DNA from: Agrobacterium sp. RAC06
Lineage (GTDB): Bacteria > Pseudomonadota > Alphaproteobacteria > Rhizobiales > Rhizobiaceae
Direction: 5' to 3'
Assembly (NCBI RefSeq): GCF_001713475.1
Contig: NZ_CP016499.1
Location: 3,907,501-3,971,500, forward strand
DNA length: 64,000 nt
A program made the position numbers and the translations under genes. This document shows, piece after piece, positions 1-64,000 of the stretch. Each line of letters starts with the position of its first letter. Within the stretch, counting starts at the first letter, position 1. The notes beneath the pieces were generated by a model. It made no database searches, was not told the DNA's origin, and worked only from the letters and a program-made list of their open reading frames with translations.

Positions 1-2
1 TC

Positions 3-860
3 GGCGCCACCGAGGCGGATGCACTGATCATTGGCGAGACGGGTGCTGGCAAGGAGGTTGTGGCACGCAGCCTGCACGATGTCAGTGCGCGGTCAAAAGG
101 ACCCTTCATTGCGATCAACTGCGCCTCGCTACCAGAGACGCTGATCGAGAGCGAGCTCTTCGGCCATGAGGCGGGAGCCTTTCCAGGCGCGATCCGTGCG
201 CGCTACGGCAAGTTCGAGCATGGTCGCGGCGGGACGATCCTGCTCGACGAAATCGGCTCCATGCCCTTCGACCTGCAGGCGAAGTTCCTGCGTGTCCTGC
301 AGGAGCGGACCATCACGCGGCTCGGGTCCAACGAGACCGTGCCGCTCGACGTCCGCTTCCTGGCCACCAGCAAGGTCGACCTCGAAAGCGAGGTGGCTGC
401 CGGGCGATTTCGCGCCGATCTCTTCTACCGGCTGAACGTCGCGACGCTCAGGGTGCCGTCGCTTTCGCAGCGACGGGCAGATATTCCGCTCCTTTTCCTG
501 CATCTGGTGCGCGAAGCATCCGCGCGGTACGGTCGCGATGACATGGAGGTTGAGCCGGAGATCCTGTCCGAAATCGCCGAGCGCCACTGGCCGGGCAACG
601 TGCGCGAGCTGAGGAATGCTGCCGATCGTCTCGTGCTCGGCATTGAAACCGGGCTCGACGTCGCGACCGATCCTGATGCCGCGGCCACACGTCTTGCCGA
701 GAAGGTGGCAGCCTATGAAAAGCAATTGATCGCCAGCGCGATTGCAGCCCATGGGGGTGCGTTGAAGCCTGTCTATGAACAGCTCGGCATCTCGCGAAAG
801 ACGCTCTACGAGAAGATGCAGAAACACGGGTTGGACAAGAATCTGGCTATCGACGGCTGA
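3..860 (+). CDS. NtrC/DctD-family sigma-54-type transcriptional activator, 5' end outside window
   Basis: The reading frame is open from base 3, so only the AAA+ domain and the DNA-binding tail are visible. Seen: a Walker A (GETGAGKE), a Walker B-like LLDEIG, a conserved LFYRLNV segment and a C-terminal Fis-type helix-turn-helix (near [15 protein letters not shown]). This order fits DctD-like response regulators that remodel sigma-54 RNA polymerase; the receiver domain would lie upstream of the window. The loop that contacts sigma-54 reads GAFPGA instead of GAFTGA, so its Thr is Pro. That could impair or change sigma-54 activation. It lies just upstream of, and codirectional with, a TRAP transporter, the usual target of DctD-type regulators, so control of that transporter is inferred. 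The family call is firm; the target is not shown. Confidence 0.85.
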
Positions 861-905
861 GGCTGAGGCCAAGATCGGTTCGGTTCCCGTCTGTGGGGAC
901 AATCA

Positions 906-959
906 ATGGGTGGCTTTCCACCCATGGACTCTTCGAAATGTTACGATTTCCCCCCATGG
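906..959 (+). promoter_or_regulatory. Candidate activator-binding region upstream of TRAP genes
   Basis: A perfect 8-bp inverted repeat (ATGGGTGG-CTTT-CCACCCAT, 906-925) is followed by a second half-site, TTTCCCCCCATGG (947-959), which repeats TTTCCACCCATGG (915-927) 32 bp later, about three helical turns. This resembles the phased upstream sites of NtrC-type regulators. A separate 14-bp palindrome, CCGGCTTAAGCCGG, lies at 1012-1025. No convincing sigma-54 core promoter (GG-N10-GC in good context) was found before the TAXI gene. The binding role is inference. Confidence 0.4.
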
Positions 960-1099
960 GCGGCGTGAAAAGCGTCGGGCGCGGGTGAGGGGCGACCACG
1001 CCACGTTGCCTCCGGCTTAAGCCGGCGCTTAGCTCGCGGAAGGTCCGGCCCAGAGGAGGCGTCGGACTCTGTCACGTCATAACATGTAGGGAGGACTTC

Positions 1100-2077
1100 A
1101 TGAAAAAGTTCATGATCGCTATGGCTGGGGCCATGGCACTGACGTTTGCTGCATCCGCGTCGGCTCAGGACAAGGCCGATTGGCCAGGTAGCATGACTAT
1201 TGGCACCGCCAGCCAGGGCGGCACCTACTTCATTTACGGCACGGGTCTTGCCGGCCTGATCACGGAAAAGCTGGGTGTGAACGCATCCGCTGAAGTCACC
1301 GGCGGTCCTGTGCAGAATGCAACGCTTATCGAGACCGGCGACCACCTGATGGGTCTCGTGACCATGGGCCCGGCTTATGAAGCCTGGACCGGCAACAGCG
1401 AGCTCGCACCGGGCGTCGAACACAAGAACCTGCGCGCCCTGTTCCCGATGTACCAGACCCCGTTCCAGGTCGTTGCACTGAAGTCGTCGGGCATCACCTC
1501 CGTGGCTGACCTCGATGGCAAGCGCGTGTCGGTCGGCCCTGCCGGCGGCACTGCCGCGACCTACTGGCCGCGTTACTTCGAAAGCGTTGGCGTGAAGCCG
1601 GTCATCTCGTTCTCGGGTGCAAACGATGCGACGAGCCAGGTCAAGGATGGTTTGATCGACGCCTTCGCCTTTGCCGCTGGCGTTCCGATTTCGGCCTTCG
1701 CGCAGATCGCGGCTGAAAACGATGTCAACATCTTCGGCTTCAATGCAGACGAGCAGAAGAAGATCCTCGACGCCATGCCGGAACTGGCAGCCTTCGAGGT
1801 GCCCGGCGGTCTCTACCAGGGCTTCCCCGATCCGCAGAGCACCGTCAGCCTCTGGAACTTCGCGGTCGCCAATGCCGAAATGCCTGAGACTCTCGCTTAC
1901 GAGATCACCAAGCTGGTGATGGAAAACAACGAACGCATGGTGCAGATCCATGCCACGGCCTCCGAGACCATTTCCGCGAACATCGAGAAGAACACCTTCT
2001 TGCCGTTCCACCCGGGTTCGGTGCGCTACTTCGAAGAAAAAGGCATCACCATTCCCGATGCTCTGAAGGGCCAGTAA
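1100..2077 (+). CDS. TAXI-family TRAP transporter solute-binding protein
   Basis: A 325-residue periplasmic binding protein. The N-terminus has a basic MKK start, a hydrophobic stretch and an ASASAQ cleavage site, a typical Sec signal peptide. The mature protein opens with MTIGTASQGGTYFIYGTGLA, the hallmark start of TAXI (TRAP-associated extracytoplasmic immunogenic) proteins. A ribosome site (GGGAGG) precedes the ATG. It captures a small organic anion, perhaps a dicarboxylate or amino acid, and hands it to the fused permease encoded about 100 bases downstream. The ligand cannot be read from sequence. The upstream DctD-like gene and the convergent sensor operon at 4446-7598 are candidate regulators. 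Confidence 0.93.
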   Translation: MKKFMIAMAGAMALTFAASASAQDKADWPGSMTIGTASQGGTYFIYGTGLAGLITEKLGVNASAEVTGGPVQNATLIETGDHLMGLVTMGPAYEAWTGNSELAPGVEHKNLRALFPMYQTPFQVVALKSSGITSVADLDGKRVSVGPAGGTAATYWPRYFESVGVKPVISFSGANDATSQVKDGLIDAFAFAAGVPISAFAQIAAENDVNIFGFNADEQKKILDAMPELAAFEVPGGLYQGFPDPQSTVSLWNFAVANAEMPETLAYEITKLVMENNERMVQIHATASETISANIEKNTFLPFHPGSVRYFEEKGITIPDALKGQ

Positions 2078-2176
2078 AGCCCGGAACCTGCGCCTCGCAG
2101 TGCAGGCAATTGGCGGCAGCTCTGGCTGCCGCCGTCCTTCGTGCAAGATCCGGCTTCCTTATCGGGACACATAACC

Positions 2177-4357
2177 ATGACACAAGCTGACAACATCTCA
2201 GCGCAGCAAGCCGCTGGGCCCATCGTGGCTCAAAACGTCGATGACGAGCCGGTTGCGAGCAACCAGCGGCTTCATGCAAACTGGACTAACAAGGCGATCA
2301 TCGTCCTCTGCATCGCTTATACCGCCTTCCATATCGGGGTGATGAACCTCTATCCGCTCGAAACCTGGACCTATCGCCTGATCCATGTCTGCGGCGGACT
2401 GCTTCTGGGCTTCCTGATCTACTCGGCCGTGCAATTGCCGGTCACTGTGCCGGACCGGGTGCGGCGCAATCCAATCGAATGGCTGCTTCTTCTGGTGGGT
2501 GTCGGTGGCATCGGCTACGGCTTTGCCATGATCGCCTATGCCTGGGGCGCCTACTGGGTTGCCGGCACTGCTCGCCCTCCGGCCTTCGTCTTCTCAACCT
2601 ATGGTCTGCCGCTCATCGCCGGCACTGCGGCCGCCCTCCTGGCTGCCTGGTTCTTCCCCAGCCGTGACCGTACCCGCGTCGACTGGGCTGACTACGCGCT
2701 CGGCATCGCCTCGATCGCGGTCCTTGGTTATATCCTGTTCAACGTCGGGCCGCTTCGTCTGAGGGCCGGGACTGCGATGGCCCAGCCGGCGGACTTCTAT
2801 GCTGCCCTCGTTGGCGTCATTCTTATCCTTGAGGTGACGCGGCGTGTCGCGGGCCTCGCCCTGGTGGTGATCGCCTCGATCTTCATCCTGTATTCGTTTG
2901 CCGGTCCTTACCTGCCTGGCTTCCTGAACCATCGCGGCTACGATGCCAGCCGCTTCTTCACCTATATTTTCACCGACCAGGGCATCTTGAGCGATCCTGT
3001 CGCGGTGTCTTCGACCTACATCATCCTGTTCATCACCTTCGCGGCCTTCCTGCAGGCCTCGAAGGTCGGCGACTACTTCGTCAACTTTGCCTTTGCGGCA
3101 GCGGGTCGTGCGCGCGGCGGTCCCGCCAAGGTCGCCGTCCTCGCCTCGGGTCTGATGGGGATGATCAACGGCACCTCGGCCGGCAACGTCGTCTCGACGG
3201 GCTCGCTGACCATTCCGTTGATGAAGAAGGTCGGCTATCCGCCCAAGACTGCTGCGGCAGTCGAGGCGGCTGCGTCGTCCGGCGGCCAGATCATGCCGCC
3301 GATCATGGGGGCCGGTGCCTTCATCATGGCGGAAGTCACGGGCATTCCCTATACGGACATCGTGATTGCGGCGATCATTCCGTCGGTGCTCTACTTCGCA
3401 TCCGTCTACTTCATGGTCGATCTGCAGGCGACGAAACTCGGCATGAAGGGTCTTCCGAAGGAAGAACTGCCGGTCTTCAAAGAGCTGCTGAAGCAGGCTT
3501 ACCTGTTCATCCCGATCATCATGCTGATCTACACCCTGTTTGCCGGTTATTCGGTCATCCGCGCCGGCACGGTGTCGATGATGGCCGCGGCCGTGGTCAG
3601 CTGGTTGACGCCGCACCGCATGGGACCGCGATTGCTGGCGAAGGCATTCGACATCGCAGCACGCATGTCGGTCCAGCTTGTCGCCGTCTGCGCGTGTGCG
3701 GGCATCATCGTCGGCGTCATCGCGCTGACGGGCGTGGGAGCTCGCTTCTCCAGCCTGCTCTTGGGTATTGCCGAGCAGAACCAGCTGCTGGCGCTGTTCT
3801 TCGCGATGTGCATTTCCATCGTGCTGGGCATGGGCATGCCGACGACTGCTGCCTATGCCGTTGCTGCAGCCGTGGTGGCACCCGGCCTCGTCAATCTCGG
3901 CATTCCGGTCCTCACCGCGCACTTCTTCGTCTTCTACTTTGCGGTGATGTCGGCGATCACGCCACCGGTGGCGCTCGCTGCCTATGCAGGGGCGGCGCTC
4001 GCGGGATCCGATCCAATGAAGACCTCCGTCGAGAGCTTCAAGATCGGCCTGGCGGCCTTCGTGGTGCCGTTCATGTTCTTCTATTCCCAGGCCATGCTAA
4101 TGCAAGGTACCTGGCTGGAAGTCCTGCATGTGTTCGTGTCGGCAAGCCTTGGTATCTACATGCTGGCGGCTGCGGTCCAGGGATGGTTCTTCGGTGCACT
4201 CGGGGTGCCGCTGCGACTGCTCCTGCTCGTCGGGGCCCTCAGCATGATCAGTGGAGGACTGATCTCCGATGTCATCGGACTGGTGGTCGGGGGCTCGATC
4301 TTTGCTTACCAGCGTCGCTTCGTCACCACGGGCGCCATCGCTCGCGGGGCGGACTGA
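2177..4357 (+). CDS. TRAP transporter fused 4TM/12TM permease (TAXI type)
   Basis: A 726-residue, highly hydrophobic inner-membrane protein that joins the small (DctQ-like) and large (DctM-like) TRAP permease parts, the normal form in TAXI systems. Visible DctM signatures include the GMINGTSAGNVVSTGSLTIP region with the following GGQIMPPIMGAGAF, and the second-half GMGMPTTAAYAVAAAVVAP. It should import the ligand caught by the preceding binding protein using an ion gradient. The ATG at 2177 is chosen; a GTG 36 bases upstream is in frame but less likely. The about 35 N-terminal residues before the first membrane segment are polar. A strong terminator follows. Confidence 0.93.
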   Translation: MTQADNISAQQAAGPIVAQNVDDEPVASNQRLHANWTNKAIIVLCIAYTAFHIGVMNLYPLETWTYRLIHVCGGLLLGFLIYSAVQLPVTVPDRVRRNPIEWLLLLVGVGGIGYGFAMIAYAWGAYWVAGTARPPAFVFSTYGLPLIAGTAAALLAAWFFPSRDRTRVDWADYALGIASIAVLGYILFNVGPLRLRAGTAMAQPADFYAALVGVILILEVTRRVAGLALVVIASIFILYSFAGPYLPGFLNHRGYDASRFFTYIFTDQGILSDPVAVSSTYIILFITFAAFLQASKVGDYFVNFAFAAAGRARGGPAKVAVLASGLMGMINGTSAGNVVSTGSLTIPLMKKVGYPPKTAAAVEAAASSGGQIMPPIMGAGAFIMAEVTGIPYTDIVIAAIIPSVLYFASVYFMVDLQATKLGMKGLPKEELPVFKELLKQAYLFIPIIMLIYTLFAGYSVIRAGTVSMMAAAVVSWLTPHRMGPRLLAKAFDIAARMSVQLVAVCACAGIIVGVIALTGVGARFSSLLLGIAEQNQLLALFFAMCISIVLGMGMPTTAAYAVAAAVVAPGLVNLGIPVLTAHFFVFYFAVMSAITPPVALAAYAGAALAGSDPMKTSVESFKIGLAAFVVPFMFFYSQAMLMQGTWLEVLHVFVSASLGIYMLAAAVQGWFFGALGVPLRLLLLVGALSMISGGLISDVIGLVVGGSIFAYQRRFVTTGAIARGAD

Positions 4358-4391
4358 GCGTTCAGCCAGAAACACCGATTAGAGTTAATGA

Positions 4392-4421
4392 GGGCGGCGC
4401 CGACAAGGCGCCGCCCTTTTC
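4392..4421 (+). terminator. Rho-independent terminator after TRAP permease
   Basis: A perfect 10-bp GC stem (GGGCGGCGCC / GGCGCCGCCC) with a 5-base loop is followed by TTTT. It lies between the convergent TRAP operon and the binding-protein gene and may serve both strands. Confidence 0.88.
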
Positions 4422-4445
4422 ATTGGGATGCTGCTGCTTTCAGGA

Positions 4446-5543
4446 TCAAGGTACACCGGGCGCGAAGAGCGAGCTCCAGTTGCGAATGAACTCTTCCCGG
4501 GTCGCCCGATCCTGGGCGGCAAGCAGGGCCGGGCCAACGCGGATCGGTCTGCCAATGCCGGATTCAATCAGCGAGATCGGACCGTCGACGCCCGGGGGCA
4601 GGGGGGCATTTTCCGCAAAGTAGAAGGCTTTCTCCCGCGCCACCTTCTGGCCGCGCTCGGAAACCAGATAGTCGACGAAGCGGGCGGCGAGATCCGGCTG
4701 GGGCGACTGGGTCGGTATCATTGCGCCGCGGGTCAGGATCAGCGTGTAGTCGCGAGGGACGACCACGCGCATGTCATTGTTGCGCAGATAGCGTGCATAG
4801 GCATAGGAGCCGAGGATATTGTAGGCGATCTTCAGCCTGCCTTCCTCGATCAGATCGAGCACTTCCTTGTTGCAGCAGCTGGTCACCACCTGGGCGCGGC
4901 TAAAGCTTTCGAGAAGGCGGCCATAGCTCGTCGGTGCCTGCTGGGCATCGTGGAAGGCGAGGAGATAGCCGACGCCTGACAGCTGAACATTGTAGGTGCC
5001 GATCCGGGTCCAGTATTCGTCCGGTTTGCGGCGCAAGAGTTCGGCGATCTCGACATGTGAGCGCGGCACGTCCTCCGGTGGCACCTGGGAGGCGTCATAG
5101 ACGATGACGGCGGGCTCGAAGGCAAAGCCGAAGATTTCGTCGCGCCAGTTGGCCCAGGCCGATACACGCTCTGTTTCCTCCGACTGGTGGGACCTGGCGC
5201 AGCCATCGTTGGCGAGCTTGACGAGATGGTCGACCGACGAGGAAATCCAGAGGTCGCCGTGACTCGTTTGCTGCCGACAGGCCAGTTCTGCCTCGCGGAA
5301 GAGATCGTTGCTGACATAGTCGTTGAATTCGACGGTCACATCGCGCGCCGTTTCCTGGAAGTCCCGGATCAGCGGCGCAATGACGTCGGCGTCTGTCACC
5401 CCGTTGATCACAAGTCTTGTCCGCTCCTGTCCAGGTGCGGGGAAGACAGAGCGCTCCCCCTCAAGAGCGAGAGCCGAGGTCGAAGCCAGGGCCGCCGTGA
5501 CAAAGCCCGACACCACGGCGTGGAACATCGTCGACAGGTTCAT
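4446..5543 (-). CDS. Periplasmic solute-binding protein (ABC/PgtC-like), third gene of a sensor operon
   Basis: A 365-residue secreted binding protein with a Sec signal ending near STSALALEG. The fold signatures (RLVINGVTDADVIAPLIRDFQ at the mature start, PSL-like hinge, a late RFVDYLVSERGQKVA segment) place it with iron(III)/phosphoglycerate-type extracellular binding proteins (COG1840-like). Its start overlaps the end of the sensor kinase gene by 4 bases (ATGA) and no ABC permease or ATPase is near. It therefore probably acts as a sensing partner of the kinase, as PgtC does in phosphoglycerate regulation, rather than as a transporter subunit; that is inference. It is convergent with the TAXI-TRAP operon, which may be the regulated target. 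Confidence 0.82.
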   Translation of the reverse strand: MNLSTMFHAVVSGFVTAALASTSALALEGERSVFPAPGQERTRLVINGVTDADVIAPLIRDFQETARDVTVEFNDYVSNDLFREAELACRQQTSHGDLWISSSVDHLVKLANDGCARSHQSEETERVSAWANWRDEIFGFAFEPAVIVYDASQVPPEDVPRSHVEIAELLRRKPDEYWTRIGTYNVQLSGVGYLLAFHDAQQAPTSYGRLLESFSRAQVVTSCCNKEVLDLIEEGRLKIAYNILGSYAYARYLRNNDMRVVVPRDYTLILTRGAMIPTQSPQPDLAARFVDYLVSERGQKVAREKAFYFAENAPLPPGVDGPISLIESGIGRPIRVGPALLAAQDRATREEFIRNWSSLFAPGVP

Positions 5544-6934
5544 GCGCTTGGCCTCGCATCGATCAGGGGGAGTTCAAGGAAGGTGGTGAAGCCTGTCCCG
5601 GGCGTCCGTTCGCGGAAGGCCAGCGCACCGTTCAGCGTTGTGGCCACCTCAGAGGCGATGGCGAAGCCGAGGCCGGAACTGCCTTCGCCTGACTTTGACG
5701 AGACGAAGCGTCGGGTAACTTGCGTCCAGTCCTGTGCTGGGATGCCCGGGCCATCGTCTTCCACCTCGACCAGAACGAAATCGCCGCGCCGGATCACCCG
5801 CACCGCAAGGCTCGACACCACACCATGGCGCAGCGAATTGTCGATGACGTTGACGATCGCTTCGCGCAGGCTCAAGCCATCGCCGAGCACCATCAGCGGC
5901 TCCGGCGGCGCCTCGAAGGAGACGACGATGTCAGGGTCGATGGTGATCGGAACGGCGGCGCGGAAGGCCTTGCGCGCGACATCGACGACGTCTATCGGCG
6001 AGAGTTGCACGGAATCGAACCGGTGGATGACCATGGCATGGTTGAGCAATTGCGTGGTGAACCGCGCAAGCTCCGATGCCCGGTTCTTCACCCGGTCGAG
6101 GTGACGGCGGTCATTCTCCGAAAGCGCTTCTTCGTTGATCAGGCTGACCTGGGCCGATAATGCCGTAAGTGGCGTGCGGATCTGATGGGCGCTGTCGGCG
6201 ATGAAGCGCTGCAACAGCTGCAACCGGTCATCCAGTCGGCCCATGAAGTGGTTGATGGACTCCACGAAGGGGGCGAGCTCGCGAGGCACGTCGACGGCGA
6301 GCGGTGTTAGGTCCTGGCTGTCGCGGCGGCGAAGCGTGTCGCCGAGTACATCGAGCGGTCGCAGCGAGTAACGCACCGCAAGGATGGTTCCCCCGAGCGC
6401 AAGTAGGCTCATGACCCCGACCAGCGCCAGGGCACGCGTGGTCAATTCCGTTGTCAATTGCTGTCTCGCCTCTGTGGTCTGGGCGATGAGAACATTTGCC
6501 CAACCACCGATCGAGGGATCTGCAATCGCGCGGCTTGCGGCCACCATGCGCACCGGCTGATCGCGGAAGCGTGACGTCTGGAACAAGGCCTCGGTACGGG
6601 CATTGGCGATGTCGACCGGAAACTCCAGGTCTTCGTAGCCGGTGAGTGTCGAGGCGTCGGGTGCCATGACGCGGTAGAAGATCTTGTCCCTCGGTGCGAG
6701 GCCGAGCAGTTCGAAAGCGCTCGGCGGCAGGTTGACCGTGATGCGGCCTTCTTCGACCACCAGACCGTCAAGGATTTGGATTGCGGCACCCTGCAGGAGC
6801 CGATCATAGGCTTCGTCGGCAGCTGCACGGGCATAAAGCCACGCCGCTGTCATCAGCATCGCTGCGCCCCCCGCGAGCACCACGGCGACGCGGATGACGA
6901 GGCGTGCAAACAGTGAACGCCTAGTCCTCTGCAT
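5540..6934 (-). CDS. TctE-like membrane sensor histidine kinase
   Basis: A 464-residue two-component kinase. Two membrane segments (about residues 12-34 and 168-187) flank a periplasmic domain of about 130 residues. A HAMP-like linker follows, then an H-box with His250 (SAHQIRTPL), an N-box (NVIDNSLRHG), and G-boxes (DDGPGIP, GSSGLGFAI). The layout matches TctE/QseC-type kinases. The ATG at 6934 lies inside the last codons of the regulator gene, giving a 14-base overlap; an upstream GTG/ATG in the same frame would sit deep in the regulator gene and is rejected. The next gene encodes a periplasmic binding protein, so the kinase likely senses that protein with its ligand. Confidence 0.9.
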   Translation of the reverse strand: MQRTRRSLFARLVIRVAVVLAGGAAMLMTAAWLYARAAADEAYDRLLQGAAIQILDGLVVEEGRITVNLPPSAFELLGLAPRDKIFYRVMAPDASTLTGYEDLEFPVDIANARTEALFQTSRFRDQPVRMVAASRAIADPSIGGWANVLIAQTTEARQQLTTELTTRALALVGVMSLLALGGTILAVRYSLRPLDVLGDTLRRRDSQDLTPLAVDVPRELAPFVESINHFMGRLDDRLQLLQRFIADSAHQIRTPLTALSAQVSLINEEALSENDRRHLDRVKNRASELARFTTQLLNHAMVIHRFDSVQLSPIDVVDVARKAFRAAVPITIDPDIVVSFEAPPEPLMVLGDGLSLREAIVNVIDNSLRHGVVSSLAVRVIRRGDFVLVEVEDDGPGIPAQDWTQVTRRFVSSKSGEGSSGLGFAIASEVATTLNGALAFRERTPGTGFTTFLELPLIDARPSA

Positions 6935-7598
6935 CGGACACCAATTGATACCCCACGCCACGCACGGTCACGATGCGTGCCCTGGCCCCTTCGAGCTTCT
7001 TTCTCAGACGTCCGACATAGAGCTCGATGGCATTTGGACCTGCCGGTTCGTCGAAGCCGAAGAGCTGGTCGAGCAATTGATCCTTGCTGAAGACGCGTCC
7101 CGGGCGGCTCGCAAGGATTTCGAGCAGGGTCATTTCGCGGCGCTTCAGCTGAACCTCGCGGTTGCCGACCTTGACCGTCCGCTGGGTGCGGTCGAGCAGC
7201 ACATCGCCGCAGGCGATCACGTTGGTCGCCTCTCCGCCGGCATGTCGCCGCAGCAGCACACGGGCGCGGGCTTCCAGTTCGCGGAAGTCGAAGGGCTTTA
7301 CCAGGTAATCGTCCGCGCCAAGATCGAGTGCGCCGACGCGATCGTCGATTTCCGAGCGGGCCGTCAACACGAGGACAGGCACGGTCGAGCCCTGGTCACG
7401 CATTCGCTTCAGAATTGAGAACCCATCCATGCCCGGCAACATGACATCCAGGATCACCAGATCATATTCGGTAAAATCGAGGATCTCGGAGGCCGCACGG
7501 CCGTTCGTCTCCCAATCGACCGTGTGGCCGATGGTTTCAAAGCGGCGAGAGATGGCCTCTCCGACGTCAAGCGTGTCTTCCACGAGCAGAATGCGCAT
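6921..7598 (-). CDS. OmpR/TctD-family response regulator
   Basis: A 225-residue regulator with an N-terminal receiver (acidic pair ED near residue 8, phospho-acceptor Asp51 in LVILDVMLPGMDG, conserved KPFDFREL) and a C-terminal winged helix (LKRREMTLLEILASRPGRV, VYVGRLRKK-like region). It is the first gene of the operon regulator-kinase-binding protein. The start MRILLVED is chosen because it begins exactly at the receiver; an in-frame start 16 residues earlier adds unconserved sequence. The partner is the adjacent kinase. Targets are unknown, with the TRAP operon next door the natural guess. Confidence 0.92.
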   Translation of the reverse strand: MRILLVEDTLDVGEAISRRFETIGHTVDWETNGRAASEILDFTEYDLVILDVMLPGMDGFSILKRMRDQGSTVPVLVLTARSEIDDRVGALDLGADDYLVKPFDFRELEARARVLLRRHAGGEATNVIACGDVLLDRTQRTVKVGNREVQLKRREMTLLEILASRPGRVFSKDQLLDQLFGFDEPAGPNAIELYVGRLRKKLEGARARIVTVRGVGYQLVSDAED

Positions 7599-7706
7599 GG
7601 CAGGACGCTCGCATGTCTGACTGCTGCGATCAAGGTGAGCCAGCACTTCCGTCGACCTTCGGGAAGCGAACTGAGTACGTTCCCATTCGGCTGCTCGGCC
7701 CTCGTC

Positions 7707-7925
7707 TCAGGCCTGTGCGTCCATGGATGCCATCGCGTCTGCAGACGGCGATTTCCTGGCTTCGATCAGCGATGCCATGATCGCAGTCCGAAGCGCGTAG
7801 GTATTTGCGGTAGTCTTCTTGTGGTCCAGTCTCTGCGCCGCGACGACCAGATTTGCGCCGTGCTGCATGACGATCTGTTGAGCCCGGACCATCGCCCAGG
7901 TCTCGATATCGGTCTGTTCCCTCAT
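7707..7925 (-). CDS. Small hypothetical protein (72 aa)
   Basis: A predicted soluble 72-residue protein with a helical, Ala-rich sequence (AMVRAQQIVMQHGANLVVAAQRL) and no signal peptide or membrane segment. A GGGGA stretch lies about 12 bases before the ATG. It fills the gap between the response regulator operon and the EAL gene and has ordinary codon usage. I do not recognise a family. It could be a spurious frame, but its length, lack of a competing gene and ribosome-site-like sequence favour a real gene. Confidence 0.5.
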   Translation of the reverse strand: MREQTDIETWAMVRAQQIVMQHGANLVVAAQRLDHKKTTANTYALRTAIMASLIEARKSPSADAMASMDAQA

Positions 7926-8145
7926 GTCCGCATCCCCAGCTAAGTCATTTAGCTCGTGAGGCTTTTTCGAATCAGCCTCATGTTCGGGGATATTCGATTA
8001 TCTCGATTGGTTAAATCAGCAATCCAAAAAAGGTCATGAATAACGGAGCAAGACGGTTGCTTCCTCGGAAACTGGTTGCGTAGCAGCTTTCAAGCTTCCT
8101 TAAGACGGTTGTGTTTTGGTTGAGAAGCATAATTCAGGAGCCGCG

Positions 8146-8892
8146 ATGACCTGCCAGGGTTGCAAAAATGGGACCGCCTTCGAGTCGCGATTTTCGATGG
8201 CATTTCAGCCGATCATCGACACCCGGCGTCGTGAAGTTTTCGCGCATGAGGCACTCGTTCGTGGCCTTGATGGCAGCGGTGCCGTATCGGTGCTCTCGCT
8301 GGTCGATCCCGACAATCGTTACGCTTTCGACCAGCAATGTCGGGTACGCGCCATCGAATTGGCCGCGAGCCTTTTTCCTCGGGACCGGATGCCGCATCTG
8401 TCGATCAATTTCATGCCGAATGCCGTGTACGAGCCGCGTGCCTGCATTCGCCAGACGCTCGAGACCGCGCGGCGGACGGATTTTCCGCTCGACCGCATCA
8501 TTTTCGAGTTCACCGAGGTTGAGAAACTCGACACGGCGCATCTGCTCAATATCCTGAGAAGCTATCGCGAGATCGGCTTCAAGACGGCGATCGATGATTT
8601 TGGTGCCGGTTATTCCGGCCTCAACCTTCTGACCCGATTCCAGCCCGATCTGGTGAAGCTCGACATGGATCTTATCCGCGGCATCGACACCGATAGCGTG
8701 AAGCAGATTGTTGTCAGCCGTACGCTCGACATGCTGCGCGAACTTGGCGTTACCGCCGTCTGTGAGGGGGTGGAGACTGCGGGCGAACTTCAGATGTTGA
8801 CGGATCTCGGCGTGGATCTGATCCAGGGCTATTATATCGCTCGGCCGACCTTCGAGGGCCTCAGCCCCGTTCCGGCTGCGCTCGCGGCCTGA
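8146..8892 (+). CDS. EAL-domain cyclic-di-GMP phosphodiesterase
   Basis: A 248-residue stand-alone EAL protein predicted to hydrolyse c-di-GMP to pGpG in the cytosol. The catalytic set appears complete: the EALVRG signature, Asn in SINFMPNA, Glu in IIFEFTEVE, the DDFGAGYSG metal-binding motif, Lys in LVKLD, and EGVE followed by QGYYIARP. A CQGC motif in the first residues (MTCQGC) is a possible metal or redox site. CAGGAG five bases before the ATG at 8146 supports this start over an in-frame TTG at 8116. There is no membrane or sensor domain, so control must come from expression, a partner, or the N-terminal cysteines. Confidence 0.93.
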   Translation: MTCQGCKNGTAFESRFSMAFQPIIDTRRREVFAHEALVRGLDGSGAVSVLSLVDPDNRYAFDQQCRVRAIELAASLFPRDRMPHLSINFMPNAVYEPRACIRQTLETARRTDFPLDRIIFEFTEVEKLDTAHLLNILRSYREIGFKTAIDDFGAGYSGLNLLTRFQPDLVKLDMDLIRGIDTDSVKQIVVSRTLDMLRELGVTAVCEGVETAGELQMLTDLGVDLIQGYYIARPTFEGLSPVPAALAA

Positions 8893-8912
8893 GCGTTCTC
8901 GCCCCAAATACC

Positions 8913-8942
8913 AAAAGGGCCGCCCTCTGGAGCGGCCCTTCC
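8913..8942 (+). terminator. Terminator after EAL gene
   Basis: A 9-bp inverted repeat (AAGGGCCGC / GCGGCCCTT) with an 8-base loop ends in a short T/C run. It separates the EAL gene from the groEL remnant on the other strand. Confidence 0.75.
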
Positions 8943-8964
8943 TCGTTCATAGATCTTCGAAAGC

Positions 8965-9201
8965 TCAGAAGTCCATGCCGCCTGCCGGCATCGCCGGGGC
9001 TGCCTCCTTCTTCGGCTTTTCGGCGATCATCGCCTCCGTGGTGATCAGGAGGCCGGCAACGGAGGCTGCATCCCGCAGCGCGGTACGGACCACCTTGGCC
9101 GGGTCGATGACGCCTTGGGCGAAGAGGTCGCCATAGTCGCCGGTCTGGGCATTTCAGTCGTAGGCGAAGTCGGGCTTCTCACGCAGCTTGCCGACGATGA
9201 T
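8965..9201 (-). pseudogene. groEL: groEL 3' remnant with internal stop
   Basis: Reading the minus strand gives the last about 79 codons of a chaperonin GroEL: VGKLREKPDFAYD, then a stop, then [22 protein letters not shown] and onward to the characteristic MPAGGMDF terminus. The in-frame TGA at 9154-9156 stands where GroEL normally has Trp (TGG), so a nonsense change is likely. Homology stops abruptly at about 9201, and the rest of the gene (about 460 residues) is absent. No promoter or ribosome site is evident. This is a dead fragment; functional groEL must be elsewhere in the genome. Confidence 0.88.
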
Positions 9202-9312
9202 TTCTGGCGGACCAATTTGGATGGCGACCTGCATTCCGTGCGCTTCAGCCACAAGCGGCTGATCGGGCCGAACGAATGGCGCAAGGTGGACGGAGAATTC
9301 GACCTCCACTGA
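9199..9312 (+). pseudogene. usg-like 3' remnant
   Basis: On the plus strand the segment encodes DFWRTNLDGDLHSVRFSHKR followed by LIGPNEWRKVDGEFDLH and a stop. From memory this matches the C-terminus of Usg-family proteins, which end in an HSV-H-LI-P----VDGEF-LH pattern. The upstream half is missing: at about 9199-9204 the sequence turns into the groEL remnant of the opposite strand. The two fragments therefore meet tail to tail in one junction. The family assignment rests on a short stretch and is less sure than the groEL call. Confidence 0.62.
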
Positions 9313-9399
9313 GGATCCCGGATCCACTGGGACGGCGGGAACAAGGCAGGCCGGTTGGCGTTGGTCCGGGTCGGACACCCCACCCTCAAGGATGCCAGC

Positions 9400-12057
9400 A
9401 TGCCTCTTCCCGTTTCGACCTACCGCTTGCAGTTTCGCGGCGGCATGGATTTCGACCGCGCCATCGGGCTCGTGCCCTATCTGAAGCGTCTCGGCATCAC
9501 CCATCTCTACGCGTCGCCCGTGTTTGCCGCGACCGATGGATCGACACACGGCTATGACGTCACGAATGCCAATGTCATCGATCCCGTGCTTGGCGGTCGT
9601 GAGGGGTTCGAACGTCTGGCTGCCGCGTTGAAGGCCGAAGGTCTCGGCCTGATCCTCGACATCGTGCCAAACCATATGGCGGCCAGTCTCGAAAACGCCT
9701 GGTGGCGCAGCGTCATCGAATGGGGCGAGGCAAGTAATTATGGGCACTATTTCGACATCGACTGGAGCCAGCGGCTGACGCTTCCGTTTCTCGGCAAGCC
9801 TTTCCAGCAGGCGGTGGTGGATGAAGAGGTCTCGCTCGCGCTCGATGCTGACCAAGGGGTGCTTGCACTCGCCTATTTTGACAGTCTCTACCCGCTGAAC
9901 CCATCGACCTATCCGGCCGCTCTCGCCAATTGTGAGCATCCGATGGCCGCGCCGCTCTCGGATCTCGGGCGCAAGGCAAAAGCCGGTGAGGAGGCCGAAT
10001 TCCATCAAGCCGTCGTTTCGCTTTGCCGCGAGCATGGCTGCGATGGGCTGCTTGAGGAGCTCCAGGTGAAGGCTGAGGAGCGAGAGTTTCTGCTCTTTCT
10101 CCACGACCTTCAGCCCTTTCGCCTGATGCATTGGACGGAAGCCGCCAAGGGCCTCAGCTATCGGCGTTTCTTCGAAATCGCCGGTCTTGTCGGACTGCGT
10201 GTTGAGGCCCTGGATGTCTTTGAGGCTGCCCATCGGACGGTGCTGGATCTGGTGCAATCCGGTCAGGTCGACGGCTTGCGCATCGACCATGTCGATGGTC
10301 TCGCAGACCCCGGCCGCTATTTGCAGGAACTGCGCGACGCCGTGGGACACGGTATTCCGATCTATGTCGAGAAGATCCTGGCCCGGGGAGAGGATCTGCC
10401 AAAGAGTTGGCCCGTGCAAGGTTCGACCGGCTACGAGTTCATCGCGGCCCAGGTGCCGGTTCTGCTCGATTCTGCGGGCTTCCTAGCCATGCGTCAGGCC
10501 TATGCCGCGATCGCGGGGCCACAGACGCCTGTTGCGGACAAGATGCGCGAGGCGAAGCTTCGGATGATCCGGGTGAACTTCGCCGGCGAGGTAAAGGCCC
10601 TGGTCGGGCAGGGCGCCGATCTGCTCGGGCTCGACGAGGAGACGATGAGCCGCGCCCTGGAAGAGCTTCTTCTCGCCTTCCCACGCTATCGGACTTATGC
10701 GGCCCAGGGAGACATGAGCGCCGAAGATCGGCAACTCGTTGATCAGGTGCTGAGCAAAGCAAAAGCGCGGCTGGACGAGACGGCGGCCGATGCGGCCTGG
10801 TCCATCGCCGATCTCCTGAAGGGCGAAGGGCGGTTTGAAGGTGGGGGCGTCGGATCCGATCTCTTCCGTCGCCGCTTCCAGCAGTTAACCGGGCCGCTGA
10901 TGGCAAAGTCGCTCGAGGACACGCTGTTCTTCCGCCATGTCGAGTTCCTGGCCTTGAACGAGGTCGGCGGAGAACTGGAGCCGGAAGAGGGCGGACTCGA
11001 ACACTTTCATGCCGAGATGCAGCGGCGTGCGCAGACGCAGCCATCGGGGCTTTCCGCCTCATCGACCCATGACACCAAGCGCGGCGAGGATGCCCGCGCG
11101 CGTCTCTTTGCGCTTGCCGAGGATGCGCCCCGCTTTGCAGGCCTGATCGACGGCTGGCGCAAGGCGCATCGGGGTGCCGTCGCAGAGGTCGATGGCAAGC
11201 CTGCGCCCGAAGCCGAGGTCGAGTGGATGATCTTCCAGGCATTGATCGGCCACTGGCCGGTCGATCTCACGGCGGACGACCGGGAAGGGATCGCCGATTT
11301 CGCCGAGCGTGTCTCGGCCTTCGTGGAGAAATCCCTGCGCGAGGCAAAGCTCAGGACTAATTGGAACGCGGTGAACGAAGCCTATGAGACTGCCGTGAAG
11401 GACTATGTCCGGACGCTGCTTCTCGACAGTCCTCAATTCATCAACGAGTTCGTGCGCGACATCCAGCCGCTGATCTGGGCGGGTCTGATCAATGGCCTCA
11501 CCCAGACCGTGATCAAACTGACCGCGCCGGGCGTTCCCGACATCTATCAGGGAAGCGAAGCGCTCGATTTCAGTTTCGTCGATCCCGACAATCGGCGTCC
11601 GCCACATTTCGAAACCCTGTCCGCTTTCGATCCCACGGCGCCGATTTCCTTTGGCGACCCACGCGCACTGGCCGAGGGGTGGCTGAAACAAGCGGTCGTC
11701 GGACGCGGTCTGTCGCTTCGCAACCGGTATCCCCAGTTGTTCCTGCAGGGGCGGTATCTGCCGTTGACGATCGCGGGCCCCCGCCAGTCGCAGGCCGTGG
11801 CGTTTGCGCGAGTGCATGACGGCGTCGCGGTGATCACCGTCGCCTGTCGTCTACCGGTCGCCATGCTTCAGCAGGGCGAGGGACTGTTATCGGAACAGTT
11901 CTGGGGGGATACCGTCGTGCAATTGCCTGAGGCGCTCGCAGGGCATGGCTGGACGGACGTCTTGTCTGATCGGCAGATTGTTGCCGCCGAAGGCATCCTG
12001 CTGCGGGAGCTGATGGAAGGGCAGACGATCGCGGTGCTGACCTCGGGAGCCGCCTGA
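9400..12057 (+). CDS. treY: Maltooligosyl trehalose synthase TreY
   Basis: An 885-residue GH13 enzyme that converts the reducing end of maltooligosaccharides into a trehalosyl unit, the first step of the TreY-TreZ trehalose route in the cytosol. Visible: the VSTYRLQF start, GSTHGYDV, LILDIVPNHMA, nucleophile Asp in GLRIDHVDGL, acid/base Glu in IYVEKIL, and SSTHDTKRGEDARARL. Length fits the family (about 850-900). AAGGA seven bases before the ATG at 9400 supports this start over one 15 codons upstream. treZ, normally adjacent, is not in the window, and the region just upstream is a recombination scar. The nearby thuAB genes break trehalose down. Confidence 0.95.
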   Translation: MPLPVSTYRLQFRGGMDFDRAIGLVPYLKRLGITHLYASPVFAATDGSTHGYDVTNANVIDPVLGGREGFERLAAALKAEGLGLILDIVPNHMAASLENAWWRSVIEWGEASNYGHYFDIDWSQRLTLPFLGKPFQQAVVDEEVSLALDADQGVLALAYFDSLYPLNPSTYPAALANCEHPMAAPLSDLGRKAKAGEEAEFHQAVVSLCREHGCDGLLEELQVKAEEREFLLFLHDLQPFRLMHWTEAAKGLSYRRFFEIAGLVGLRVEALDVFEAAHRTVLDLVQSGQVDGLRIDHVDGLADPGRYLQELRDAVGHGIPIYVEKILARGEDLPKSWPVQGSTGYEFIAAQVPVLLDSAGFLAMRQAYAAIAGPQTPVADKMREAKLRMIRVNFAGEVKALVGQGADLLGLDEETMSRALEELLLAFPRYRTYAAQGDMSAEDRQLVDQVLSKAKARLDETAADAAWSIADLLKGEGRFEGGGVGSDLFRRRFQQLTGPLMAKSLEDTLFFRHVEFLALNEVGGELEPEEGGLEHFHAEMQRRAQTQPSGLSASSTHDTKRGEDARARLFALAEDAPRFAGLIDGWRKAHRGAVAEVDGKPAPEAEVEWMIFQALIGHWPVDLTADDREGIADFAERVSAFVEKSLREAKLRTNWNAVNEAYETAVKDYVRTLLLDSPQFINEFVRDIQPLIWAGLINGLTQTVIKLTAPGVPDIYQGSEALDFSFVDPDNRRPPHFETLSAFDPTAPISFGDPRALAEGWLKQAVVGRGLSLRNRYPQLFLQGRYLPLTIAGPRQSQAVAFARVHDGVAVITVACRLPVAMLQQGEGLLSEQFWGDTVVQLPEALAGHGWTDVLSDRQIVAAEGILLRELMEGQTIAVLTSGAA

Positions 12058-12144
12058 GCGGCTCTCCCCTTCGAAACTTATCCCGAGCGGGGCGGATGCA
12101 ACTATCCGTCTCGCCCGCGCGCGTCATTCATTTGCTCCGGAATG

Positions 12145-12450
12145 TCAGGCGACGGCGGGTCTCGCTCTCGGCAGGAAGCTCACCATTTGCTTTTGCGGGT
12201 TTGAACACTGCCGCATGCCCGCTTCATCTGCCGCCGCGATGAAGGCGCTGCGTGCCAGCTCGGTTGCACGAGTGCCCCGCAGTGCCTTGCGGCAAAGCCG
12301 CAAGGCGCGTTCATAAGCAGGGCCGCGTCTCGTCGGCCACTCCGCATCGAGAAAATCCAGCGCGTCATATGCATTGAGAAAACGGCGCGTCAGCCCACAG
12401 GGCAGTTCCAGTTCGACGGGCACGTTCCAGGTGAAATCGGCTTCAGTCAT
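12145..12450 (-). CDS. DUF982 family protein
   Basis: A 101-residue protein with the DUF982 pattern common in rhizobia: W-PV near the start, an A-DALDFLDAEWPTRRGPAYERA core, C--AL-G, then AR-AFIAAADEAG. Function is unknown. The start MTEADFTW is chosen because GGAGGAAGG sits directly upstream; a longer in-frame start lacks this. It is a single gene, convergent with treY. DUF982 genes are usually present in many copies on rhizobial replicons. Confidence 0.85.
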   Translation of the reverse strand: MTEADFTWNVPVELELPCGLTRRFLNAYDALDFLDAEWPTRRGPAYERALRLCRKALRGTRATELARSAFIAAADEAGMRQCSNPQKQMVSFLPRARPAVA

Positions 12451-12524
12451 GCCTTCCTCCGTTTGGCGCCCCAGCAACTCGGAGGATGGTCAGGAAGTTC
12501 CCGCAGGACGGTCAAATAAAGATG

Positions 12525-13379
12525 TTATGATATTGATTTTTCTGTTGCAGATCGCGTCTGGGCTTCACGCTTCTCAAGCCATGCGGTTGTCTCGTCGCCG
12601 GCAAGCTGGCTCGCCTCAACGGCGTTTTTCCCGCCCAGCAGGGCGTGCATAAGACTGCCGCTGAAGGTGTCGCCGGCACCGATGGTGTCGCGAACGGTGA
12701 CCCGGCGGCTCAGGAGCACCTGGGTCTCAATTTTTCCGTCAAAGACCGAGATTGCGGCCGGGCCGTCCGTCATCACGAGATGGGTGAGCCGCTCTGTCGC
12801 GAGCCTGCGTGCCATGACCCAGACTTCAGCAATTGGGGTGCCGGGCAGGTCTGCTTTCGAACCGACCATGATATCGGCGGGACGGACCTCGCCCTCGCGG
12901 AGCGGAAACTGCGAGATGACGAGGGGCGCGCGGTTCAGGGAGGTGAGGATGGCGTCTGGCAGTTTCGGCGCGTTGACGTAGAAGGCATCGGCCTTAATTG
13001 CGCGATCGAGCACAAAGGTGCGGGAGAGGCGTCGCTCGCTGGAAAGGATGGTCCGCTCGCCTGTGGGGTCGAGCATGATATCTGCGAAATCGGTTTGGCC
13101 GTCACGCCGCGCGATCAGCGTCGTGTCGAAGCCGGCTTCCTTCAATTCGGCAAGCGCTTCCTCCCCATGCGCATCGTCCATCAGGTTCGACAGCAGCGCC
13201 ACGTCGTGTCCGAGATCGAGCAGCCTGCGAGCGGTGAAATATCCGCCGCCACCGAGGCGTGTCTCCCGCGATGACCAGGCAATCCGTCCACCGGCACGCA
13301 GTGGCTCAGTCAGTCGCCAGATGCGGTCATGGTTGATGTGGCCGATGACGACGATCCGTTTGCGGTGAGGACCGGTCAT
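12525..13379 (-). CDS. PfkB-family carbohydrate kinase
   Basis: A 284-residue ribokinase-like sugar kinase. It has the N-terminal GGGGYFTARRLLDLGHDVALL motif and the C-terminal catalytic DTIGAGDTFSG, where the Asp is the phosphoryl-transfer base. The ATG overlaps the stop of the LacI gene by 4 bases (ATGA), so the two are cotranscribed with the regulator first. The substrate is unknown; the trehalose neighbours suggest a hexose or a keto-sugar product of the ThuAB pathway, which is inference. The C-terminal tail after about residue 270 is polar and unconserved. Confidence 0.88.
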   Translation of the reverse strand: MTGPHRKRIVVIGHINHDRIWRLTEPLRAGGRIAWSSRETRLGGGGYFTARRLLDLGHDVALLSNLMDDAHGEEALAELKEAGFDTTLIARRDGQTDFADIMLDPTGERTILSSERRLSRTFVLDRAIKADAFYVNAPKLPDAILTSLNRAPLVISQFPLREGEVRPADIMVGSKADLPGTPIAEVWVMARRLATERLTHLVMTDGPAAISVFDGKIETQVLLSRRVTVRDTIGAGDTFSGSLMHALLGGKNAVEASQLAGDETTAWLEKREAQTRSATEKSIS

Positions 13380-14404
13380 TCGGCTGCATCCTTCGGAACG
13401 GGCCGGCTGGTTTCGCGCAGGATCAGTTCCACCGGCCAGAGCTCCTTCACATCCGTTGCCTGGCATCCCGAAAGCATTTGCAGGAGGAGGTCCGTAATTC
13501 GACTTCCGGCGGCGCGGATCGATGAGCGGGTTGTCGAGAGAGAAGGGGCCATGTTCTCGGCGGTCAGATACGGAAAGACGTCGTCATGGGCGATGACAGA
13601 AATGTCCTGTCCAATGACAAGGTTTCTCGACCGGGCCGCGCGATAAACGCCGAGCGCCGTCATCATCGAACCGGCGACGAAGGCTGTAGGGCGCGGTCGC
13701 TGTTCGAGCGCGGAGCGGGCGAAGCGAAAACCGATCTCGTCCGTGAAGCTGCCATGGGTGACGAGCTGCGGATCATAGTCGATGCCGCGTTCGGCGAGGG
13801 CGGCTTTATAGCCAGCCAGTCTATCCAGCGTGAACGTCAGGCCCTCTCGACCATTCAGGAGCGCGATGCGCCTGTGGCCGAGGTCAAGCAGGTGTTCCGT
13901 GCTCCGCCTGACTGCGCCTTCGTTGTCGATGTCGAGCCAGGCATGCGGGACCTCGGTGGCGGAGCGGCCATGCACGATAAAGGGGAGCTTCAACTGGTGC
14001 AGAAGCGCGATGCGGGGATCCTTGGGGCGTGGCGAGTGGATCACGACGGCATCGACCCGACGGCTTTCGGCAAGTCGCCGGTAAAGCTGCAGCTCGTCGC
14101 CGGGCGCATGCTCCGCCATGGGCGTAATGAGGATGTCGATGTCCTCGCCACTCAGGCGATCAGCCATGCCGCTGAGGAATTCGGAGAACTGATAGTCACC
14201 AGCCTTGGTCATCACTACGCCGATGGCACCGGCGCGGCCGGTCGCAAGGCGCACGGCATTTATGTTCGGCCGATAGCCGAGGCGGGCTGCCTCTTCCATC
14301 ACCCGTGCGCGTGTCGCCTCGTTGACTTCCGGATAACCGCTCAAGGCGCGACTCACGGTCGTCGGTGACAGGCCGATCTCTTTGGCAAATTCCTTGAGCT
14401 TCAT
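13376..14404 (-). CDS. LacI-family transcriptional repressor (ThuR-like position)
   Basis: A 342-residue LacI regulator. The N-terminal helix-turn-helix and hinge are clear (MKLKEFAKEIGLSPTTVSRA, then GYPEVNEATRARV and AARLGYRPNINAVRL), followed by a periplasmic-binding-protein-like sugar domain. It is transcribed away from thuAB with the shared intergenic region at 14405-14749 holding two LacI-type operators. In Sinorhizobium, thuR sits beside the thu operon, so trehalose or its oxidised product is the likely inducer, but orthology is not proven here. It leads an operon with a PfkB kinase. Confidence 0.92.
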   Translation of the reverse strand: MKLKEFAKEIGLSPTTVSRALSGYPEVNEATRARVMEEAARLGYRPNINAVRLATGRAGAIGVVMTKAGDYQFSEFLSGMADRLSGEDIDILITPMAEHAPGDELQLYRRLAESRRVDAVVIHSPRPKDPRIALLHQLKLPFIVHGRSATEVPHAWLDIDNEGAVRRSTEHLLDLGHRRIALLNGREGLTFTLDRLAGYKAALAERGIDYDPQLVTHGSFTDEIGFRFARSALEQRPRPTAFVAGSMMTALGVYRAARSRNLVIGQDISVIAHDDVFPYLTAENMAPSLSTTRSSIRAAGSRITDLLLQMLSGCQATDVKELWPVELILRETSRPVPKDAAE

Positions 14405-14749
14405 CCGTGTCGTTCACACCGTTACGGCAAGATCGCCGTTTGTACGCTTATGTCATGCGATCCTGCATACTGACAATTCTTGCAAGGCAATGTAAAAGCG
14501 CTTCCAAAATTCAGCAATCGGAGCGCTGAGCTTCCCCCACGCGTTCTGGCACAAATTGCTCGAAGATACTCATAAATCTCTTTTGACACCGGGCCAAGCG
14601 CCTGCAAAAATCGTCGACCAAACCGCTTTCAAATATTCCTGATGCTGCCCTAGTTTTGTTCCGATTCCTTCTTACGTCTGACGGAACGATGGGCCTCGTT
14701 GAGGCTTTTCTGAAGGCCGGTTGGCTGGCTCTAACCAAGGAGAATGCAG
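14405..14749. promoter_or_regulatory. Divergent LacI/thuAB control region with two LacI-type operators
   Basis: This 345-base gap contains no gene. A near-palindrome TGTAAAAGCGCTTCCA (14491-14506, centre AGCGCT) and a second match around AAACCGCTTTCA (14620-14631) fit the LacI-family core with a central CG. A TTGACA (14583-14588) stands 17 bases before a weak -10 (AAAAAT, 14606-14611) on the thuAB strand, so the second operator would overlap the transcription start. Binding is inferred. Confidence 0.55.
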
Positions 14750-15535
14750 ATGACGATCAGAACGGTTGTCTGGGGCGAAAACATTCATGAGCGGGAAAAC
14801 GCCATCGTCCGGGAGATCTATCCCGATGGCATGCATGCGACGATTGCCGCCGCGCTGAATACGGATCCGGATATCGAGGCGACGACGGCGACGCTGCAGG
14901 AGCCTGAGCACGGGCTTTCCGTCGAGCGGCTGGCCGAGACCGATGTGCTCGTCTGGTGGGGCCACAAGGCGCATGGCGATGTCTCCGACGAGATCGTCGA
15001 GCGGGTCGCAAGCCGTGTCTGGGAAGGCATGGGCCTTCTCGTCCTGCATTCCGGTCATTTCGCCAAGCCCTTCAAGCGGCTGATGGGCACGCCCTGCGCG
15101 CTCAAATGGCGTGAGGCGGGCGAGCGCGAGCGGATCTGGACCGTCAATCCCGGCCATCCGATCGCAGCCGGCATCCCGGAAAACTTCGTGCTTGAAAACG
15201 AAGAGATGTATGGCGAGTTCTTCTCGGTGCCGGAGCCGCTGGAAACGGTCTTCATCTCCTGGTTCGCCGGCGGCGAGATCTTTCGCTCGGGTCTCACCTG
15301 GCGACGCGGTGCGGGCAATATCTTCTATTTCCGTCCGGGTCATGAGACCTATCCGACCTATCACGACGCGACCGTTCAGCAGGTGCTTCGCAACGGGGTG
15401 AAGTGGGCGTTTAATCCGATGCCGCGCTATGTGGCCGTGCATGATGCACCGAATGTCCCGGTCGAGCAGGCGCTGGAGCCGATTACCGAGCGCGGTCCGC
15501 GCCTGCATCAGGCCGGTGAGGAAGGCTACAAATGA
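14750..15535 (+). CDS. thuA: ThuA trehalose-utilisation protein
   Basis: A 261-residue class-I glutamine-amidotransferase-like protein closely resembling rhizobial Thu[11 protein letters not shown] at the start, [32 protein letters not shown], and [15 protein letters not shown]. ThuA and ThuB together oxidise trehalose (to 3-ketotrehalose in Sinorhizobium/Agrobacterium work). GGAG lies seven bases before the second of two close ATGs, so 14750 is used. Its stop overlaps the thuB start (ATGA). The ABC transporter genes thuEFGK, which precede thuA in Sinorhizobium, are absent here. Confidence 0.93.
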
Positions 15536-16590
15536 GCACTGCCCCCATACGCCTGCTGATCCTCGGCACGGGTGGCATGGCCAATACCCATGCCATGAAC
15601 TTCTCGATCATCACCGATGTGCAGCTTGTCGCGGCTGTTGATCTCGACATGGCGACGGTGCGCGCCTTTGCCGCCCGGCACAATATCCCCAACACGTTCA
15701 CCTCGCTCGAAGAGGCGATTGCCTGGGGTGAGTTCGATGCCGTCACGAATGTCACGCCGGACAAGGTCCATTACCCGACGACGTTGAAGCTTCTCGCTGC
15801 CGGCAAACATGTCATGTGCGAAAAGCCCCTGGCGGAAAACTATGCCAAGGCCGACGAGATGGCGACGGCTGCGGAAATGTCCGGCCTCGTCAACATGGTC
15901 AACCTCACCTACCGGAATGTCGCCCAGGTGCAGAAGGCACGACAGATGGTCATCGGTGGCGAGATCGGCAAGGTCCGCCACATCGAGGCCTCCTACCTGC
16001 AGAGCTGGCTCGTCTCCAAGGCCTGGGGTGACTGGTCGACAGAGAGCCAGTGGCTGTGGCGGCTTTCCACCAAGCACGGCTCGAATGGCGTGCTCGGAGA
16101 TGTCGGCATCCATATCCTGGACTTTGCCGGCTATGGTGCGGCGACCGATATCGATCATGTCTTCGCGCGTCTGAAGACCTTCGAGAAGGCGCCCGGCAAC
16201 AGGATCGGCGAATACGATCTCGACGCCAATGACAGCTTCACCATGACCGCCGAGTTTACCAACGGCGCGATGGGCGTGGTTCACGCCAGTCGCTGGGCGA
16301 CAGGTCATCTCAACGAGTTGCGCCTTCGTGTCCATGGCGACAAGGGCGCGTTGGAGGTCATCCACCGCCTCGACGGGTCGAGTCTGAGGGCCTGCCTGCA
16401 GGAGGATGTCGAAAAGGCCGTCTGGCGGGAGATCGAGGTCGATCCGGTCGAGACAAACTATCAGAAGTTCATCACGGCGATCCGCTCAGGTTATGGGCAG
16501 GAGCCGAGCTTCCGGCATGCCGCAAACCTGCAGAAGATCCTCGATCTGGCGATGTTGACCGAGATCGAGCGGCGCGAGCTGGCGGTCTGA
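15532..16590 (+). CDS. thuB: ThuB, Gfo/Idh/MocA-family oxidoreductase
   Basis: A 352-residue NAD(P)-dependent dehydrogenase with an N-terminal Rossmann motif ([14 protein letters not shown]), the family [19 protein letters not shown] segment, and a C-terminal alpha/beta domain with the [16 protein letters not shown] catalytic region. Translationally coupled to thuA by a 4-base overlap, as in other rhizobia, it should act with ThuA on trehalose and related disaccharides. A strong terminator follows at once, so the operon here is only thuAB. Confidence 0.93.
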
Positions 16591-16621
16591 GCCGGTTTTG
16601 CTGAATCCATGTCGAAACGGA

Positions 16622-16653
16622 AAACGCCGCCCGAGGAGGTTCGGGCGGCGTTT
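16622..16653 (+). terminator. Terminator between thuB and idhA
   Basis: A perfect 13-bp inverted repeat (AAACGCCGCCCGA / TCGGGCGGCGTTT) with a 6-base loop lies between two convergent genes; the A and T tracts at its ends let it work in both directions. Confidence 0.88.
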
Positions 16654-16695
16654 CCATTCTGCGCGACCTTTCGGTCCCGCGGGAGCTCTTGATTG

Positions 16696-17691
16696 TCAGT
16701 AGGTAACGGTAACCGCCGACTTGTCCTTGGCGGACTTGACGGCAGCGTCGGCCAGCGCCAGAGCGATCAGGCCGTCTTCGGCCGAGGGCGCCATCGGCGT
16801 GCCGTTGTCGAGCGCGTCGATGAAGGCGGAGATTTCGGCTGCATAGGCCGCCGTGTAGCGGGTCATGAAGAAGTCGTGCAGCGGCGGGCGGGTATAACCG
16901 TCCTTGTTGGCGACTTCGATCGAGACCGGGCGCTGGTTTTCAGCCGAAACCGAGCCGAGCGAGCCGTGCACTTCGATGCGCTGGTCGTAGCCGTAGGATG
17001 CGCGGCGCGAGTTGGAGATGATCGCCTGGCGACCGCTCTTGGTCGTCAGGATCAGTGAGGCGCTGTCATAGTCGCCGAGTTCGCCGATGACAGGATCGAC
17101 CAGAACCGAGGCCGAGGCCTGGACCGTTTCGATCTCTTCGCCGAGCAGGAAGCGGGCCATGTCGAAGTCATGGATAGTCATGTCGCGGAAGATGCCGCCG
17201 GAGACCTTGATGTATTCGGCAGGCGGTGCGCCCGGGTCGCGGCTGGTGATGGTGACCATCTCGACCTTGCCGATCGAGCCCTTGTCGATCTCCTTGCGGA
17301 CGGCCTGGAAATGTGGGTCGAAGCGGCGGTTGAAGCCGAGCATGACCTTGCCGCCGACGGCGCGGACGGTCTCAAGGCAGGCCTTGGCGCGTGCGACATC
17401 CAGATCGATTGGCTTTTCGCAGAAGATCGCCTTGCCGGCCTTGGCGAAACGCTCGATCAGGTCGGCATGGGTGTTGGTCGGCGTGCAGATGATGACGGCG
17501 TCGATCTCCTTGTCGGCCTCGATCTCCTCGATCGTCTTTACCGCGCAGCCGGTCTGGGCCGCGATGGCGTTTGCGGCGTCGGCGAAGGCGTCGGCAACGG
17601 CGACCAGTTTCGCGCGCTTGTCTTCGGCGATTGCCTTGGCATGCACCTTGCCGATGCGGCCGGCGCCCAGAAGTGCCAGTCTCGTGACCAT
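16696..17691 (-). CDS. idhA: Inositol 2-dehydrogenase
   Basis: A 331-residue Gfo/Idh/MocA oxidoreductase that oxidises myo-inositol to 2-keto-myo-inositol with NAD+, the first step of inositol catabolism. It has the GAGRIGKVHAKAIAE nucleotide motif, CEKPIDLD with the catalytic Lys, and GGIFRDMTIHDFDMARFL with the Asp/His pair of inositol dehydrogenases. GGGAGG precedes the ATG. It is divergent from iolRCDEB, the same arrangement of idhA apart from the iol operon as in Sinorhizobium. The shared control region carries a GGAA-N6-TTC-type site. Confidence 0.93.
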   Translation of the reverse strand: MVTRLALLGAGRIGKVHAKAIAEDKRAKLVAVADAFADAANAIAAQTGCAVKTIEEIEADKEIDAVIICTPTNTHADLIERFAKAGKAIFCEKPIDLDVARAKACLETVRAVGGKVMLGFNRRFDPHFQAVRKEIDKGSIGKVEMVTITSRDPGAPPAEYIKVSGGIFRDMTIHDFDMARFLLGEEIETVQASASVLVDPVIGELGDYDSASLILTTKSGRQAIISNSRRASYGYDQRIEVHGSLGSVSAENQRPVSIEVANKDGYTRPPLHDFFMTRYTAAYAAEISAFIDALDNGTPMAPSAEDGLIALALADAAVKSAKDKSAVTVTY

Positions 17692-17805
17692 GTTCGTTTC
17701 CTCCCTATGCGCCTTGGTCCCTCGTCAAAGGGCGGCGATTGTGGTGTGCTCCTGACGGAGGCGCCTGATTGATGTTCCATTTCACGCTGGCCAAGGCCAT
17801 GTTTT

Positions 17806-17819
17806 GGAATATATGTTCT
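17806..17819. promoter_or_regulatory. Candidate IolR operator between idhA and iolR
   Basis: GGAATATATGTTCT matches GGAA-N6-TTCC, the motif proposed for Sinorhizobium IolR, at all but the last base. It lies in the 196-base divergent region, about 115 bases before idhA and 70 before iolR, where it could serve both. No other gene fits in this gap. Confidence 0.42.
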
Positions 17820-17887
17820 ATTTTGCTAGATCTTGATACGGTTTCTGTCAAGCGGGACAGTGTCACGGGGTAAGGGTAGGAAAACGA

Positions 17888-18706
17888 ATGAACGAAATCG
17901 GCGGACCGCAGACGATCAAGGACTTTGAAGATCGGCTGCTGGAAGTTTCCGGCAGCCTGCCCAAGCGGCTCAAGCAATGCGCCGACTATGTCGCCGCCAA
18001 CAAGGATCGCATTGCGGTCTCTACCGTCGCCGAGATGGCGGAAGGGGCGGGCGTGCAGCCTTCGGCCTTCATGCGCTTCTGCCAGATCATGGGCTTCACA
18101 GGCTTTTCAGAGATGCAGAAGCTGTTTCGCGAAAGCTTCGTCGGCGGCTGGCCGGATTATTCGACGCGCCTGCAGCACTTAAGGGAAAAAGCCGAGGGAT
18201 CGCCCTCCGCCCTTCTCGCCGAATTTGTCGAGGCTGGGCGGCTTTCTCTCGAAAATCTCGTCAAAACCGTTGATCCGCAGGCAATGGAGGTGGCGGTCAG
18301 GCAGCTTTCCGAAGCGCGCATGATCCACATCATCGGTCTGCGCCGCTCCTTTCCGGTGGCAAGTTACATGGCCTATGCCTTCGAGAAGATGGGTGTACCG
18401 GCGATGCTGCACAGTGTGGTCGGTCGGCTCGACAACCATCATGCGATCCAGGCGGGTGATGCGCTGCTCGCCGTCACCTTTTCTCCCTATTCCGCCGAAA
18501 CGCTTGAGCTGGTCGAGCAGGTGCGCGCGCGCGGCGTTCCGGTCATTGCGGTCACCGATACGGTGGTCAGTCCACTGCGCCGCATGGGGGCTACTCTGCT
18601 CTCCGTTTCGGAAGTCGACTTTGGTGCGTTCCGGTCGCTGTCGGCCACGCTCTGTCTGGCGATCACGCTTTCCGTCGCCGTCGGGACTGCGCGACAGGAA
18701 GCCTGA
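17888..18706 (+). CDS. iolR: RpiR/MurR-family regulator of inositol catabolism
   Basis: A 272-residue regulator with an N-terminal RpiR helix-turn-helix (KDRIAVSTVAEMAEGAGVQPS, FMRFCQIMGF) and a C-terminal SIS phosphosugar domain (MIHIIGLRRSFPVASYMAYAF; GDALLAVTFSPYSAETLEL). Rhizobial IolR proteins are of this family and repress idhA and iolCDEB until an inositol-derived intermediate binds the SIS domain. It lies directly upstream of iolC on the same strand. The name rests on family and position. Confidence 0.88.
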   Translation: MNEIGGPQTIKDFEDRLLEVSGSLPKRLKQCADYVAANKDRIAVSTVAEMAEGAGVQPSAFMRFCQIMGFTGFSEMQKLFRESFVGGWPDYSTRLQHLREKAEGSPSALLAEFVEAGRLSLENLVKTVDPQAMEVAVRQLSEARMIHIIGLRRSFPVASYMAYAFEKMGVPAMLHSVVGRLDNHHAIQAGDALLAVTFSPYSAETLELVEQVRARGVPVIAVTDTVVSPLRRMGATLLSVSEVDFGAFRSLSATLCLAITLSVAVGTARQEA

Positions 18707-18719
18707 ACGTTCGTATTGA

Positions 18720-18778
18720 AATTCTGAAAAATAGAATTTATAGTCCATTTTTAGACATGGCCGTTCCAAATCGTGGAA
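18720..18778 (+). promoter_or_regulatory. Two candidate IolR sites upstream of iolC
   Basis: Two inverted repeats of equal spacing lie between iolR and iolC: AATTCT-N7-AGAATT (18720-18738) and TTCC-N7-GGAA (18764-18778). Their centres are about 42 bases apart, near four helical turns. This suggests a second IolR-controlled promoter for iolCDEB; the assignment is inferred from position and symmetry. Confidence 0.4.
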
Positions 18779-18826
18779 TGGTTTCGAGGCGGGGCGCTAG
18801 ATCCCGCATCACAGGGAGGACATCGC

Positions 18827-20755
18827 TTGGCTTCGCTCGATCTGATCACGATCGGTCGCTCGTCCGTGGACCTGTATGGGGCCCAGGTTGGCGGTCGGCT
18901 GGAGGACATGGCCTCCTTCAACAAATATATCGGTGGCTCGCCGACCAATATCGCGGCGGGCACGGCGCGGCTCGGCTTGAAGTCGGCACTGATCACCCGC
19001 GTCGGCGACGAGCATATGGGCCGCTTCATCCGCGAGCAGCTGGTGCGCGAGGGCGTCGATGTGCGCGGCGTGAAGACCGACAAGGAACGGCTGACCGCCT
19101 TGGTGCTGCTCGGCATCCGGGACGAACACCAGTTCCCGCTGATCTTCTACCGCGAAAACTGCGCCGACATGGCGCTGTCGGAAGAGGATATCGATCCGGA
19201 TTTCATCGCCGAGGCGCGCTGCGTCTGTGCGACCGGCACGCATCTGTCGCATCCGCGCACGGAAGCTGCCGTGCTCAAGGCGCTGAAGATCGCCCGCGAA
19301 AAGGGCGGTCTGACGGCGCTTGACATCGACTACCGCCCGAACCTCTGGGGTCTTGCCGGCCATGGCGATGGCGAAAGCCGCTTTGTCGAGTCCGCTCAGG
19401 TCACCGCGAAGCTGCAGTCGACGCTGCATCTCTTCAATCTGATCGTCGGTACGGAAGAGGAGTTCCACATAGCCGGCGGCTCGACCGATACGATCGAGGC
19501 GCTGAAGGCGGTTCGCAAGGTCTCCTCCGCGACGCTGGTGTGCAAGCGCGGCCCGATGGGTGCCGTGGTCTTTGATGGCGCGATCCCTGATAGTCTCGAT
19601 GCCGGCCAGACCGGCCAGGGTTTTCCGATCGAGGTGTTCAATGTGCTGGGCGCCGGTGACGGCTTCATGTCGGGGCTGCTCAAGGGCTGGCTCACCGGCC
19701 AGGATTGGCCGACCAGCCTAAAATTCGCCAATGCCTGCGGCGCGTTTGCCGTCTCGCGCCACGGCTGCACGCCGGCCTATCCGAGCTGGGATGAGCTGCA
19801 GTATTTCTTCCGCACTGGCATCCAGAACAAGGCGCTGCGCAAGGACGAGGCGCTGGAGCAGGTGCACTGGTCGACGAACCGCAAGAATGACTGGTCGACG
19901 ATGCGGGTGTTTGCCTTCGATCATCGCATGCAGCTCGAAGCCATGGCCAAGGAATCAGGCGTTGCCGACGAGAAGATCGGTGCCTTCAAGAACCTCTGCC
20001 TCGATGCGGCGCTCTCTGTCTCCGGCGGCAATTCCGGTTACGGCCTGCTCTGTGACAGCCGTCTCGGTCGCGAGTCACTCTATCGCGCGGCTGGCACGGG
20101 TCTGTGGATCGGTCGTCCTGTCGAATGGCCGGGCTCGCGTCCGCTGACGCTGGAGCCGGAAATCGGCCCCGATTTCGGCGGCCTCGTCGAATGGCCGCTC
20201 GAACATGTGGTGAAGGTGCTCTGCTTCTATCACCCCGACGATAGCGCGGAGATGAAGGCCGAGCAGGAAAAGACCGTGCAGCGGCTCTTCCATGCGGCGC
20301 GCCGCAATCGGCTCGAATTCCTGCTGGAGGTCATCCCCTCCAAGGTCGGCGCCTGCGATGACGAAACGGTGGCCAAGATCATCGAGCGCTTCTACGAGAT
20401 CGGCGTCTATCCCGACTGGTGGAAACTGGAGCCGATGAAGACCACGGCGTCCTGGGCGAATGCCTGCAACGCCATCGAACGCAACGACCCGAACACGCGC
20501 GGCATCGTGGTGCTCGGTCTTGATGCGCCGCAGGTGGAGCTTGAGGAGAGCTTCCAGCTTGCTGCCGGCTTCGATCTGGTCAAAGGTTTCGCCGTCGGCC
20601 GCACCATCTTTGGCGACGCTGCCCGCAAGTGGCTCGCCGGCAGCATCAATGACGCCCAGGCCGTGGAGGACATGGCGGCCCGTTACCAGAGCCTCTGCGC
20701 GATCTGGGATGCGGCACGCCAAAAGGCGGTTTCCGCCAAGGGAGGAAAAGCATGA
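18827..20755 (+). CDS. iolC: 5-dehydro-2-deoxygluconokinase fused to DUF2090 domain
   Basis: A 642-residue two-domain protein. Residues about 1-325 are a PfkB kinase (ITIGRSSVDLYG start; NVLGAGDGFMSGLLKGWL catalytic motif) that phosphorylates 5-dehydro-2-deoxy-D-gluconate. Residues about 340-640 are DUF2090, an aldolase-like barrel (MRVFAFDHRMQLEAMA; VVLGLDAP) that probably does the next, aldol-cleavage step normally done by IolJ. This fusion is usual in rhizobia. Translation appears to start at TTG 18827: AGGGAGGA lies six bases upstream and the protein then begins exactly at the conserved kinase. The stop overlaps iolD (ATGA). Confidence 0.93.
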   Translation: MASLDLITIGRSSVDLYGAQVGGRLEDMASFNKYIGGSPTNIAAGTARLGLKSALITRVGDEHMGRFIREQLVREGVDVRGVKTDKERLTALVLLGIRDEHQFPLIFYRENCADMALSEEDIDPDFIAEARCVCATGTHLSHPRTEAAVLKALKIAREKGGLTALDIDYRPNLWGLAGHGDGESRFVESAQVTAKLQSTLHLFNLIVGTEEEFHIAGGSTDTIEALKAVRKVSSATLVCKRGPMGAVVFDGAIPDSLDAGQTGQGFPIEVFNVLGAGDGFMSGLLKGWLTGQDWPTSLKFANACGAFAVSRHGCTPAYPSWDELQYFFRTGIQNKALRKDEALEQVHWSTNRKNDWSTMRVFAFDHRMQLEAMAKESGVADEKIGAFKNLCLDAALSVSGGNSGYGLLCDSRLGRESLYRAAGTGLWIGRPVEWPGSRPLTLEPEIGPDFGGLVEWPLEHVVKVLCFYHPDDSAEMKAEQEKTVQRLFHAARRNRLEFLLEVIPSKVGACDDETVAKIIERFYEIGVYPDWWKLEPMKTTASWANACNAIERNDPNTRGIVVLGLDAPQVELEESFQLAAGFDLVKGFAVGRTIFGDAARKWLAGSINDAQAVEDMAARYQSLCAIWDAARQKAVSAKGGKA

Positions 20756-22572
20756 AGACGATCCGGCTGACCGCCGCCCAGGCGATGATGCGCTACCTCG
20801 CCAACCAGATGAATGAGGATGGCGTTCCCTATATCGCCGGCATGTGGGCGATCTTCGGCCATGGCAATGTCGCCGGTCTCGGCGAAGCGCTTTACGGCAT
20901 CCGCGACGAGCTGCCGACCTATCGCGGCCAGAACGAGCAGTCGATGGCGCATGCGGCGATCGCCTATGCCAAGCAGCTCGGCCGCCGTCGCGCCATGGCG
21001 GTGACGTCCTCCATCGGCCCCGGCGCGCTCAACATGGTGACGGCGGCGGCGCTCGCCCATGTCAACCGCCTGCCGGTGCTCTTCATCCCCGGCGATGTCT
21101 TTGCCAATCGCGGCCCCGATCCGGTTCTGCAGCAGATCGAGGACTTCGGCGACGGCACGATGTCGGCGAATGACTGCTTCCGCCCTGTCTCGCGCTATTT
21201 CGACCGGATCATGCGGCCGGAACAACTCCTGACCGCGCTGCCCCGCGCCATGCGTACGCTGACCGATCCCGCCGATTGCGGCCCTGTCACGCTTGCCTTC
21301 TGCCAGGATGTGCAGGCCGAGGCCTATGACTATCCCGAGAGCTTCTTTGCAAGCAAGACCTGGCGCTTCCGTCGTCCGGAGCCGGATGTGGTGGAATTCG
21401 AAGCGGCTGTTGCGGCGCTGAAGGCGGCGAAGAACCCTGTGATCGTCGCTGGTGGCGGCGTGCATTTTGCGGGGGCCACCGACACGCTGAAGGCCTTTGT
21501 CGAGAAGCACCAGATCCCCGTCGTCGAGACGCAGGCCGGCAAGTCGGCACTCGCCTGGGACCATGGTCTGAACTTCGGCCCTGTCGGTGTGACCGGTGCC
21601 GAAAGCGCCAATGTGGTCTCGGAAAAGGCGGATCTCGTCATCGGCGTCGGTACGCGCTTCCAGGATTTCACCACGGGGTCCTGGGCGCTGTTCAAGAACC
21701 CTGACCGTAAGATCCTGGCGCTCAACGTGCAGCCTTACGATAGCGCCAAGCATGATGCGATCCCGCTGGTGGCTGATGCGAAAATCGGCCTCGAAAAGCT
21801 CTCGGCAGCGCTCGGCGATCACACGTATGCCGCACCGGATGCCGGTCTCAAGGCCTCCTGGTTTGCCAAGGCGGATGCCGTGACGGCTGCGCCCAAGGAC
21901 AGTAATTCGCTGCCGACCGACATGCAGGTGATCGGCGCCGTGCAGCGCGCCTCGCGAGACAATACGGTTGTCATGTGCGCCGCCGGCACCATGCCGGGGG
22001 AATTGCATCAGCTGTGGAAGTCGAAGCTGCCGCTCTCCTATCACATGGAATACGGCTTCTCCTGCATGGGCTACGAGATCGCCGGCGGTCTTGGCATCAA
22101 GATGGCCGAACCGGACCGCGACGTTATCGTCATGGTCGGCGACGGCTCCTACATGATGATGAATTCGGAGCTGGCAACCGCTGTCGGCATGGGCGTGAAG
22201 ATCACGCTGGTGATCACCGACAACCGGGGCTACGGCTGCATCAACCGGCTGCAGATGGGCACCGGCGGCGCGCAGTTCAACAATCTTTATGCCCATACCA
22301 ATGTCAGCCCGATCGGCATCGATTTCGCAGCCCATGCCGCGTCGATGGGGGCAAAGGCGCGCAAGGTGTCGTCGATATCAGAGCTGGAAACGGCACTCGA
22401 TGCCGCCCGCGAGGCGACCGAGACCACTGTTATCGTCATCGATACCGATCCTTACCCAACCACCGGAGCCGGCGGCTATTGGTGGGATGTCGCGGTGCCG
22501 GAAGTCTCCGCCCGCGCCGAAGTCAAACAAGCCCGCGTTGCCTATGAAGCGGCTCTGAAGGAAAGAACCTGA
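20752..22572 (+). CDS. iolD: 3D-(3,5/4)-trihydroxycyclohexane-1,2-dione hydrolase
   Basis: A 606-residue thiamine-diphosphate enzyme that opens the inositol ring of the diketo intermediate to give 5-deoxyglucuronate. Visible: the N-terminal pyrimidine-binding domain with the activating Glu region ([18 protein letters not shown]), a central domain, and the ThDP/Mg motif [15 protein letters not shown] with the Asn. Length is normal for IolD. The ATG overlaps the iolC stop and the next gene follows two bases after its stop, so the three are one tightly coupled unit. Confidence 0.95.
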
Positions 22573-22574
22573 TC

Positions 22575-23468
22575 ATGATCCTTTTCGGAACCAACCCGAT
22601 CGCCTGGTCGAACGACGACGACCGTCGCCTCGGCGCCCATATCAGCCTCGAACAATGCCTGGACGAAACCGCCAAGATCGGTTTCGACGGCATCGAGAAA
22701 GGCCACAAGCTGCCGACCGATCCTGCGGGTCTCAAGTCGGTGCTGGAGCCGCGCGGCCTGAAATTCGTCTCCGGTTGGCATTCGCTGAACCTGCTGACCA
22801 ACTCCATCGAGGAAGAAAAGGCCGCCATGCAGCCCTTCCTCGATGTGCTGAAGGCCATGGGCTGCAAGGTCATCATCGTCTGCGAAACCTCGAACGCCAT
22901 CCATGGCGCCGATGATGCGGCACTTGCCGATCGTCCTGTCCTCTCCGATGCCGAATGGGCAAAGTTCGGTGCCGGCGTCGAGGCGCTGGCCGAATTTTCG
23001 GCGAGCCAGGGCATTTCGCTCGTCTACCACCACCACATGGGAACGGTCGTCGAGACCGAGGCCGAGATCGACAAGCTCATGGAGTTTACCGGCCCGCATG
23101 CCAAGCTGCTACTCGATACCGGCCATTGCACTTTCGGTGGCGGCAATCCGGAAGCGGTCGCGAAAAAATACATGCATCGCGTCGGCCATATCCACGCGAA
23201 GAATGTTCGTCCCGTCATCGCCGACCAGGTGCGTAACGAAAAACTCTCCTTCCTCGAAGGCGTGCGTCGCGGCGTGTTCACCGTGCCTGGCGACACCGAG
23301 GGCGGCGTGAATTTTACCCCGGTTCTGAAGATCGCCGCCGAGCATGGTTATGAAGGCTGGATCGTCATCGAGGCCGAGCAGGATCCGGATGTGCGCAATC
23401 CCTTCGAGTATCAGAGCCTCGGCCTGAAATCGCTCAAGGGCTTCGCCAAGGATGCCGGCCTGATCTGA
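22575..23468 (+). CDS. iolE: Myo-inosose-2 dehydratase
   Basis: A 297-residue xylose-isomerase-like TIM barrel that dehydrates 2-keto-myo-inositol, the step before IolD. Landmarks are the [13 protein letters not shown] start, [12 protein letters not shown], the metal-binding [11 protein letters not shown] and [21 protein letters not shown], and a late [13 protein letters not shown]. The start follows the iolD stop by two bases. Length and sequence are typical of rhizobial IolE. Confidence 0.95.
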
Positions 23469-23573
23469 ATTGAACACGGGGCGGGGGTTTAATCTTCGCC
23501 CCTTGTTTTGACAGCAGGCGGATTTGGGCTCTATTGCATGCGACCCACTCACAAGACTGCCGGGAGCAAAGCC

Positions 23574-23840
23574 TTGAAGTTCCAGATCCTCGATCCGACT
23601 CATCCCTTCTTCAAGCCGCTTTATCGCCGCATCCTCTGCGTCGTGCTGCCGCTGGCCTGGTCCGGGGTGGAGTATTCGAACGGTGCGACCGGCTGGGCGA
23701 TGGTCTTTATCGTGGCCGGGCTTTATGCCGGTTACGAACTGCTGTTCATGTATGATCACACGATGAAAAAGGCCGAAGCCAAGGCAGAGGCCGAGCGTGC
23801 CAGGATTGCAGCCGAAGCCGAACAGGCTGACGCCGACTGA
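23574..23840 (+). CDS. Small membrane protein inside the iol operon
   Basis: An 88-residue protein with two hydrophobic segments (about residues 18-34, ILCVVLPLAWSGVEY, and 42-60, GWAMVFIVAGLYAGYELLF) and a charged Ala/Glu-rich tail with coiled-coil character. A TTG start at 23574 is preferred: GGGAG lies eight bases upstream and the frame then opens at KFQILDPTHPFFKPLYRR; in-frame starts further up lack a ribosome site. It sits between iolE and iolB in the same orientation. I do not know a function; similar small proteins occur in rhizobial genomes as hypotheticals. Confidence 0.7.
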   Translation: MKFQILDPTHPFFKPLYRRILCVVLPLAWSGVEYSNGATGWAMVFIVAGLYAGYELLFMYDHTMKKAEAKAEAERARIAAEAEQADAD

Positions 23841-23863
23841 GCGCCAAAATCAGGAGACGAGGA

Positions 23864-24673
23864 ATGGCCGATCTGTTGCGCAAGCCTTCGGGCACATCCG
23901 GCAAAGTGCATGACATTACCCCCGCCAGTGCCGGCTGGGGCTATGTCGGCTTCGGGCTCTACCATCTGAAGGCGGGCGAAAGCGCTGCCGAGCAGACGGG
24001 TGAGACGGAGGTCATTCTCGTGCTCGTCGAAGGCAAGGCTGAGATCTCTGGTGGAGGCAAGGAGTTCGGTGAACTCGGCCAGCGCATGTCGGTGTTCGAG
24101 AAGACCCCGCCGCATTGTGTCTACGTGCCTGCCGGCAGCGATTGGTCGGCCAAGGCCACCACTGACTGCGTGCTCGCCATCTGCACGGCACCTGCCATGC
24201 CCGGCCGCGACGCACAGCAGATCGGGCCTGAGGGCATTTCGCTGGTCGATCGCGGCAAGGGCGCCAACACGCGACATATCTACCCGATCGCCATGGAAGA
24301 TCGCGATGTGGCCGACAGCTTGCTGGTGACCGAAGTCTTCACGCCGTCCGGCAACTGGTCGTCCTATCCGCCGCATCGGCATGACGAGGACAACTTCCCG
24401 GAGATGACCTATCTCGAGGAGACCTATTACCACCGCCTCAACCCGGCTCAAGGCTTCGGTTTCCAGCGTGTCTTCACAGAGGACGGCTCGCTGGACGAAA
24501 CCATGGCGGTGTCTGATGGTGATGTGGTGCTGGTGCCTAGGGGGCATCACCCCTGCGGCGTGCCGCATGGCTACGAGATGTATTATCTCAACGTCATGGC
24601 CGGCCCCTTGCGCAAATGGCGTTTCCAGAATCATCCTGACCACGACTGGATCTATCAGCGCGATAACGGCTGA
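23864..24673 (+). CDS. iolB: 5-deoxy-glucuronate isomerase
   Basis: A 269-residue bicupin that isomerises 5-deoxyglucuronate to 5-dehydro-2-deoxygluconate, feeding IolC. The metal-binding cupin motif PPHRHDED is clear, with the following EETYYHRLNPAQGFGFQRV and GDVVLVPRGHHP segments diagnostic of IolB. CAGGAGACGAGG precedes the ATG. It closes the inositol operon; a separate iolA (methylmalonate semialdehyde dehydrogenase) is not in this window. Confidence 0.95.
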   Translation: MADLLRKPSGTSGKVHDITPASAGWGYVGFGLYHLKAGESAAEQTGETEVILVLVEGKAEISGGGKEFGELGQRMSVFEKTPPHCVYVPAGSDWSAKATTDCVLAICTAPAMPGRDAQQIGPEGISLVDRGKGANTRHIYPIAMEDRDVADSLLVTEVFTPSGNWSSYPPHRHDEDNFPEMTYLEETYYHRLNPAQGFGFQRVFTEDGSLDETMAVSDGDVVLVPRGHHPCGVPHGYEMYYLNVMAGPLRKWRFQNHPDHDWIYQRDNG

Positions 24674-24791
24674 ATTCGTTTGAGGCGGTGCCTGGGCTGC
24701 CTTCACGAATATGTTTGCCGTGCCGGGAAAAATCCGGCCGTCCATCCGGTGCGTAGTGGTTTGCACAACGCCAATGATGGAGACGCCAATC

Positions 24792-25322
24792 ATGCCGAAG
24801 CTCACTTTCGCCCTTGTCGGGCTCGCCATGAGCCTGCTGCCCACCGCTGGTCAGGCGGCGGACAAGTTCACGTTCGAGGACTACTTCGTCGGTCGCACGG
24901 AAGCGGTCGGTTCCTTCCGCGCCATCAATGGCGTCAAGCGGACTTTTACGGTGGATCTGACCGGAAACTGGGACGGCAAGACGCTGACGTTGCGCGAAGA
25001 CTTCGTCTTCGACGACGGCACCAAGGACCGCAAGACCTGGCGCTTCACCAAGACCAGCCCCAACACCTATAGCGGCACCCGCGAGGACGTGATCGGCGAG
25101 ACCAAGGTGAAGCTCAACGGGGCAGTCGCTCGGTTCAACTATCTCGTCTATCTGAGCCCGGAAACACAGGGCAATAAGGTGCGTTTCTGGGACAAGATGG
25201 TGCTGCGTGAGGACGGGACGGTGCTCAATACGGCGCTCGTCACCAAGTTCGGCATCCCGGTTGCCAAGACCACTGTCGAGTTCCGCAAGCCGGGCTCGTC
25301 GCACAAGACGGCGAGCCGCTAA
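24792..25322 (+). CDS. DUF3833 family exported protein
   Basis: A 176-residue protein with a Sec signal peptide (MPKLTFALVGLAMSLLPTAG, cleavage near QAA) and a DUF3833 body: FEDYFVGRTEAVG, a DLTGNWDGKTLTLREDF core, FDDGTKDRKTWRF and LVTKFGIPVAKTTVEF. The predicted product is periplasmic and rich in beta strands, of unknown function. The start at 24792 is chosen because the signal peptide begins there; in-frame ATGs 18 and more bases upstream are possible. It is codirectional with iolB but 118 bases downstream, so cotranscription is uncertain. Confidence 0.82.
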   Translation: MPKLTFALVGLAMSLLPTAGQAADKFTFEDYFVGRTEAVGSFRAINGVKRTFTVDLTGNWDGKTLTLREDFVFDDGTKDRKTWRFTKTSPNTYSGTREDVIGETKVKLNGAVARFNYLVYLSPETQGNKVRFWDKMVLREDGTVLNTALVTKFGIPVAKTTVEFRKPGSSHKTASR

Positions 25323-25325
25323 GGG

Positions 25326-26540
25326 TCAGTCGTTTGGTGTCTCCAGCCAGCGGTTGATGCCTTCTGCCGCAGCAATCCCTGTCGCGAAACAGGCGGTCAG
25401 CAGATAGCCGCCCGTCGGCGCCTCCCAGTCGAGCATTTCGCCGGCAACGAAAGTGCCGGGGCGCGATGTCAGCATGAAGTGCGCGTCGATTGCGTTCAAT
25501 GAGACGCCGCCTGCCGTCGAGATTGCCTCGGCAATCGGACGCGGGCGCTTGACGGCGAGCGGCAGGGCCTTGATGCATTTTGCCAGCTCGGTGAGGTCGA
25601 GCCGGTTGGCCTCAGGGGTGACCTCTCTGATCAGCGCGATCTTCACGCCGTCGAGATTGGCGGCCTTCTTCAGGCGGGTCGAGAAACTTGCCTTGCGGTC
25701 CTGAAGCGCGAAGTCCGTCGCTAGCTTCTCGGTCGTGCGCCCCGGCGTGAGATCGAGGATAAGCTCGCCATGGCCATCCCGGTCGAGCGCGTCCCTCAGC
25801 GCTGCCGCATGGGCATAGATCAGGCTGCCTTCGATGCCGCCCTTGCTGATGACGAATTCACCCTGTGTGGTACCGGCTGCCGAGGTGGCCTTCACCGATT
25901 TCACCGGTTGGCCAGAGAAGCGCGTGTTGAAGCTTTCCGAGAAATCGCAATCAAAACCGCAATTGGCCGGGCGGAGCTGTGTGATATCGACACCTTCTGC
26001 TTCCAGCAGTGGTACCCAGGCCGCATCTGAACCGAGCTTCGGCCAGCTCGCGCCACCAAGGGCGAGGAGTGTGGCGTCGGCGATCACGTGCTTCTGACCC
26101 TCTGGTCTCTCGAAAAGCAGGGCATCTCCGTCGAAACCCGTCCAGCGGTGACGGGTGAGGATGGTCACGCCCGTCGCTTCCAGTCGCTTCACCCAGGCGC
26201 GCAACAGGGGCGAGGCCTTCATCACTTTCGGGAAGACGCGGCCGGAAGAGCCGACGAAGGTTTCCGTGCCGAGATCGTCTGCCCAGACCCGGATGGCTTC
26301 CGGCGTCATCAGGTCGAGCACGGAGCGTAGCCGGTCATTCGCCGCACCATAGCGGGTGACGAAGCGCGCATAGTCTTCGGCATGGGTGATGTTCAGTCCT
26401 GATTTTCCGGCAAGCAGGAACTTGCGGCCGACCGTCGGCATGGCGTCGTAGACGGTGACGACATGGCCGTTGCCGGCGAGATGTTCCGCTGCCATCAGGC
26501 CCGCCGGGCCACCGCCGATGATCGCCACACTCTTCTTCAT
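25326..26540 (-). CDS. TIGR03862-type FAD-dependent flavoprotein (HI0933-like)
   Basis: A 404-residue flavoprotein with an N-terminal FAD motif (VAIIGGGPAGLMAAEHLA), the HI0933-family GRKFLLAGKSGLNITHAE segment, and a C-terminal FVAGEMLDWEAPTGGYLLTACFATG FAD-closing motif. Members are cytosolic putative oxidoreductases of unknown substrate; the subgroup is defined by TIGR03862. It lies six bases after the aminotransferase gene on the same strand, so the two likely form an operon. It is convergent with the DUF3833 gene, with three bases between stops. Confidence 0.9.
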   Translation of the reverse strand: MKKSVAIIGGGPAGLMAAEHLAGNGHVVTVYDAMPTVGRKFLLAGKSGLNITHAEDYARFVTRYGAANDRLRSVLDLMTPEAIRVWADDLGTETFVGSSGRVFPKVMKASPLLRAWVKRLEATGVTILTRHRWTGFDGDALLFERPEGQKHVIADATLLALGGASWPKLGSDAAWVPLLEAEGVDITQLRPANCGFDCDFSESFNTRFSGQPVKSVKATSAAGTTQGEFVISKGGIEGSLIYAHAAALRDALDRDGHGELILDLTPGRTTEKLATDFALQDRKASFSTRLKKAANLDGVKIALIREVTPEANRLDLTELAKCIKALPLAVKRPRPIAEAISTAGGVSLNAIDAHFMLTSRPGTFVAGEMLDWEAPTGGYLLTACFATGIAAAEGINRWLETPND

Positions 26541-26546
26541 CCGTGA

Positions 26547-27722
26547 TCAGTCCAGCTTGAAGGTCGAAAGGCGGGAGACCAGACCTTCGATCGTTGCGCT
26601 GTCGGCATTTGCGAAGGCGAAGCGCAGGTAGTCCTGGCAATCGTCGCCGAAATAGGCTCCGGGAATGCAGAGCACGCCGGCCTTCTTCGCCAGCCTTTCC
26701 GCCACATAAGCAGAGTCCTGGCCCGCAAAGGGATGGCGGATGAAGGCGAAATAGGCGCCGAGCGAGTCCATCTTCCAGACGGGAAGTTTGGCCATCACGC
26801 CCTTCAGCGTTTCGGCGCGCTTGAGGATTTCGAGGCGGTTGTCGTCGCGCCAGGCCTTGAGCGCCGGGATCGCCTTTGCGACGGCCGCCTGCGGTGCGCG
26901 CGGCGCGCAGATCTGCAGGTTGTCCATGACCTTGGCGATTTCCGAGACGGCACGCGCGCCGGCGGTGATCGCGCCAAGCCGATGGCCGGGAATGCAGAAG
27001 GATTTGGAGAAGGAGTAAAGGAGAATGAGGTTTTCTTCCCAGCCTTTGATCGAAAGCAGATCATGCGGGCGGCCTTCGCCGGGGAGGAAGTCGCGATAGG
27101 TCTCGTCGAGAATGAGGAAAGCACCGGCCTTGCGGCAGGCGTCGAAGGCCTGGCGCAGCAGGTCCGCCGGATAGATGGCGCCCGTCGGGTTGTTGGGCGA
27201 CACCAGTGCCACGGCTTTGACGCCCTTCGCCAGGGCTGCCTCGATGCCTTCGATGGTGGGCACGAAGCCGGTGGCCGGATCGAGCGGAATGAGCTCGCGG
27301 CGAATGCCCATCATCGCCAGCGTGGTTTCCTGGTTGAAATAGAAGGGATCCGTCAGCGCCACCGCATCGCCGCTTCCCGCAATCGCTGAGACTGTTGCCA
27401 TGAAGGCCTGGTTGCAGCCTGCCGTGATGTGGATGTTCTCGGCCGTAACCGGCGCGCCATAAACGGCCGAAACCTCTGCCGCATAGGCCTCGCGCAGCGG
27501 CGCTTCGCCTTCGATCGGGCCGTAGCCGGCATTCGCCCGGGCGGAAGCAGCTTCCGCAAGCCAGGCGAAAAGATCGGGATGCGGCGGATAGCCGGGCACG
27601 GCCTGGCTCAAGTCGATCATCGGGCCGCTAGCGCCATCATAGGCGCGTGCCCAGGCGAACACCGAGGGGACCGGCGGAGCCGAGAGATCTGCAACGAGCG
27701 GATTGAAGGGGGCGGCGGGCAT
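26547..27722 (-). CDS. Class I/II PLP-dependent aminotransferase
   Basis: A 391-residue fold-type I aminotransferase. The PLP Lys lies in ILLYSFSKSFCIPGHRLGA, with NNPTGAIYP before it and the C-terminal LRFAFA Arg region for carboxylate binding. It begins like aromatic or aspartate transaminases (IDLSQAVPGYPPHP). The substrate is not evident. It lies between the LysR gene and the flavoprotein gene on the same strand. The agmatinase-family gene on the other side of LysR suggests guanidino or amino acid catabolism, but that link is inference. Confidence 0.9.
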   Translation of the reverse strand: MPAAPFNPLVADLSAPPVPSVFAWARAYDGASGPMIDLSQAVPGYPPHPDLFAWLAEAASARANAGYGPIEGEAPLREAYAAEVSAVYGAPVTAENIHITAGCNQAFMATVSAIAGSGDAVALTDPFYFNQETTLAMMGIRRELIPLDPATGFVPTIEGIEAALAKGVKAVALVSPNNPTGAIYPADLLRQAFDACRKAGAFLILDETYRDFLPGEGRPHDLLSIKGWEENLILLYSFSKSFCIPGHRLGAITAGARAVSEIAKVMDNLQICAPRAPQAAVAKAIPALKAWRDDNRLEILKRAETLKGVMAKLPVWKMDSLGAYFAFIRHPFAGQDSAYVAERLAKKAGVLCIPGAYFGDDCQDYLRFAFANADSATIEGLVSRLSTFKLD

Positions 27723-27741
27723 GTCTCTGTCCTCGGTGATA

Positions 27742-28728
27742 TCAGCTCTCTTCCGAAAGCACGGTAGTGGTGTTGGGGTTGCGTTTGCGGGTCGAGGGCA
27801 GGCCTCGTCCCGAAGGGCGGCTTGCGGGGCGCGGCTGGGCGGCGCGCTCGGTCTCGATCATGTCGAAGATCCAGTCGATGAAAACCTTGGCGATGGGGGC
27901 CGCGCGAACATCATTGCGAGCGGCGACATAGAAGGCGTCAGGTGCGGGCACTGCGAGATCGAAGGGGATGACGAGTTCGCCGGCGGCAATCAGGCTGGAC
28001 GCCGTGATGCTGTCTCCCAGCGCCACGCCTTGGCCGAAACGGGCAGCCTCGGTCGATAGCCTCGCATCGCCCATGAAGTGTTCCCGCGCTTTTGGCATAT
28101 CGAGTTGGTCGGCGGCGGCAAGCCAGCTTCGCCATTCGCGGCCGTCGTCACCATGCAGCAGCACATGGTCGCGCAGATCGCGGGTCGAGCGCAGCGGCCT
28201 TGTGTTGAGCAGCGTCGGGCTGACGACGGGGAAGAGCTCGAAGGTGCTCCAGAGCCTTGTCCAGCAATCCTTCCAGCCGCCCGCACCATAAAGGATCGCG
28301 ATGTCGATGTCGGGGGAATAGATCAGGCTGGAATCATTGCTGGAGGTCAACGTAAGGCTGATCTCGGGATAGCGATCGACGAAGGAGCCGAGGCGGGGCA
28401 CGAGCCAGAGCGAAAGCAGGGCCGGCACGCAGGAGATGCGCAGGCTGCCGCTGGTCGAAGGGCGGTTCATCAGCGCGGTCGCCGCCGCGATGCCGTCGAA
28501 GGCCTGAGTGACGGCCGGCAGCAACAGGGCGCCCTGCGGCGTCAGTTTCAATCGCTTGCCGCCGCGCTCAAAAAGAGCCGTCTTCAGCGTTTCTTCGAGG
28601 CTGCGGATCTGATGCGAGATGGCGCCATGTGTCACGCTCAGTTCCCGTGCTGCCGCCGAAATCGAGCCACGGCGGGCAGCCGCCTCGAAGGCACGCAGTG
28701 GGTTGAGCGGGGGCAGGCGGCTTGCCAT
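27742..28728 (-). CDS. LysR-family regulator (GcvA-like)
   Basis: A 328-residue LysR regulator. Residues 1-62 form the winged helix (PLNPLRAFEAAARRGSISAA, then AARELSVTHGAISHQIRSLEE), and the rest is the effector domain with the GcvA-type LVPRLGSFVDRYPEI segment. It has a longer basic C-terminal tail than usual (after about residue 295). It is divergent from the agmatinase-family gene across a 163-base gap and is followed by an aminotransferase gene 19 bases away. Control of the ureohydrolase and ABC genes is the likely job. Confidence 0.9.
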   Translation of the reverse strand: MASRLPPLNPLRAFEAAARRGSISAAARELSVTHGAISHQIRSLEETLKTALFERGGKRLKLTPQGALLLPAVTQAFDGIAAATALMNRPSTSGSLRISCVPALLSLWLVPRLGSFVDRYPEISLTLTSSNDSSLIYSPDIDIAILYGAGGWKDCWTRLWSTFELFPVVSPTLLNTRPLRSTRDLRDHVLLHGDDGREWRSWLAAADQLDMPKAREHFMGDARLSTEAARFGQGVALGDSITASSLIAAGELVIPFDLAVPAPDAFYVAARNDVRAAPIAKVFIDWIFDMIETERAAQPRPASRPSGRGLPSTRKRNPNTTTVLSEES

Positions 28729-28755
28729 GGCGGGTTCAGGATCCGTGAATTTTTC

Positions 28756-28781
28756 TCACATCGATTGCTATAACATCGTGA
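28756..28781. promoter_or_regulatory. Possible LysR operator
   Basis: The divergent LysR/agmatinase gap contains TCAC and GTGA arms separated by 18 AT-rich bases that include ATCGAT and ACATCG, a loosely symmetric site in the right position for a LysR regulator. The match is weak and the role inferred. Confidence 0.3.
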
Positions 28782-28891
28782 ATTGATTTTCCAAGTCTGT
28801 TGCGGGTTAATGCTCACAATAAAGGCATGCCAAGATCGTGCCGCAAAAATGGACGATGAACTGCTCATCGTTCACTAACAGGGAACGCCAG

Positions 28892-29947
28892 ATGACTTTC
28901 GATGAAAAGCGCCTTGCGGCGCTGCGCGAGAAATACGGAAACGACAAAGCCGGCGAGATCTTCGATCCGAAGTTTGCCAAGGTCGGCGAGAAGATCTTCT
29001 CGAACGGTACGCGTGCTGCCCCTTATGCCGGCGTGCCGACTTTCGTGTCCGCACCCTATCGCCAGGTTGACCAGCGCAATCCGGATGTCAGCGATCTCGA
29101 TGTCGCGATCGTCGGCGTGCCCATGGATCTTGGCGTCACTAACCGTCCGGGATCGCGCTTCGGGCCCCGAGCTCTGCGGGCAATCGACCGTACAGGCCCC
29201 TACAACCATGTTCTCGAATGCGCCCCGGTCTTCGATCTCAAGGTCGCCGATATCGGTGACGTGCCGTTTTCCAGCCGCTATCGACTGGAGATGAGCCATG
29301 ACGATATCGAGGCCTATCATACCAAGCTGGTCAGCCAAGGCGTGCTGCCGCTTTCCGTCGGCGGTGACCATTCGATTACCCATCCAATCATGAAGGCGAT
29401 TGCCAAGAAGCACGGTCCCGTCGGCATGATCCATATCGACGCCCATTGCGATACCGGCGGTGCGTTCGACCAGACGAAGTTCCACCATGGTGGCCCGTTC
29501 CGCAACGCGGTGCTTGATGGTGTGCTCGATCCTGTCCGGACGATCCAGATCGGTATCCGCGGACCTGCCGAATATCTCTGGGAGTTCTCCTACGAATCCG
29601 GCATGACCGTCATTCACGCCGAGGAAATCAACGGTCTCGGCATCGCGGCGATCATCGAAAAGGCCAAGGCCGTGATCGGTGATGGGCCGACCTACCTCTC
29701 TTTCGATATCGACAGTCTCGATCCGAGCGTGGCACCCGGCACCGGTACGCCGGAAGTGGGCGGCCTGACATCGCGCGAAGCGCTGGAACTGATCCGCGGC
29801 TTCAAGGGCGTGAACCTTGTTGGTGGTGACGTGGTCGAAGTCGCGCCGCAATATGACGCAAACCACAATACCGCGCATGTCGGCGCACAAATCCTCTTCG
29901 AAATCCTCAGCCTGATGGTCTACAGTCCGGCCATCAAGGGGCGCTGA
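28892..29947 (+). CDS. Agmatinase-family ureohydrolase (agmatinase or guanidinobutyrase)
   Basis: A 351-residue binuclear manganese hydrolase that removes urea from a guanidino compound. The metal-binding motifs are complete: [20 protein letters not shown] and [19 protein letters not shown]. The about 50-residue N-terminal extension before the core is typical of rhizobial guanidinobutyrase-like enzymes rather than short SpeB. The start MTFDEKRL is chosen with a nearby AGGGAACG; a longer start adds unconserved residues. The ABC genes that follow fit uptake of a cationic guanidino or polyamine substrate. Agmatine versus 4-guanidinobutyrate cannot be decided. Confidence 0.88.
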
Positions 29948-30036
29948 GGGTTGATATCCCGGAGGGCTCCTGCCGTCCGGCAACCGATGCAGACGAACGG
30001 GCGAAAACGCCTCAACCACAATAAGGGAACAGGACC

Positions 30037-31125
30037 ATGAAAGACATTCTCTCCACTTCCGTCAGCCGCCGCGGCGTGCTCGCCGGCTCGGCCGCCGTTG
30101 CCGGCGCTCTCGCCATGCCGTCGATCCTGCGCGCCCAGGACAAGTCGATCAAGATCGGCGTCTATGGCGGCTACTTCAAGGATTCGTTCGACAAGAACAT
30201 CTTCCCTGAATTCACCAAGGCGACCGGCATTGCCGTCGAATCCATCGCCGAGCCGACGGGTGAAGCCTGGCTCGTGCAGCTGGAACAGGCCGCCAAGGCC
30301 GGCCAGGCACCGGCTGACCTTTCGATGATGTCGCAGGTTGCCATGCTTAAGGGCCAGGCGACCGAGCTCTGGGCGCCGATCGACATGGCGAAGATCAGCA
30401 ATGCCTCGGGCCTGATCGACCGCTTCGTCAACAAGTATCCGGATGGACGCGTCGCCGGCGTCGGTGCTGTTGCCTGGTACATCACGCTCGTCACCAACAC
30501 CGATGTCTACAAGGAAGCTCCGACCTCCTGGGAAGCGCTGTGGGATCCGGCAAATGCCGACAAGCTCGGCCTGCTCGCGCTCGTCTCCAACTCCTTCCTG
30601 CTGGAAGTGACTGCCAAGACATATATGGGGGGCACCAATGCGCTCGATACCGAAGAGGGTATCCTGAAGGCGCTGGAGAAGCTTGCAGAAGTCAAGCCGA
30701 ATGTGCGCCTCTGGTATCGTGACGAGGCCCAGTTCGAGCAGTCGCTGAAGTCGGGCGAAATCCCGATGGGCCAGTATTACCACGACGTTACGGGCCTTGC
30801 CGCTGCCGATGGCCAGCCGGTCCGCTCGACCTTCCCGAAGGAAGGCGGCATTCAGGACTCAGGCTGCTGGGCTCTGTCACGCGCTTCTGCCAAGACCGAG
30901 GAAGCACATGTCTTCATCGATTACATGTGCCAGCCGTCCATCCAGGCGACCCTGTCGCGCAAGGTCGGCACGGCCCCGACGGTCAAGCGCGAACTGCTCG
31001 ACCTGACCGATGCCGAATTCGCCTCGGTCTCCTCGGATATCGAGCCGATCACGCCGCGCTACGACCTCTACCAGACCAAGTCGGACTGGCTGAACCAGAA
31101 GTGGACAGAACTGATCGTCGGTTGA
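30037..31125 (+). CDS. ABC transporter solute-binding protein, polyamine-type, Tat-like signal
   Basis: A 362-residue periplasmic binding protein. The N-terminus SVSRRGVLAGSAAVAGALAM has a twin-arginine-like motif and hydrophobic core ending before AQDKSIKIGVYGGYF. The body resembles spermidine/putrescine-type (PotD-like, COG0687) proteins. It follows the ureohydrolase by 90 bases. The matching ATPase and permeases begin at 32043, but a RIME repeat and a toxin-antitoxin pair lie between, splitting what was probably one operon. Confidence 0.9.
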   Translation: MKDILSTSVSRRGVLAGSAAVAGALAMPSILRAQDKSIKIGVYGGYFKDSFDKNIFPEFTKATGIAVESIAEPTGEAWLVQLEQAAKAGQAPADLSMMSQVAMLKGQATELWAPIDMAKISNASGLIDRFVNKYPDGRVAGVGAVAWYITLVTNTDVYKEAPTSWEALWDPANADKLGLLALVSNSFLLEVTAKTYMGGTNALDTEEGILKALEKLAEVKPNVRLWYRDEAQFEQSLKSGEIPMGQYYHDVTGLAAADGQPVRSTFPKEGGIQDSGCWALSRASAKTEEAHVFIDYMCQPSIQATLSRKVGTAPTVKRELLDLTDAEFASVSSDIEPITPRYDLYQTKSDWLNQKWTELIVG

Positions 31126-31139
31126 TTTTGCAGGGCGGT

Positions 31140-31272
31140 TGCCCCTCACGCGCCCTGAGTCTGTCGAAGGGCCGGGCACCTTCTCCCCGCACGCGGGGAG
31201 AAGGAGACGGCGGCTCGCTCAGCGCCAACATTTCCTCTCCCCCGCTTGCGGGGAGAGGGTAAGGTGAGGTGC
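31140..31272. repeat. RIME-like intergenic palindromic element, copy 1
   Basis: The 133-base element is bounded by TGCCCCTCAC and an inverted GTGAGGTGC and contains two GC-rich hairpins (TTCTCCCCGCACGCGGGGAG; CTCTCCCCC-GCTTGC-GGGGAGAG), plus the common alphaproteobacterial palindrome starting GCCCTGAG and ending CGAAGGGC (31152-31172). It matches RIME elements of Rhizobiaceae and shares hairpins with copy 2 at 38548 in the reverse order. The transcript would form strong secondary structure after the binding-protein gene. Confidence 0.82.
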
Positions 31273-31346
31273 GTTTGCGTTAGGATTTTGATGCATCTCC
31301 ACGCCCGTGATAGGAATACGGTATGCATCTTAGCGGAGACAACCTC

Positions 31347-31586
31347 ATGGCAACGGTCAGCGTGCGCGATGTGAATACCGATCTTTCCGAACTGGTGGAT
31401 GAGGTGATCAAGGGCGGCAGCGTGACGATCACGCGCGACGGCAAGCCGGTGGCGACGCTGGTGGCGGTGGAGAGTGCTGCTGAACAGGAACCAAAGCACA
31501 ACTTCCTGGAGCACCTGATGGCCTTTCCAGAGCCGGGTATGGTTTTTGAACGCAATCCCTCCCGTGGACGAGACGTCGATCTTTGA
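31347..31586 (+). CDS. Phd/YefM-type antitoxin
   Basis: A 79-residue antitoxin. The start MATVSVRDVNTDLSELVDEV, then GGSVTITRDGKPVATLVAVE, is the classic Phd/YefM DNA-binding domain; the C-terminal part (about residues 50-79) would wrap the toxin. GGAG eight bases before the ATG at 31347 supports this start. The stop overlaps the toxin start in TTGA, giving coupled translation. The antitoxin should neutralise the PIN toxin and repress its own promoter. It is an inserted cassette, as flanking ABC genes belong together. Confidence 0.88.
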   Translation: MATVSVRDVNTDLSELVDEVIKGGSVTITRDGKPVATLVAVESAAEQEPKHNFLEHLMAFPEPGMVFERNPSRGRDVDL

Positions 31587-32017
31587 CCGGGTATCTCATC
31601 GACACCAACGCGTTGTCGCTGCTCTCCAACAGCAAGGCATCGCCGCAATTCATTGACTGGCTTCAGGCGCAACAGCGAAAGAACGCTTTGTATGCCTCGA
31701 CGATCACGCTTCAGGAGATCGAAAAGGGTATCGTGAAGCTTGAGCGTGTGAAGGGGGGCAGCCTTGATAAAGCACGGCGTCTCCGCGATTGGATCGACAT
31801 CGTGATGGCAGATTTCCAGGATCGGTTTCTGCCTGTTGATGTTGAGGTCGCGCTCGTGGCTGGAAAGCTTGAAGGCGCAATGCTAGCGCGAGGGCTGAAT
31901 ATCGAACTCGCCGACATTCTCATCGCCGCAACGGCGCAAACCCACGGCCTCACAGTCGTAACCGCCAATATCCGAGACTTCGAGCCCCTGGGCGTCGACT
32001 GTCTCGCACCGTTTTGA
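31583..32017 (+). CDS. vapC: PIN-domain toxin (VapC family)
   Basis: A 144-residue PIN ribonuclease. The acidic active-site residues are visible: Asp in YLIDTNALSLL, Glu in TLQEIEKG, Asp in ELADILIAATA, and Asp in TANIRDFEPLG. It probably starts at TTG 31583, which overlaps the antitoxin stop (TTGA). VapC toxins cleave tRNA or rRNA and stop translation when unchecked. Pairing with a Phd-like rather than a VapB/AbrB-like antitoxin is common. It ends only 25 bases before the ABC ATPase gene, so the cassette may now drive or interfere with transporter expression. Confidence 0.88.
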   Translation: MTGYLIDTNALSLLSNSKASPQFIDWLQAQQRKNALYASTITLQEIEKGIVKLERVKGGSLDKARRLRDWIDIVMADFQDRFLPVDVEVALVAGKLEGAMLARGLNIELADILIAATAQTHGLTVVTANIRDFEPLGVDCLAPF

Positions 32018-32042
32018 ACAACATTCGTCTGATTGGAAGTCC

Positions 32043-33077
32043 ATGTCCGGCCTCGCTCTCAATTCCATCACCAAGCAGTTCGGTCCCTTCACGGCGGTCG
32101 ATCAGGTCCAGCTCTCGGTCCCGCACGGCACCTTCGTTTGCCTGCTCGGTCCCTCCGGCTGCGGCAAGACCACGCTGCTCCGGATGATCGCCGGTCTCGA
32201 CAGCCCGACCGATGGTGCGATTGTTCTCGATGGCCAAGACATTACCCAGGTGCCGACGCATAAGCGGGATCTCGGCATGGTCTTTCAGTCGCTGGCGCTT
32301 TTCCCGCATCTGACTGTGGGCCAGAACATCGCCTATCCCTTGCGCATCCGTGGCATCGGTCGTGAGGAGCAGGTGAAGCGCGTCGACGAGTTGCTCGCGA
32401 TGATCCACCTCACCGGTTATGCCGACCGCCCGGTGCACAAACTCTCTGGCGGCCAGCGGCAGCGCGTGGCGATTGCCCGGGCGCTCGCCATTTCCCCGAA
32501 GCTGTTCCTGCTCGACGAGCCGCTGTCGGCGCTCGATGCCAAGCTGCGCGAGGCGATGCAGGTGGAGCTGCGCAAGCTGCAGCAGCAGCTCGGCATCACG
32601 ACCATCGTCGTCACCCATGACCAGCGCGAGGCGATGACCATGGCCGATACGGTCGTCGTGATGAGCGGCGGCAAGATCCGCCAGGCGGCGAGCCCGATCG
32701 AGATCTATCGCAAGCCGGCCGACCGTTTTGTTGCCGACTTCATCGGTTCGACCAACCTCCTGCCGCTGACCGCGCAGGGCGGGGCGGCGCTTGTGCTCGG
32801 CCATAGCGTCGCCGGAATTTCTGCACCGTCGGGGCATGGGCAGGCCAGCCTCTCGGTTCGCCCCGAGGACGTGAAGCTCGCGGCCCCCGGCGAGGGTCGC
32901 ATCACCGGCAAGGTCACCTTCATCCGCGATCTCGGCGGCACGATCGAGACCTTCCTCGATGTGTCCGGTACCGAAGTCGTCGCCGTTTCGACTCCGCGCG
33001 AGCGGCCCGTCGTCACCGTCGGCCAAGATGTCGGCATCGTCATCGACCCCGAAACCGCCGTGGTGCTGTCGGCATGA
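32043..33077 (+). CDS. ABC transporter ATP-binding protein (PotA-like)
   Basis: A 344-residue import ATPase. Walker A GPSGCGKTT (about residue 38), Q-loop VFQSLALFPHLTV, signature LSGGQRQRVAIARAL, Walker B LFLLDEPLSALD and the switch His in VVTHDQREA are all present. A C-terminal TOBE domain (SVRPEDVKLAAPGEGRITGKV) regulates activity or ligand specificity. Its stop overlaps the next permease start (ATGA). It energises the polyamine-type importer whose binding protein lies at 30037-31125 beyond the toxin-antitoxin insertion. Confidence 0.93.
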   Translation: MSGLALNSITKQFGPFTAVDQVQLSVPHGTFVCLLGPSGCGKTTLLRMIAGLDSPTDGAIVLDGQDITQVPTHKRDLGMVFQSLALFPHLTVGQNIAYPLRIRGIGREEQVKRVDELLAMIHLTGYADRPVHKLSGGQRQRVAIARALAISPKLFLLDEPLSALDAKLREAMQVELRKLQQQLGITTIVVTHDQREAMTMADTVVVMSGGKIRQAASPIEIYRKPADRFVADFIGSTNLLPLTAQGGAALVLGHSVAGISAPSGHGQASLSVRPEDVKLAAPGEGRITGKVTFIRDLGGTIETFLDVSGTEVVAVSTPRERPVVTVGQDVGIVIDPETAVVLSA

Positions 33078-33928
33078 GACGCGAGCCCCCGAAAACCGCG
33101 CTCGACTATGCGCCGCTCGCCTTTCCGGCGGGCATGCTGATCCTGTTCTTCGTCGTGCCCTTCGCGACGATGATCGCCGTCTCCTTCTTCAAGCGGGATC
33201 CGACCGGCTTCTATTCGCCCGATTTTGTCTTCGACAATTACGCCCGTTTCCTGTCGTTCTTCTTTGGGGGCGTGCTCAGCTTCTCGCTGATGCTGGCGAT
33301 CGTAGTAGCCGTCGTCTGCGTGACGCTGGCGCTACCCTTCACCTATCTGCTCGCCCGCATGTCGCGCAAAGCACAGGTGCTGTGGCTCGTGGCGCTCCTC
33401 TCCATCCTGTCGCTTTCGGAGGTGATCATCGGTTTTGCGTGGTCGACACTGCTTTCGCGCACGGCCGGCATCACCAATCTGCTTGTGATGGTCGGCTTGA
33501 TGGAAAGCTCCGTGGCATTGATGCCGAATTTCGGCGCGGTGCTGACGGGCATGACCTATCAGGCGCTGCCCTATACGGTCCTCGTGCTCTATCCCGCTCT
33601 CGTCAGGCTGGACCCCACACTGACGGAAGCGGCGCGCACGCTTGGTGCCTCGCCGCTCCGCGCCTTCTTCACGGTGGTCGTGCCGGCATTGCGCAACACG
33701 CTGATTGCAACGCTGATCATGGTCTTCATCTTCGCGCTCGGCTCCTATCTCCTGCCGCAGATCCTCGGCCGTCCTTCGCATTGGACGCTGTCGGTGCTGA
33801 TTACCGATCAGGCGATCTACCAGTCCAACATGCCGTTTGCGGCGGCGATGGCGGTGTTCCTCGTGCTCGTCACGCTGGGCATGGTGGCGCTCACGCTGCT
33901 CATCGGTCGAAAGGGAGAGGCGGCATGA
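33074..33928 (+). CDS. ABC transporter permease (PotB-like)
   Basis: A 284-residue inner-membrane permease with about six hydrophobic segments. The cytoplasmic EAA loop reads EAARTLGASPLRAFFTVVVP, which docks on the ATPase. A coupled start overlaps the ATPase stop and the stop overlaps the following permease (ATGA at 33925-33928). It belongs to the binding-protein-dependent polyamine/opine-type import family. The substrate cannot be read from the permease. Confidence 0.92.
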   Translation: MRREPPKTALDYAPLAFPAGMLILFFVVPFATMIAVSFFKRDPTGFYSPDFVFDNYARFLSFFFGGVLSFSLMLAIVVAVVCVTLALPFTYLLARMSRKAQVLWLVALLSILSLSEVIIGFAWSTLLSRTAGITNLLVMVGLMESSVALMPNFGAVLTGMTYQALPYTVLVLYPALVRLDPTLTEAARTLGASPLRAFFTVVVPALRNTLIATLIMVFIFALGSYLLPQILGRPSHWTLSVLITDQAIYQSNMPFAAAMAVFLVLVTLGMVALTLLIGRKGEAA

Positions 33929-34725
33929 ACAAGGCTCTGACCCGTCTCTACTTCACACTGATCGGCATCTTTCTGGCGGCCCCCATCGTCGTGGTTGCTG
34001 GCGTTTCGGTGAATGCCAAGCAGAGCCTCAACTTCCCGCCGCAGGGATTTTCGCTCTCGTGGTATGGCGCGATCTTTACCGATCCCGGCTGGCGTGCGGC
34101 TTTGTTCGCCTCGGTCATCCTGGCGCTTTGCGCGGCGGCTCTTGCGGTCGCGATTGCACTGCCGCTTGCGTGGTTCCTCTGGCGGCGCCTTGCGCCCTGG
34201 GCGCAGGTCTTCCAGCTGCTCGGCATCGCGCCGTTCACCCTGCCGCCTGTTATCACGGCGCTCGGACTTCTCACCTTCTGGGCGGCAACCGGTTTCTATG
34301 GCCAGCCCTGGACGGCCGTCATCAGCCACGCGATCTTCTTCGTGACGCTGCCCCTGGTGACGCTGTCGCTCGGGTTCTCGGCGATCGATCGCTCACTGGT
34401 CGAGGCTGCCGCCACCATGGGCGCCGACGACCGGACCATCTTCCGCACCGTCGTGCTGCCGCTGATCGCGCCCTATCTCGTCTCCGGCTATGCCTTCGCT
34501 TTCGTCCTCTCGCTCAACGAATACATCGTCGCCTATATGACGGTCGGTTTCGTGATGGAGACGCTGCCGATCAAGATCTTCAACGCGCTGCGCTACGGCT
34601 ACACGCCGGTCATGGCTTCGGTAACGATCCTGTTCGTGGCGGTCGCGGCCATCATCTTCGGCCTCGTCGCCCGCTTCGGCGACCTGCCGAAACTGCTCGG
34701 GGCGAATGCGGACGATCGCAGCTGA
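33925..34725 (+). CDS. ABC transporter permease (PotC-like)
   Basis: A 266-residue second permease with an EAA loop EAAATMGADDRTIFRTVVLP and about six membrane segments. The start MNKALTRLYFTLIG at 33925 follows GGGAGAGG and overlaps the first permease stop. The same frame is open far upstream through the preceding genes, but that portion is a shadow with Arg/Ala-rich composition and is excluded. It forms the membrane channel with the PotB-like subunit. The gene is convergent with the GMC oxidoreductase. Confidence 0.92.
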   Translation: MNKALTRLYFTLIGIFLAAPIVVVAGVSVNAKQSLNFPPQGFSLSWYGAIFTDPGWRAALFASVILALCAAALAVAIALPLAWFLWRRLAPWAQVFQLLGIAPFTLPPVITALGLLTFWAATGFYGQPWTAVISHAIFFVTLPLVTLSLGFSAIDRSLVEAAATMGADDRTIFRTVVLPLIAPYLVSGYAFAFVLSLNEYIVAYMTVGFVMETLPIKIFNALRYGYTPVMASVTILFVAVAAIIFGLVARFGDLPKLLGANADDRS

Positions 34726-34735
34726 TGGACTGGTG

Positions 34736-36331
34736 TCAGCGGTGATCCTCCAGGATCATCGCAGCCGCCTTTTCGGCGATCATCAGGGTCGGAGAACTGG
34801 TATTGCCCGAGGTGATCGTCGGCATGACCGAGGCGTCGGCAATGCGCAGGCCCTTCAGTGCGCGTAGCCTCAGGCGCGGGTCCACCACGCTGTCAGGGTC
34901 CGCACCCATGCGGCAGGTGCCTACAGGGTGGAAGATCGTCGTGCCGATATCGCCCGCAGCCTTTTCCAGATCTGCATCACTTTCGAGCGCCGGTCCTGGG
35001 CGGTACTCCTCGGGACGATAGCGGGCGAAGGCTGGTTGAGCGGCGATCTGGCGGGTAAGCCGGATCGAGCGGACTGCGACATCCCGGTCACCTGCCGTGG
35101 ACAGATAGTTCGGCGCGATCTTCGGCTGGGCGGCGAAGTCGGGACCAGCAATATGAACCGAGCCGCGGCTTTCGGGTCTGAGATTGCAGACACTCGCCGT
35201 CATCGCCGGGAAGGGGTGGACGGGATCGCCGAACTTGTCGAGCGACACCGGCTGGACATGGTATTCTAGGTCGGCGGTCTCCTTGTCCGGGCCCGAACGG
35301 GTGAAGATGCCGAGCTGGCTCGGGGCCATCGACATCGGCCCTGAACGGCGCAGCGCATATTCCAGGCCGATCATCGCCTTGCCGTAGAGGCTGGAGGCGC
35401 GTTCGTTGAGGGTCGGCACGCCGGTTACCTTGAAGACGAGGCGGAGCTGCAGATGGTCTTGCAGGTTTTCACCGACAGCCGGGACCTCGCGAACAGTCTC
35501 GATGCCGGCATTCTGCAAGACCTCACCGCGGCCGATGCCGGAGAGTTCCAGGATCTGCGGAGAGCCGATGGCGCCGGCGGACAGTACCACCTCGCGGCGG
35601 GCGGCAAAGCGCTTCAACTCGCCGTCGTGATGCACCTCGGCGCCGGTCACGCGGTCGCCCTCGATCGTCAGCCGCTTCACATGAGCGCGGGTGAGGATCG
35701 TCAGGTTCTTGCGGTGCCGGATCGGTTTCAGAAAAGCCTTTGCCGTGTTCCAGCGAATGCCGGAGCGCTGGTTCACCTCGAAGAAGCCGGAGCCTTCGTT
35801 GTCGCCACGATTGAAATCATCGGTTTCCGGAATGCCCGCCTGCTTGGCTGCCTCGCGAAACGCTTCCAGTACGTCCCAGCGGAGACGGGCCTTCTCCACG
35901 CGCCATTCGCCGCCGGCGCCATGTTTGTCGTCGGCACCCTTGTGAAAGTCCTCGGTCCTTTTAAACAGGGGCAGGACGTCATCCCAGCCCCAGCCTTCGC
36001 AGCCCATCTGGCGCCACTGGTCGTAGTCGCGGGCCTGGCCGCGCATATAGATCATACCGTTGATCGAGGAGCAGCCGCCCAGCACCTTACCACGAGGATA
36101 GCCGATCGCGCGACCGTTCAGCCCTGGCTCGGCTTGCGTCTTGAAGCACCAGTCGGTGCGCGGATTGTTGATGCAGTAGAGATAACCGACCGGGATGTGG
36201 ATCCAGTGATAGTTGTCGCTGCCGCCGGCTTCGAGCAACAATACGCGCCTGGACGGATCGGCGGAGAGCCGGTTGGCCAGCAGGCAGCCGGCAGTACCGG
36301 CCCCGATGATGATGTAATCGTAGCTTTCCAT
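34736..36331 (-). CDS. GMC-family oxidoreductase (choline dehydrogenase-like)
   Basis: A 531-residue FAD enzyme. The N-terminal motif YIIIGAGTAGCLLANRL, the GMC signatures (GKVLGGCSSINGMIYMRG; GAIGSPQILELSGIG) and the C-terminal FHPVGTCRMG with active-site His and SGNTSSPTLMIAEKAA are all present. It oxidises an alcohol to an aldehyde; choline is only one possibility for this group. GGAGGAGC precedes the ATG at 36331. It lies 26 bases downstream of the methylmalonyl-CoA mutase gene on the same strand, so it may be cotranscribed with it. Confidence 0.9.
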   Translation of the reverse strand: MESYDYIIIGAGTAGCLLANRLSADPSRRVLLLEAGGSDNYHWIHIPVGYLYCINNPRTDWCFKTQAEPGLNGRAIGYPRGKVLGGCSSINGMIYMRGQARDYDQWRQMGCEGWGWDDVLPLFKRTEDFHKGADDKHGAGGEWRVEKARLRWDVLEAFREAAKQAGIPETDDFNRGDNEGSGFFEVNQRSGIRWNTAKAFLKPIRHRKNLTILTRAHVKRLTIEGDRVTGAEVHHDGELKRFAARREVVLSAGAIGSPQILELSGIGRGEVLQNAGIETVREVPAVGENLQDHLQLRLVFKVTGVPTLNERASSLYGKAMIGLEYALRRSGPMSMAPSQLGIFTRSGPDKETADLEYHVQPVSLDKFGDPVHPFPAMTASVCNLRPESRGSVHIAGPDFAAQPKIAPNYLSTAGDRDVAVRSIRLTRQIAAQPAFARYRPEEYRPGPALESDADLEKAAGDIGTTIFHPVGTCRMGADPDSVVDPRLRLRALKGLRIADASVMPTITSGNTSSPTLMIAEKAAAMILEDHR

Positions 36332-36357
36332 GCTCCTCCCCGAGCGCTGCCTGCGTC

Positions 36358-38493
<2,136 letters not shown>

Positions 38494-38547
38494 CCGGTCT
38501 TCTCCCTGCTCCGCACGGACTGCGGGCCGACGACTAGTATTCCTGTT

Positions 38548-38659
38548 TGCCCCTCACCCTGCCCTCTCCCCGCAAGCGGGGAGAGGGAGGAGCAAGCGGT
38601 GCCATCTCAGCCTTCTCCCCGTTCACGGGGAGAAGGTGCCGGCAGGCGGATGAGGGGCA
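38548..38659. repeat. RIME-like intergenic palindromic element, copy 2
   Basis: A 112-base element with perfect 9-bp outer inverted repeats (TGCCCCTCA 38548-38556; TGAGGGGCA 38651-38659) and two internal hairpins built on CTCTCCCC-GCAAGC-GGGGAGAG and CTTCTCCCCGTTCACGGGGA. It lies between pccA and the mutase gene, which share a strand. It carries the same two hairpin types as copy 1 at 31140 in the opposite order, so it is inserted in the other direction. Confidence 0.85.
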
Positions 38660-38678
38660 GTCTCCTGAGGGGAGATGG

Positions 38679-40688
<2,010 letters not shown>

Positions 40689-40756
40689 TTATGTTCTCTC
40701 CCTGCCGTTTATCATCCGGACACAGCCGCCAGACGCTCAAGCGCTATATCTGCCGA

Positions 40757-41170
40757 CTATTCCTGCACCTTCTTCTTCAAGCCCTTGGCCACGCTCTGCT
40801 CGTTCTTCACCTCGCCGAAGGCTTCCGGAAAATTCTTTCGGGCTAGCGCTTCGTTGATCTTCAGCTTGGCGAAATAGGATTGTGGATCAAAGCCGCGTTC
40901 GGCGGCGATGACTTCGCGGCCGAAGAGGCGGCAGAGGCGTTCGCCGTCGAGATTACCGCGCTCGAAGGGTTCGGTGCCGAAAAACTGCCAGAGCGCCTGC
41001 ATGAAGCCGAGGTCGGCGAGTGCCACCGTCTGGTCCATGGTGCGGTGGCGCGGCCAGTTGGTGACGGGCGTGACCTTCGGGTTTGGCCGGCGGATCGTGT
41101 ATTGCCATTGCGTTCCGGGCAATCCCAAGGGAAAGCCCTGATGTTTCGGCATGAGCGGATCTTTTGCCAT
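40757..41170 (-). CDS. Unknown protein, paralogue of its upstream neighbour (copy A)
   Basis: A 137-residue soluble protein starting MAKDPLMPKHQGFPLGLPGT. It shares a clear pattern with the next upstream gene: KH-GFP-G-PGT--Q-TIRR, then F--ALW--FG-EPF-RGNLD--RL--LFGREV-A----FDP-SY, and a late NE--ARK-FPE-F. The two are tandem duplicates. Copy A has an extra Lys-rich tail (KGLKKKVQE). No signal peptide or membrane segment. It begins 4 bases after copy B ends, within a pccB-yghU-B-A-pccA gene run. I do not recognise a domain; a role linked to propionyl-CoA or thiol metabolism is only suggested by position. Confidence 0.82.
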   Translation of the reverse strand: MAKDPLMPKHQGFPLGLPGTQWQYTIRRPNPKVTPVTNWPRHRTMDQTVALADLGFMQALWQFFGTEPFERGNLDGERLCRLFGREVIAAERGFDPQSYFAKLKINEALARKNFPEAFGEVKNEQSVAKGLKKKVQE

Positions 41171-41174
41171 TGTC

Positions 41175-41552
41175 TTAAACCTCGAACACGTCTTCGAAGG
41201 ATTCCGGGAAGCTCTTGCGCGCCACCCTCTCGTTTATGACAAGCATTTCGTCATAGGAATGAGGGTCGAAGTCCTTGTTCACGGCCACGACCTCGCGACC
41301 AAACAACAGGCTGAGGCGGGCTGCATCGAGATTGCCGCGGACGAATGGTTCTGCCCCGAACTGGTGCCAGAGCGCATGCAGAAAGGCAGCGTCGATCCGG
41401 TGCTCCTTCGTCCCTGGCCGCGCCTTGCGCGGCAGGGTCTTGATCGGGGTGACACCCTTGTCATTGGCGCGGCGAATGGTGAACTGCACACCGGTCCCCG
41501 GCATGCCGGATGGAAAACCCCGATGTTTGATCATGTCGGGCGCTTTGCTCAT
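41175..41552 (-). CDS. Unknown protein, paralogue of its downstream neighbour (copy B)
   Basis: A 125-residue protein, MSKAPDMIKHRGFPSGMPGT onwards, with the same core as copy A including the RGNLDAARLSLLFGREVVAV stretch and RKSFPESFEDVFEV at the end. The start at 41552 is used because the homology to copy A begins there and GAGGAGAAAACC stands just upstream; an in-frame start 25 codons earlier would overlap yghU. It follows yghU by 10 bases. Function unknown; the basic N-terminal half (KTLPRKARPGTKEHR) could bind nucleic acid or a phosphorylated ligand, which is speculation. Confidence 0.82.
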   Translation of the reverse strand: MSKAPDMIKHRGFPSGMPGTGVQFTIRRANDKGVTPIKTLPRKARPGTKEHRIDAAFLHALWHQFGAEPFVRGNLDAARLSLLFGREVVAVNKDFDPHSYDEMLVINERVARKSFPESFEDVFEV

Positions 41553-41562
41553 GGTTTTCTCC

Positions 41563-42477
41563 TCACGCCTGACCGGCCAGTTTGTCCTGCGTCTTCGTGT
41601 CGAAGTCGGAGGCATCGTGGCGTTCATGCAGCTGTTCGGAGAGCGGGCCGGAGGTCTTGTTGACGATCGCGCCGCGCTTCACACCCGGGCGGGCTGCGAG
41701 CTGTTTCGTCCAGCGTTGGACATGTTCGTATTCGTCGACCGACAGAAAAGTGCCGGCATCGTCATAGGCGCCGTGCAGAGCGAGACGTCCATACCAGGGC
41801 CAGATGGCCATATCGGCGATCGTGTAATCCTTGCCGGCCATGAACTCGTTGTTGGCGAGGTGGCGGTTCAGCACATCCATCTGGCGCTTCACCTCCATGG
41901 CGTAGCGGTCGATGGCATATTGGATCTTCATCGGCGCATAGGTGTAGAAATGGCCAAAGCCGCCGCCGAGGAAGGGGGCGGAGCCCATCTGCCAGAACAG
42001 CCAGTTCAGCGTCTCGGCCCGGGCGCGGGTCTCGGTCGGCAGGAAGGCGCCGAATTTCTCCGCGAGGTAGGTCATGATCGAGGCTGACTCGAACAGTCGG
42101 ATCGGCTCTCCGCCATCGACAGGCTGATGGTCCATCAAGGCCGGGATCTTGGAATTCGGGTTAACCTCGACAAAGCCCGAGGAAAACTGGTCGCCATTGC
42201 CGATATTGATCAGCCAGGCATCGTATTCAGCACCTTCATGGCCTGATGCCAGCAGCTCCTCGAGCAGGATCGTCACCTTCTGGCCGTTCGGCGTGCCGAG
42301 CGAATAGAGCTGCAGCGGATGCTTGCCGACCGGGCGTTCCTTGTCATGCGTCGCGCCTGAAATCGGGCGGTTGATGCTGGCAAAGGCGCCGCCATTGCCG
42401 GGCTCCCAGGTCCAGACCTTCGGCGGCTGATAGCCGGCAGGCAGGTTCTTCTCGGGCGGGAATTTTGTCTCGGTCAT
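41563..42477 (-). CDS. yghU: YghU-like glutathione-dependent disulfide-bond oxidoreductase
   Basis: A 304-residue Nu-class glutathione S-transferase relative. The long N-terminal extension (YQPPKVWTWEPGNGGAFASI), the Nu-class SGATHDKERPVGKHPLQLYS segment, the thioredoxin-like domain with NPNSKIPALMDHQ, and an all-helical second domain are all typical of YghU. It reduces disulfides with glutathione in the cytosol. It lies 90 bases after pccB on the same strand. Its presence inside the propionate cluster is conserved position only if shown in relatives, which I cannot check. Confidence 0.93.
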   Translation of the reverse strand: MTETKFPPEKNLPAGYQPPKVWTWEPGNGGAFASINRPISGATHDKERPVGKHPLQLYSLGTPNGQKVTILLEELLASGHEGAEYDAWLINIGNGDQFSSGFVEVNPNSKIPALMDHQPVDGGEPIRLFESASIMTYLAEKFGAFLPTETRARAETLNWLFWQMGSAPFLGGGFGHFYTYAPMKIQYAIDRYAMEVKRQMDVLNRHLANNEFMAGKDYTIADMAIWPWYGRLALHGAYDDAGTFLSVDEYEHVQRWTKQLAARPGVKRGAIVNKTSGPLSEQLHERHDASDFDTKTQDKLAGQA

Positions 42478-42567
42478 GAAATCGGGTCCTTTCTCGGTGA
42501 TGCGCCTCGGGCGCGCCGAGAGTTATATAGGCCTTCCGTGTCGTCCTTGCCCACTCTCAATCGGTCG

Positions 42568-44100
42568 TTACAACGGGATCGTGTCGTGCTTCTTCCAATG
42601 GGTGCCGACCTGCTTGTTGCGGAGGCTGGCAAAGGCCTTGGCAATGCGGCGGCGGGAGGAATGCGGCATGATCACTTCGTCGATGAAGCCGCGTTCGGCC
42701 GCCTTGAAGGGATTGGCGAAGTTGACTTCGTATTCCCTAGTTCGCGCCGCGATCTTCTCGGCATCGCCGAGTTCCGAGCGGTAGAGGATTTCGGTGGCCC
42801 CCTTGGCGCCCATCACGGCGATTTCGGCAGTCGGCCAGGCATAGTTGATATCGGCGCCGATATGTTTGGAAGCCATGACGTCATAGGCACCGCCATAGGC
42901 CTTGCGGGTGATGAGGGTCACCATCGGCACGGTTGCCTGGCTATAGGCGAACAAGAGTTTTGCGCCATGCTTGATGACGCCGCCATATTCCTGGGCGGTG
43001 CCGGGCAGGAAGCCGGGCACGTCGACCAGCGTCAGGATCGGGATCGAGAAGGCATCGCAGAAGCGGACGAAGCGCGCAGCCTTGCGCGATGAATCGATGT
43101 CCAGGCAGCCGGCGAGCACCATGGGCTGGTTGGCGACGACGCCGACCGTCTGGCCCTCCATGCGGATGAAGCCGGTGATGATGTTCTTCGCAAAGGCCTC
43201 CTGGATCTCGAAGAAATCGCCCTCGTCGGCCAGCGCGTAGATCAGCTCCTTCATGTCGTAGGGCTTGTTGGAGCTATCGGGGATCAGCGTGTCCAACCGC
43301 ATCTCGATGCGGGCGGGATCATCATGGAAGGGGCGGACCGGCGGCTTTTCGCGGTTGTTGAGCGGCAGGAAGTCGAAAAGCAGGCGAACCTGTTCCAGCG
43401 CCTCCACGTCGTTTTCATAGGCGCCATCGGCGACGGAGGATTTTTTCGTGTGGGTGGAGGCGCCGCCCAGTTCTTCCGCCGTGACGATCTCGTTGGTGAC
43501 GGTCTTCACCACGTCGGGGCCGGTGACGAACATGTAGGAGCTGTCCCGCACCATGAAGATGAAATCGGTCATGGCGGGCGAATAGACGGCACCGCCGGCA
43601 CAGGGGCCCATGATCACGGAGATCTGCGGGATGACGCCTGATGCATCGACATTGCGCTTGAAGACATCGGCATAACCGGCCAGCGAGGCCACACCTTCCT
43701 GGATGCGGGCGCCGCCGGAATCATTCAGGCCGATGACTGGCGCGCCTGTTTTCATCGCCATGTCCATGATCTTGCAGATCTTCTGGGCATGGGTTTCCGA
43801 CAGCGAGCCGCCGAGCACAGTGAAATCTTGGGAGAAGACATAGACCTGGCGGCCGTTGATCGTGCCCCAGCCGGTGACGACGCCATCGCCCGGCACCTTT
43901 TGGGTCTCCATGCCGAAATCCACGCAACGGTGCGTGACATACATGTCGTATTCTTCGAACGAGCCTTCGTCGAGCAGGACCTCGATGCGCTCGCGGGCGG
44001 TCAGCTTGCCCTTGCCGTGCTGGGCGGCAATGCGCTTTTCGCCGCCGCCGAGGCGGGCCTCCGCGCGTCGCGCTTCGAGCTGGTCCAGGATCGTCGACAT
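42568..44100 (-). CDS. pccB: Propionyl-CoA carboxylase beta subunit
   Basis: A 510-residue carboxyltransferase subunit with two crotonase-fold halves. Seen: the [22 protein letters not shown] start, [19 protein letters not shown], the acyl-CoA oxyanion loops GGARIQEGV and [11 protein letters not shown], and the biotin-side [15 protein letters not shown] and RGFIDEVI. It carboxylates propionyl-CoA to methylmalonyl-CoA with PccA. GGGAGGAA precedes the ATG. It is divergent from the PccR-like regulator, and the 134-base gap carries TTTGCAAA-type sites. Confidence 0.96.
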
Positions 44101-44204
44101 GCTTCCTCCCGAATGGTCTTCTGGCTCTTAAGCCTTGCTGTGACACCTATTCCACTGTGCCGCAGAAGAAAACAGTTGAACAGGTGCATCTGTGGATTTA
44201 TGAA

Positions 44205-44235
44205 TTTGCAAAGTGAAAATTGCGAATTTGCGAAA
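44205..44235. promoter_or_regulatory. TTTGCAAA-type operator cluster for the PccR-like regulator
   Basis: Three half-sites stand in a row: TTTGCAAA (44205-44212), TTGCGAA (44220-44226) and TTTGCGAA (44227-44234), the last touching the regulator's ATG at 44235. PccR of Rhodobacter and RamB-type regulators of this family bind paired TTTGCAAA motifs. The position predicts autorepression and joint control of pccB on the other strand. Binding is inferred. Confidence 0.6.
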
Positions 44236-45644
44236 TGGCCATCGGAAAACTCTTCATCGGCCGCAAGGTCCGCGACATCCGCCAGTCCAACGGCGCCACC
44301 CAGGCGCAGTTTGCCGATATGGTCGGCATTTCCACCAGCTATCTCAACCAGATTGAAAACAATCAGCGCCCGGTCTCGGCCTCGGTGCTGCTGTCGCTGG
44401 CGGAAAAGTTCGGCATTGATATCACCGAGCTTTCCTCCGGCCAGAACGACCGGCTGATGTCGGCGCTGACGGAGGCGCTCTCCGATCCGTTGTTCGAGAC
44501 CTATTCGCCGAGCCTGCAGGAGCTTAAGCTCGTCACCCAGAATGCACCGGGTTTTGCCCATGCGCTGATTGCAGCCCACCAGGCTTACAGGCGCGGCAAC
44601 GAGCAGCTGGCCAGCCTCGACGATCGGCTGGGGGCAGCACCCAGCCAGGAGGTGACGCCTTACGACGAGGTGCGCGACTTCTTCCACTTCGTCGACAACT
44701 ATATCCACGATCTCGACCTTGCCGCCGAGCAACTGGCGACGGAACTGAAGCTCGGGGAGGGGGAGAATTACGCGGCCCTTTCAGGCCATCTCGAGGCGAA
44801 ACATGGCGTGCGCGTCTTGCGCGGCGAGGCGGGCGATGAGGCCATCCGCCGCTTCGATCCGGTGGGGCGGATCCTGACCGTCAGCCGCTATGCCTCGGCC
44901 CCCACCCGCGATTTCCAGATTGCCATCCAGATCGCCCAGCTCGCCGCCGCCACCAAGATCGACCAGGTGCTGAAACAGGCGAATTTCCGCAGCGAAGAGG
45001 CGGTCGAGATCTGTCGCATGGGGCTCTACAACTATTTCGCCGGTGCGCTGATCCTGCCCTATCGCAGCTTCCTCACCGCGGCGCGGGATCTCCGCCACGA
45101 CATCGAACTGCTCGCCGCCCGTTTCGAGGCCTCGCTCGAACAGGTCTGCCACCGCCTCTCGACCTTGCAGCGACCGGGCCTCAAGGGCGTGCCGATCTTC
45201 TTTGCCCGCATCGACCGGGCCGGCAATATCACCAAGCGGCATAGTGCGGCCCGCCTGCAATTTGCCCGCTTTGGTGCTGCCTGTCCGCTGTGGAATGCGC
45301 ATCAGGCCTTCGAGACGCCGGGCCGGATCATCCGTCAGACGGCGGAAACGCCCGATGGCGTGCGCTATCTCTGCATCGCGACGCAAGTTTCAAAAGGCTC
45401 CGCCGGCTTCCGCGCCGCCAATCCGCGCTATGCCTTGGCGCTTGGCTGCGAGATCTCCTATGCCGGCGCCTTCGTCTATGCCGACGACCTCGACCTCTCC
45501 AACCGCGGCGCGTTTGACCCGATCGGCATTTCCTGCCGCATCTGCGAGCGCGTCAAATGCACCAGCCGCGCCGTGCCGCCGCTGAAAAGGAAGCTTGTGG
45601 TGGATCATCGGGTGCGGAACCCGATGCCGTATGAGATTGAGTGA
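44235..45644 (+). CDS. pccR: Short-chain acyl-CoA regulator (PccR/RamB-like XRE protein)
   Basis: A 469-residue regulator. Residues about 8-65 are an XRE helix-turn-helix (VRDIRQSNGATQAQFADMVG and STSYLNQIENNQ); the middle (about 150-300) is an IrrE/ImmA-like domain without a clear HExxH; the C-terminal about 165 residues form the ScfR-type acyl-CoA sensing region containing C--C clusters (GISCRICERVKCTSRAVPPL). Such regulators sense propionyl-CoA or related acyl-CoA and control its assimilation. ATG at 44235 is used; a start five codons upstream would cover the operator. It is divergent from pccB. The symbol follows family and context. Confidence 0.88.
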   Translation: MAIGKLFIGRKVRDIRQSNGATQAQFADMVGISTSYLNQIENNQRPVSASVLLSLAEKFGIDITELSSGQNDRLMSALTEALSDPLFETYSPSLQELKLVTQNAPGFAHALIAAHQAYRRGNEQLASLDDRLGAAPSQEVTPYDEVRDFFHFVDNYIHDLDLAAEQLATELKLGEGENYAALSGHLEAKHGVRVLRGEAGDEAIRRFDPVGRILTVSRYASAPTRDFQIAIQIAQLAAATKIDQVLKQANFRSEEAVEICRMGLYNYFAGALILPYRSFLTAARDLRHDIELLAARFEASLEQVCHRLSTLQRPGLKGVPIFFARIDRAGNITKRHSAARLQFARFGAACPLWNAHQAFETPGRIIRQTAETPDGVRYLCIATQVSKGSAGFRAANPRYALALGCEISYAGAFVYADDLDLSNRGAFDPIGISCRICERVKCTSRAVPPLKRKLVVDHRVRNPMPYEIE

Positions 45645-45820
45645 GGGGTATCTTTCTCGTTGGGGCAGGGCGCATCGTTGGCTGCATTCGGCCCAAAACC
45701 GACGACCAGCATCAGCGGATTGCCTCGGTTCGGCTTCACCGAACCAGCTGTCAGCGCTTGCTACAGCCTTGCCGGCGGGAGCAGATGCCCCCGAGACGCA
45801 CTGCCCAAATCAACCGTCAT

Positions 45821-45867
45821 TTGACTTTGGTTCGATGTCGCACTACATAGTTCGATATCGAACCAAA
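45821..45867 (+). promoter_or_regulatory. Promoter with MarR operator for nitroreductase-marR operon
   Basis: A -35 TTGACT (45821-45826) and a -10 TACATA (45844-45849) are spaced exactly 17 bases. A perfect 11-bp inverted repeat (TTTGGTTCGAT 45826-45836; ATCGAACCAAA 45857-45867) brackets the -10. The inner right part, GTTCGATATCGAAC (45850-45863), is itself a 14-bp palindrome at the expected transcription start. A MarR gene ends the operon, so it is the likely repressor. The preceding 45645-45820 holds no gene I can support. Confidence 0.75.
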
Positions 45868-45877
45868 GGGGATGGCG

Positions 45878-47026
45878 ATGAACCTGACACGGCGCAAGAT
45901 GATTTTCCTTGTTGGCGGCGGGGCTGTTCTGGCAGCCGGCGGTGCCTTCGGATACGCGGCGACACGCATGCCGCAAACGGCTTACCTTCCCTGGGAGCTC
46001 GCGGGCAGCTATGAGGACCCGCGGATGCGGGCCCTGTCATGGGCGCTCCTGGCCCCGAACCCGCACAATCGCCAGCCGTGGCTGGCGGATGTGTCCGAGG
46101 ACGGCGTTATCACGCTGCATGCGGACACTGACCGCCTCTTGCCACACACCGATCCCTTCAACCGACAGATCGTGATCGGGCTGGGGTGTTTTCTGGAAGT
46201 CCTGCGCATGGCCGCAGCAGAAGATGGCTACCGCGCCGCCATGACGCTCTTCCCGCTCGGCAGCAGCGCCACGGCCCTCGACCGACGCCCCATCGCGCGC
46301 ATCACCCTCACAGCTGATCCGACGGTTGCGCGCGATCCCCTATTCGCACTGGTGCCGGCCCGGCGCTCCAACAAGGAACCGTTCGACATGAGCCGCCCGC
46401 TCGCACCCGACATGCTTGCGCAGATGGCTGCGGCAGCCAGCAACGGCACGCGGTTCGGAGGCACTATTGACCCGGCGGAAACGGCCAAATTGCGCGCGTT
46501 GACGCGCGAAGCGCTGCGAATCGAGGTCGAGACGCCGCACACCTATCAGGAGAGCGTCGATCTCTTCCGTATCGGACGCCGGGAAGTGGATGCCAACCCT
46601 GATGGCATCGACTTTTCGGGACCTATGTTCGAAACGATGCACCTGACAGGCATGTTCAGCCGTGAAATCGCGGCCGACCCGACGAGTTTCGCCTTCAAGT
46701 CCGGCATGGACGCGATCTACGCCAATGCCGATACCGCGATGGGACATGTCTGGTTGGTCGCCGCCGACAACAGCCGCGAAACGCAGATCGCCACGGGGGC
46801 GGACTGGCTGCGCGTCAACCTTGCAGCGACGGATCTGGGCCTTGGGTTCCAGCCCCTCAGCCAGGCCTTGCAGGAGTTTCCGGAGATGGCAGGGCCCTAC
46901 GGCCAAGTGCATGAACGCCTTGCACCAGATGGGGGCACGGTTCAAATGCTGTCGCGCATCGGCTATGGTCCGGCTGCCGGAAACAGCCCGCGTTGGCCTT
47001 TGGAGAGCAGGATCATGAATGTCTGA
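45878..47026 (+). CDS. Acg-family FMN-binding nitroreductase-like protein, exported
   Basis: A 382-residue protein. It starts with a twin-arginine-like TRRKMIFLVGGGAVLAAGGA signal or anchor, so it is probably in the periplasm or membrane-attached. The body is the Acg/nitroreductase fold: ALLAPNPHNRQPW, RQIVIGLGCFLEVLRMAA, RRSNKEPFD, and the FMN-site GADWLRVNLAATDLGLGFQPLSQALQEF. Members bind FMN, and some lack classical nitroreductase activity. AGGGG gives best spacing to the second of two ATGs (45878). It overlaps the marR gene by 8 bases and is controlled by the palindromic promoter upstream. Confidence 0.88.
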   Translation: MNLTRRKMIFLVGGGAVLAAGGAFGYAATRMPQTAYLPWELAGSYEDPRMRALSWALLAPNPHNRQPWLADVSEDGVITLHADTDRLLPHTDPFNRQIVIGLGCFLEVLRMAAAEDGYRAAMTLFPLGSSATALDRRPIARITLTADPTVARDPLFALVPARRSNKEPFDMSRPLAPDMLAQMAAAASNGTRFGGTIDPAETAKLRALTREALRIEVETPHTYQESVDLFRIGRREVDANPDGIDFSGPMFETMHLTGMFSREIAADPTSFAFKSGMDAIYANADTAMGHVWLVAADNSRETQIATGADWLRVNLAATDLGLGFQPLSQALQEFPEMAGPYGQVHERLAPDGGTVQMLSRIGYGPAAGNSPRWPLESRIMNV

Positions 47027-47474
47027 AAGCGCAATGCCCGACTACTTCCGGCTCTTCAACGAAATCGGCATCATCGGGCAGCTTTCACGCAGCCTGCTGG
47101 AAGCCCGGTTGCCGCCGGGCTTCGTTGCAGCGCAATTTTATGTGTTGAACCATTTGGTCCGCGTGGGCGACGGCCGCACGCCTCTTGCCATAGCCAGCGC
47201 CTTTCAGGTGCCCAAGACATCGATGACGCACTCGCTGGCCGTTCTGGAACAGGCGGGCCTGATCGAGATCCGCAAGAACCCTGGGGATGGCCGATCAAAA
47301 CTGGTCCACATTACGGATGCAGGGCGAAAGTTCCGGCAGGATGCGATCGACGCACTCGCGCCAGATCTCAAGCGGATTGCAGCCGCCGTTCCCCCTGACC
47401 ATGTCGCGCGCTTGCTGCCTGATCTCGAAGTGTTGCGGAAATTCCTCGATACAGACCGTGACGCTTCACCATAG
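47019..47474 (+). CDS. MarR-family transcriptional regulator
   Basis: A 151-residue winged-helix regulator: QLSRSLLEARLPPGFVAAQFYVLNHL, TPLAIASAFQVPKTSMTHSL as recognition helix region, and the wing IRKNPGDGRSKLVHITDAGR with the conserved DGRSK. The start ATG lies inside the nitroreductase gene (8-base overlap). The 11-bp inverted repeat at 45826-45867 is its likely operator, giving an autoregulated pair that responds to a small, probably electrophilic or phenolic, ligand. The ligand is unknown. Confidence 0.9.
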   Translation: MSESAMPDYFRLFNEIGIIGQLSRSLLEARLPPGFVAAQFYVLNHLVRVGDGRTPLAIASAFQVPKTSMTHSLAVLEQAGLIEIRKNPGDGRSKLVHITDAGRKFRQDAIDALAPDLKRIAAAVPPDHVARLLPDLEVLRKFLDTDRDASP

Positions 47475-47708
47475 GCTGCGGCACTTTCAATAGGCTGGTC
47501 GAACGCCATGAATGCACGGTTCCTGACGATCTTGTCGAAGCAGCCATACCGATCTCCGGAAAGCACAACGAGGACACATTGTCTGAACACGCAAAGGAAG
47601 CTCATGTCCGCTTCTGGCGCAAAACGGCAGATCCTTCACGGCTCATGGGTGACGCGATGGTCATTGTTGGTTGCATCCAGTCGGTCGGTACGTTGATGCG
47701 CTCAAGTA
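47475..47708. repeat. Gap with remnant of a dispersed rhizobial repeat
   Basis: No convincing gene. One plus-strand frame reads LSEHAKEAHVRFWRKTADPS (from about 47580), a phrase that recurs from memory in many tiny annotated proteins of Rhizobiales and seems to reflect a dispersed non-coding repeat rather than a protein. It stands alone without ribosome site or partner and is followed by degenerate sequence up to the convergent hydrolase gene end. Confidence 0.35.
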
Positions 47709-48782
47709 CTACCCAAACAACCGCTCATCCCTCGCAACAAAAAACGCCTCGACGCTCTCCGGCGCCACATCCTCCAGCGTCGCCGGGGACCATTTCGGGT
47801 TCCTGTCCTTGTCGATGATCGCAGCCCGGATGCCTTCGTAGAAGTCGGGGACCTTGACCACTTGGCAGGTGCCGGCGAATTCGCGTTCGAGGCAGGTTTC
47901 GAGGTCCTTGGAGCGGCGGGCCTCGCGCAGCATCCTGAGCGTCACCTTCAGGCTGGTCGGCGATTTCGCGCGCATGGCGATAAGCGTTCTGTCGGCGAGG
48001 TCTCCGCCTTCTTCCTCTAGGGCTGCGACGATCTCCTCCACCGTGTCGAAGGCGAAGCAGCGGTCGATCATGTCGCGGCCTTCGGAGAAGATGCCTTTCG
48101 GGCCGTCCACCGTGTAGTCGCGGATCGTCGAGGCGATCGATTGGCCAAGGGCGGGTGCAGGTAGGGCTGCGATCCGCTCCAGCAGTTCCGCTACGCGGTC
48201 CTGCGGAACATACCAGTCGGCAAAGCCCGCGGTGATGGCATCCGCGCCGTTCACCGCCTCGCCGGTTAGGCCCATCCAGGTGCCGAGTTCGCCGGGTGCG
48301 CGGGAGAGCAGCCAGGTGGCGCCGATATCGGGGAAGAAGCCGATACCGGTTTCGGGCATGGCGAGTTTCGTCGTTTCGGTGACGATGCGGTGGCTGCCAT
48401 GGCTGGAGACCCCGACGCCGCCGCCCATGGTGATGCCGTCCATCACGACGATGTAAGGTTTCTTGAAGCCAGCGATGCGGGCATTCAGGCGGTATTCGGC
48501 CTTGAGGAAGTGGGAGGCCTTGCCATCGCCGGCCTTGCCGCTTTCATAGAACATCCTGATGTCGCCGCCGGCGCAAAGCCCGCGCTCGCCCTCGCCGGTG
48601 ACGAGCACGGCTGCGACTTGCGGGTCGGCCTCGAAGGCATCGAGCGCCTTGCCGAAATCCAGGATCATGTCGTGGGAGAGACTGTTCAGCACACGTGGTC
48701 GGTTGAGTGCCACAAGGCCGAGCGCGCCCTTTTTCGCCGTCAGGATTTCCCCGCCCTGATAGTCCGCCTCCAGATAACGCAT
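47709..48782 (-). CDS. 3-hydroxyisobutyryl-CoA hydrolase / enoyl-CoA hydratase family
   Basis: A 357-residue crotonase-fold enzyme of the ECH_2 class. The oxyanion-hole segment RGLCAGGDIRMFYE, the long MDGITMGGGVGVSSHGSHRIVTE and MPETGIGFFPDIGATWLLSRAPG are typical of 3-hydroxyisobutyryl-CoA hydrolases in valine breakdown, which ends in propionyl-CoA. This links it loosely to the pcc genes. The alternative is an isomerase-type paralogue. It ends at a gap with a repeat remnant and starts with a simple ATG after GGGAGGACGGC. Confidence 0.88.
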   Translation of the reverse strand: MRYLEADYQGGEILTAKKGALGLVALNRPRVLNSLSHDMILDFGKALDAFEADPQVAAVLVTGEGERGLCAGGDIRMFYESGKAGDGKASHFLKAEYRLNARIAGFKKPYIVVMDGITMGGGVGVSSHGSHRIVTETTKLAMPETGIGFFPDIGATWLLSRAPGELGTWMGLTGEAVNGADAITAGFADWYVPQDRVAELLERIAALPAPALGQSIASTIRDYTVDGPKGIFSEGRDMIDRCFAFDTVEEIVAALEEEGGDLADRTLIAMRAKSPTSLKVTLRMLREARRSKDLETCLEREFAGTCQVVKVPDFYEGIRAAIIDKDRNPKWSPATLEDVAPESVEAFFVARDERLFG

Positions 48783-48854
48783 GCCGTCCTCCCTTGTCTT
48801 TTGAAAGAGTTAGACATGCGTCGCGGCCAAAGGGCAAGGGCTGCCTTGGTTGGA

Positions 48855-49811
48855 TCAGGTCACGAGATTGCGCGGGGTCCCTGCGAGAAAGAGCTCGATG
48901 TTCTCGATCAACTGGTCGGCCAGCGCCTGGATCGCCTCGCGACTTGCCCAGGCAACGTGCGGCGTGAGGATGACGTTTTCTCTGTTAGCAATGCGCATCA
49001 TTGGGCTGTTTTGTGCGGGCGGTTCGCCATCGGTCACGTCGAAGCCGGCGCCGGATATCTGGCCGGCATCGAGCGCCTTTTCCAGCGCCAGTTCGTCGAC
49101 GAGACCGCCACGGCCGGTGTTGATGAGCAATGGGCGGCGCTCCATCAGGGCGAATTCCCGCTCACCGATCACGCCGCGGGTTTCCGGTGTCAGCGGGCAG
49201 TGGAGGGTGATGACGTCAGAGCGCTTCAGGACCTCGTCGAAGGCCGTCTGGCCCGGCTTCAGTTCTGTTGCGCCGCGACGACCGGCGGCCAGCACCGTCA
49301 TGCCGAAGGCCTCGGCGATCTTTCCCACCGACTGGCCAAGCGTGCCATGGCCGATGATCCCGAGCGTCGAGCCACCGAGGTCGGCGATGGGATAATCGAA
49401 ATAACAGAATTGCGCGGCCTGCTGCCAGCGTCCCTCGATCACCGACTGGCGATAGGGCAGGATCGACCGACGCAGCGCGAGCATCAGGGCGAAGGTGTGT
49501 TCGGGCACCGTGTGCTTGGCGTAGTTCCTGATGTTGCAGACGGCTATGCCACGCGCCTTGGCCTCGGTGAGATCGACAATGTCGGTGCCGGTGGCGGAGA
49601 CGGCGATCAGCTTCAGCTTCGCGGCGCCGGCGAGCGCCTCGGCACGGACAGGGGCCTTGTTGGTGATCACGACATCGGCGTCGCGGATGCGCTCAGCCAC
49701 TTCATGCGGGGCGGTGCGGGCATGGACCACCATCTCATGCGGCATCGAGGGCGCGCGGACCACGGTTTCCGGCGACAGCGTGTCGCGGTCGAGAAAGACG
49801 ATGCGGATCAT
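48855..49811 (-). CDS. D-2-hydroxyacid dehydrogenase (glycerate dehydrogenase-like)
   Basis: A 318-residue NAD-dependent dehydrogenase. Visible: substrate loop VSATGTDIVDL, nucleotide-binding LGIIGHGTLGQSVGKIAEAFG, catalytic Arg in LINTGRGGLVD, Glu in FDVTDGEPP and His in LTPHVAW. It reduces a 2-ketoacid such as hydroxypyruvate or glyoxylate. GGGAGG lies seven bases before the ATG. It is 59 bases downstream of the glutathione S-transferase gene on the same strand, so it may close that operon, but the link to the Rieske genes is uncertain. Confidence 0.9.
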   Translation of the reverse strand: MIRIVFLDRDTLSPETVVRAPSMPHEMVVHARTAPHEVAERIRDADVVITNKAPVRAEALAGAAKLKLIAVSATGTDIVDLTEAKARGIAVCNIRNYAKHTVPEHTFALMLALRRSILPYRQSVIEGRWQQAAQFCYFDYPIADLGGSTLGIIGHGTLGQSVGKIAEAFGMTVLAAGRRGATELKPGQTAFDEVLKRSDVITLHCPLTPETRGVIGEREFALMERRPLLINTGRGGLVDELALEKALDAGQISGAGFDVTDGEPPAQNSPMMRIANRENVILTPHVAWASREAIQALADQLIENIELFLAGTPRNLVT

Positions 49812-49870
49812 GGCGAACCTCCCTGCTGGTCCTCCGACCTAGCCGAGGCGTTTTCGGCCAGCAAGGCAGG

Positions 49871-50497
49871 TCAGTGGTAATCCGGTACGCCCGGCATGGT
49901 GATGAAGCCTGAAAGCGCGCGGAAGCGGCGTAGCCAACGGCGAAGGGCCGGGTATTCGTCATGGTCGATGCTGCTGTCGCGCGACAAAGCGAAGCTCGGA
50001 AGGAGTGCCAGATCGGCCAGCGTTGGGGTGTTGCCGACGAACCAGTCTGATCCTTCGACCTGCCGCAGCGTCATGTGGTCTTCCATGATGCGGAAGGCTT
50101 TGCGGGCTGCCTTGAGATCCGTCTCGCTTGCGCCCTCTGAGGTGAAGAGAGCTGCCTCGCGGGCGTCCACGGCGTGCTTCAGTTCGCGGCCGGAAAAGCC
50201 CAGCCATTGCTGGACGCGGCCGAAGTCTGCGGCATCGGCCGGCAGCCAACCACTGTCGGGCGCATGAGCGCGGACGAGATAGGCGAGGATCGCAGCCGTG
50301 CCGAAAAGCCTGACGTCGCCGTCCTCAAGAATGGGCAGCGTGCCGGTCGGGTTGAGCGCCAGCATATGCGGCATTTCCTGCTCGCGGCCGGGTGCCTTGT
50401 CGACGGCAACCGTCTCAAAGGAAAGGCCGAGCATGGAGAGGAGAAGGCGGACGCGAAAACCGTTTTCGTCGAGGTGGTAATCGTAAAGCCTGATCAT
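49871..50497 (-). CDS. Glutathione S-transferase family protein (NdmE-like position)
   Basis: A 208-residue GST: N-terminal thioredoxin-like domain (MIRLYDYHLDENGFRVRLLL, then ALNPTGTLPILEDGD and a Ser-less FGTAAILAYLV) and a C-terminal helical domain with TPTLADLALLP. The stop of the Rieske gene and this ATG share one base (TGATG), so they are translated together. In the caffeine N-demethylase system a GST-like protein, NdmE, holds together a Rieske-less oxygenase and a Rieske-bearing partner; the gene order here suggests a like role. A detoxifying GST is the alternative. Confidence 0.9.
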   Translation of the reverse strand: MIRLYDYHLDENGFRVRLLLSMLGLSFETVAVDKAPGREQEMPHMLALNPTGTLPILEDGDVRLFGTAAILAYLVRAHAPDSGWLPADAADFGRVQQWLGFSGRELKHAVDAREAALFTSEGASETDLKAARKAFRIMEDHMTLRQVEGSDWFVGNTPTLADLALLPSFALSRDSSIDHDEYPALRRWLRRFRALSGFITMPGVPDYH

Positions 50498-51168
50498 CAC
50501 GCTGCCTCCACCATCTGGGCTTCAACGCGGTTGCGCAGCTCCGTGGCCCAGAGGATCAGGTCGCGGCGAAGGGCTGCGGCGGTGTGTCCGGTCACCGTGA
50601 TGTGCAAGGCGGTCCGGCCGGCGTTGCGGGGTTGGGCTGCGATCAGGACGGTCACGTCGTTCCCTTGCAATGTCACTGTGCCGGTCTCGCTCTCGACCGG
50701 CCGGTACCCCTCGGGTGGGGCTGCCGTCACCGCCAGCAAAGCCGCGTTCGTCGACAGGTCGAGGAAGAGGCTGCGAACGGGTTCAGCCGTCTCGGGTAGT
50801 GTCGAGAGCTCGGCCGCATCTGCTCCGTCCGGCGCCATCCAGACAATGCCGGCGCGTTCGGTTGCGGCAAAGGTCGGGACCTTGATGGTCTGGGGTACCT
50901 CGAGATCGGGATGGGCCGGGATGTAGCGACATAGGCCTGACGTGTCATAGCGCCAGCCGTGATAGAGGCAGGCGATGTGGTCGCCGCGCACGAAGCCGAA
51001 GCTCATGCGCATGCCGCGATGCGGACAGCGGTCCTCCCAGACGTGGATTTCGCCCTCGTCGTCACGCCAGACAACACGTTCCTCGCCGTTAACGAGCGTT
51101 CCGGCGGAGGTGCCGGTTTCGATGTCGGCGGAGAGGGCAACGGGGATCCAGGGAGAGGCTGATGTCAT
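50497..51168 (-). CDS. Stand-alone Rieske [2Fe-2S] protein
   Basis: A 223-residue protein. Residues 5-115 are an oxygenase-type Rieske domain with all cluster ligands: Cys48, His50, Cys67 and His70 (CPHRG and CLYHGW). No mononuclear-iron motif (ENxxDxxHxxxxH) follows; residues about 120-223 form an unrecognised small domain. A Rieske domain cut loose from its catalytic domain is unusual. The divergent gene at 51563 encodes a catalytic domain missing exactly this part, so the two probably work as a split oxygenase. Overlaps: ATGA with the upstream acylphosphatase-like gene, TGATG with the GST gene. Confidence 0.92.
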   Translation of the reverse strand: MTSASPWIPVALSADIETGTSAGTLVNGEERVVWRDDEGEIHVWEDRCPHRGMRMSFGFVRGDHIACLYHGWRYDTSGLCRYIPAHPDLEVPQTIKVPTFAATERAGIVWMAPDGADAAELSTLPETAEPVRSLFLDLSTNAALLAVTAAPPEGYRPVESETGTVTLQGNDVTVLIAAQPRNAGRTALHITVTGHTAAALRRDLILWATELRNRVEAQMVEAA

Positions 51169-51446
51169 GATGCGGCCTTTGCGGGCAGGTCTTCGTCGGT
51201 TTGAAATCTTGATACGTCAAGCACGATGCTGTCATAGGGGCCGAGGCTAACAGCCATTTCGAAGGCGTCGATCAGGGCTTCCGGGCCTGATAGTGTCAGG
51301 CGACAGCGATCGTGGTCGCAGGCCGCAATCGTCAGCCCGAGCGACAGGCGCGCAGCGCGATGTTCGGCAAACGCAATGAAGCCCTGCGGCTCCAGCCTTC
51401 CGGAAAAGGTGAAGCCGACGGTCATATGGTCGGCTTTCGCCGTCAT
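51165..51446 (-). CDS. Degenerate acylphosphatase-like protein
   Basis: A 93-residue protein whose pattern follows the acylphosphatase fold: TFSGRLEPQGFIAFAEHRAARLSLG, then a G-like ALIDAFEMAVSLGP and SIVLDV. The catalytic Arg normally after GVGF is Ile (QGFIAF) and no catalytic Asn follows, so it should be inactive and may bind or scaffold. The start is uncertain (51446 or 51425; no strong ribosome site). It is the first gene of the acylphosphatase-like, Rieske, GST run and overlaps the Rieske gene by 4 bases. The fold call is by eye and moderate. Confidence 0.6.
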   Translation of the reverse strand: MTAKADHMTVGFTFSGRLEPQGFIAFAEHRAARLSLGLTIAACDHDRCRLTLSGPEALIDAFEMAVSLGPYDSIVLDVSRFQTDEDLPAKAAS

Positions 51447-51562
51447 CGGATGGGGATCAGTGTTGCCTTGCAATTGTGCGCGCTCTAATTTTTGGGCAAT
51501 CTAGCGGCGGGCGAGATCGGGTTTCAAGCGGTTTCTCCCGTGCTCCAGAGGAAAGACAGATT

Positions 51563-52420
51563 ATGCAGAACGGTATCGACAAGGCGTCGCTTGATCAGTG
51601 GTATGTGCTCGATACCGAGGCGGTGATCCCGGTTGGTCGATCGCAGAACCGGCTGCTCGGGACGGATCTTACCGTCGTCAAGCAGGCGGATGGGGCGATC
51701 GAGGTCTTTGCCCAGGGGCGGGCGGAGCCGCTGCCGCTACGCCATCGCTTCGGCTTTCTCTGGGCGACACTGGGCCAGCCCGAGCGCGAGATCTTTCCGC
51801 TGCCGGAGGCCGACGAGCCTGATAGACGCTACGTGCCCTGCGGTGTGGTCACCGTGAAGGCATCAGGTCTTCGCATCGTCGAGAACTTTCTCGACATGGC
51901 GCATTTCCCCTTCGTCCATACCGACGTTCTGGGGGCAGAGCCGCATACGGAAGTGCAGAGCTACGATGTCGAGATCCGGCGCGAGGCAGACGAGGTCTGG
52001 GCGACCAACTGCACCTTCTTCCAGCCGCAGGCCGCTCTGTCTGCGTCTGACGGTATCACCACGCAATACATGTACCGGGTGATGACGCCGTTCACGACGA
52101 TCCTCTATAAGACTTGTCCCAACGCCACCAATCGCTGGGATGTCATCGGCCTCTTCGTCCAGCCGCTTGATCCTGGCCGCTGCCGGGCGCATCCGATCAT
52201 GTATCTGATCGACGATGTCTCGACGACGACGGAGCTTATCCATTTCCAGCAGATGATCTTCCTGCAGGACCGGATTATACTGGAAAACCAGCGGCCCGTG
52301 CTTCTGCCGCTGGAACCGCGCAAGGAAGTGCCGACGCGGGCCGACGCGTCCTCGATCGCTTATCGCCGCTGGCTGAAGGAAAAGGGCGTGACTTACGGCG
52401 CCAGCACGGTGGCCGCCTGA
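51563..52420 (+). CDS. Rieske-oxygenase catalytic subunit lacking its Rieske cluster site
   Basis: A 285-residue protein of the vanillate/N-demethylase-type Rieske oxygenase family. The N-terminus keeps the beginning and end of a Rieske domain (WYVLDTEA, then LLGTDLTVV; RHRFGFLWATLG) but the CxH...CxxH part between about residues 50 and 60 is gone. The mononuclear iron site is intact: Asp111, His114 and His119 in VENFLDMAHFPFVH, and Asp236 in FLQDRIILENQ. It needs electrons from a separate Rieske protein, probably the divergent 50497-51168 product. GAGGAAAG supports the start at 51563; an in-frame start 29 codons upstream is rejected. Confidence 0.9.
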   Translation: MQNGIDKASLDQWYVLDTEAVIPVGRSQNRLLGTDLTVVKQADGAIEVFAQGRAEPLPLRHRFGFLWATLGQPEREIFPLPEADEPDRRYVPCGVVTVKASGLRIVENFLDMAHFPFVHTDVLGAEPHTEVQSYDVEIRREADEVWATNCTFFQPQAALSASDGITTQYMYRVMTPFTTILYKTCPNATNRWDVIGLFVQPLDPGRCRAHPIMYLIDDVSTTTELIHFQQMIFLQDRIILENQRPVLLPLEPRKEVPTRADASSIAYRRWLKEKGVTYGASTVAA

Positions 52421-52429
52421 GGGCCAATG

Positions 52430-52461
52430 AAAAAAACCCGGAAGCGGGGGGCTTCCGGGTT
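52430..52461. terminator. Bidirectional terminator between oxygenase and csbD genes
   Basis: A perfect 11-bp stem (AACCCGGAAGC / GCTTCCGGGTT) with a 5-base loop. Reading the minus strand, a run of Ts follows, so it ends csbD transcripts best; it also fits the end of the convergent oxygenase gene. Confidence 0.85.
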
Positions 52462-52486
52462 CCGGGCATTCTAAAACCTGTCAGTC

Positions 52487-52684
52487 TCAGCTGCGGCTCA
52501 TCCAGTCGTCGATCTCGCGATCGGCTTCTTCCTGGGTCTTGCCATAGGCAGCCTGGATCTTGCCGGAGAGTTCCGTGCGCTTGCCGGCGATGACGTCGAG
52601 ATCGTCACCGGTCAGCTTGCCCCACTGGCTCTGGGCCTTGCCCTTGAACTGTTCCCAATTGCCTTCGATCTGATTCCAATTCAT
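52487..52684 (-). CDS. csbD: CsbD-family stress protein
   Basis: A 65-residue CsbD protein: MNWNQIEGNWEQFKGKAQSQ, WGKLTGDDLDVIAGK, and a GKIQAAYGKTQEEADREIDDW tail. These small hydrophilic helical proteins are general-stress markers in many bacteria, of unclear mechanism. The start follows GGGAGAAATCCG. A GGAAC-N17-CGTT promoter lies 54 bases upstream, placing it in the EcfG regulon. Confidence 0.92.
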   Translation of the reverse strand: MNWNQIEGNWEQFKGKAQSQWGKLTGDDLDVIAGKRTELSGKIQAAYGKTQEEADREIDDWMSRS

Positions 52685-52737
52685 CGGATTTCTCCCGTGT
52701 TGGTGAAATGTCGAGGCGTGATGTCCTCGGCGCTGAA

Positions 52738-52763
52738 AACGTCGGCGGCCGGACGGAAGTTCC
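52738..52763 (-). promoter_or_regulatory. EcfG-type promoter of csbD
   Basis: On the minus strand GGAAC (52763-52759), a 17-base spacer and CGTT (52741-52738) match the alphaproteobacterial general-stress sigma factor consensus. It faces csbD. Confidence 0.78.
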
Positions 52764-52834
52764 ACTGTCCAGTAAGGGGCGCGTCAAGATTCGGGTCGGC
52801 CTTGCCATGGCTAAGAAAAGCCCGGGTACATGAT

Positions 52835-52859
52835 GGAACACTCGCCCTGTCTCGGCGTT
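52835..52859 (+). promoter_or_regulatory. EcfG-type promoter of DUF883 operon
   Basis: GGAAC (52835-52839), a 16-base spacer and CGTT (52856-52859) match the EcfG consensus exactly, 43 bases before the DUF883 gene. Confidence 0.85.
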
Positions 52860-52902
52860 CTTGTTGTGAACTGCATTTCATGAACAAGCGAAGGAGAATT
52901 CC

Positions 52903-53256
52903 ATGGCCCAGGTACCGAGCGCCTCCAAAAGCAAGATCGAAGCGACGGCAAACGATTTCGCGGACCGCATCGAAGACACGGCGAATACGGCGGGTACCGC
53001 AACCAGCGGTGACGTCCAGGCCGACCTCGAGGCCCTGCGCCGCGATATCGCTGCGCTGACCCAGACCGTTGCCTCCTTCGGTGGCGGCAAGATCCGTCAG
53101 GCCGGTGAAACCTCGCAGGAGTACATCGACAGCGCGCGCGAGCGCTTCATGAATGCCGAAGAAGACATCGAGGCCTATGTTCGCGCCAAGCCGCTTCAGT
53201 CGCTCGCCATGGCAGCCGGCGTCGGCTACGTCCTTGCGCTTCTCAGCCGGCGCTGA
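52903..53256 (+). CDS. DUF883 (ElaB/YqjD-like) protein
   Basis: A 117-residue protein with a long helical, coiled-coil-prone body (residues about 8-85: ADLEALRRDIAALTQTVASF) and one C-terminal membrane segment (LQSLAMAAGVGYVLALLSRR), the classic DUF883/ElaB tail anchor. E. coli homologues tether ribosomes to the inner membrane in stationary phase. It precedes a holin-like membrane gene by 2 bases and has an exact EcfG promoter, so it is part of the stress island. Confidence 0.9.
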   Translation: MAQVPSASKSKIEATANDFADRIEDTANTAGTATSGDVQADLEALRRDIAALTQTVASFGGGKIRQAGETSQEYIDSARERFMNAEEDIEAYVRAKPLQSLAMAAGVGYVLALLSRR

Positions 53257-53258
53257 TC

Positions 53259-53702
53259 ATGCTGCCACTCCTTAGACAACTAGGCATCGTCGCCTTTGGC
53301 AAGGTGCGGCCGACCGCCAACAAGGTCGGGCGCTCAGTGATGGCGGGTGCGATCGCCGGTGTGTTGGGGCTGACGACCTATGTCGCGCTGCTTCTGGCGC
53401 TCGGATTCTACCTGAGCGGCGTGATCGGTCCAGTCTATGCGGCTCTGGTCATTGCTGGCGTGACGGCGCTTTGCGCCATCATCGTCATTGTCGTGGTTCA
53501 GGCGATCAACCGTCGCGCCGAACGGCGCATGGAAGCCCGTCAAAGGGCTGCAAGGGCACGGCTGCCTGATCCGATGACGCTGCAGCTATTGGCCGGTGTG
53601 CCGGCGCTGATGAAGGGACGGTCCCTGCTGACTGCCGCGGCGATTGCAGCGGTCGCCTACGGGGTCGCCAAATCGCAAGGTATCGGCAGCGATCGTGATT
53701 GA
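53259..53702 (+). CDS. Holin-X/YqjE-like inner-membrane protein
   Basis: A 147-residue protein with two strong membrane segments (about residues 26-54 and 58-85) and a third weaker one near the end (LLTAAAIAAVAYGVA), separated by a basic RRAERRMEARQRAARAR linker. It resembles the phage-holin-X or YqjE family that pairs with DUF883/YqjD genes in stress operons. Despite the family name there is no phage context. Coupled start two bases after the DUF883 stop. Confidence 0.82.
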   Translation: MLPLLRQLGIVAFGKVRPTANKVGRSVMAGAIAGVLGLTTYVALLLALGFYLSGVIGPVYAALVIAGVTALCAIIVIVVVQAINRRAERRMEARQRAARARLPDPMTLQLLAGVPALMKGRSLLTAAAIAAVAYGVAKSQGIGSDRD

Positions 53703-53720
53703 CGAGCGCTTTTGATTGCA

Positions 53721-53744
53721 GGCTGGGCTTTTCGAAGCCCGGCC
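53721..53744. terminator. Possible terminator after holin-like gene
   Basis: An imperfect hairpin (GCTGGGCTT-TTCG-AAGCCCGGC, one mismatch) lies in the 51-base gap between convergent genes. No clear T-run follows, so the function is only probable. Confidence 0.4.
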
Positions 53745-53753
53745 GTCGACATG

Positions 53754-53951
53754 TCAGGGTTTCCTGGACCTGGCTTCTGCTTCCGCGTCGTGAAGCCTTT
53801 CCAGCAGGTCGAGAAGATGTGACGGAGTGCCTTCTTCCACGATGCTGTCGTAGTATCCACGAAGCTTTGAAGCTATGAGCGCGTTCGTGTTTTGCCGCTT
53901 TGCCTCGGACAGTTTCTTCGATTTGTTTCCATCCGGAGGGCCTTCAGCCAT
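53754..53951 (-). CDS. nepR: NepR-family anti-sigma factor, copy 1
   Basis: A 65-residue protein with the NepR core ASKLRGYYDSIVEEGTPSHL followed by LDLLERL. NepR binds and silences EcfG until phosphorylated PhyR takes it away. It stands alone on the minus strand, divergent from phyR; the usual nepR-ecfG pair is a second copy at 58105. Sequence outside the core differs greatly from copy 2. No EcfG promoter with a good match points at it, so it may be expressed differently. Confidence 0.85.
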   Translation of the reverse strand: MAEGPPDGNKSKKLSEAKRQNTNALIASKLRGYYDSIVEEGTPSHLLDLLERLHDAEAEARSRKP

Positions 53952-54034
53952 GTCTGTCCAGTTCCGTCAGTTTGCCAAGCGAGACGACAATTAACGTGAT
54001 AAGCCCGAAGAGGCAAAAAAGTTCCAAAGACGAT

Positions 54035-54059
54035 GGAACATTTTTTTCCGAGCCGCGTT
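54035..54059 (+). promoter_or_regulatory. EcfG-type promoter of phyR
   Basis: GGAAC (54035-54039), a 16-base T-rich spacer and CGTT (54056-54059) match the EcfG consensus, 44 bases before phyR, implying positive feedback of the stress response on its own response regulator. Confidence 0.85.
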
Positions 54060-54103
54060 TTCTGCCGAGTCCGCACCTTTATCCATTTCGATTGGAGAAC
54101 TGC

Positions 54104-54898
54104 ATGTCCCTTACTGCCCGCGTCGCTGTCCATCTTCCTTACCTGCGGCGTTATGCTCGCGCCGTCACCGGTTCGCAGACTTCCGGAGATGCCTATGTCG
54201 CAGCGGTCCTGGAAGCGCTGATCGCCGACATCTCCATTTTTCCCGACACTGGTGATGACCGTGTCGCTCTCTACAAGCTGTTCGTGACGATCTACGATTC
54301 AACCAAGGTCGAGCTTCCGCAGATCACCTCGCCCTTTGCCTGGGAAAAGCGGGCCGCCGCCAACCTTGCATCGGTGCCGACGCGCGCGCGCCACGCCTTC
54401 CTTCTGATCACGGTCGAAGGCTTCACCACCTCTGAAGCGGCCAGTGTGCTGAGCGTCGGCGAAGCCGAATTCAACGCGCTCTTCAACGAGGCCTCGATGG
54501 AAATCTCCCGCCAGGTGGCCACCGATATCATGATCATCGAAGACGAGCCTCTGATCGCGCTCGACATCGAGCAGATGGTCGAAGACCTCGGTCACCGCGT
54601 GACCGGCATCGCCCGTACCCATGCCGAAGCCGTCGATCTCTACAAGCGTACCAGCCCGAAAATGGTCCTCGCCGACATCCAGCTTGCGGATGGAAGCTCG
54701 GGCATCGATGCCGTGAACGACATCCTCAAGGTCGATAGTATCCCGGTCATCTTCATCACGGCATTCCCGGAACGTCTGTTGACCGGCGAGCGTCCGGAGC
54801 CTGCCTTCCTGGTCACCAAGCCGTTCAACCCCGACATGGTCAAGGCTTTGATCAGCCAAGCGCTTTTCTTCAACGAGCGCGTGACCGAGCAGGCTTGA
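54104..54898 (+). CDS. phyR: PhyR, general stress response regulator
   Basis: A 264-residue regulator with the defining PhyR architecture: an N-terminal sigma-factor-like domain (residues about 8-135, HLPYLRRYARAVTGSQTSGD; TVEGFTTSEAASVLSV) and a C-terminal receiver (acidic pair Glu146-Asp147, phospho-acceptor Asp191 in VLADIQLADGSSG, Lys in VTKPF). When phosphorylated, the sigma-like domain mimics EcfG and binds NepR. The start at 54104 follows GGAG at seven bases; in-frame sequence upstream contains the promoter and is excluded. It lies 87 bases before a HWE-type kinase gene. Confidence 0.96.
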   Translation: MSLTARVAVHLPYLRRYARAVTGSQTSGDAYVAAVLEALIADISIFPDTGDDRVALYKLFVTIYDSTKVELPQITSPFAWEKRAAANLASVPTRARHAFLLITVEGFTTSEAASVLSVGEAEFNALFNEASMEISRQVATDIMIIEDEPLIALDIEQMVEDLGHRVTGIARTHAEAVDLYKRTSPKMVLADIQLADGSSGIDAVNDILKVDSIPVIFITAFPERLLTGERPEPAFLVTKPFNPDMVKALISQALFFNERVTEQA

Positions 54899-54985
54899 TA
54901 TAGCTCTTTTGGGGCATAGGTTAGAGCGAGGAATGGACCGGCAGACGGAGCCGGTCCCAGATGCCGATTATGGCGGAGCAGGCAA

Positions 54986-55975
54986 TTGGTACATCGGTTG
55001 ACATGGTTTGAACCTCAGCGCGGCGACGAACAGCTGCGGGAGTTCTTCATAACCGCGCTCATCGATATGGGCGCCAGCCTCACCCTTCAGGATAAAGATG
55101 GTACCTATGTCTGCATCACCTCGCTGCCGGCTCGCTGGCGGCTGGCGGCGGGCGCAACTCCGTCCGACGACACGATCTTCGGGCCGGAGATCGGGCAAAA
55201 GCTCGCTGAGCTGAAGTCCGGGCTCGATAAGGCCGGGGATCATGCGGAGCTCGAGATCGAAGCTGGAGACGATACTTTCTTCGAATTCCGCTGCCGCATG
55301 GTCGAGATGGCGGATCACGACTTGCATCTGATCACCGTCGTCATCGATCGCACCGAAGACCGGCGTCGTGAAAGGCTTTTGCGCGCACTGCTGCGGGAAG
55401 TCAGCCACCGGTCGAAGAACCTTCTCGCCATCATCCAGAGTATCGCATCTCAGACGGCCCGTTATTCCGGGACGCTGGACATGTTCCTCGGAAAATTCCG
55501 GGGCCGGCTGCATGCCCTGTCCCAGTCGCAAGACCTGATCACCGACTCCAGCTGGCGGGGGGCCTATTTCCGCGATCTCCTCAAGCAGCAGGTCGATCGC
55601 TACGTTCAGGAAAACGCCGATCTGGTCCATGTGTCCGGCGACGACGTTCTTCTGACACCCAATGCTTCGCTGCATATCGGGCTTGCCCTGCATGAGCTGG
55701 TTGTCAATGCCGTCAGCCATGGCGATTTCCTGCAGCGGCGTCAGCCGATCGAGGTCTCGTGCCGGAAGCTCGAAACGCCCGCGGGTCCGGTGGTGGTGAT
55801 CGTCTGGTCCGAACCATTCACCGCGCGCGAAAACGAAGAAGTCAAGGCGGCCCGCTTCGGCAGCACCGTGCTGGAACGCGTTGTTCCATCTTCGGTGAAC
55901 GGCGAGGCGCATCACGAACTGACAGACGGACAGGTGCGGTACGAGCTGCGCTTTCCGCTGGAGATCTTCGACTGA
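54986..55975 (+). CDS. HWE/HisKA_2-family sensor histidine kinase (candidate PhyR kinase)
   Basis: A 329-residue soluble kinase. Residues about 20-125 form a PAS-like sensor domain (FFITALIDMGASLTLQDKDG), followed by the HisKA_2 H-box with His141 (LREVSHRSKNLLAIIQSIAS) and an ATPase domain with LHELVVNAVSHG. No membrane segment. Kinases of this class control PhyR in alphaproteobacteria, and this gene lies directly after phyR, so it is the best candidate. It starts at TTG 54986 behind GGAG; no in-frame ATG would keep the PAS domain. Confidence 0.88.
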   Translation: MVHRLTWFEPQRGDEQLREFFITALIDMGASLTLQDKDGTYVCITSLPARWRLAAGATPSDDTIFGPEIGQKLAELKSGLDKAGDHAELEIEAGDDTFFEFRCRMVEMADHDLHLITVVIDRTEDRRRERLLRALLREVSHRSKNLLAIIQSIASQTARYSGTLDMFLGKFRGRLHALSQSQDLITDSSWRGAYFRDLLKQQVDRYVQENADLVHVSGDDVLLTPNASLHIGLALHELVVNAVSHGDFLQRRQPIEVSCRKLETPAGPVVVIVWSEPFTARENEEVKAARFGSTVLERVVPSSVNGEAHHELTDGQVRYELRFPLEIFD

Positions 55976-56020
55976 TCCTTTGGCGCCCCCGCGGGTGTCC
56001 TTTCATGGAAAGATACGGTC

Positions 56021-57082
56021 ATGCGCCTGTTCAGTTGCAGCAACTGTTCGAACGTCGTGCATTTCGAAAATGACGGCTGCGTCACATGCGGCGCGCGTCT
56101 GGCCTTCCGTCCGACAAGTCTCGACATGGTGGCGCTGGATGCTTCTGGCACGCATGCCCTGAACCAGGGTATGACGGCAACTGGTAGCACTCGGCCTTGC
56201 GCCAATGCAGCCCTCGGTGGTTGCAACTGGCTCGTTGAAGATGAGGACGACAGCGGCTTTTGTGTCGCCTGCCGGCACAATGTGACGATCCCGGATCTGT
56301 CGGTGCCGGAAAACCTGCAAAACTGGCAGAGGATCGAGCTTGCGAAACGCGGGCTGTTCTACTCGCTACTGCGGTTCAGGCTGCCGCTGGTGACGCGTAA
56401 AGCCAATCCCGAGCAAGGTCTGGGGTTTGAATTCCTCGCAGACGATCCGGCGGACGGCAGTGACGGACCAGTGCTGACCGGTCATGCCGAGGGCCTGATC
56501 ACGCTGAACATTGCCGAGGGTTCCGACGCAGAACGTGAGGCACGGCGTGTGGCGCTCGGAGAGCCCTTCCGCACTCTGCTTGGCCATTTCCGCCATGAGG
56601 TGGCCCATTATTACTGGAATGTCCTCGTGCGGGACAGGAATGCCTTCGAGGCCTTCCGGAGTGTGTTCGGCGACGAGCGGGCCGATTACGGCGAGGCTCT
56701 GAAACGCCACTATGCCGAGGGGCCCCCGCTAGGTTGGGAGAACAGCTTCATCTCGGCCTATGCCGCGAGCCATCCTTGGGAGGATTTCGCCGAGACCTTT
56801 GCCCATTACTTCCACATCGTCGATGCACTCGACACGGCGGATGCCTTCGGCCTCAGAACCAATCCCGATGTCGAGGCCGATCTGCCGGCGATCGAGTTGA
56901 CGCGAACCTTCGACAGCTATGGCATGGGCAGTGCAGGTGCCCTGATCCGCGCCTGGGTGCCGCTGACGCTGGCGATCAATAGTATCAATCGCAGCATGGG
57001 GCAGCAGGATCTCTATCCCTTCGTGCTGTCCGAGCCGGTGATTGGCAAACTCCACTACATTCATGGCCTGATTCGCTCATAA
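56021..57082 (+). CDS. Zinc-ribbon putative metallopeptidase (COG4307-type)
   Basis: A 353-residue cytosolic protein with two N-terminal zinc ribbons (Cys at CSNC, CVTC; CANAALGGC and CVAC, residues about 6-95) and a downstream zincin motif HEVAHYYW with Asp/Glu-rich DERADYGEAL and a second HPWEDFAETFAHYFH. It fits the family of putative zinc-binding metallopeptidases of unknown substrate. The ribbons may bind protein or nucleic acid. It lies 45 bases after the kinase gene in the stress island. Confidence 0.88.
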   Translation: MRLFSCSNCSNVVHFENDGCVTCGARLAFRPTSLDMVALDASGTHALNQGMTATGSTRPCANAALGGCNWLVEDEDDSGFCVACRHNVTIPDLSVPENLQNWQRIELAKRGLFYSLLRFRLPLVTRKANPEQGLGFEFLADDPADGSDGPVLTGHAEGLITLNIAEGSDAEREARRVALGEPFRTLLGHFRHEVAHYYWNVLVRDRNAFEAFRSVFGDERADYGEALKRHYAEGPPLGWENSFISAYAASHPWEDFAETFAHYFHIVDALDTADAFGLRTNPDVEADLPAIELTRTFDSYGMGSAGALIRAWVPLTLAINSINRSMGQQDLYPFVLSEPVIGKLHYIHGLIRS

Positions 57083-57118
57083 ACCCCGGCAGAACAGGCG
57101 TCTCACGCCGTTGTTCCC

Positions 57119-57143
57119 GGAACTGTCGTGCAGTCTTCGCGTT
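57119..57143 (+). promoter_or_regulatory. EcfG-type promoter of the small exported-protein gene
   Basis: GGAAC (57119-57123), a 16-base spacer and CGTT (57140-57143) match the EcfG consensus exactly, 27 bases before the gene at 57171. Confidence 0.85.
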
Positions 57144-57170
57144 AACCTTCAGGTAACACGGAGAACGATC

Positions 57171-57500
57171 ATGAACAGTATGGCTGCCCTAATGGTCATT
57201 GTGGCCTGCCATCCGCAAGACACCACCTGTCTGCAGGACCCGGTCGCTGTTATCTCCTATGATACGGACGAGGCTTGCTATGGCGCGCTGCCGAAAGAAC
57301 TTAAGCGCGCTCGGGCCATGGCCGAGATCATCTATGGGGATTGTTTCCCCGTGAGTGCCGATCTGGTTGCTGGTCGAAACATCCGTCAGACGATCGACCC
57401 GAACAAGCTCGCGGTGCTCGGCGCACCTGTGTCAACCGCGGGCCCTGCCGAAGCGCAGGCCTTGGTGCCGCCCGTCCCAGCCGAACGTTATGGAGAATGA
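57171..57500 (+). CDS. Small cysteine-containing protein of the EcfG regulon
   Basis: A 109-residue protein with a short hydrophobic start (MNSMAALMVIVACHPQDTTC), four cysteines near residues 13, 20, 37 and 58, and a Pro/Ala-rich end. The N-terminus is short for a signal peptide, so export is uncertain. GGAG stands seven bases before the ATG and an exact EcfG promoter lies upstream. I do not recognise a family. It is followed by a small membrane protein gene with a 2-base gap, so both belong to the stress regulon. Confidence 0.75.
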   Translation: MNSMAALMVIVACHPQDTTCLQDPVAVISYDTDEACYGALPKELKRARAMAEIIYGDCFPVSADLVAGRNIRQTIDPNKLAVLGAPVSTAGPAEAQALVPPVPAERYGE

Positions 57501-57502
57501 AG

Positions 57503-57694
57503 ATGAAGCCCGAAGCCTCGGCGGAACCTAAGTCCGTCAATATCGACTCGCAGAACCGCCATGTCGCACAGCAGGCTGGCCTCGACCAGGACCTCGAATC
57601 TCAGGTGCCGCCCCGCTACGGCCCCTTCACCGTCACGACGCTCGGCGTCATTCTCGTCCTGCTATTCGCCGCTGTCGTCTGGATCATGCTCTGA
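57503..57694 (+). CDS. Small single-span membrane protein
   Basis: A 63-residue protein: an acidic, polar N-terminal half (MKPEASAEPKSVNIDSQNRH) and one C-terminal membrane helix (TVTTLGVILVLLFAAVVWIM). The second of two close ATGs is used because GGAG gives proper spacing. It is cotranscribed with the cysteine-containing small gene from an EcfG promoter and is ended by a strong terminator. Function unknown; similar short anchored proteins accompany stress regulons. Confidence 0.75.
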   Translation: MKPEASAEPKSVNIDSQNRHVAQQAGLDQDLESQVPPRYGPFTVTTLGVILVLLFAAVVWIML

Positions 57695-57718
57695 GCTTTG
57701 ATCCGAATTTGTCCCATG

Positions 57719-57752
57719 AAAAAAGGCCGCTTCTTAGGAAGCGGCCTTTTTT
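57719..57752 (+). terminator. Strong terminator after small stress operon
   Basis: A perfect 13-bp stem (AAAAGGCCGCTTC / GAAGCGGCCTTTT) with a 4-base loop runs into TTTTTT. The A-tract on the other side lets it also end the convergent DUF1328 gene. Confidence 0.92.
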
Positions 57753-57770
57753 GCTACGTTAGTTTCCCGT

Positions 57771-57935
57771 TCACGCCTGACGGAAGAGCCGCATGGCGAG
57801 CGAAATGAGGAAGAGAATGATGAAGATACCGAAGAGGATCTTGGCGATACCAGCCGATGCGCCAGCGATTCCACCGAAGCCGAGGACGCCAGCGATCAAG
57901 GCGACGACCAGAAATACGAGTGCGTAATAAAGCAT
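57771..57935 (-). CDS. DUF1328 small membrane protein, copy 1
   Basis: A 54-residue hydrophobic protein, [20 protein letters not shown], then [20 protein letters not shown] and [11 protein letters not shown], the typical two-helix DUF1328 (YtjA-like) protein. Function is unknown; members are widespread and often stress induced. CAGGAG stands upstream of the ATG. An exact EcfG promoter lies about 30 bases before the start. A paralogue lies at 60192. Confidence 0.92.
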
Positions 57936-57964
57936 ATTGGGTTCTCCTGTTTCGATGCCGGTTG

Positions 57965-57989
57965 AACGTTGGCTACTGGGCTTTGTTCC
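57965..57989 (-). promoter_or_regulatory. EcfG-type promoter of DUF1328 copy 1
   Basis: On the minus strand GGAAC (57989-57985), a 16-base spacer and CGTT (57968-57965) match the EcfG consensus and face the DUF1328 gene. Confidence 0.85.
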
Positions 57990-58045
57990 ATCGGGATCAC
58001 GGTTTCGAGAGCGGCGCAGCGTTGAAATAAAAAATTGCATGTTCG

Positions 58046-58070
58046 GGAACCTTCTGCGCCCTTTGGCGTT
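58046..58070 (+). promoter_or_regulatory. EcfG-type promoter of nepR-ecfG
   Basis: GGAAC (58046-58050), a 16-base spacer and CGTT (58067-58070) match the consensus exactly, 35 bases before nepR copy 2. It is back to back with the DUF1328 promoter, and implies that EcfG autoregulates. Confidence 0.87.
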
Positions 58071-58104
58071 GTCAGGCGACACTGTTTCAAACCCGTTGGA
58101 CCAA

Positions 58105-58314
58105 ATGACAGAACATTCGAAGAAAGCGCCGGCTACGAACGGGCTGCCTGGAATGGCCGCCTTTCATCCCGGCGTGTCCGCGCAATTGCGCGAATACTAT
58201 CAGTCGGTACAGGAAGAAGGGATTCCGGATCGGTTCCTCCAGCTCCTGGAGCAACTGGATGTGGCCGAACGCCAGGCCAGTGAGTCCACTCGCATCAAGG
58301 ACAATGCTCGATGA
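58105..58314 (+). CDS. nepR: NepR-family anti-sigma factor, copy 2, coupled to ecfG
   Basis: A 69-residue protein with the NepR core [20 protein letters not shown] and FLQLLEQLD. Its stop overlaps the ecfG start (ATGA), the canonical anti-sigma/sigma gene pair, giving matched synthesis. It should hold EcfG inactive and be released by phosphorylated PhyR. The start is ATG 58105; the frame is open upstream but that part contains the promoter. Compare copy 1 at 53754 on the other strand. Confidence 0.9.
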
Positions 58315-58877
58315 CCGTTGACGAGAAGTCGATCGCCCGCTCCTTCAAGCGCGACCTCTTGGCAGCGCTGCCAAACCTGCGTGCCTTCGCCGTATCGCTG
58401 ACCGGCCGACATCACGTCGCCGACGATCTGGTGCAGGACACGATCATGAAGGCATGGGCGAAGCAGGATCATTTCGAGCCCGGCACCAACATGAAGGCCT
58501 GGCTCTTTACCATTCTTCGCAACGAATTCTATTCTCAGATGCGCAAGCGTGGCCGCGAGGTCTCCGACACCGACGGCATCTTCACGTCGCAGCTCTCCAC
58601 CCATCCGCAGCAGTATGGTTCACTCGACCTGCAGGACTTCAAGCGTGCACTTGATCAGTTGCCAAGCGATCAGCGTGAGGCGATCATTCTCGTGGGGGCT
58701 TCCGGCTTCGCCTATGAAGAAGCCGCCGAGATCTGCGGTTGTGCCGTGGGCACCATCAAGAGCCGCATCAATCGGGCGCGCAACAAGCTTCAGGAGATCC
58801 TGGGTGTGAGCGGCGAGGGCGATTACGGCCCCGATGCGCACAGCTCAGCGGTCATCAAGAAGGCCTTCGCCGTCTGA
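58311..58877 (+). CDS. ecfG: EcfG, general stress sigma factor
   Basis: A 188-residue ECF15-type sigma factor. Region 2 (residues about 12-80): LPNLRAFAVSLTGRHHVADD, LVQDTIMKAWAK, NMKAWLFTILRNEFYSQMRK. Region 4 (about 110-165): ALDQLPSDQREAIILVGASG, FAYEEAAEICGCAVGTIKSR, INRARNKL. It directs RNA polymerase to GGAAC-N16/17-CGTT promoters, several of which lie in this window including its own. It is held by NepR and released via PhyR. Its last 33 bases overlap the end of a convergent receiver gene. Confidence 0.95.
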   Translation: MTVDEKSIARSFKRDLLAALPNLRAFAVSLTGRHHVADDLVQDTIMKAWAKQDHFEPGTNMKAWLFTILRNEFYSQMRKRGREVSDTDGIFTSQLSTHPQQYGSLDLQDFKRALDQLPSDQREAIILVGASGFAYEEAAEICGCAVGTIKSRINRARNKLQEILGVSGEGDYGPDAHSSAVIKKAFAV

Positions 58878-59243
58878 GGGCCCGTGACCATGCGCCGCTT
58901 TCAAAACCGCCGCAGCCAGTTCATGGGCCTGCGGCGGCTTTGTGACCAGCGGATGAGCGGTCACGATGCTTGGGATGTCGGTGAAATGGCCGTAGGACGA
59001 CAGAAAGACCGGCTTCGCGCCGGCTTTCATGATCAGGTCTGCACGTTCCAGATTCAAGGCCTCGTGCAAGACTGCGTCGATGATCACCACATCGAATGCC
59101 GTCGTCTGTACGGCCTCCGCCAGGCGGGCCAGCGGGGCGATGGTCACATCGCAAGGCAGATCGTCGAGAAGAATGCGCTCCACCTCCATGGCAATCAGAT
59201 ACTGGTTCTCGGCAACGAGAACGCGGAGCGGCGCAGTCATCAT
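58845..59243 (-). CDS. Receiver-only response regulator
   Basis: A 132-residue single receiver domain. The phospho-acceptor Asp lies in DVVIIDAVLHEA, with Ser in VFLSSYGHF and Lys in VTKPPQ. The usual acidic pair is Glu-Asn (LVAENQYLI) rather than Glu-Asp, so Mg binding may be weaker. There is no output domain. AGGAAG supports the start at 59243. The gene converges on ecfG and overlaps its last 33 bases. Single-domain regulators tune the PhyR phosphorelay in several alphaproteobacteria, so that role is plausible. Confidence 0.88.
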   Translation of the reverse strand: MMTAPLRVLVAENQYLIAMEVERILLDDLPCDVTIAPLARLAEAVQTTAFDVVIIDAVLHEALNLERADLIMKAGAKPVFLSSYGHFTDIPSIVTAHPLVTKPPQAHELAAAVLKAAHGHGPSDGEGLLDDR

Positions 59244-59341
59244 GGAACTTCCTTTTGTCAGGAGCGCGTTATGGGACGTGCCCCGACCAGCGTCATTTAA
59301 AAAAGACATGTGCAGCCTTCATTGTTCCAGCCTGGAACAGC

Positions 59342-60121
59342 ATGACGGACAAACGAGGTTATCCCGTGGCAATTGAACCGCGTCACTCTCCCATTCGCAT
59401 CAGCTGTTTCGAATGTCCCTTGCGGCAGATGAAACGGTTCCGCCCCTTCACTGAAGCGGAACTGGAGTTTGTCTCCACCTTCAAGCGCGGCGAGCTCGCT
59501 GCCGATCCCGGGACCACGGTCCTCGTCGAAGGCGCGCGCAGCGCACATCTCTACACCGTGCTTTCCGGTTGGGGCTTTCGCTACAAGATCCTCGAAGACG
59601 GCCGACGGCAGATCCTGAACTATATCGTACCCGGTGACATGATCGGCTTGCAGGGCGCAGTGATGGCCGAGATGCAGCATTCGGTGGAAGCATTGACACC
59701 TATGACGCTCTGCGTCTTCGAAAGAAGTCGCCTGTTTTCCCTGTTCGAGTTGCATCCGGGGCTGGGCTTTGATCTCACCTGGCTTGCCGCGCGCGAAGAG
59801 TCCATTCTCGACGAACATCTGCTCAGCATCGGACGCCGGTCTGCGCTGGAAAGGGCTTCCTACCTCCTCGCTTTCCTGTTCGACCGTGGGATGAATTCCG
59901 GCATTCTCGGCGACAATCACCGCCACATTCCCGTGACGCAGATGCATTTTGCCGACACGCTCGGGCTCTCGATTGTCCATACTAACAAGACGCTGAAGAA
60001 GCTCGCCGACCGGGGGCTCATTCGCTGGCGCGAGCGGGGCTGCGACATCGTCGACCCGCTCGGCCTGCAGGAAATTTCCGGCTGGACCCCGGACGAGCAA
60101 AGGGTCAGGCCCCTGATCTGA
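59342..60121 (+). CDS. Crp/Fnr-family transcriptional regulator
   Basis: A 259-residue regulator: an N-terminal CFECPLRQMKRFRPF segment, a cyclic-nucleotide-like sensor domain (TTVLVEGARSAHLYTVLSGW; ILNYIVPGDMIGLQG), a dimer helix and a C-terminal helix-turn-helix (MHFADTLGLSIVHTNKTLKK). Only two Cys occur at the N-terminus, so an Fnr-type [4Fe-4S] cluster is unlikely. ATG 59342 is given; GTG 59366 with GAGG at seven bases is an equally good start. Such proteins occur often beside rhizobial stress genes. Confidence 0.88.
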   Translation: MTDKRGYPVAIEPRHSPIRISCFECPLRQMKRFRPFTEAELEFVSTFKRGELAADPGTTVLVEGARSAHLYTVLSGWGFRYKILEDGRRQILNYIVPGDMIGLQGAVMAEMQHSVEALTPMTLCVFERSRLFSLFELHPGLGFDLTWLAAREESILDEHLLSIGRRSALERASYLLAFLFDRGMNSGILGDNHRHIPVTQMHFADTLGLSIVHTNKTLKKLADRGLIRWRERGCDIVDPLGLQEISGWTPDEQRVRPLI

Positions 60122-60132
60122 TCGGGGCGTAC

Positions 60133-60172
60133 AAAAAGGCCCGCATCGCCTGGGTAGCGTGCGGGCCTTTTC
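60133..60172 (+). terminator. Terminator after Crp/Fnr gene
   Basis: A perfect 12-bp stem (AAAAGGCCCGCA / TGCGGGCCTTTT) with a 14-base loop; A and T tracts at both ends make it bidirectional, serving also the convergent DUF1328 copy 2. Confidence 0.88.
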
Positions 60173-60191
60173 ACGTCTGGGTAAACTATCG

Positions 60192-60356
60192 TCAGGCGAC
60201 GATGAGGACGCCGGTGAAAAGCGCGATGATCATGACGATCAAGACGATGAAAATCAGGATCTTGGCGACGCCGGCCGAGGCGCCGGCCACGCCCCGAAAA
60301 CCGAGCAGGCTTGCGACGGCGGCGATCAGAAGAAGGATGAGGATCCATTGCAGCAT
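60192..60356 (-). CDS. DUF1328 small membrane protein, copy 2
   Basis: A 54-residue two-helix membrane protein, MLQWILILLLIAAVASLLGF, then RGVAGASAGVAKILIFIVLI and VMIIALFTGVLIVA. It is a paralogue of the 57771 gene, sharing the GVAGASAGVAKIL core and equal length. GGAGAC stands upstream of the ATG. A near-consensus EcfG promoter lies at 60389-60413. It is easily missed because of its size. Confidence 0.88.
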   Translation of the reverse strand: MLQWILILLLIAAVASLLGFRGVAGASAGVAKILIFIVLIVMIIALFTGVLIVA

Positions 60357-60388
60357 GTGGGTCTCCTTGGTGCGTTGTTCCCTTGGGA

Positions 60389-60413
60389 AACAGGGCCAGC
60401 GGTCAATTGTTCC
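60389..60413 (-). promoter_or_regulatory. Near-consensus EcfG promoter of DUF1328 copy 2
   Basis: Minus strand GGAAC (60413-60409), a 16-base spacer and TGTT (60392-60389), one change from CGTT, face the DUF1328 gene 33 bases away. The remaining 60414-60612 holds no gene and should contain the pntA promoter, but I see no clear -35/-10 pair. Confidence 0.6.
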
Positions 60414-60612
60414 ATTGGGTGTCGGCGGGAGCCGCGCGTGTGCGCTGCAACAAAAATCGGTTTAAGCGGATAAGCCTAGGGACAAAACCGTCATTTGTTC
60501 TCGGAGCTGGACTAGACAGGGGGCCTTAGTTCTGGTCGTGTCCGCGATCGGAGAGTCCTTCGACTTTGGGCGAAGGACAGTAGGTAGAACCCGTTCGAAC
60601 GGAGTTTGGGAG

Positions 60613-62190
60613 ATGGGATTGAAGATCGGATCGCCAAGGGAGATTTATGCCGGTGAGGCCCGCGTCGCGATGACGCCGGACAGCGCCACACAGTTGCAGA
60701 AGCTCGGCTATGAATGCGTGATCGAAAGCGGTGCAGGCAAGGCTGCGGGCTTGTCCGACGACGCCTATCGCGCCGCCGGCGTGACAGTGGTCGAGACGGC
60801 CGCCGCGCTTTACGAAACGGCCGACATCATCGCCAAGGTGCGTCCCCCGGAAACGGCTGAAGTCGATCGTCTCGGACCTGGCAAGACCCTGATCTCCTTC
60901 TTCTATCCGGCCCAGAACACGGCTCTGCTCGAGCAGGCCAAAGACAAGGGCGCGACCGTCGTTGCCATGGACATGGTGCCGCGCATCAGCCGCGCCCAGA
61001 AGATGGACGCCCTATCGTCGATGGCCAATATCGCCGGCTATCGCGCCGTGATCGAGGCCGGCAACAATTTCGGCCGCTTCTTCACCGGTCAGGTGACGGC
61101 GGCTGGCAAGGTGCCGCCGGCCAAGGTTCTGGTGATCGGTGCAGGCGTCGCCGGTCTGGCCGCGATCGGCACCGCGACTTCGCTCGGCGCCATTACTTAT
61201 GCCTTCGACGTCCGCCCTGAGGTCGCCGAGCAGATCGAAAGCATGGGCGCGCAGTTCGTCTATCTCGAATTCGAAGCCACACAGGACGGCGCGGCAACGG
61301 GCGGCTATGCAGCCCCTTCTTCGCCGGAATTTCGCGAAAAACAGCTGGCCAAGTTTCGCGAACTTGCACCCGAGATCGACATCGTCATCACCACGGCCCT
61401 TATCCCGGGCCGGGATGCTCCGAAGCTCTGGCTGGCTGACATGGTCGCCGCAATGAAGCCCGGCTCCGTCGTCGTCGACCTCGCGGCAGAACGCGGCGGC
61501 AATTGCGACCTGACCGTGCCGGATCAGAAGATCGTCTCCGAGAACGGTGTCACCATCGTCGGCTATACCGACTTCCCGAGCCGCATGGCCGCGCAGTCGT
61601 CGACGCTCTACTCGACCAATATCCGCCATATGATGACCGATCTGACGCCGGCCAAGGACGGCGTTGTCGCGCACAACATGGAAGACGATGTCATCCGGGG
61701 CGCCACCGTCACCAAGGACGGCGAGATCACCTATCCGCCACCGCCGCCAAAGATCCAGGCGATCGCGGCTGCGAAGCCCAAGGAAAAGGTGAAGGAGCTC
61801 ACGCCCGAGGAGAAGCGGGCGCAGGAAATCTTGGCCTTCAAGACCCAGACCCGCAATCAGGTGGCGCTGCTCGCCGGTGGCGGTGCGCTGATCCTGCTTG
61901 CCGGTCTTTATGCGCCCGCCAGCTTCATGAGCCACTTCATCGTCTTCGTGCTCGCCTGCTTCGTCGGTTTCCAGGTGATCTGGAATGTCAGCCACTCGCT
62001 GCACACGCCGCTGATGGCGATCACCAATGCCATCTCCTCGATCATCATTCTGGGTGCCCTGATGCAGATCGGGTCCGGTAACTTCCTGGTTATCATCCTC
62101 GGTGCGCTGTCGGTCCTGATGGCCGGCATCAACATCTTCGGCGGCTTCATGGTGACACGGCGCATGCTTGCCATGTTCCAGAAGTCTTGA
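60613..62190 (+). CDS. pntA: NAD(P) transhydrogenase subunit alpha
   Basis: A 525-residue full-length alpha subunit. Residues 1 to about 380 are the NAD(H)-binding dI domain ([41 protein letters not shown]; the mobile loop [15 protein letters not shown]), a charged linker follows ([20 protein letters not shown]), and the C-terminal part has four membrane helices. It is the E. coli-type fused form, whereas many rhizobia split it into pntAA and pntAB. With PntB it uses the proton gradient to make NADPH. GGGAG stands just before the ATG. Confidence 0.95.
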
Positions 62191-62211
62191 GTTAGGGGAG
62201 GGGACACACAC

Positions 62212-63711
62212 ATGGAATACGGATTCACCACAGCGGCCTATGTCGTCGCAGCCGTTCTCTTCATCCTGTCGCTCGGCGGTCTGTCCGGCCAGGAAAGCGC
62301 CAAGCGCGCTGTCTGGTACGGCATCGTCGGCATGGGGCTTGCCGTCGTCGCAACGCTTTATGGTCCTGGTGCGGGCAACTGGTTCGTCTCAGTCGTCATG
62401 ATTGCCATTGGCGGTGGTATCGGCTGGGTCGTTGCCCAGCGCGTGCAGATGACGGAAATGCCGCAGCTCGTGGCCGCCATGCATTCGCTGGTCGGTCTCG
62501 CCGCCGTCTTCATCGGTTTCAATGCCGAGATCGAGATGTGGCGCATCGCCAGCACACTAGCCGACGCCGGGCTCACCGGCTGCGATCCGCTGAGCGCTGC
62601 GGCCTGTGCGGCCCAGGCCGGTCAGGCGACGGTGTTTGGCGATTTCGGCGGCTTCGCCCTGAAGATTGCCGAGAAGACCAGTGCCGAGATCGCCGTTCTG
62701 AAGATCGAGGTCTTCCTCGGCGTCTTCATCGGTGCCATCACTTTTACTGGCTCTGTGGTCGCTTATGGAAAGTTGGCGGGTAAGGTCAACACGACGGCCA
62801 AGCAGCTGCCGGGCGGTCATATGCTCAACGCGGCTGCCGCCCTTGGCTCCCTGATCCTGCTGGTCCTCTACTTCCAGGGCGCCGGCAGCTGGACGCTGAT
62901 CCTGATGACGCTTCTGGCGCTCTTCATCGGTTACCACCTGATCATGGGCATCGGCGGCGCCGACATGCCGGTCGTCGTCTCCATGCTGAACAGCTATTCC
63001 GGCTGGGCGGCAGCGGCCATCGGCTTCTCGCTGTCGAACGATCTCCTGATCGTCGTCGGCGCGCTGGTCGGTTCGTCCGGTGCCATCCTCTCCTACATCA
63101 TGTGCAAGGCGATGAACCGCAGCTTCGTCTCGGTCATCCTCGGCGGCTTCGGCGGAACCACGGGACCGCAGATGGAAGTCGTGGGCGAGCAGATCGCGAT
63201 TGACGGCGATGGCGTGGCCAATGCGCTCAATGATGCGGACTCGGTCATCATCATCCCGGGTTACGGCATGGCAGTCGCCCAGGCACAGCAGTCGGTGTCG
63301 GAACTGACCCGCAAGCTGCGTGCTTCCGGCAAGACGGTGCGCTTTGCGATCCATCCGGTTGCCGGCCGTCTGCCAGGCCACATGAACGTGCTGCTCGCCG
63401 AAGCCAAGGTTCCCTATGACATCGTGCTGGAAATGGACGAGATCAACGAAGACTTCCCCGAAACGGATGTCGCCATCGTCATTGGCTCGAACGACATCGT
63501 CAACCCGGCCGCCCAGGAAGACCCGAACTCGCCGATCGCCGGCATGCCGGTTCTGGAAGTCTGGAAGGCAAAGCAGGTGTTTGTCTCCAAACGCGGCCAG
63601 GGCACCGGCTATTCCGGCATCGAGAACCCGCTGTTCTACAAGGAGAACACGCGCATGTTCTACGGTGACGCGAAGAAGTCGATCGACAGCATCCTGCCGT
63701 TGATCAAGTAA
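62212..63711 (+). CDS. pntB: NAD(P) transhydrogenase subunit beta
   Basis: A 499-residue subunit. The first about 280 residues contain some nine membrane helices (proton channel, dII) with [20 protein letters not shown]; the last about 180 residues are the NADP(H)-binding dIII with [38 protein letters not shown] and [12 protein letters not shown]. About 35 residues near Cys-rich [15 protein letters not shown] form an insertion relative to E. coli PntB. It starts 21 bases after pntA with GGGGAGGGG upstream, and ends at a terminator. Confidence 0.95.
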
Positions 63712-63732
63712 GCTTCGGATCAGATCGAAACT

Positions 63733-63763
63733 GTAAAGCCGGGTGGTGACGCCCGGCTTTTTT
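63733..63763 (+). terminator. Terminator after pntB
   Basis: A 9-bp stem (AAAGCCGGG / CCCGGCTTT) with an 8-base loop runs into TTTTT, a standard intrinsic terminator 22 bases after the pntB stop. Confidence 0.9.
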
Positions 63764-63841
63764 CTTCCATGGGTTGCTAGGAAAACCGGACGTTAACCAT
63801 AAGCCACTTAGATGGTGGCCAGTGTGATCGCAGGAGTTTTC

Positions 63842-64000
63842 GTGAGCATCAGGTTGTTTCTTGCCGGTATTTCTGCCGGGTTTATCACAACGGCAGCGAC
63901 GGCAGCCGACCTTAATTCATCTAATGCACCACTACCGCTGCCGCCACAGGGCGATGTCGCTGATATCATTCACGACTGGGGCGGCGGCTATATCGGTGTT
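63842..64000 (+). CDS. Outer-membrane protein, 5' part only
   Basis: The window ends 53 codons into this gene. The visible part is a Sec signal peptide (MSIRLFLAGISAGFITTAAT, cleavage near ATAADL) followed by a Pro-rich LPLPPQGDVADIIHDWGGGYIGV, where WGGGYIGV is the usual first strand of Omp25/Omp31-type beta-barrel proteins of rhizobia and brucellae. GTG at 63842 follows AGGAG at five bases; an in-frame ATG at 63812 is possible but would alter the signal peptide. No stop is visible. Confidence 0.72.
   Translation, partial: MSIRLFLAGISAGFITTAATAADLNSSNAPLPLPPQGDVADIIHDWGGGYIGV

Follow-up and report, generated by a model that had tools for sequence, protein, structure and literature searches.

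A predicted trans-Rieske oxygenase of the NdmCDE lineage with a reductase-free Rieske subunit in Agrobacterium sp. RAC06

A question raised by one locus of Agrobacterium sp. RAC06 is whether an oxygenase whose Rieske centre and catalytic iron are encoded by different genes was assembled on its own or shares its ancestry with NdmCDE, a complex of 3:3:3 stoichiometry that carries out N7-demethylation of 7-methylxanthine (PMC10380055) and is called very unique among Rieske oxygenases in another paper (PMC4408171). The locus lies in a stretch of 64,000 nucleotides (the window). Gene content, residue conservation, homology and co-inheritance point to a non-heme iron oxygenase of trans-Rieske type that belongs to the NdmCDE lineage. 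In this system the Rieske protein is free of a reductase, GST-like and acylphosphatase-fold proteins would act as helpers, predicted structures suggest that the two oxygenase chains have worn reciprocally, and the substrate is probably of purine type. We put the probability of this explanation as a whole at about 0.7.

Complementary metal sites on two chains

The four genes (Table 1) encode a catalytic subunit (OX), a Rieske subunit (RI), a GST-like subunit and an acylphosphatase-fold protein (AP). A second reading of the sequence confirmed the coordinates and reading frames given in the initial annotation, including the single base shared by the GST and RI genes; the AP and RI frames overlap by four bases. 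The RI, GST and AP genes form one operon, divergent from OX, and frames overlap in the order AP/RI/GST at this locus and between RI and OX in co-linear relatives. Translation of AP more likely begins at one of two in-frame ATG codons (51446 and 51425) than at the TTG.

Table 1. Features of the oxygenase locus, in window coordinates
Feature	Position	Strand	Evidence
OX, NdmC-type, Rieske-less oxygenase catalytic subunit, 285 aa	51563..52420	+	PF19112, E 7e-23
OX residues 11-75, degenerate Rieske domain without cluster loops	51593..51787	+	Profile match, alignment
OX Asp111, His114, His119	51893..51919	+	Conserved 206/206
OX Asp236 (presumed third iron ligand)	52268..52270	+	Conserved 206/206
RI, Rieske subunit, 223 aa, no fused reductase	50497..51168	-	PF00355, E 2.7e-23
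RI Rieske ligands Cys48, His50, Cys67, His70	50959..51027	-	Conserved 195-196/196
RI residues 129-222, shrunken catalytic-type domain without iron helix (predicted)	50503..50784	-	
GST-like subunit, NdmE-type, 208 aa	49871..50497	-	PF02798 and PF00043; tree grouping
AP, acylphosphatase-fold protein, 102 aa from TTG start	51165..51473	-	Family PF00708, solved-structure profile match
Divergent intergenic region AP/OX	51474..51562	no strand	Sequence

OX was described initially as keeping the iron site and lacking the Rieske ligands, and this is borne out: PF19112 (VanA_C) is its only match above cut-off, with no PF00355, so that the two sites of an undivided alpha subunit are not found together in this chain. 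The four iron-site residues are each present in all aligned family members. By the usual fold, His114, His119 and Asp236 would coordinate the iron and Asp111 would be the bridging residue; the initial list was right about the residues and slightly loose in placing all four in the iron site. The pieces WYVLDTEA and RHRFGFLWATLG, read earlier as Rieske-domain remnants, are indeed such: OX residues 11-66 match the Rieske domain of RI in profile comparison (probability 84.8, E 6.5e-6), and OX aligns end to end with undivided relatives, with the cluster loops deleted (E 1e-49). All 120 homologues listed, of 4,368 found, carry the PF19112 annotation without a Rieske annotation and are 279-299 aa long. 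Family-wide conservation rules out a sequencing or frameshift artefact.

RI presents the opposite set, as originally proposed, with four Rieske ligands and no catalytic site. Cys48 and His50 occur in 195 of 196 members (one gap), and Cys67 and His70 in 196; complementary ligand sets are thus conserved across 206 OX and 195-196 RI sequences. RI aligns with the first 235 aa of NdmD-type proteins (214 columns, E 1.3e-45) and ends at 223 aa, without the flavin, NAD-binding and plant-type ferredoxin reductase part that is fused to the Rieske domain in NdmD; NdmD-type proteins have the NAD-binding and ferredoxin domains. One scan of viral contigs returned no RI relative.

We propose that OX activates O2 at its predicted mononuclear iron and that RI would receive electrons from an NAD(P)H reductase encoded elsewhere. 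In ordinary Rieske oxygenases the cluster-to-iron distance between subunits is about 12 A (PMC12445004, PMC10380055). A search for NdmD-/VanB-type reductases (E 1e-5) found none in the window, as noted before, or in 94 other loci (L001-L094), and of 20 loci with free-standing RI, 18 showed no reductase gene. The window genome holds VanB-type reductase candidates, among them the protein at L182:3579-4562.

Kinship with NdmCDE and co-inheritance of the halves

The proposal that the locus encodes a trans-Rieske oxygenase, accompanied by a GST and by a fourth, acylphosphatase-like gene product, is supported at the sequence level, as is the analogy drawn with NdmC, NdmD and NdmE. The further claim that the locus was independently assembled is rejected, because OX, RI and GST each have a homologue among the NdmC-, NdmD- and NdmE-type proteins, respectively; these comparisons used proteins from Sinorhizobium and from a Klebsiella plasmid in place of the Pseudomonas putida CBB5 proteins themselves. 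OX shares 48% identity with the NdmC-type protein at L130:8977-9822. The Klebsiella plasmid, which carries the reference NdmCDE-type cluster, also encodes a close relative of NdmB and the NdmD-type domain set. The window GST falls into one group with NdmE-type GSTs (support 100/100) in a tree in which five of six outside GSTs lie outside that group and the sixth, very long-branched, lies inside, and we regard it as the NdmE-homologous subunit. In the OX tree, computed without the wrongly framed row L150 and the long-branched NdmB, the free-standing-RI loci form a clade (support 84/66); the best tree does not unite the NdmD-type group in a single clade, but a topology that does so is not rejected (p-AU 0.424). 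The trees appear to fit a single ancestry, with moderate support on some branches.

NdmCDE, which serves caffeine degradation in Pseudomonas putida CBB5, and the window system have in common a Rieske-less oxygenase, a Rieske centre on another protein and a GST-like subunit; the window system differs in having a Rieske protein that is not fused to a reductase and an additional gene for an acylphosphatase-fold protein. The ndmCDE homologues on Sinorhizobium pSymA, mentioned with function unknown in PMC4408171, belong to the same subunit families and adjoin a BMP-type transporter, but their Rieske protein is an NdmD-type fusion and S. meliloti pSymA has two OX copies. HpxDE, a xanthine hydroxylase, is a related Rieske oxygenase tied to purine catabolism; HpxD, unlike OX, is an undivided subunit with a separate adjoining reductase gene, and it falls within the undivided outgroup of the tree rather than closest to OX. 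NdmA/NdmB and SxtT/GxtA likewise have both domains and all ligands in one chain. In the portions of the literature covered, which leave the 2013 NdmCDE paper out of scope, no free-standing Rieske partner is described for an NdmC-type protein.

The initial annotation had named separate occurrence of the halves as a possible refutation; in two genome samples they are always found together. RI or an NdmD-type fusion is present in all 39 OX-bearing genomes of the order sample (249 genomes) and in none of the 210 without OX. The same holds for all 15 OX-bearing genomes of the phylum sample (398 genomes), which shares at least six of them with the order sample. The Rieske centre is thus on a separate, co-inherited protein. 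Free-standing RI outnumbers the fusion by 26 to 13 in the order sample and by 8 to 7 in the phylum sample. All these counts were called from score, coverage and frame length, with cut-offs chosen after the scores were seen. The bit-score gap for RI in the order sample is small (122 versus 113), and coverage and frame length helped; in 4 of the 26 free-standing RI proteins (G010, G021, G067 and G085) the match is confined to the initial 142-152 columns of the 226-column profile. In the phylum sample, undivided proteins of G556 and G319 score as high as some NdmD-type proteins and are separated by coverage and frame length alone, and G540 and G549 have partial OX matches, with the long frame of G540 (437 aa) shorter than the other fusions. 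The long-frame type is the one present in all three OX-bearing genomes that the phylum sample has from beyond the window's class, so the free-standing form is the commoner one within the order only.

NdmCDE thereby becomes a member of a family found in 39 of 249 genomes of the order and in other classes of the phylum. In two thirds of the order cases the Rieske protein lacks a fused reductase, and an additional acylphosphatase-like protein usually accompanies it. Free-standing-RI systems offer simpler test objects for the cross-chain feeding of an iron by a Rieske cluster, for the part of a GST-like protein in an oxygenase and for the passage from a two-domain enzyme to an obligate pair.

Origin of the split and the helper proteins

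Predicted models of OX and RI each match undivided subunits end to end (Foldseek). The closest solved structures to both, among the matches listed, are SxtT/GxtA, with NdmA close behind; OX aligns to GxtA 2-334 and RI to GxtA 5-289, consistent with a two-domain fold in each predicted model. Confidence is lower for OX (mean pLDDT 79), falling under 50 at residues 117-126, the stretch that holds His119. The models suggest that OX is a whole subunit minus the cluster loops and RI a subunit with a shrunken catalytic domain, and hence reciprocal degeneration rather than simple fission. The earlier statement about loss of the cluster loop holds for OX and tells half of the story, since RI appears to be a subunit of full architecture whose catalytic domain has shrunk. 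The sequence link of the RI C-terminus to the catalytic domain is weak (E 0.044, probability 1.2), with no usable profile match to the set of undivided oxygenases, so the case for a shrunken domain comes mainly from the predicted model. That this C-terminus is instead an unrelated domain, and the pair a product of simple fission or of recruitment of a Rieske ferredoxin, would agree with the near absence of a profile link; we consider it unlikely.

OX and RI, then, look like reciprocally worn copies of one undivided oxygenase subunit. A fuller scenario, which we hold tentatively and at slightly less than even odds, is that two whole copies of a purine oxygenase wore down in this way, that the Rieske/GST module became a shared electron-delivery unit able to serve more than one catalytic subunit, that its free-standing form with a dead-acylphosphatase adaptor is the commoner in the order, and that NdmCDE is a sister branch with the module fused to a reductase. 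Two OX copies accompany one strong RI or NdmD-type match in 8 of the 39 order genomes.

The most likely role of the GST-like protein is to keep OX and RI in contact, and it would itself be non-catalytic. AP probably serves as a further part for assembly or docking. Its membership of the acylphosphatase family follows from PF00708 matches in 15 of 20 family members, the window copy having none, and from a profile match to solved acylphosphatases in the PDB (E 4e-6). In aligned columns read by eye, the usual catalytic Arg is present in 1 of 20 members and the Asn in none. The window protein has neither residue, which rules out a working acylphosphatase. AP adjoins OX in 80 of 80 loci, and RI and GST do so in 79, the remaining locus ending at a contig edge. 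AP is present at 18 of 20 free-standing-RI loci (one by a weak, distant and doubtful match) and at 0 of 11 NdmD-type fused loci. Among the papers covered, none joins acylphosphatase, Rieske and oxygenase.

Purine context and candidate reactions

The substrate, for which no proposal had been made, can be narrowed in part, probably to a purine-type class, from the neighbourhoods of relatives. These hold guanine deaminase and 8-oxoguanine deaminase genes above curated cut-offs, an adenine deaminase-like gene and BMP transporters, which together point to a purine-type substrate. A purine-type amidohydrolase (at least 50% identity) occurs in 11 of the 20 free-standing-RI loci and was not found in the other 9 (12-38 kb read); a BMP binding protein also occurs in 11. 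In the window genome the best matches are 31% identical for the transporter binding protein, 34% for guanine deaminase and 33% for adenine deaminase, so that none of the three proteins tested has a close purine-island relative there. No Rfam family reached its gathering score in the window, L001, L005 or L006, which leaves the idea of a xanthine riboswitch without support in these sequences. A purine, perhaps a modified one, is the most likely substrate and would undergo N-demethylation or ring hydroxylation. Rhizobia may thus have a purine-type oxidation step that has not yet been characterised.

Xanthine dehydrogenase is present in 37 of the 39 OX-bearing order genomes compared with 101 of the 210 others (37/39 counted by eye; comparison without correction for kinship). 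Since these 37 genomes hold both enzymes, OX is no simple substitute for xanthine dehydrogenase, and plain replacement is ruled out. Retention of that enzyme would suit a methylpurine N-demethylase, which would remove N-methyl groups from methylated purines such as 7-methylguanine or methylxanthines. Formaldehyde would be released, and the purine left over would pass to guanine deaminase and xanthine dehydrogenase. The identity of OX to its NdmC-type relative and the N7-demethylation of 7-methylxanthine described for NdmCDE in both papers (PMC4408171, PMC10380055) favour the same reaction, as does a guanine deaminase match that adjoins OX in 47 of 80 loci. Formaldehyde dehydrogenase (at least 60% identity) speaks against it, adjoining 0 of 20 free-standing-RI loci and 2 of 11 NdmD-type loci (L157 and L178, in the window's family), and we regard N-demethylation as possible, somewhat short of an even chance. 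The missing formaldehyde dehydrogenase fits better with direct, HpxDE-like hydroxylation of a free purine or related heterocycle such as a pterin, feeding the deaminases. An 8-oxoguanine deaminase above its curated cut-off adjoins OX in the relative L063, the full-length relative HpxD is named in its record as a subunit of a molybdenum-cofactor-independent xanthine hydroxylase, and hpxDE are involved in hypoxanthine and xanthine oxidation according to PMC7373994. However, HpxD is only 26-30% identical to OX, and xanthine oxidation by OX would be redundant because xanthine dehydrogenase is kept; we think ring hydroxylation rather unlikely.

It is very unlikely that the genes persist in the window's clade as a redundant remnant that stopped cooperating once the purine island had been lost. 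Close window-type loci have neither purine genes nor the transporter next to them, and the best matches to the three proteins tested elsewhere in the genome are distant, as such a remnant would predict, but these loci, in which OX is 95-99% identical, retain both the ligands and the arrangement of four genes.

Architecture and co-inheritance of the split oxygenase

The window genome (4.96 Mb, two contigs) encodes together a Rieske-less oxygenase subunit of the NdmC type (OX), a free-standing Rieske subunit (RI), an NdmE-type GST and an acylphosphatase-fold protein (AP). Because AP and RI overlap by 4 bases and RI and GST have one base in common, AP-RI-GST is probably a translationally coupled operon, divergent from OX. 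The initial annotation placed all four Rieske ligands in RI and none in OX, and this is borne out: the only domain assigned to OX is VanA_C, the Rieske ligands of RI are fixed in 195–196 of 196 family sequences and the iron-site residues of OX are fixed in all 206. Rhizobium rhizophilum has an OX that shares 99% identity with the window copy. Among solved relatives ranked by sequence, SxtT and SxtDIOX/GxtA are on top for both OX and RI, with NdmA in rows 3–4 (OX query) and 4–5 (RI query).

Genes of the split oxygenase in the window
Gene	Position	Strand	Product
GST	49871-50497	same as RI	
RI	50497-51168	-	223 aa; Rieske domain
AP	51165-51473	same as RI	102 aa
OX	51563-52420	+	285 aa; VanA_C catalytic domain, without Rieske domain

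In related loci, OX is neighboured by AP (80/80), RI (79/80) and GST (79/80), and the sole locus without RI and GST stops at a contig edge; these loci are the best 80 of 527 and hence biased towards close kin. In a less biased sample of 249 genomes of the order, split OX (called at at least 278 bits) occurs in 39, and the same 39 carry either RI (26) or an NdmD-type fusion of Rieske protein and reductase (13; frame of 573–1,023 aa), neither of which is found in the 210 OX-less genomes (P = 2 × 10−46, Fisher test, ignoring kinship). Among 398 genomes of the phylum, OX (at least 313 bits) occurs in 15, the same 15 carrying RI (8) or the long-frame type (7). Cut-offs in both samples were chosen after the scores had been seen; the next-best matches are mostly undivided oxygenases, with both sites in one chain (frames of 329–400 aa), picked up by OX and RI queries alike. 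The survey proposed with the initial annotation pairs OX with a Rieske partner in 39/39 and 15/15 genomes, and OX, RI, GST and AP are a real, conserved system. Two plasmid loci (L003 and L004) have OX without the other genes within the stretch read, L003 being cut at the record start.

Relation to NdmCDE

Reviews describe NdmC as lacking a Rieske cluster and NdmD as having an extra one, postulate a structural role for NdmE, and report homologues of unknown function in 18 organisms, predominantly Sinorhizobium and Mesorhizobium (PMC4408171); they give the complex as 3:3:3 and place NdmC by itself in inclusion bodies (PMC10380055). A Klebsiella plasmid cluster encodes a match to solved NdmB (E = 1 × 10−186), one other gene, then an NdmC-type OX, an NdmD-type protein (Rieske, NAD-binding and ferredoxin domains) and a GST. 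The window OX is 48% identical to this NdmC-type OX, RI is 26–33% identical to NdmD-type proteins and GST 35–39% identical to NdmE-type GSTs. In profile comparison, nine NdmD-type proteins align with RI through their N-terminal 235 residues (214 columns, E = 1.3 × 10−45), and the match extends beyond the Rieske domain (E = 1.2 × 10−7). The Rieske-domain tree resolves RI and NdmD-type clades (98/95 and 99/94), which group together against undivided relatives (90/83). Both types of OX split from undivided relatives at 100/100 (free-standing-RI clade, 84/66), and both types of GST form one group (100/100), within which one very long-branched outside row falls. One origin of the split for both types fits best, so the proposal that the locus was independently assembled does not hold; the system is a variant of the NdmCDE kind, probably with an unusual origin.

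The free-standing form is the commoner in the order (26 compared with 13 fused). We compared 20 free-standing-RI loci (from 20 of 26 genomes) with 11 NdmD-type loci (from 11 of 13). GST is present in 20/20 and 10/11, respectively, and AP in 18/20 compared with 0/11, the 18 including one weak match 6 kb off (L167). A reductase gene occurs in 2/20 free-standing-RI loci. In a deep-branching locus (L151:2115-5480) that has OX, RI and GST, an FAD/NAD/ferredoxin reductase is encoded by a gene of its own adjoining RI, as a later fusion in the NdmD branch would predict; AP was not found in this locus, which is a possible intermediate between the two forms. Elsewhere in the window genome, a VanB-type protein with the same reductase domains, adjoining an undivided oxygenase, is a candidate electron donor to RI. 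On Cupriavidus plasmid p352-3 (L139:9001-12415), the annotation splits a Rieske and a VanB-type gene into pieces that overlap, perhaps an NdmD-type gene that has decayed or been misannotated; they lie beside an OX match where no gene is annotated, with formaldehyde dehydrogenase downstream.

AP matches the acylphosphatase family in 15/20 members, and its profile matches solved acylphosphatases (E = 4 × 10−6). At the columns that we take to hold the catalytic Arg and Asn, Arg occurs in 1/20 members and Asn in 0/20. AP may be an assembly or docking part.

Layouts and candidate substrates

Three layouts recur. One is that of the window, with AP-RI-GST divergent from OX; in another, OX of this arrangement is also flanked by purine deaminases and the operon of a BMP transporter. 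The BMP transporter is found in 56/80 related loci and a guanine deaminase match in 47/80. A third layout is the co-linear operon AP-RI-OX-GST-amidohydrolase-transporter (R. johnstonii 3841 pRL10, Shinella zoogloeoides), with a 4-base RI/OX overlap. An R. tumorigenes plasmid has two OX genes with a single RI and GST, and two split OX copies were counted by eye in 8/39 order genomes (G034, G069, G099, G121, G136, G150, G198 and G237), in each of which a single strong match to RI or the NdmD type was found.

Neighbours of OX in relatives include two deaminases that exceed their cut-offs, for guanine (419.9 bits against 375.4) and for 8-oxoguanine (616.9 against 532), and an adenine deaminase-like protein that scores 345 bits and so stays under its threshold of 472.5. 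Another neighbour is a binding protein whose closest PDB entries are 6pi5, an atrazine periplasmic binding protein, and 3s99, a basic membrane lipoprotein. Demethylation of methylated purines is our tentative first choice (probability about 0.4), and hydroxylation of the purine ring a second choice that we consider somewhat less probable. Purine-type amidohydrolase occurs in 11/20 free-standing-RI compared with 1/11 NdmD-type loci, BMP binding protein in 11/20 compared with 7/11, and formaldehyde dehydrogenase (at least 60% identity) in 0/20 compared with 2/11. Xanthine dehydrogenase is above cut-off in 37/39 OX-bearing compared with 101/210 other order genomes, so OX probably acts on something outside the range of that enzyme. 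The nearest relatives of three purine-island proteins in the window genome are just 31–34% identical; the purine reading therefore comes by descent, not from the window's own neighbours.

Extended islands in R. tumorigenes (L006:1-8400) and at L173:2143-8195 encode a second Rieske-less oxygenase, an amidohydrolase, a GMC oxidoreductase and a two-subunit, sulfopyruvate-decarboxylase-like TPP decarboxylase, with a xanthine-dehydrogenase-like molybdopterin gene in the R. tumorigenes copy. They are reminiscent of lumichrome breakdown at its LumK/LumL and LumJ steps (PMC12746152), and may represent an uncharacterised heterocycle pathway. OX-related undivided oxygenases also adjoin BMP-type binding proteins or transporters (L147–L150 and L136, a cyanobacterial plasmid among them).

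Downstream of GST, at 47709-49811, lie an enoyl-CoA hydratase/isomerase-family (ECH_2) gene and a D-2-hydroxyacid dehydrogenase gene, whose functional link is not obvious; judged by length and position alone, 15 and 16 neighbouring loci have members of matching families. At 45872-47474, a gene for a MarR-type regulator overlaps by a few bases with one whose product has an apparent export signal and matches the nitroreductase family weakly, under the Pfam threshold. Consecutive CsbD-like, DUF883-like, response-regulator-like and histidine-kinase-like genes at 52487-55975, as judged from translations alone, hint at a region for the general stress response.
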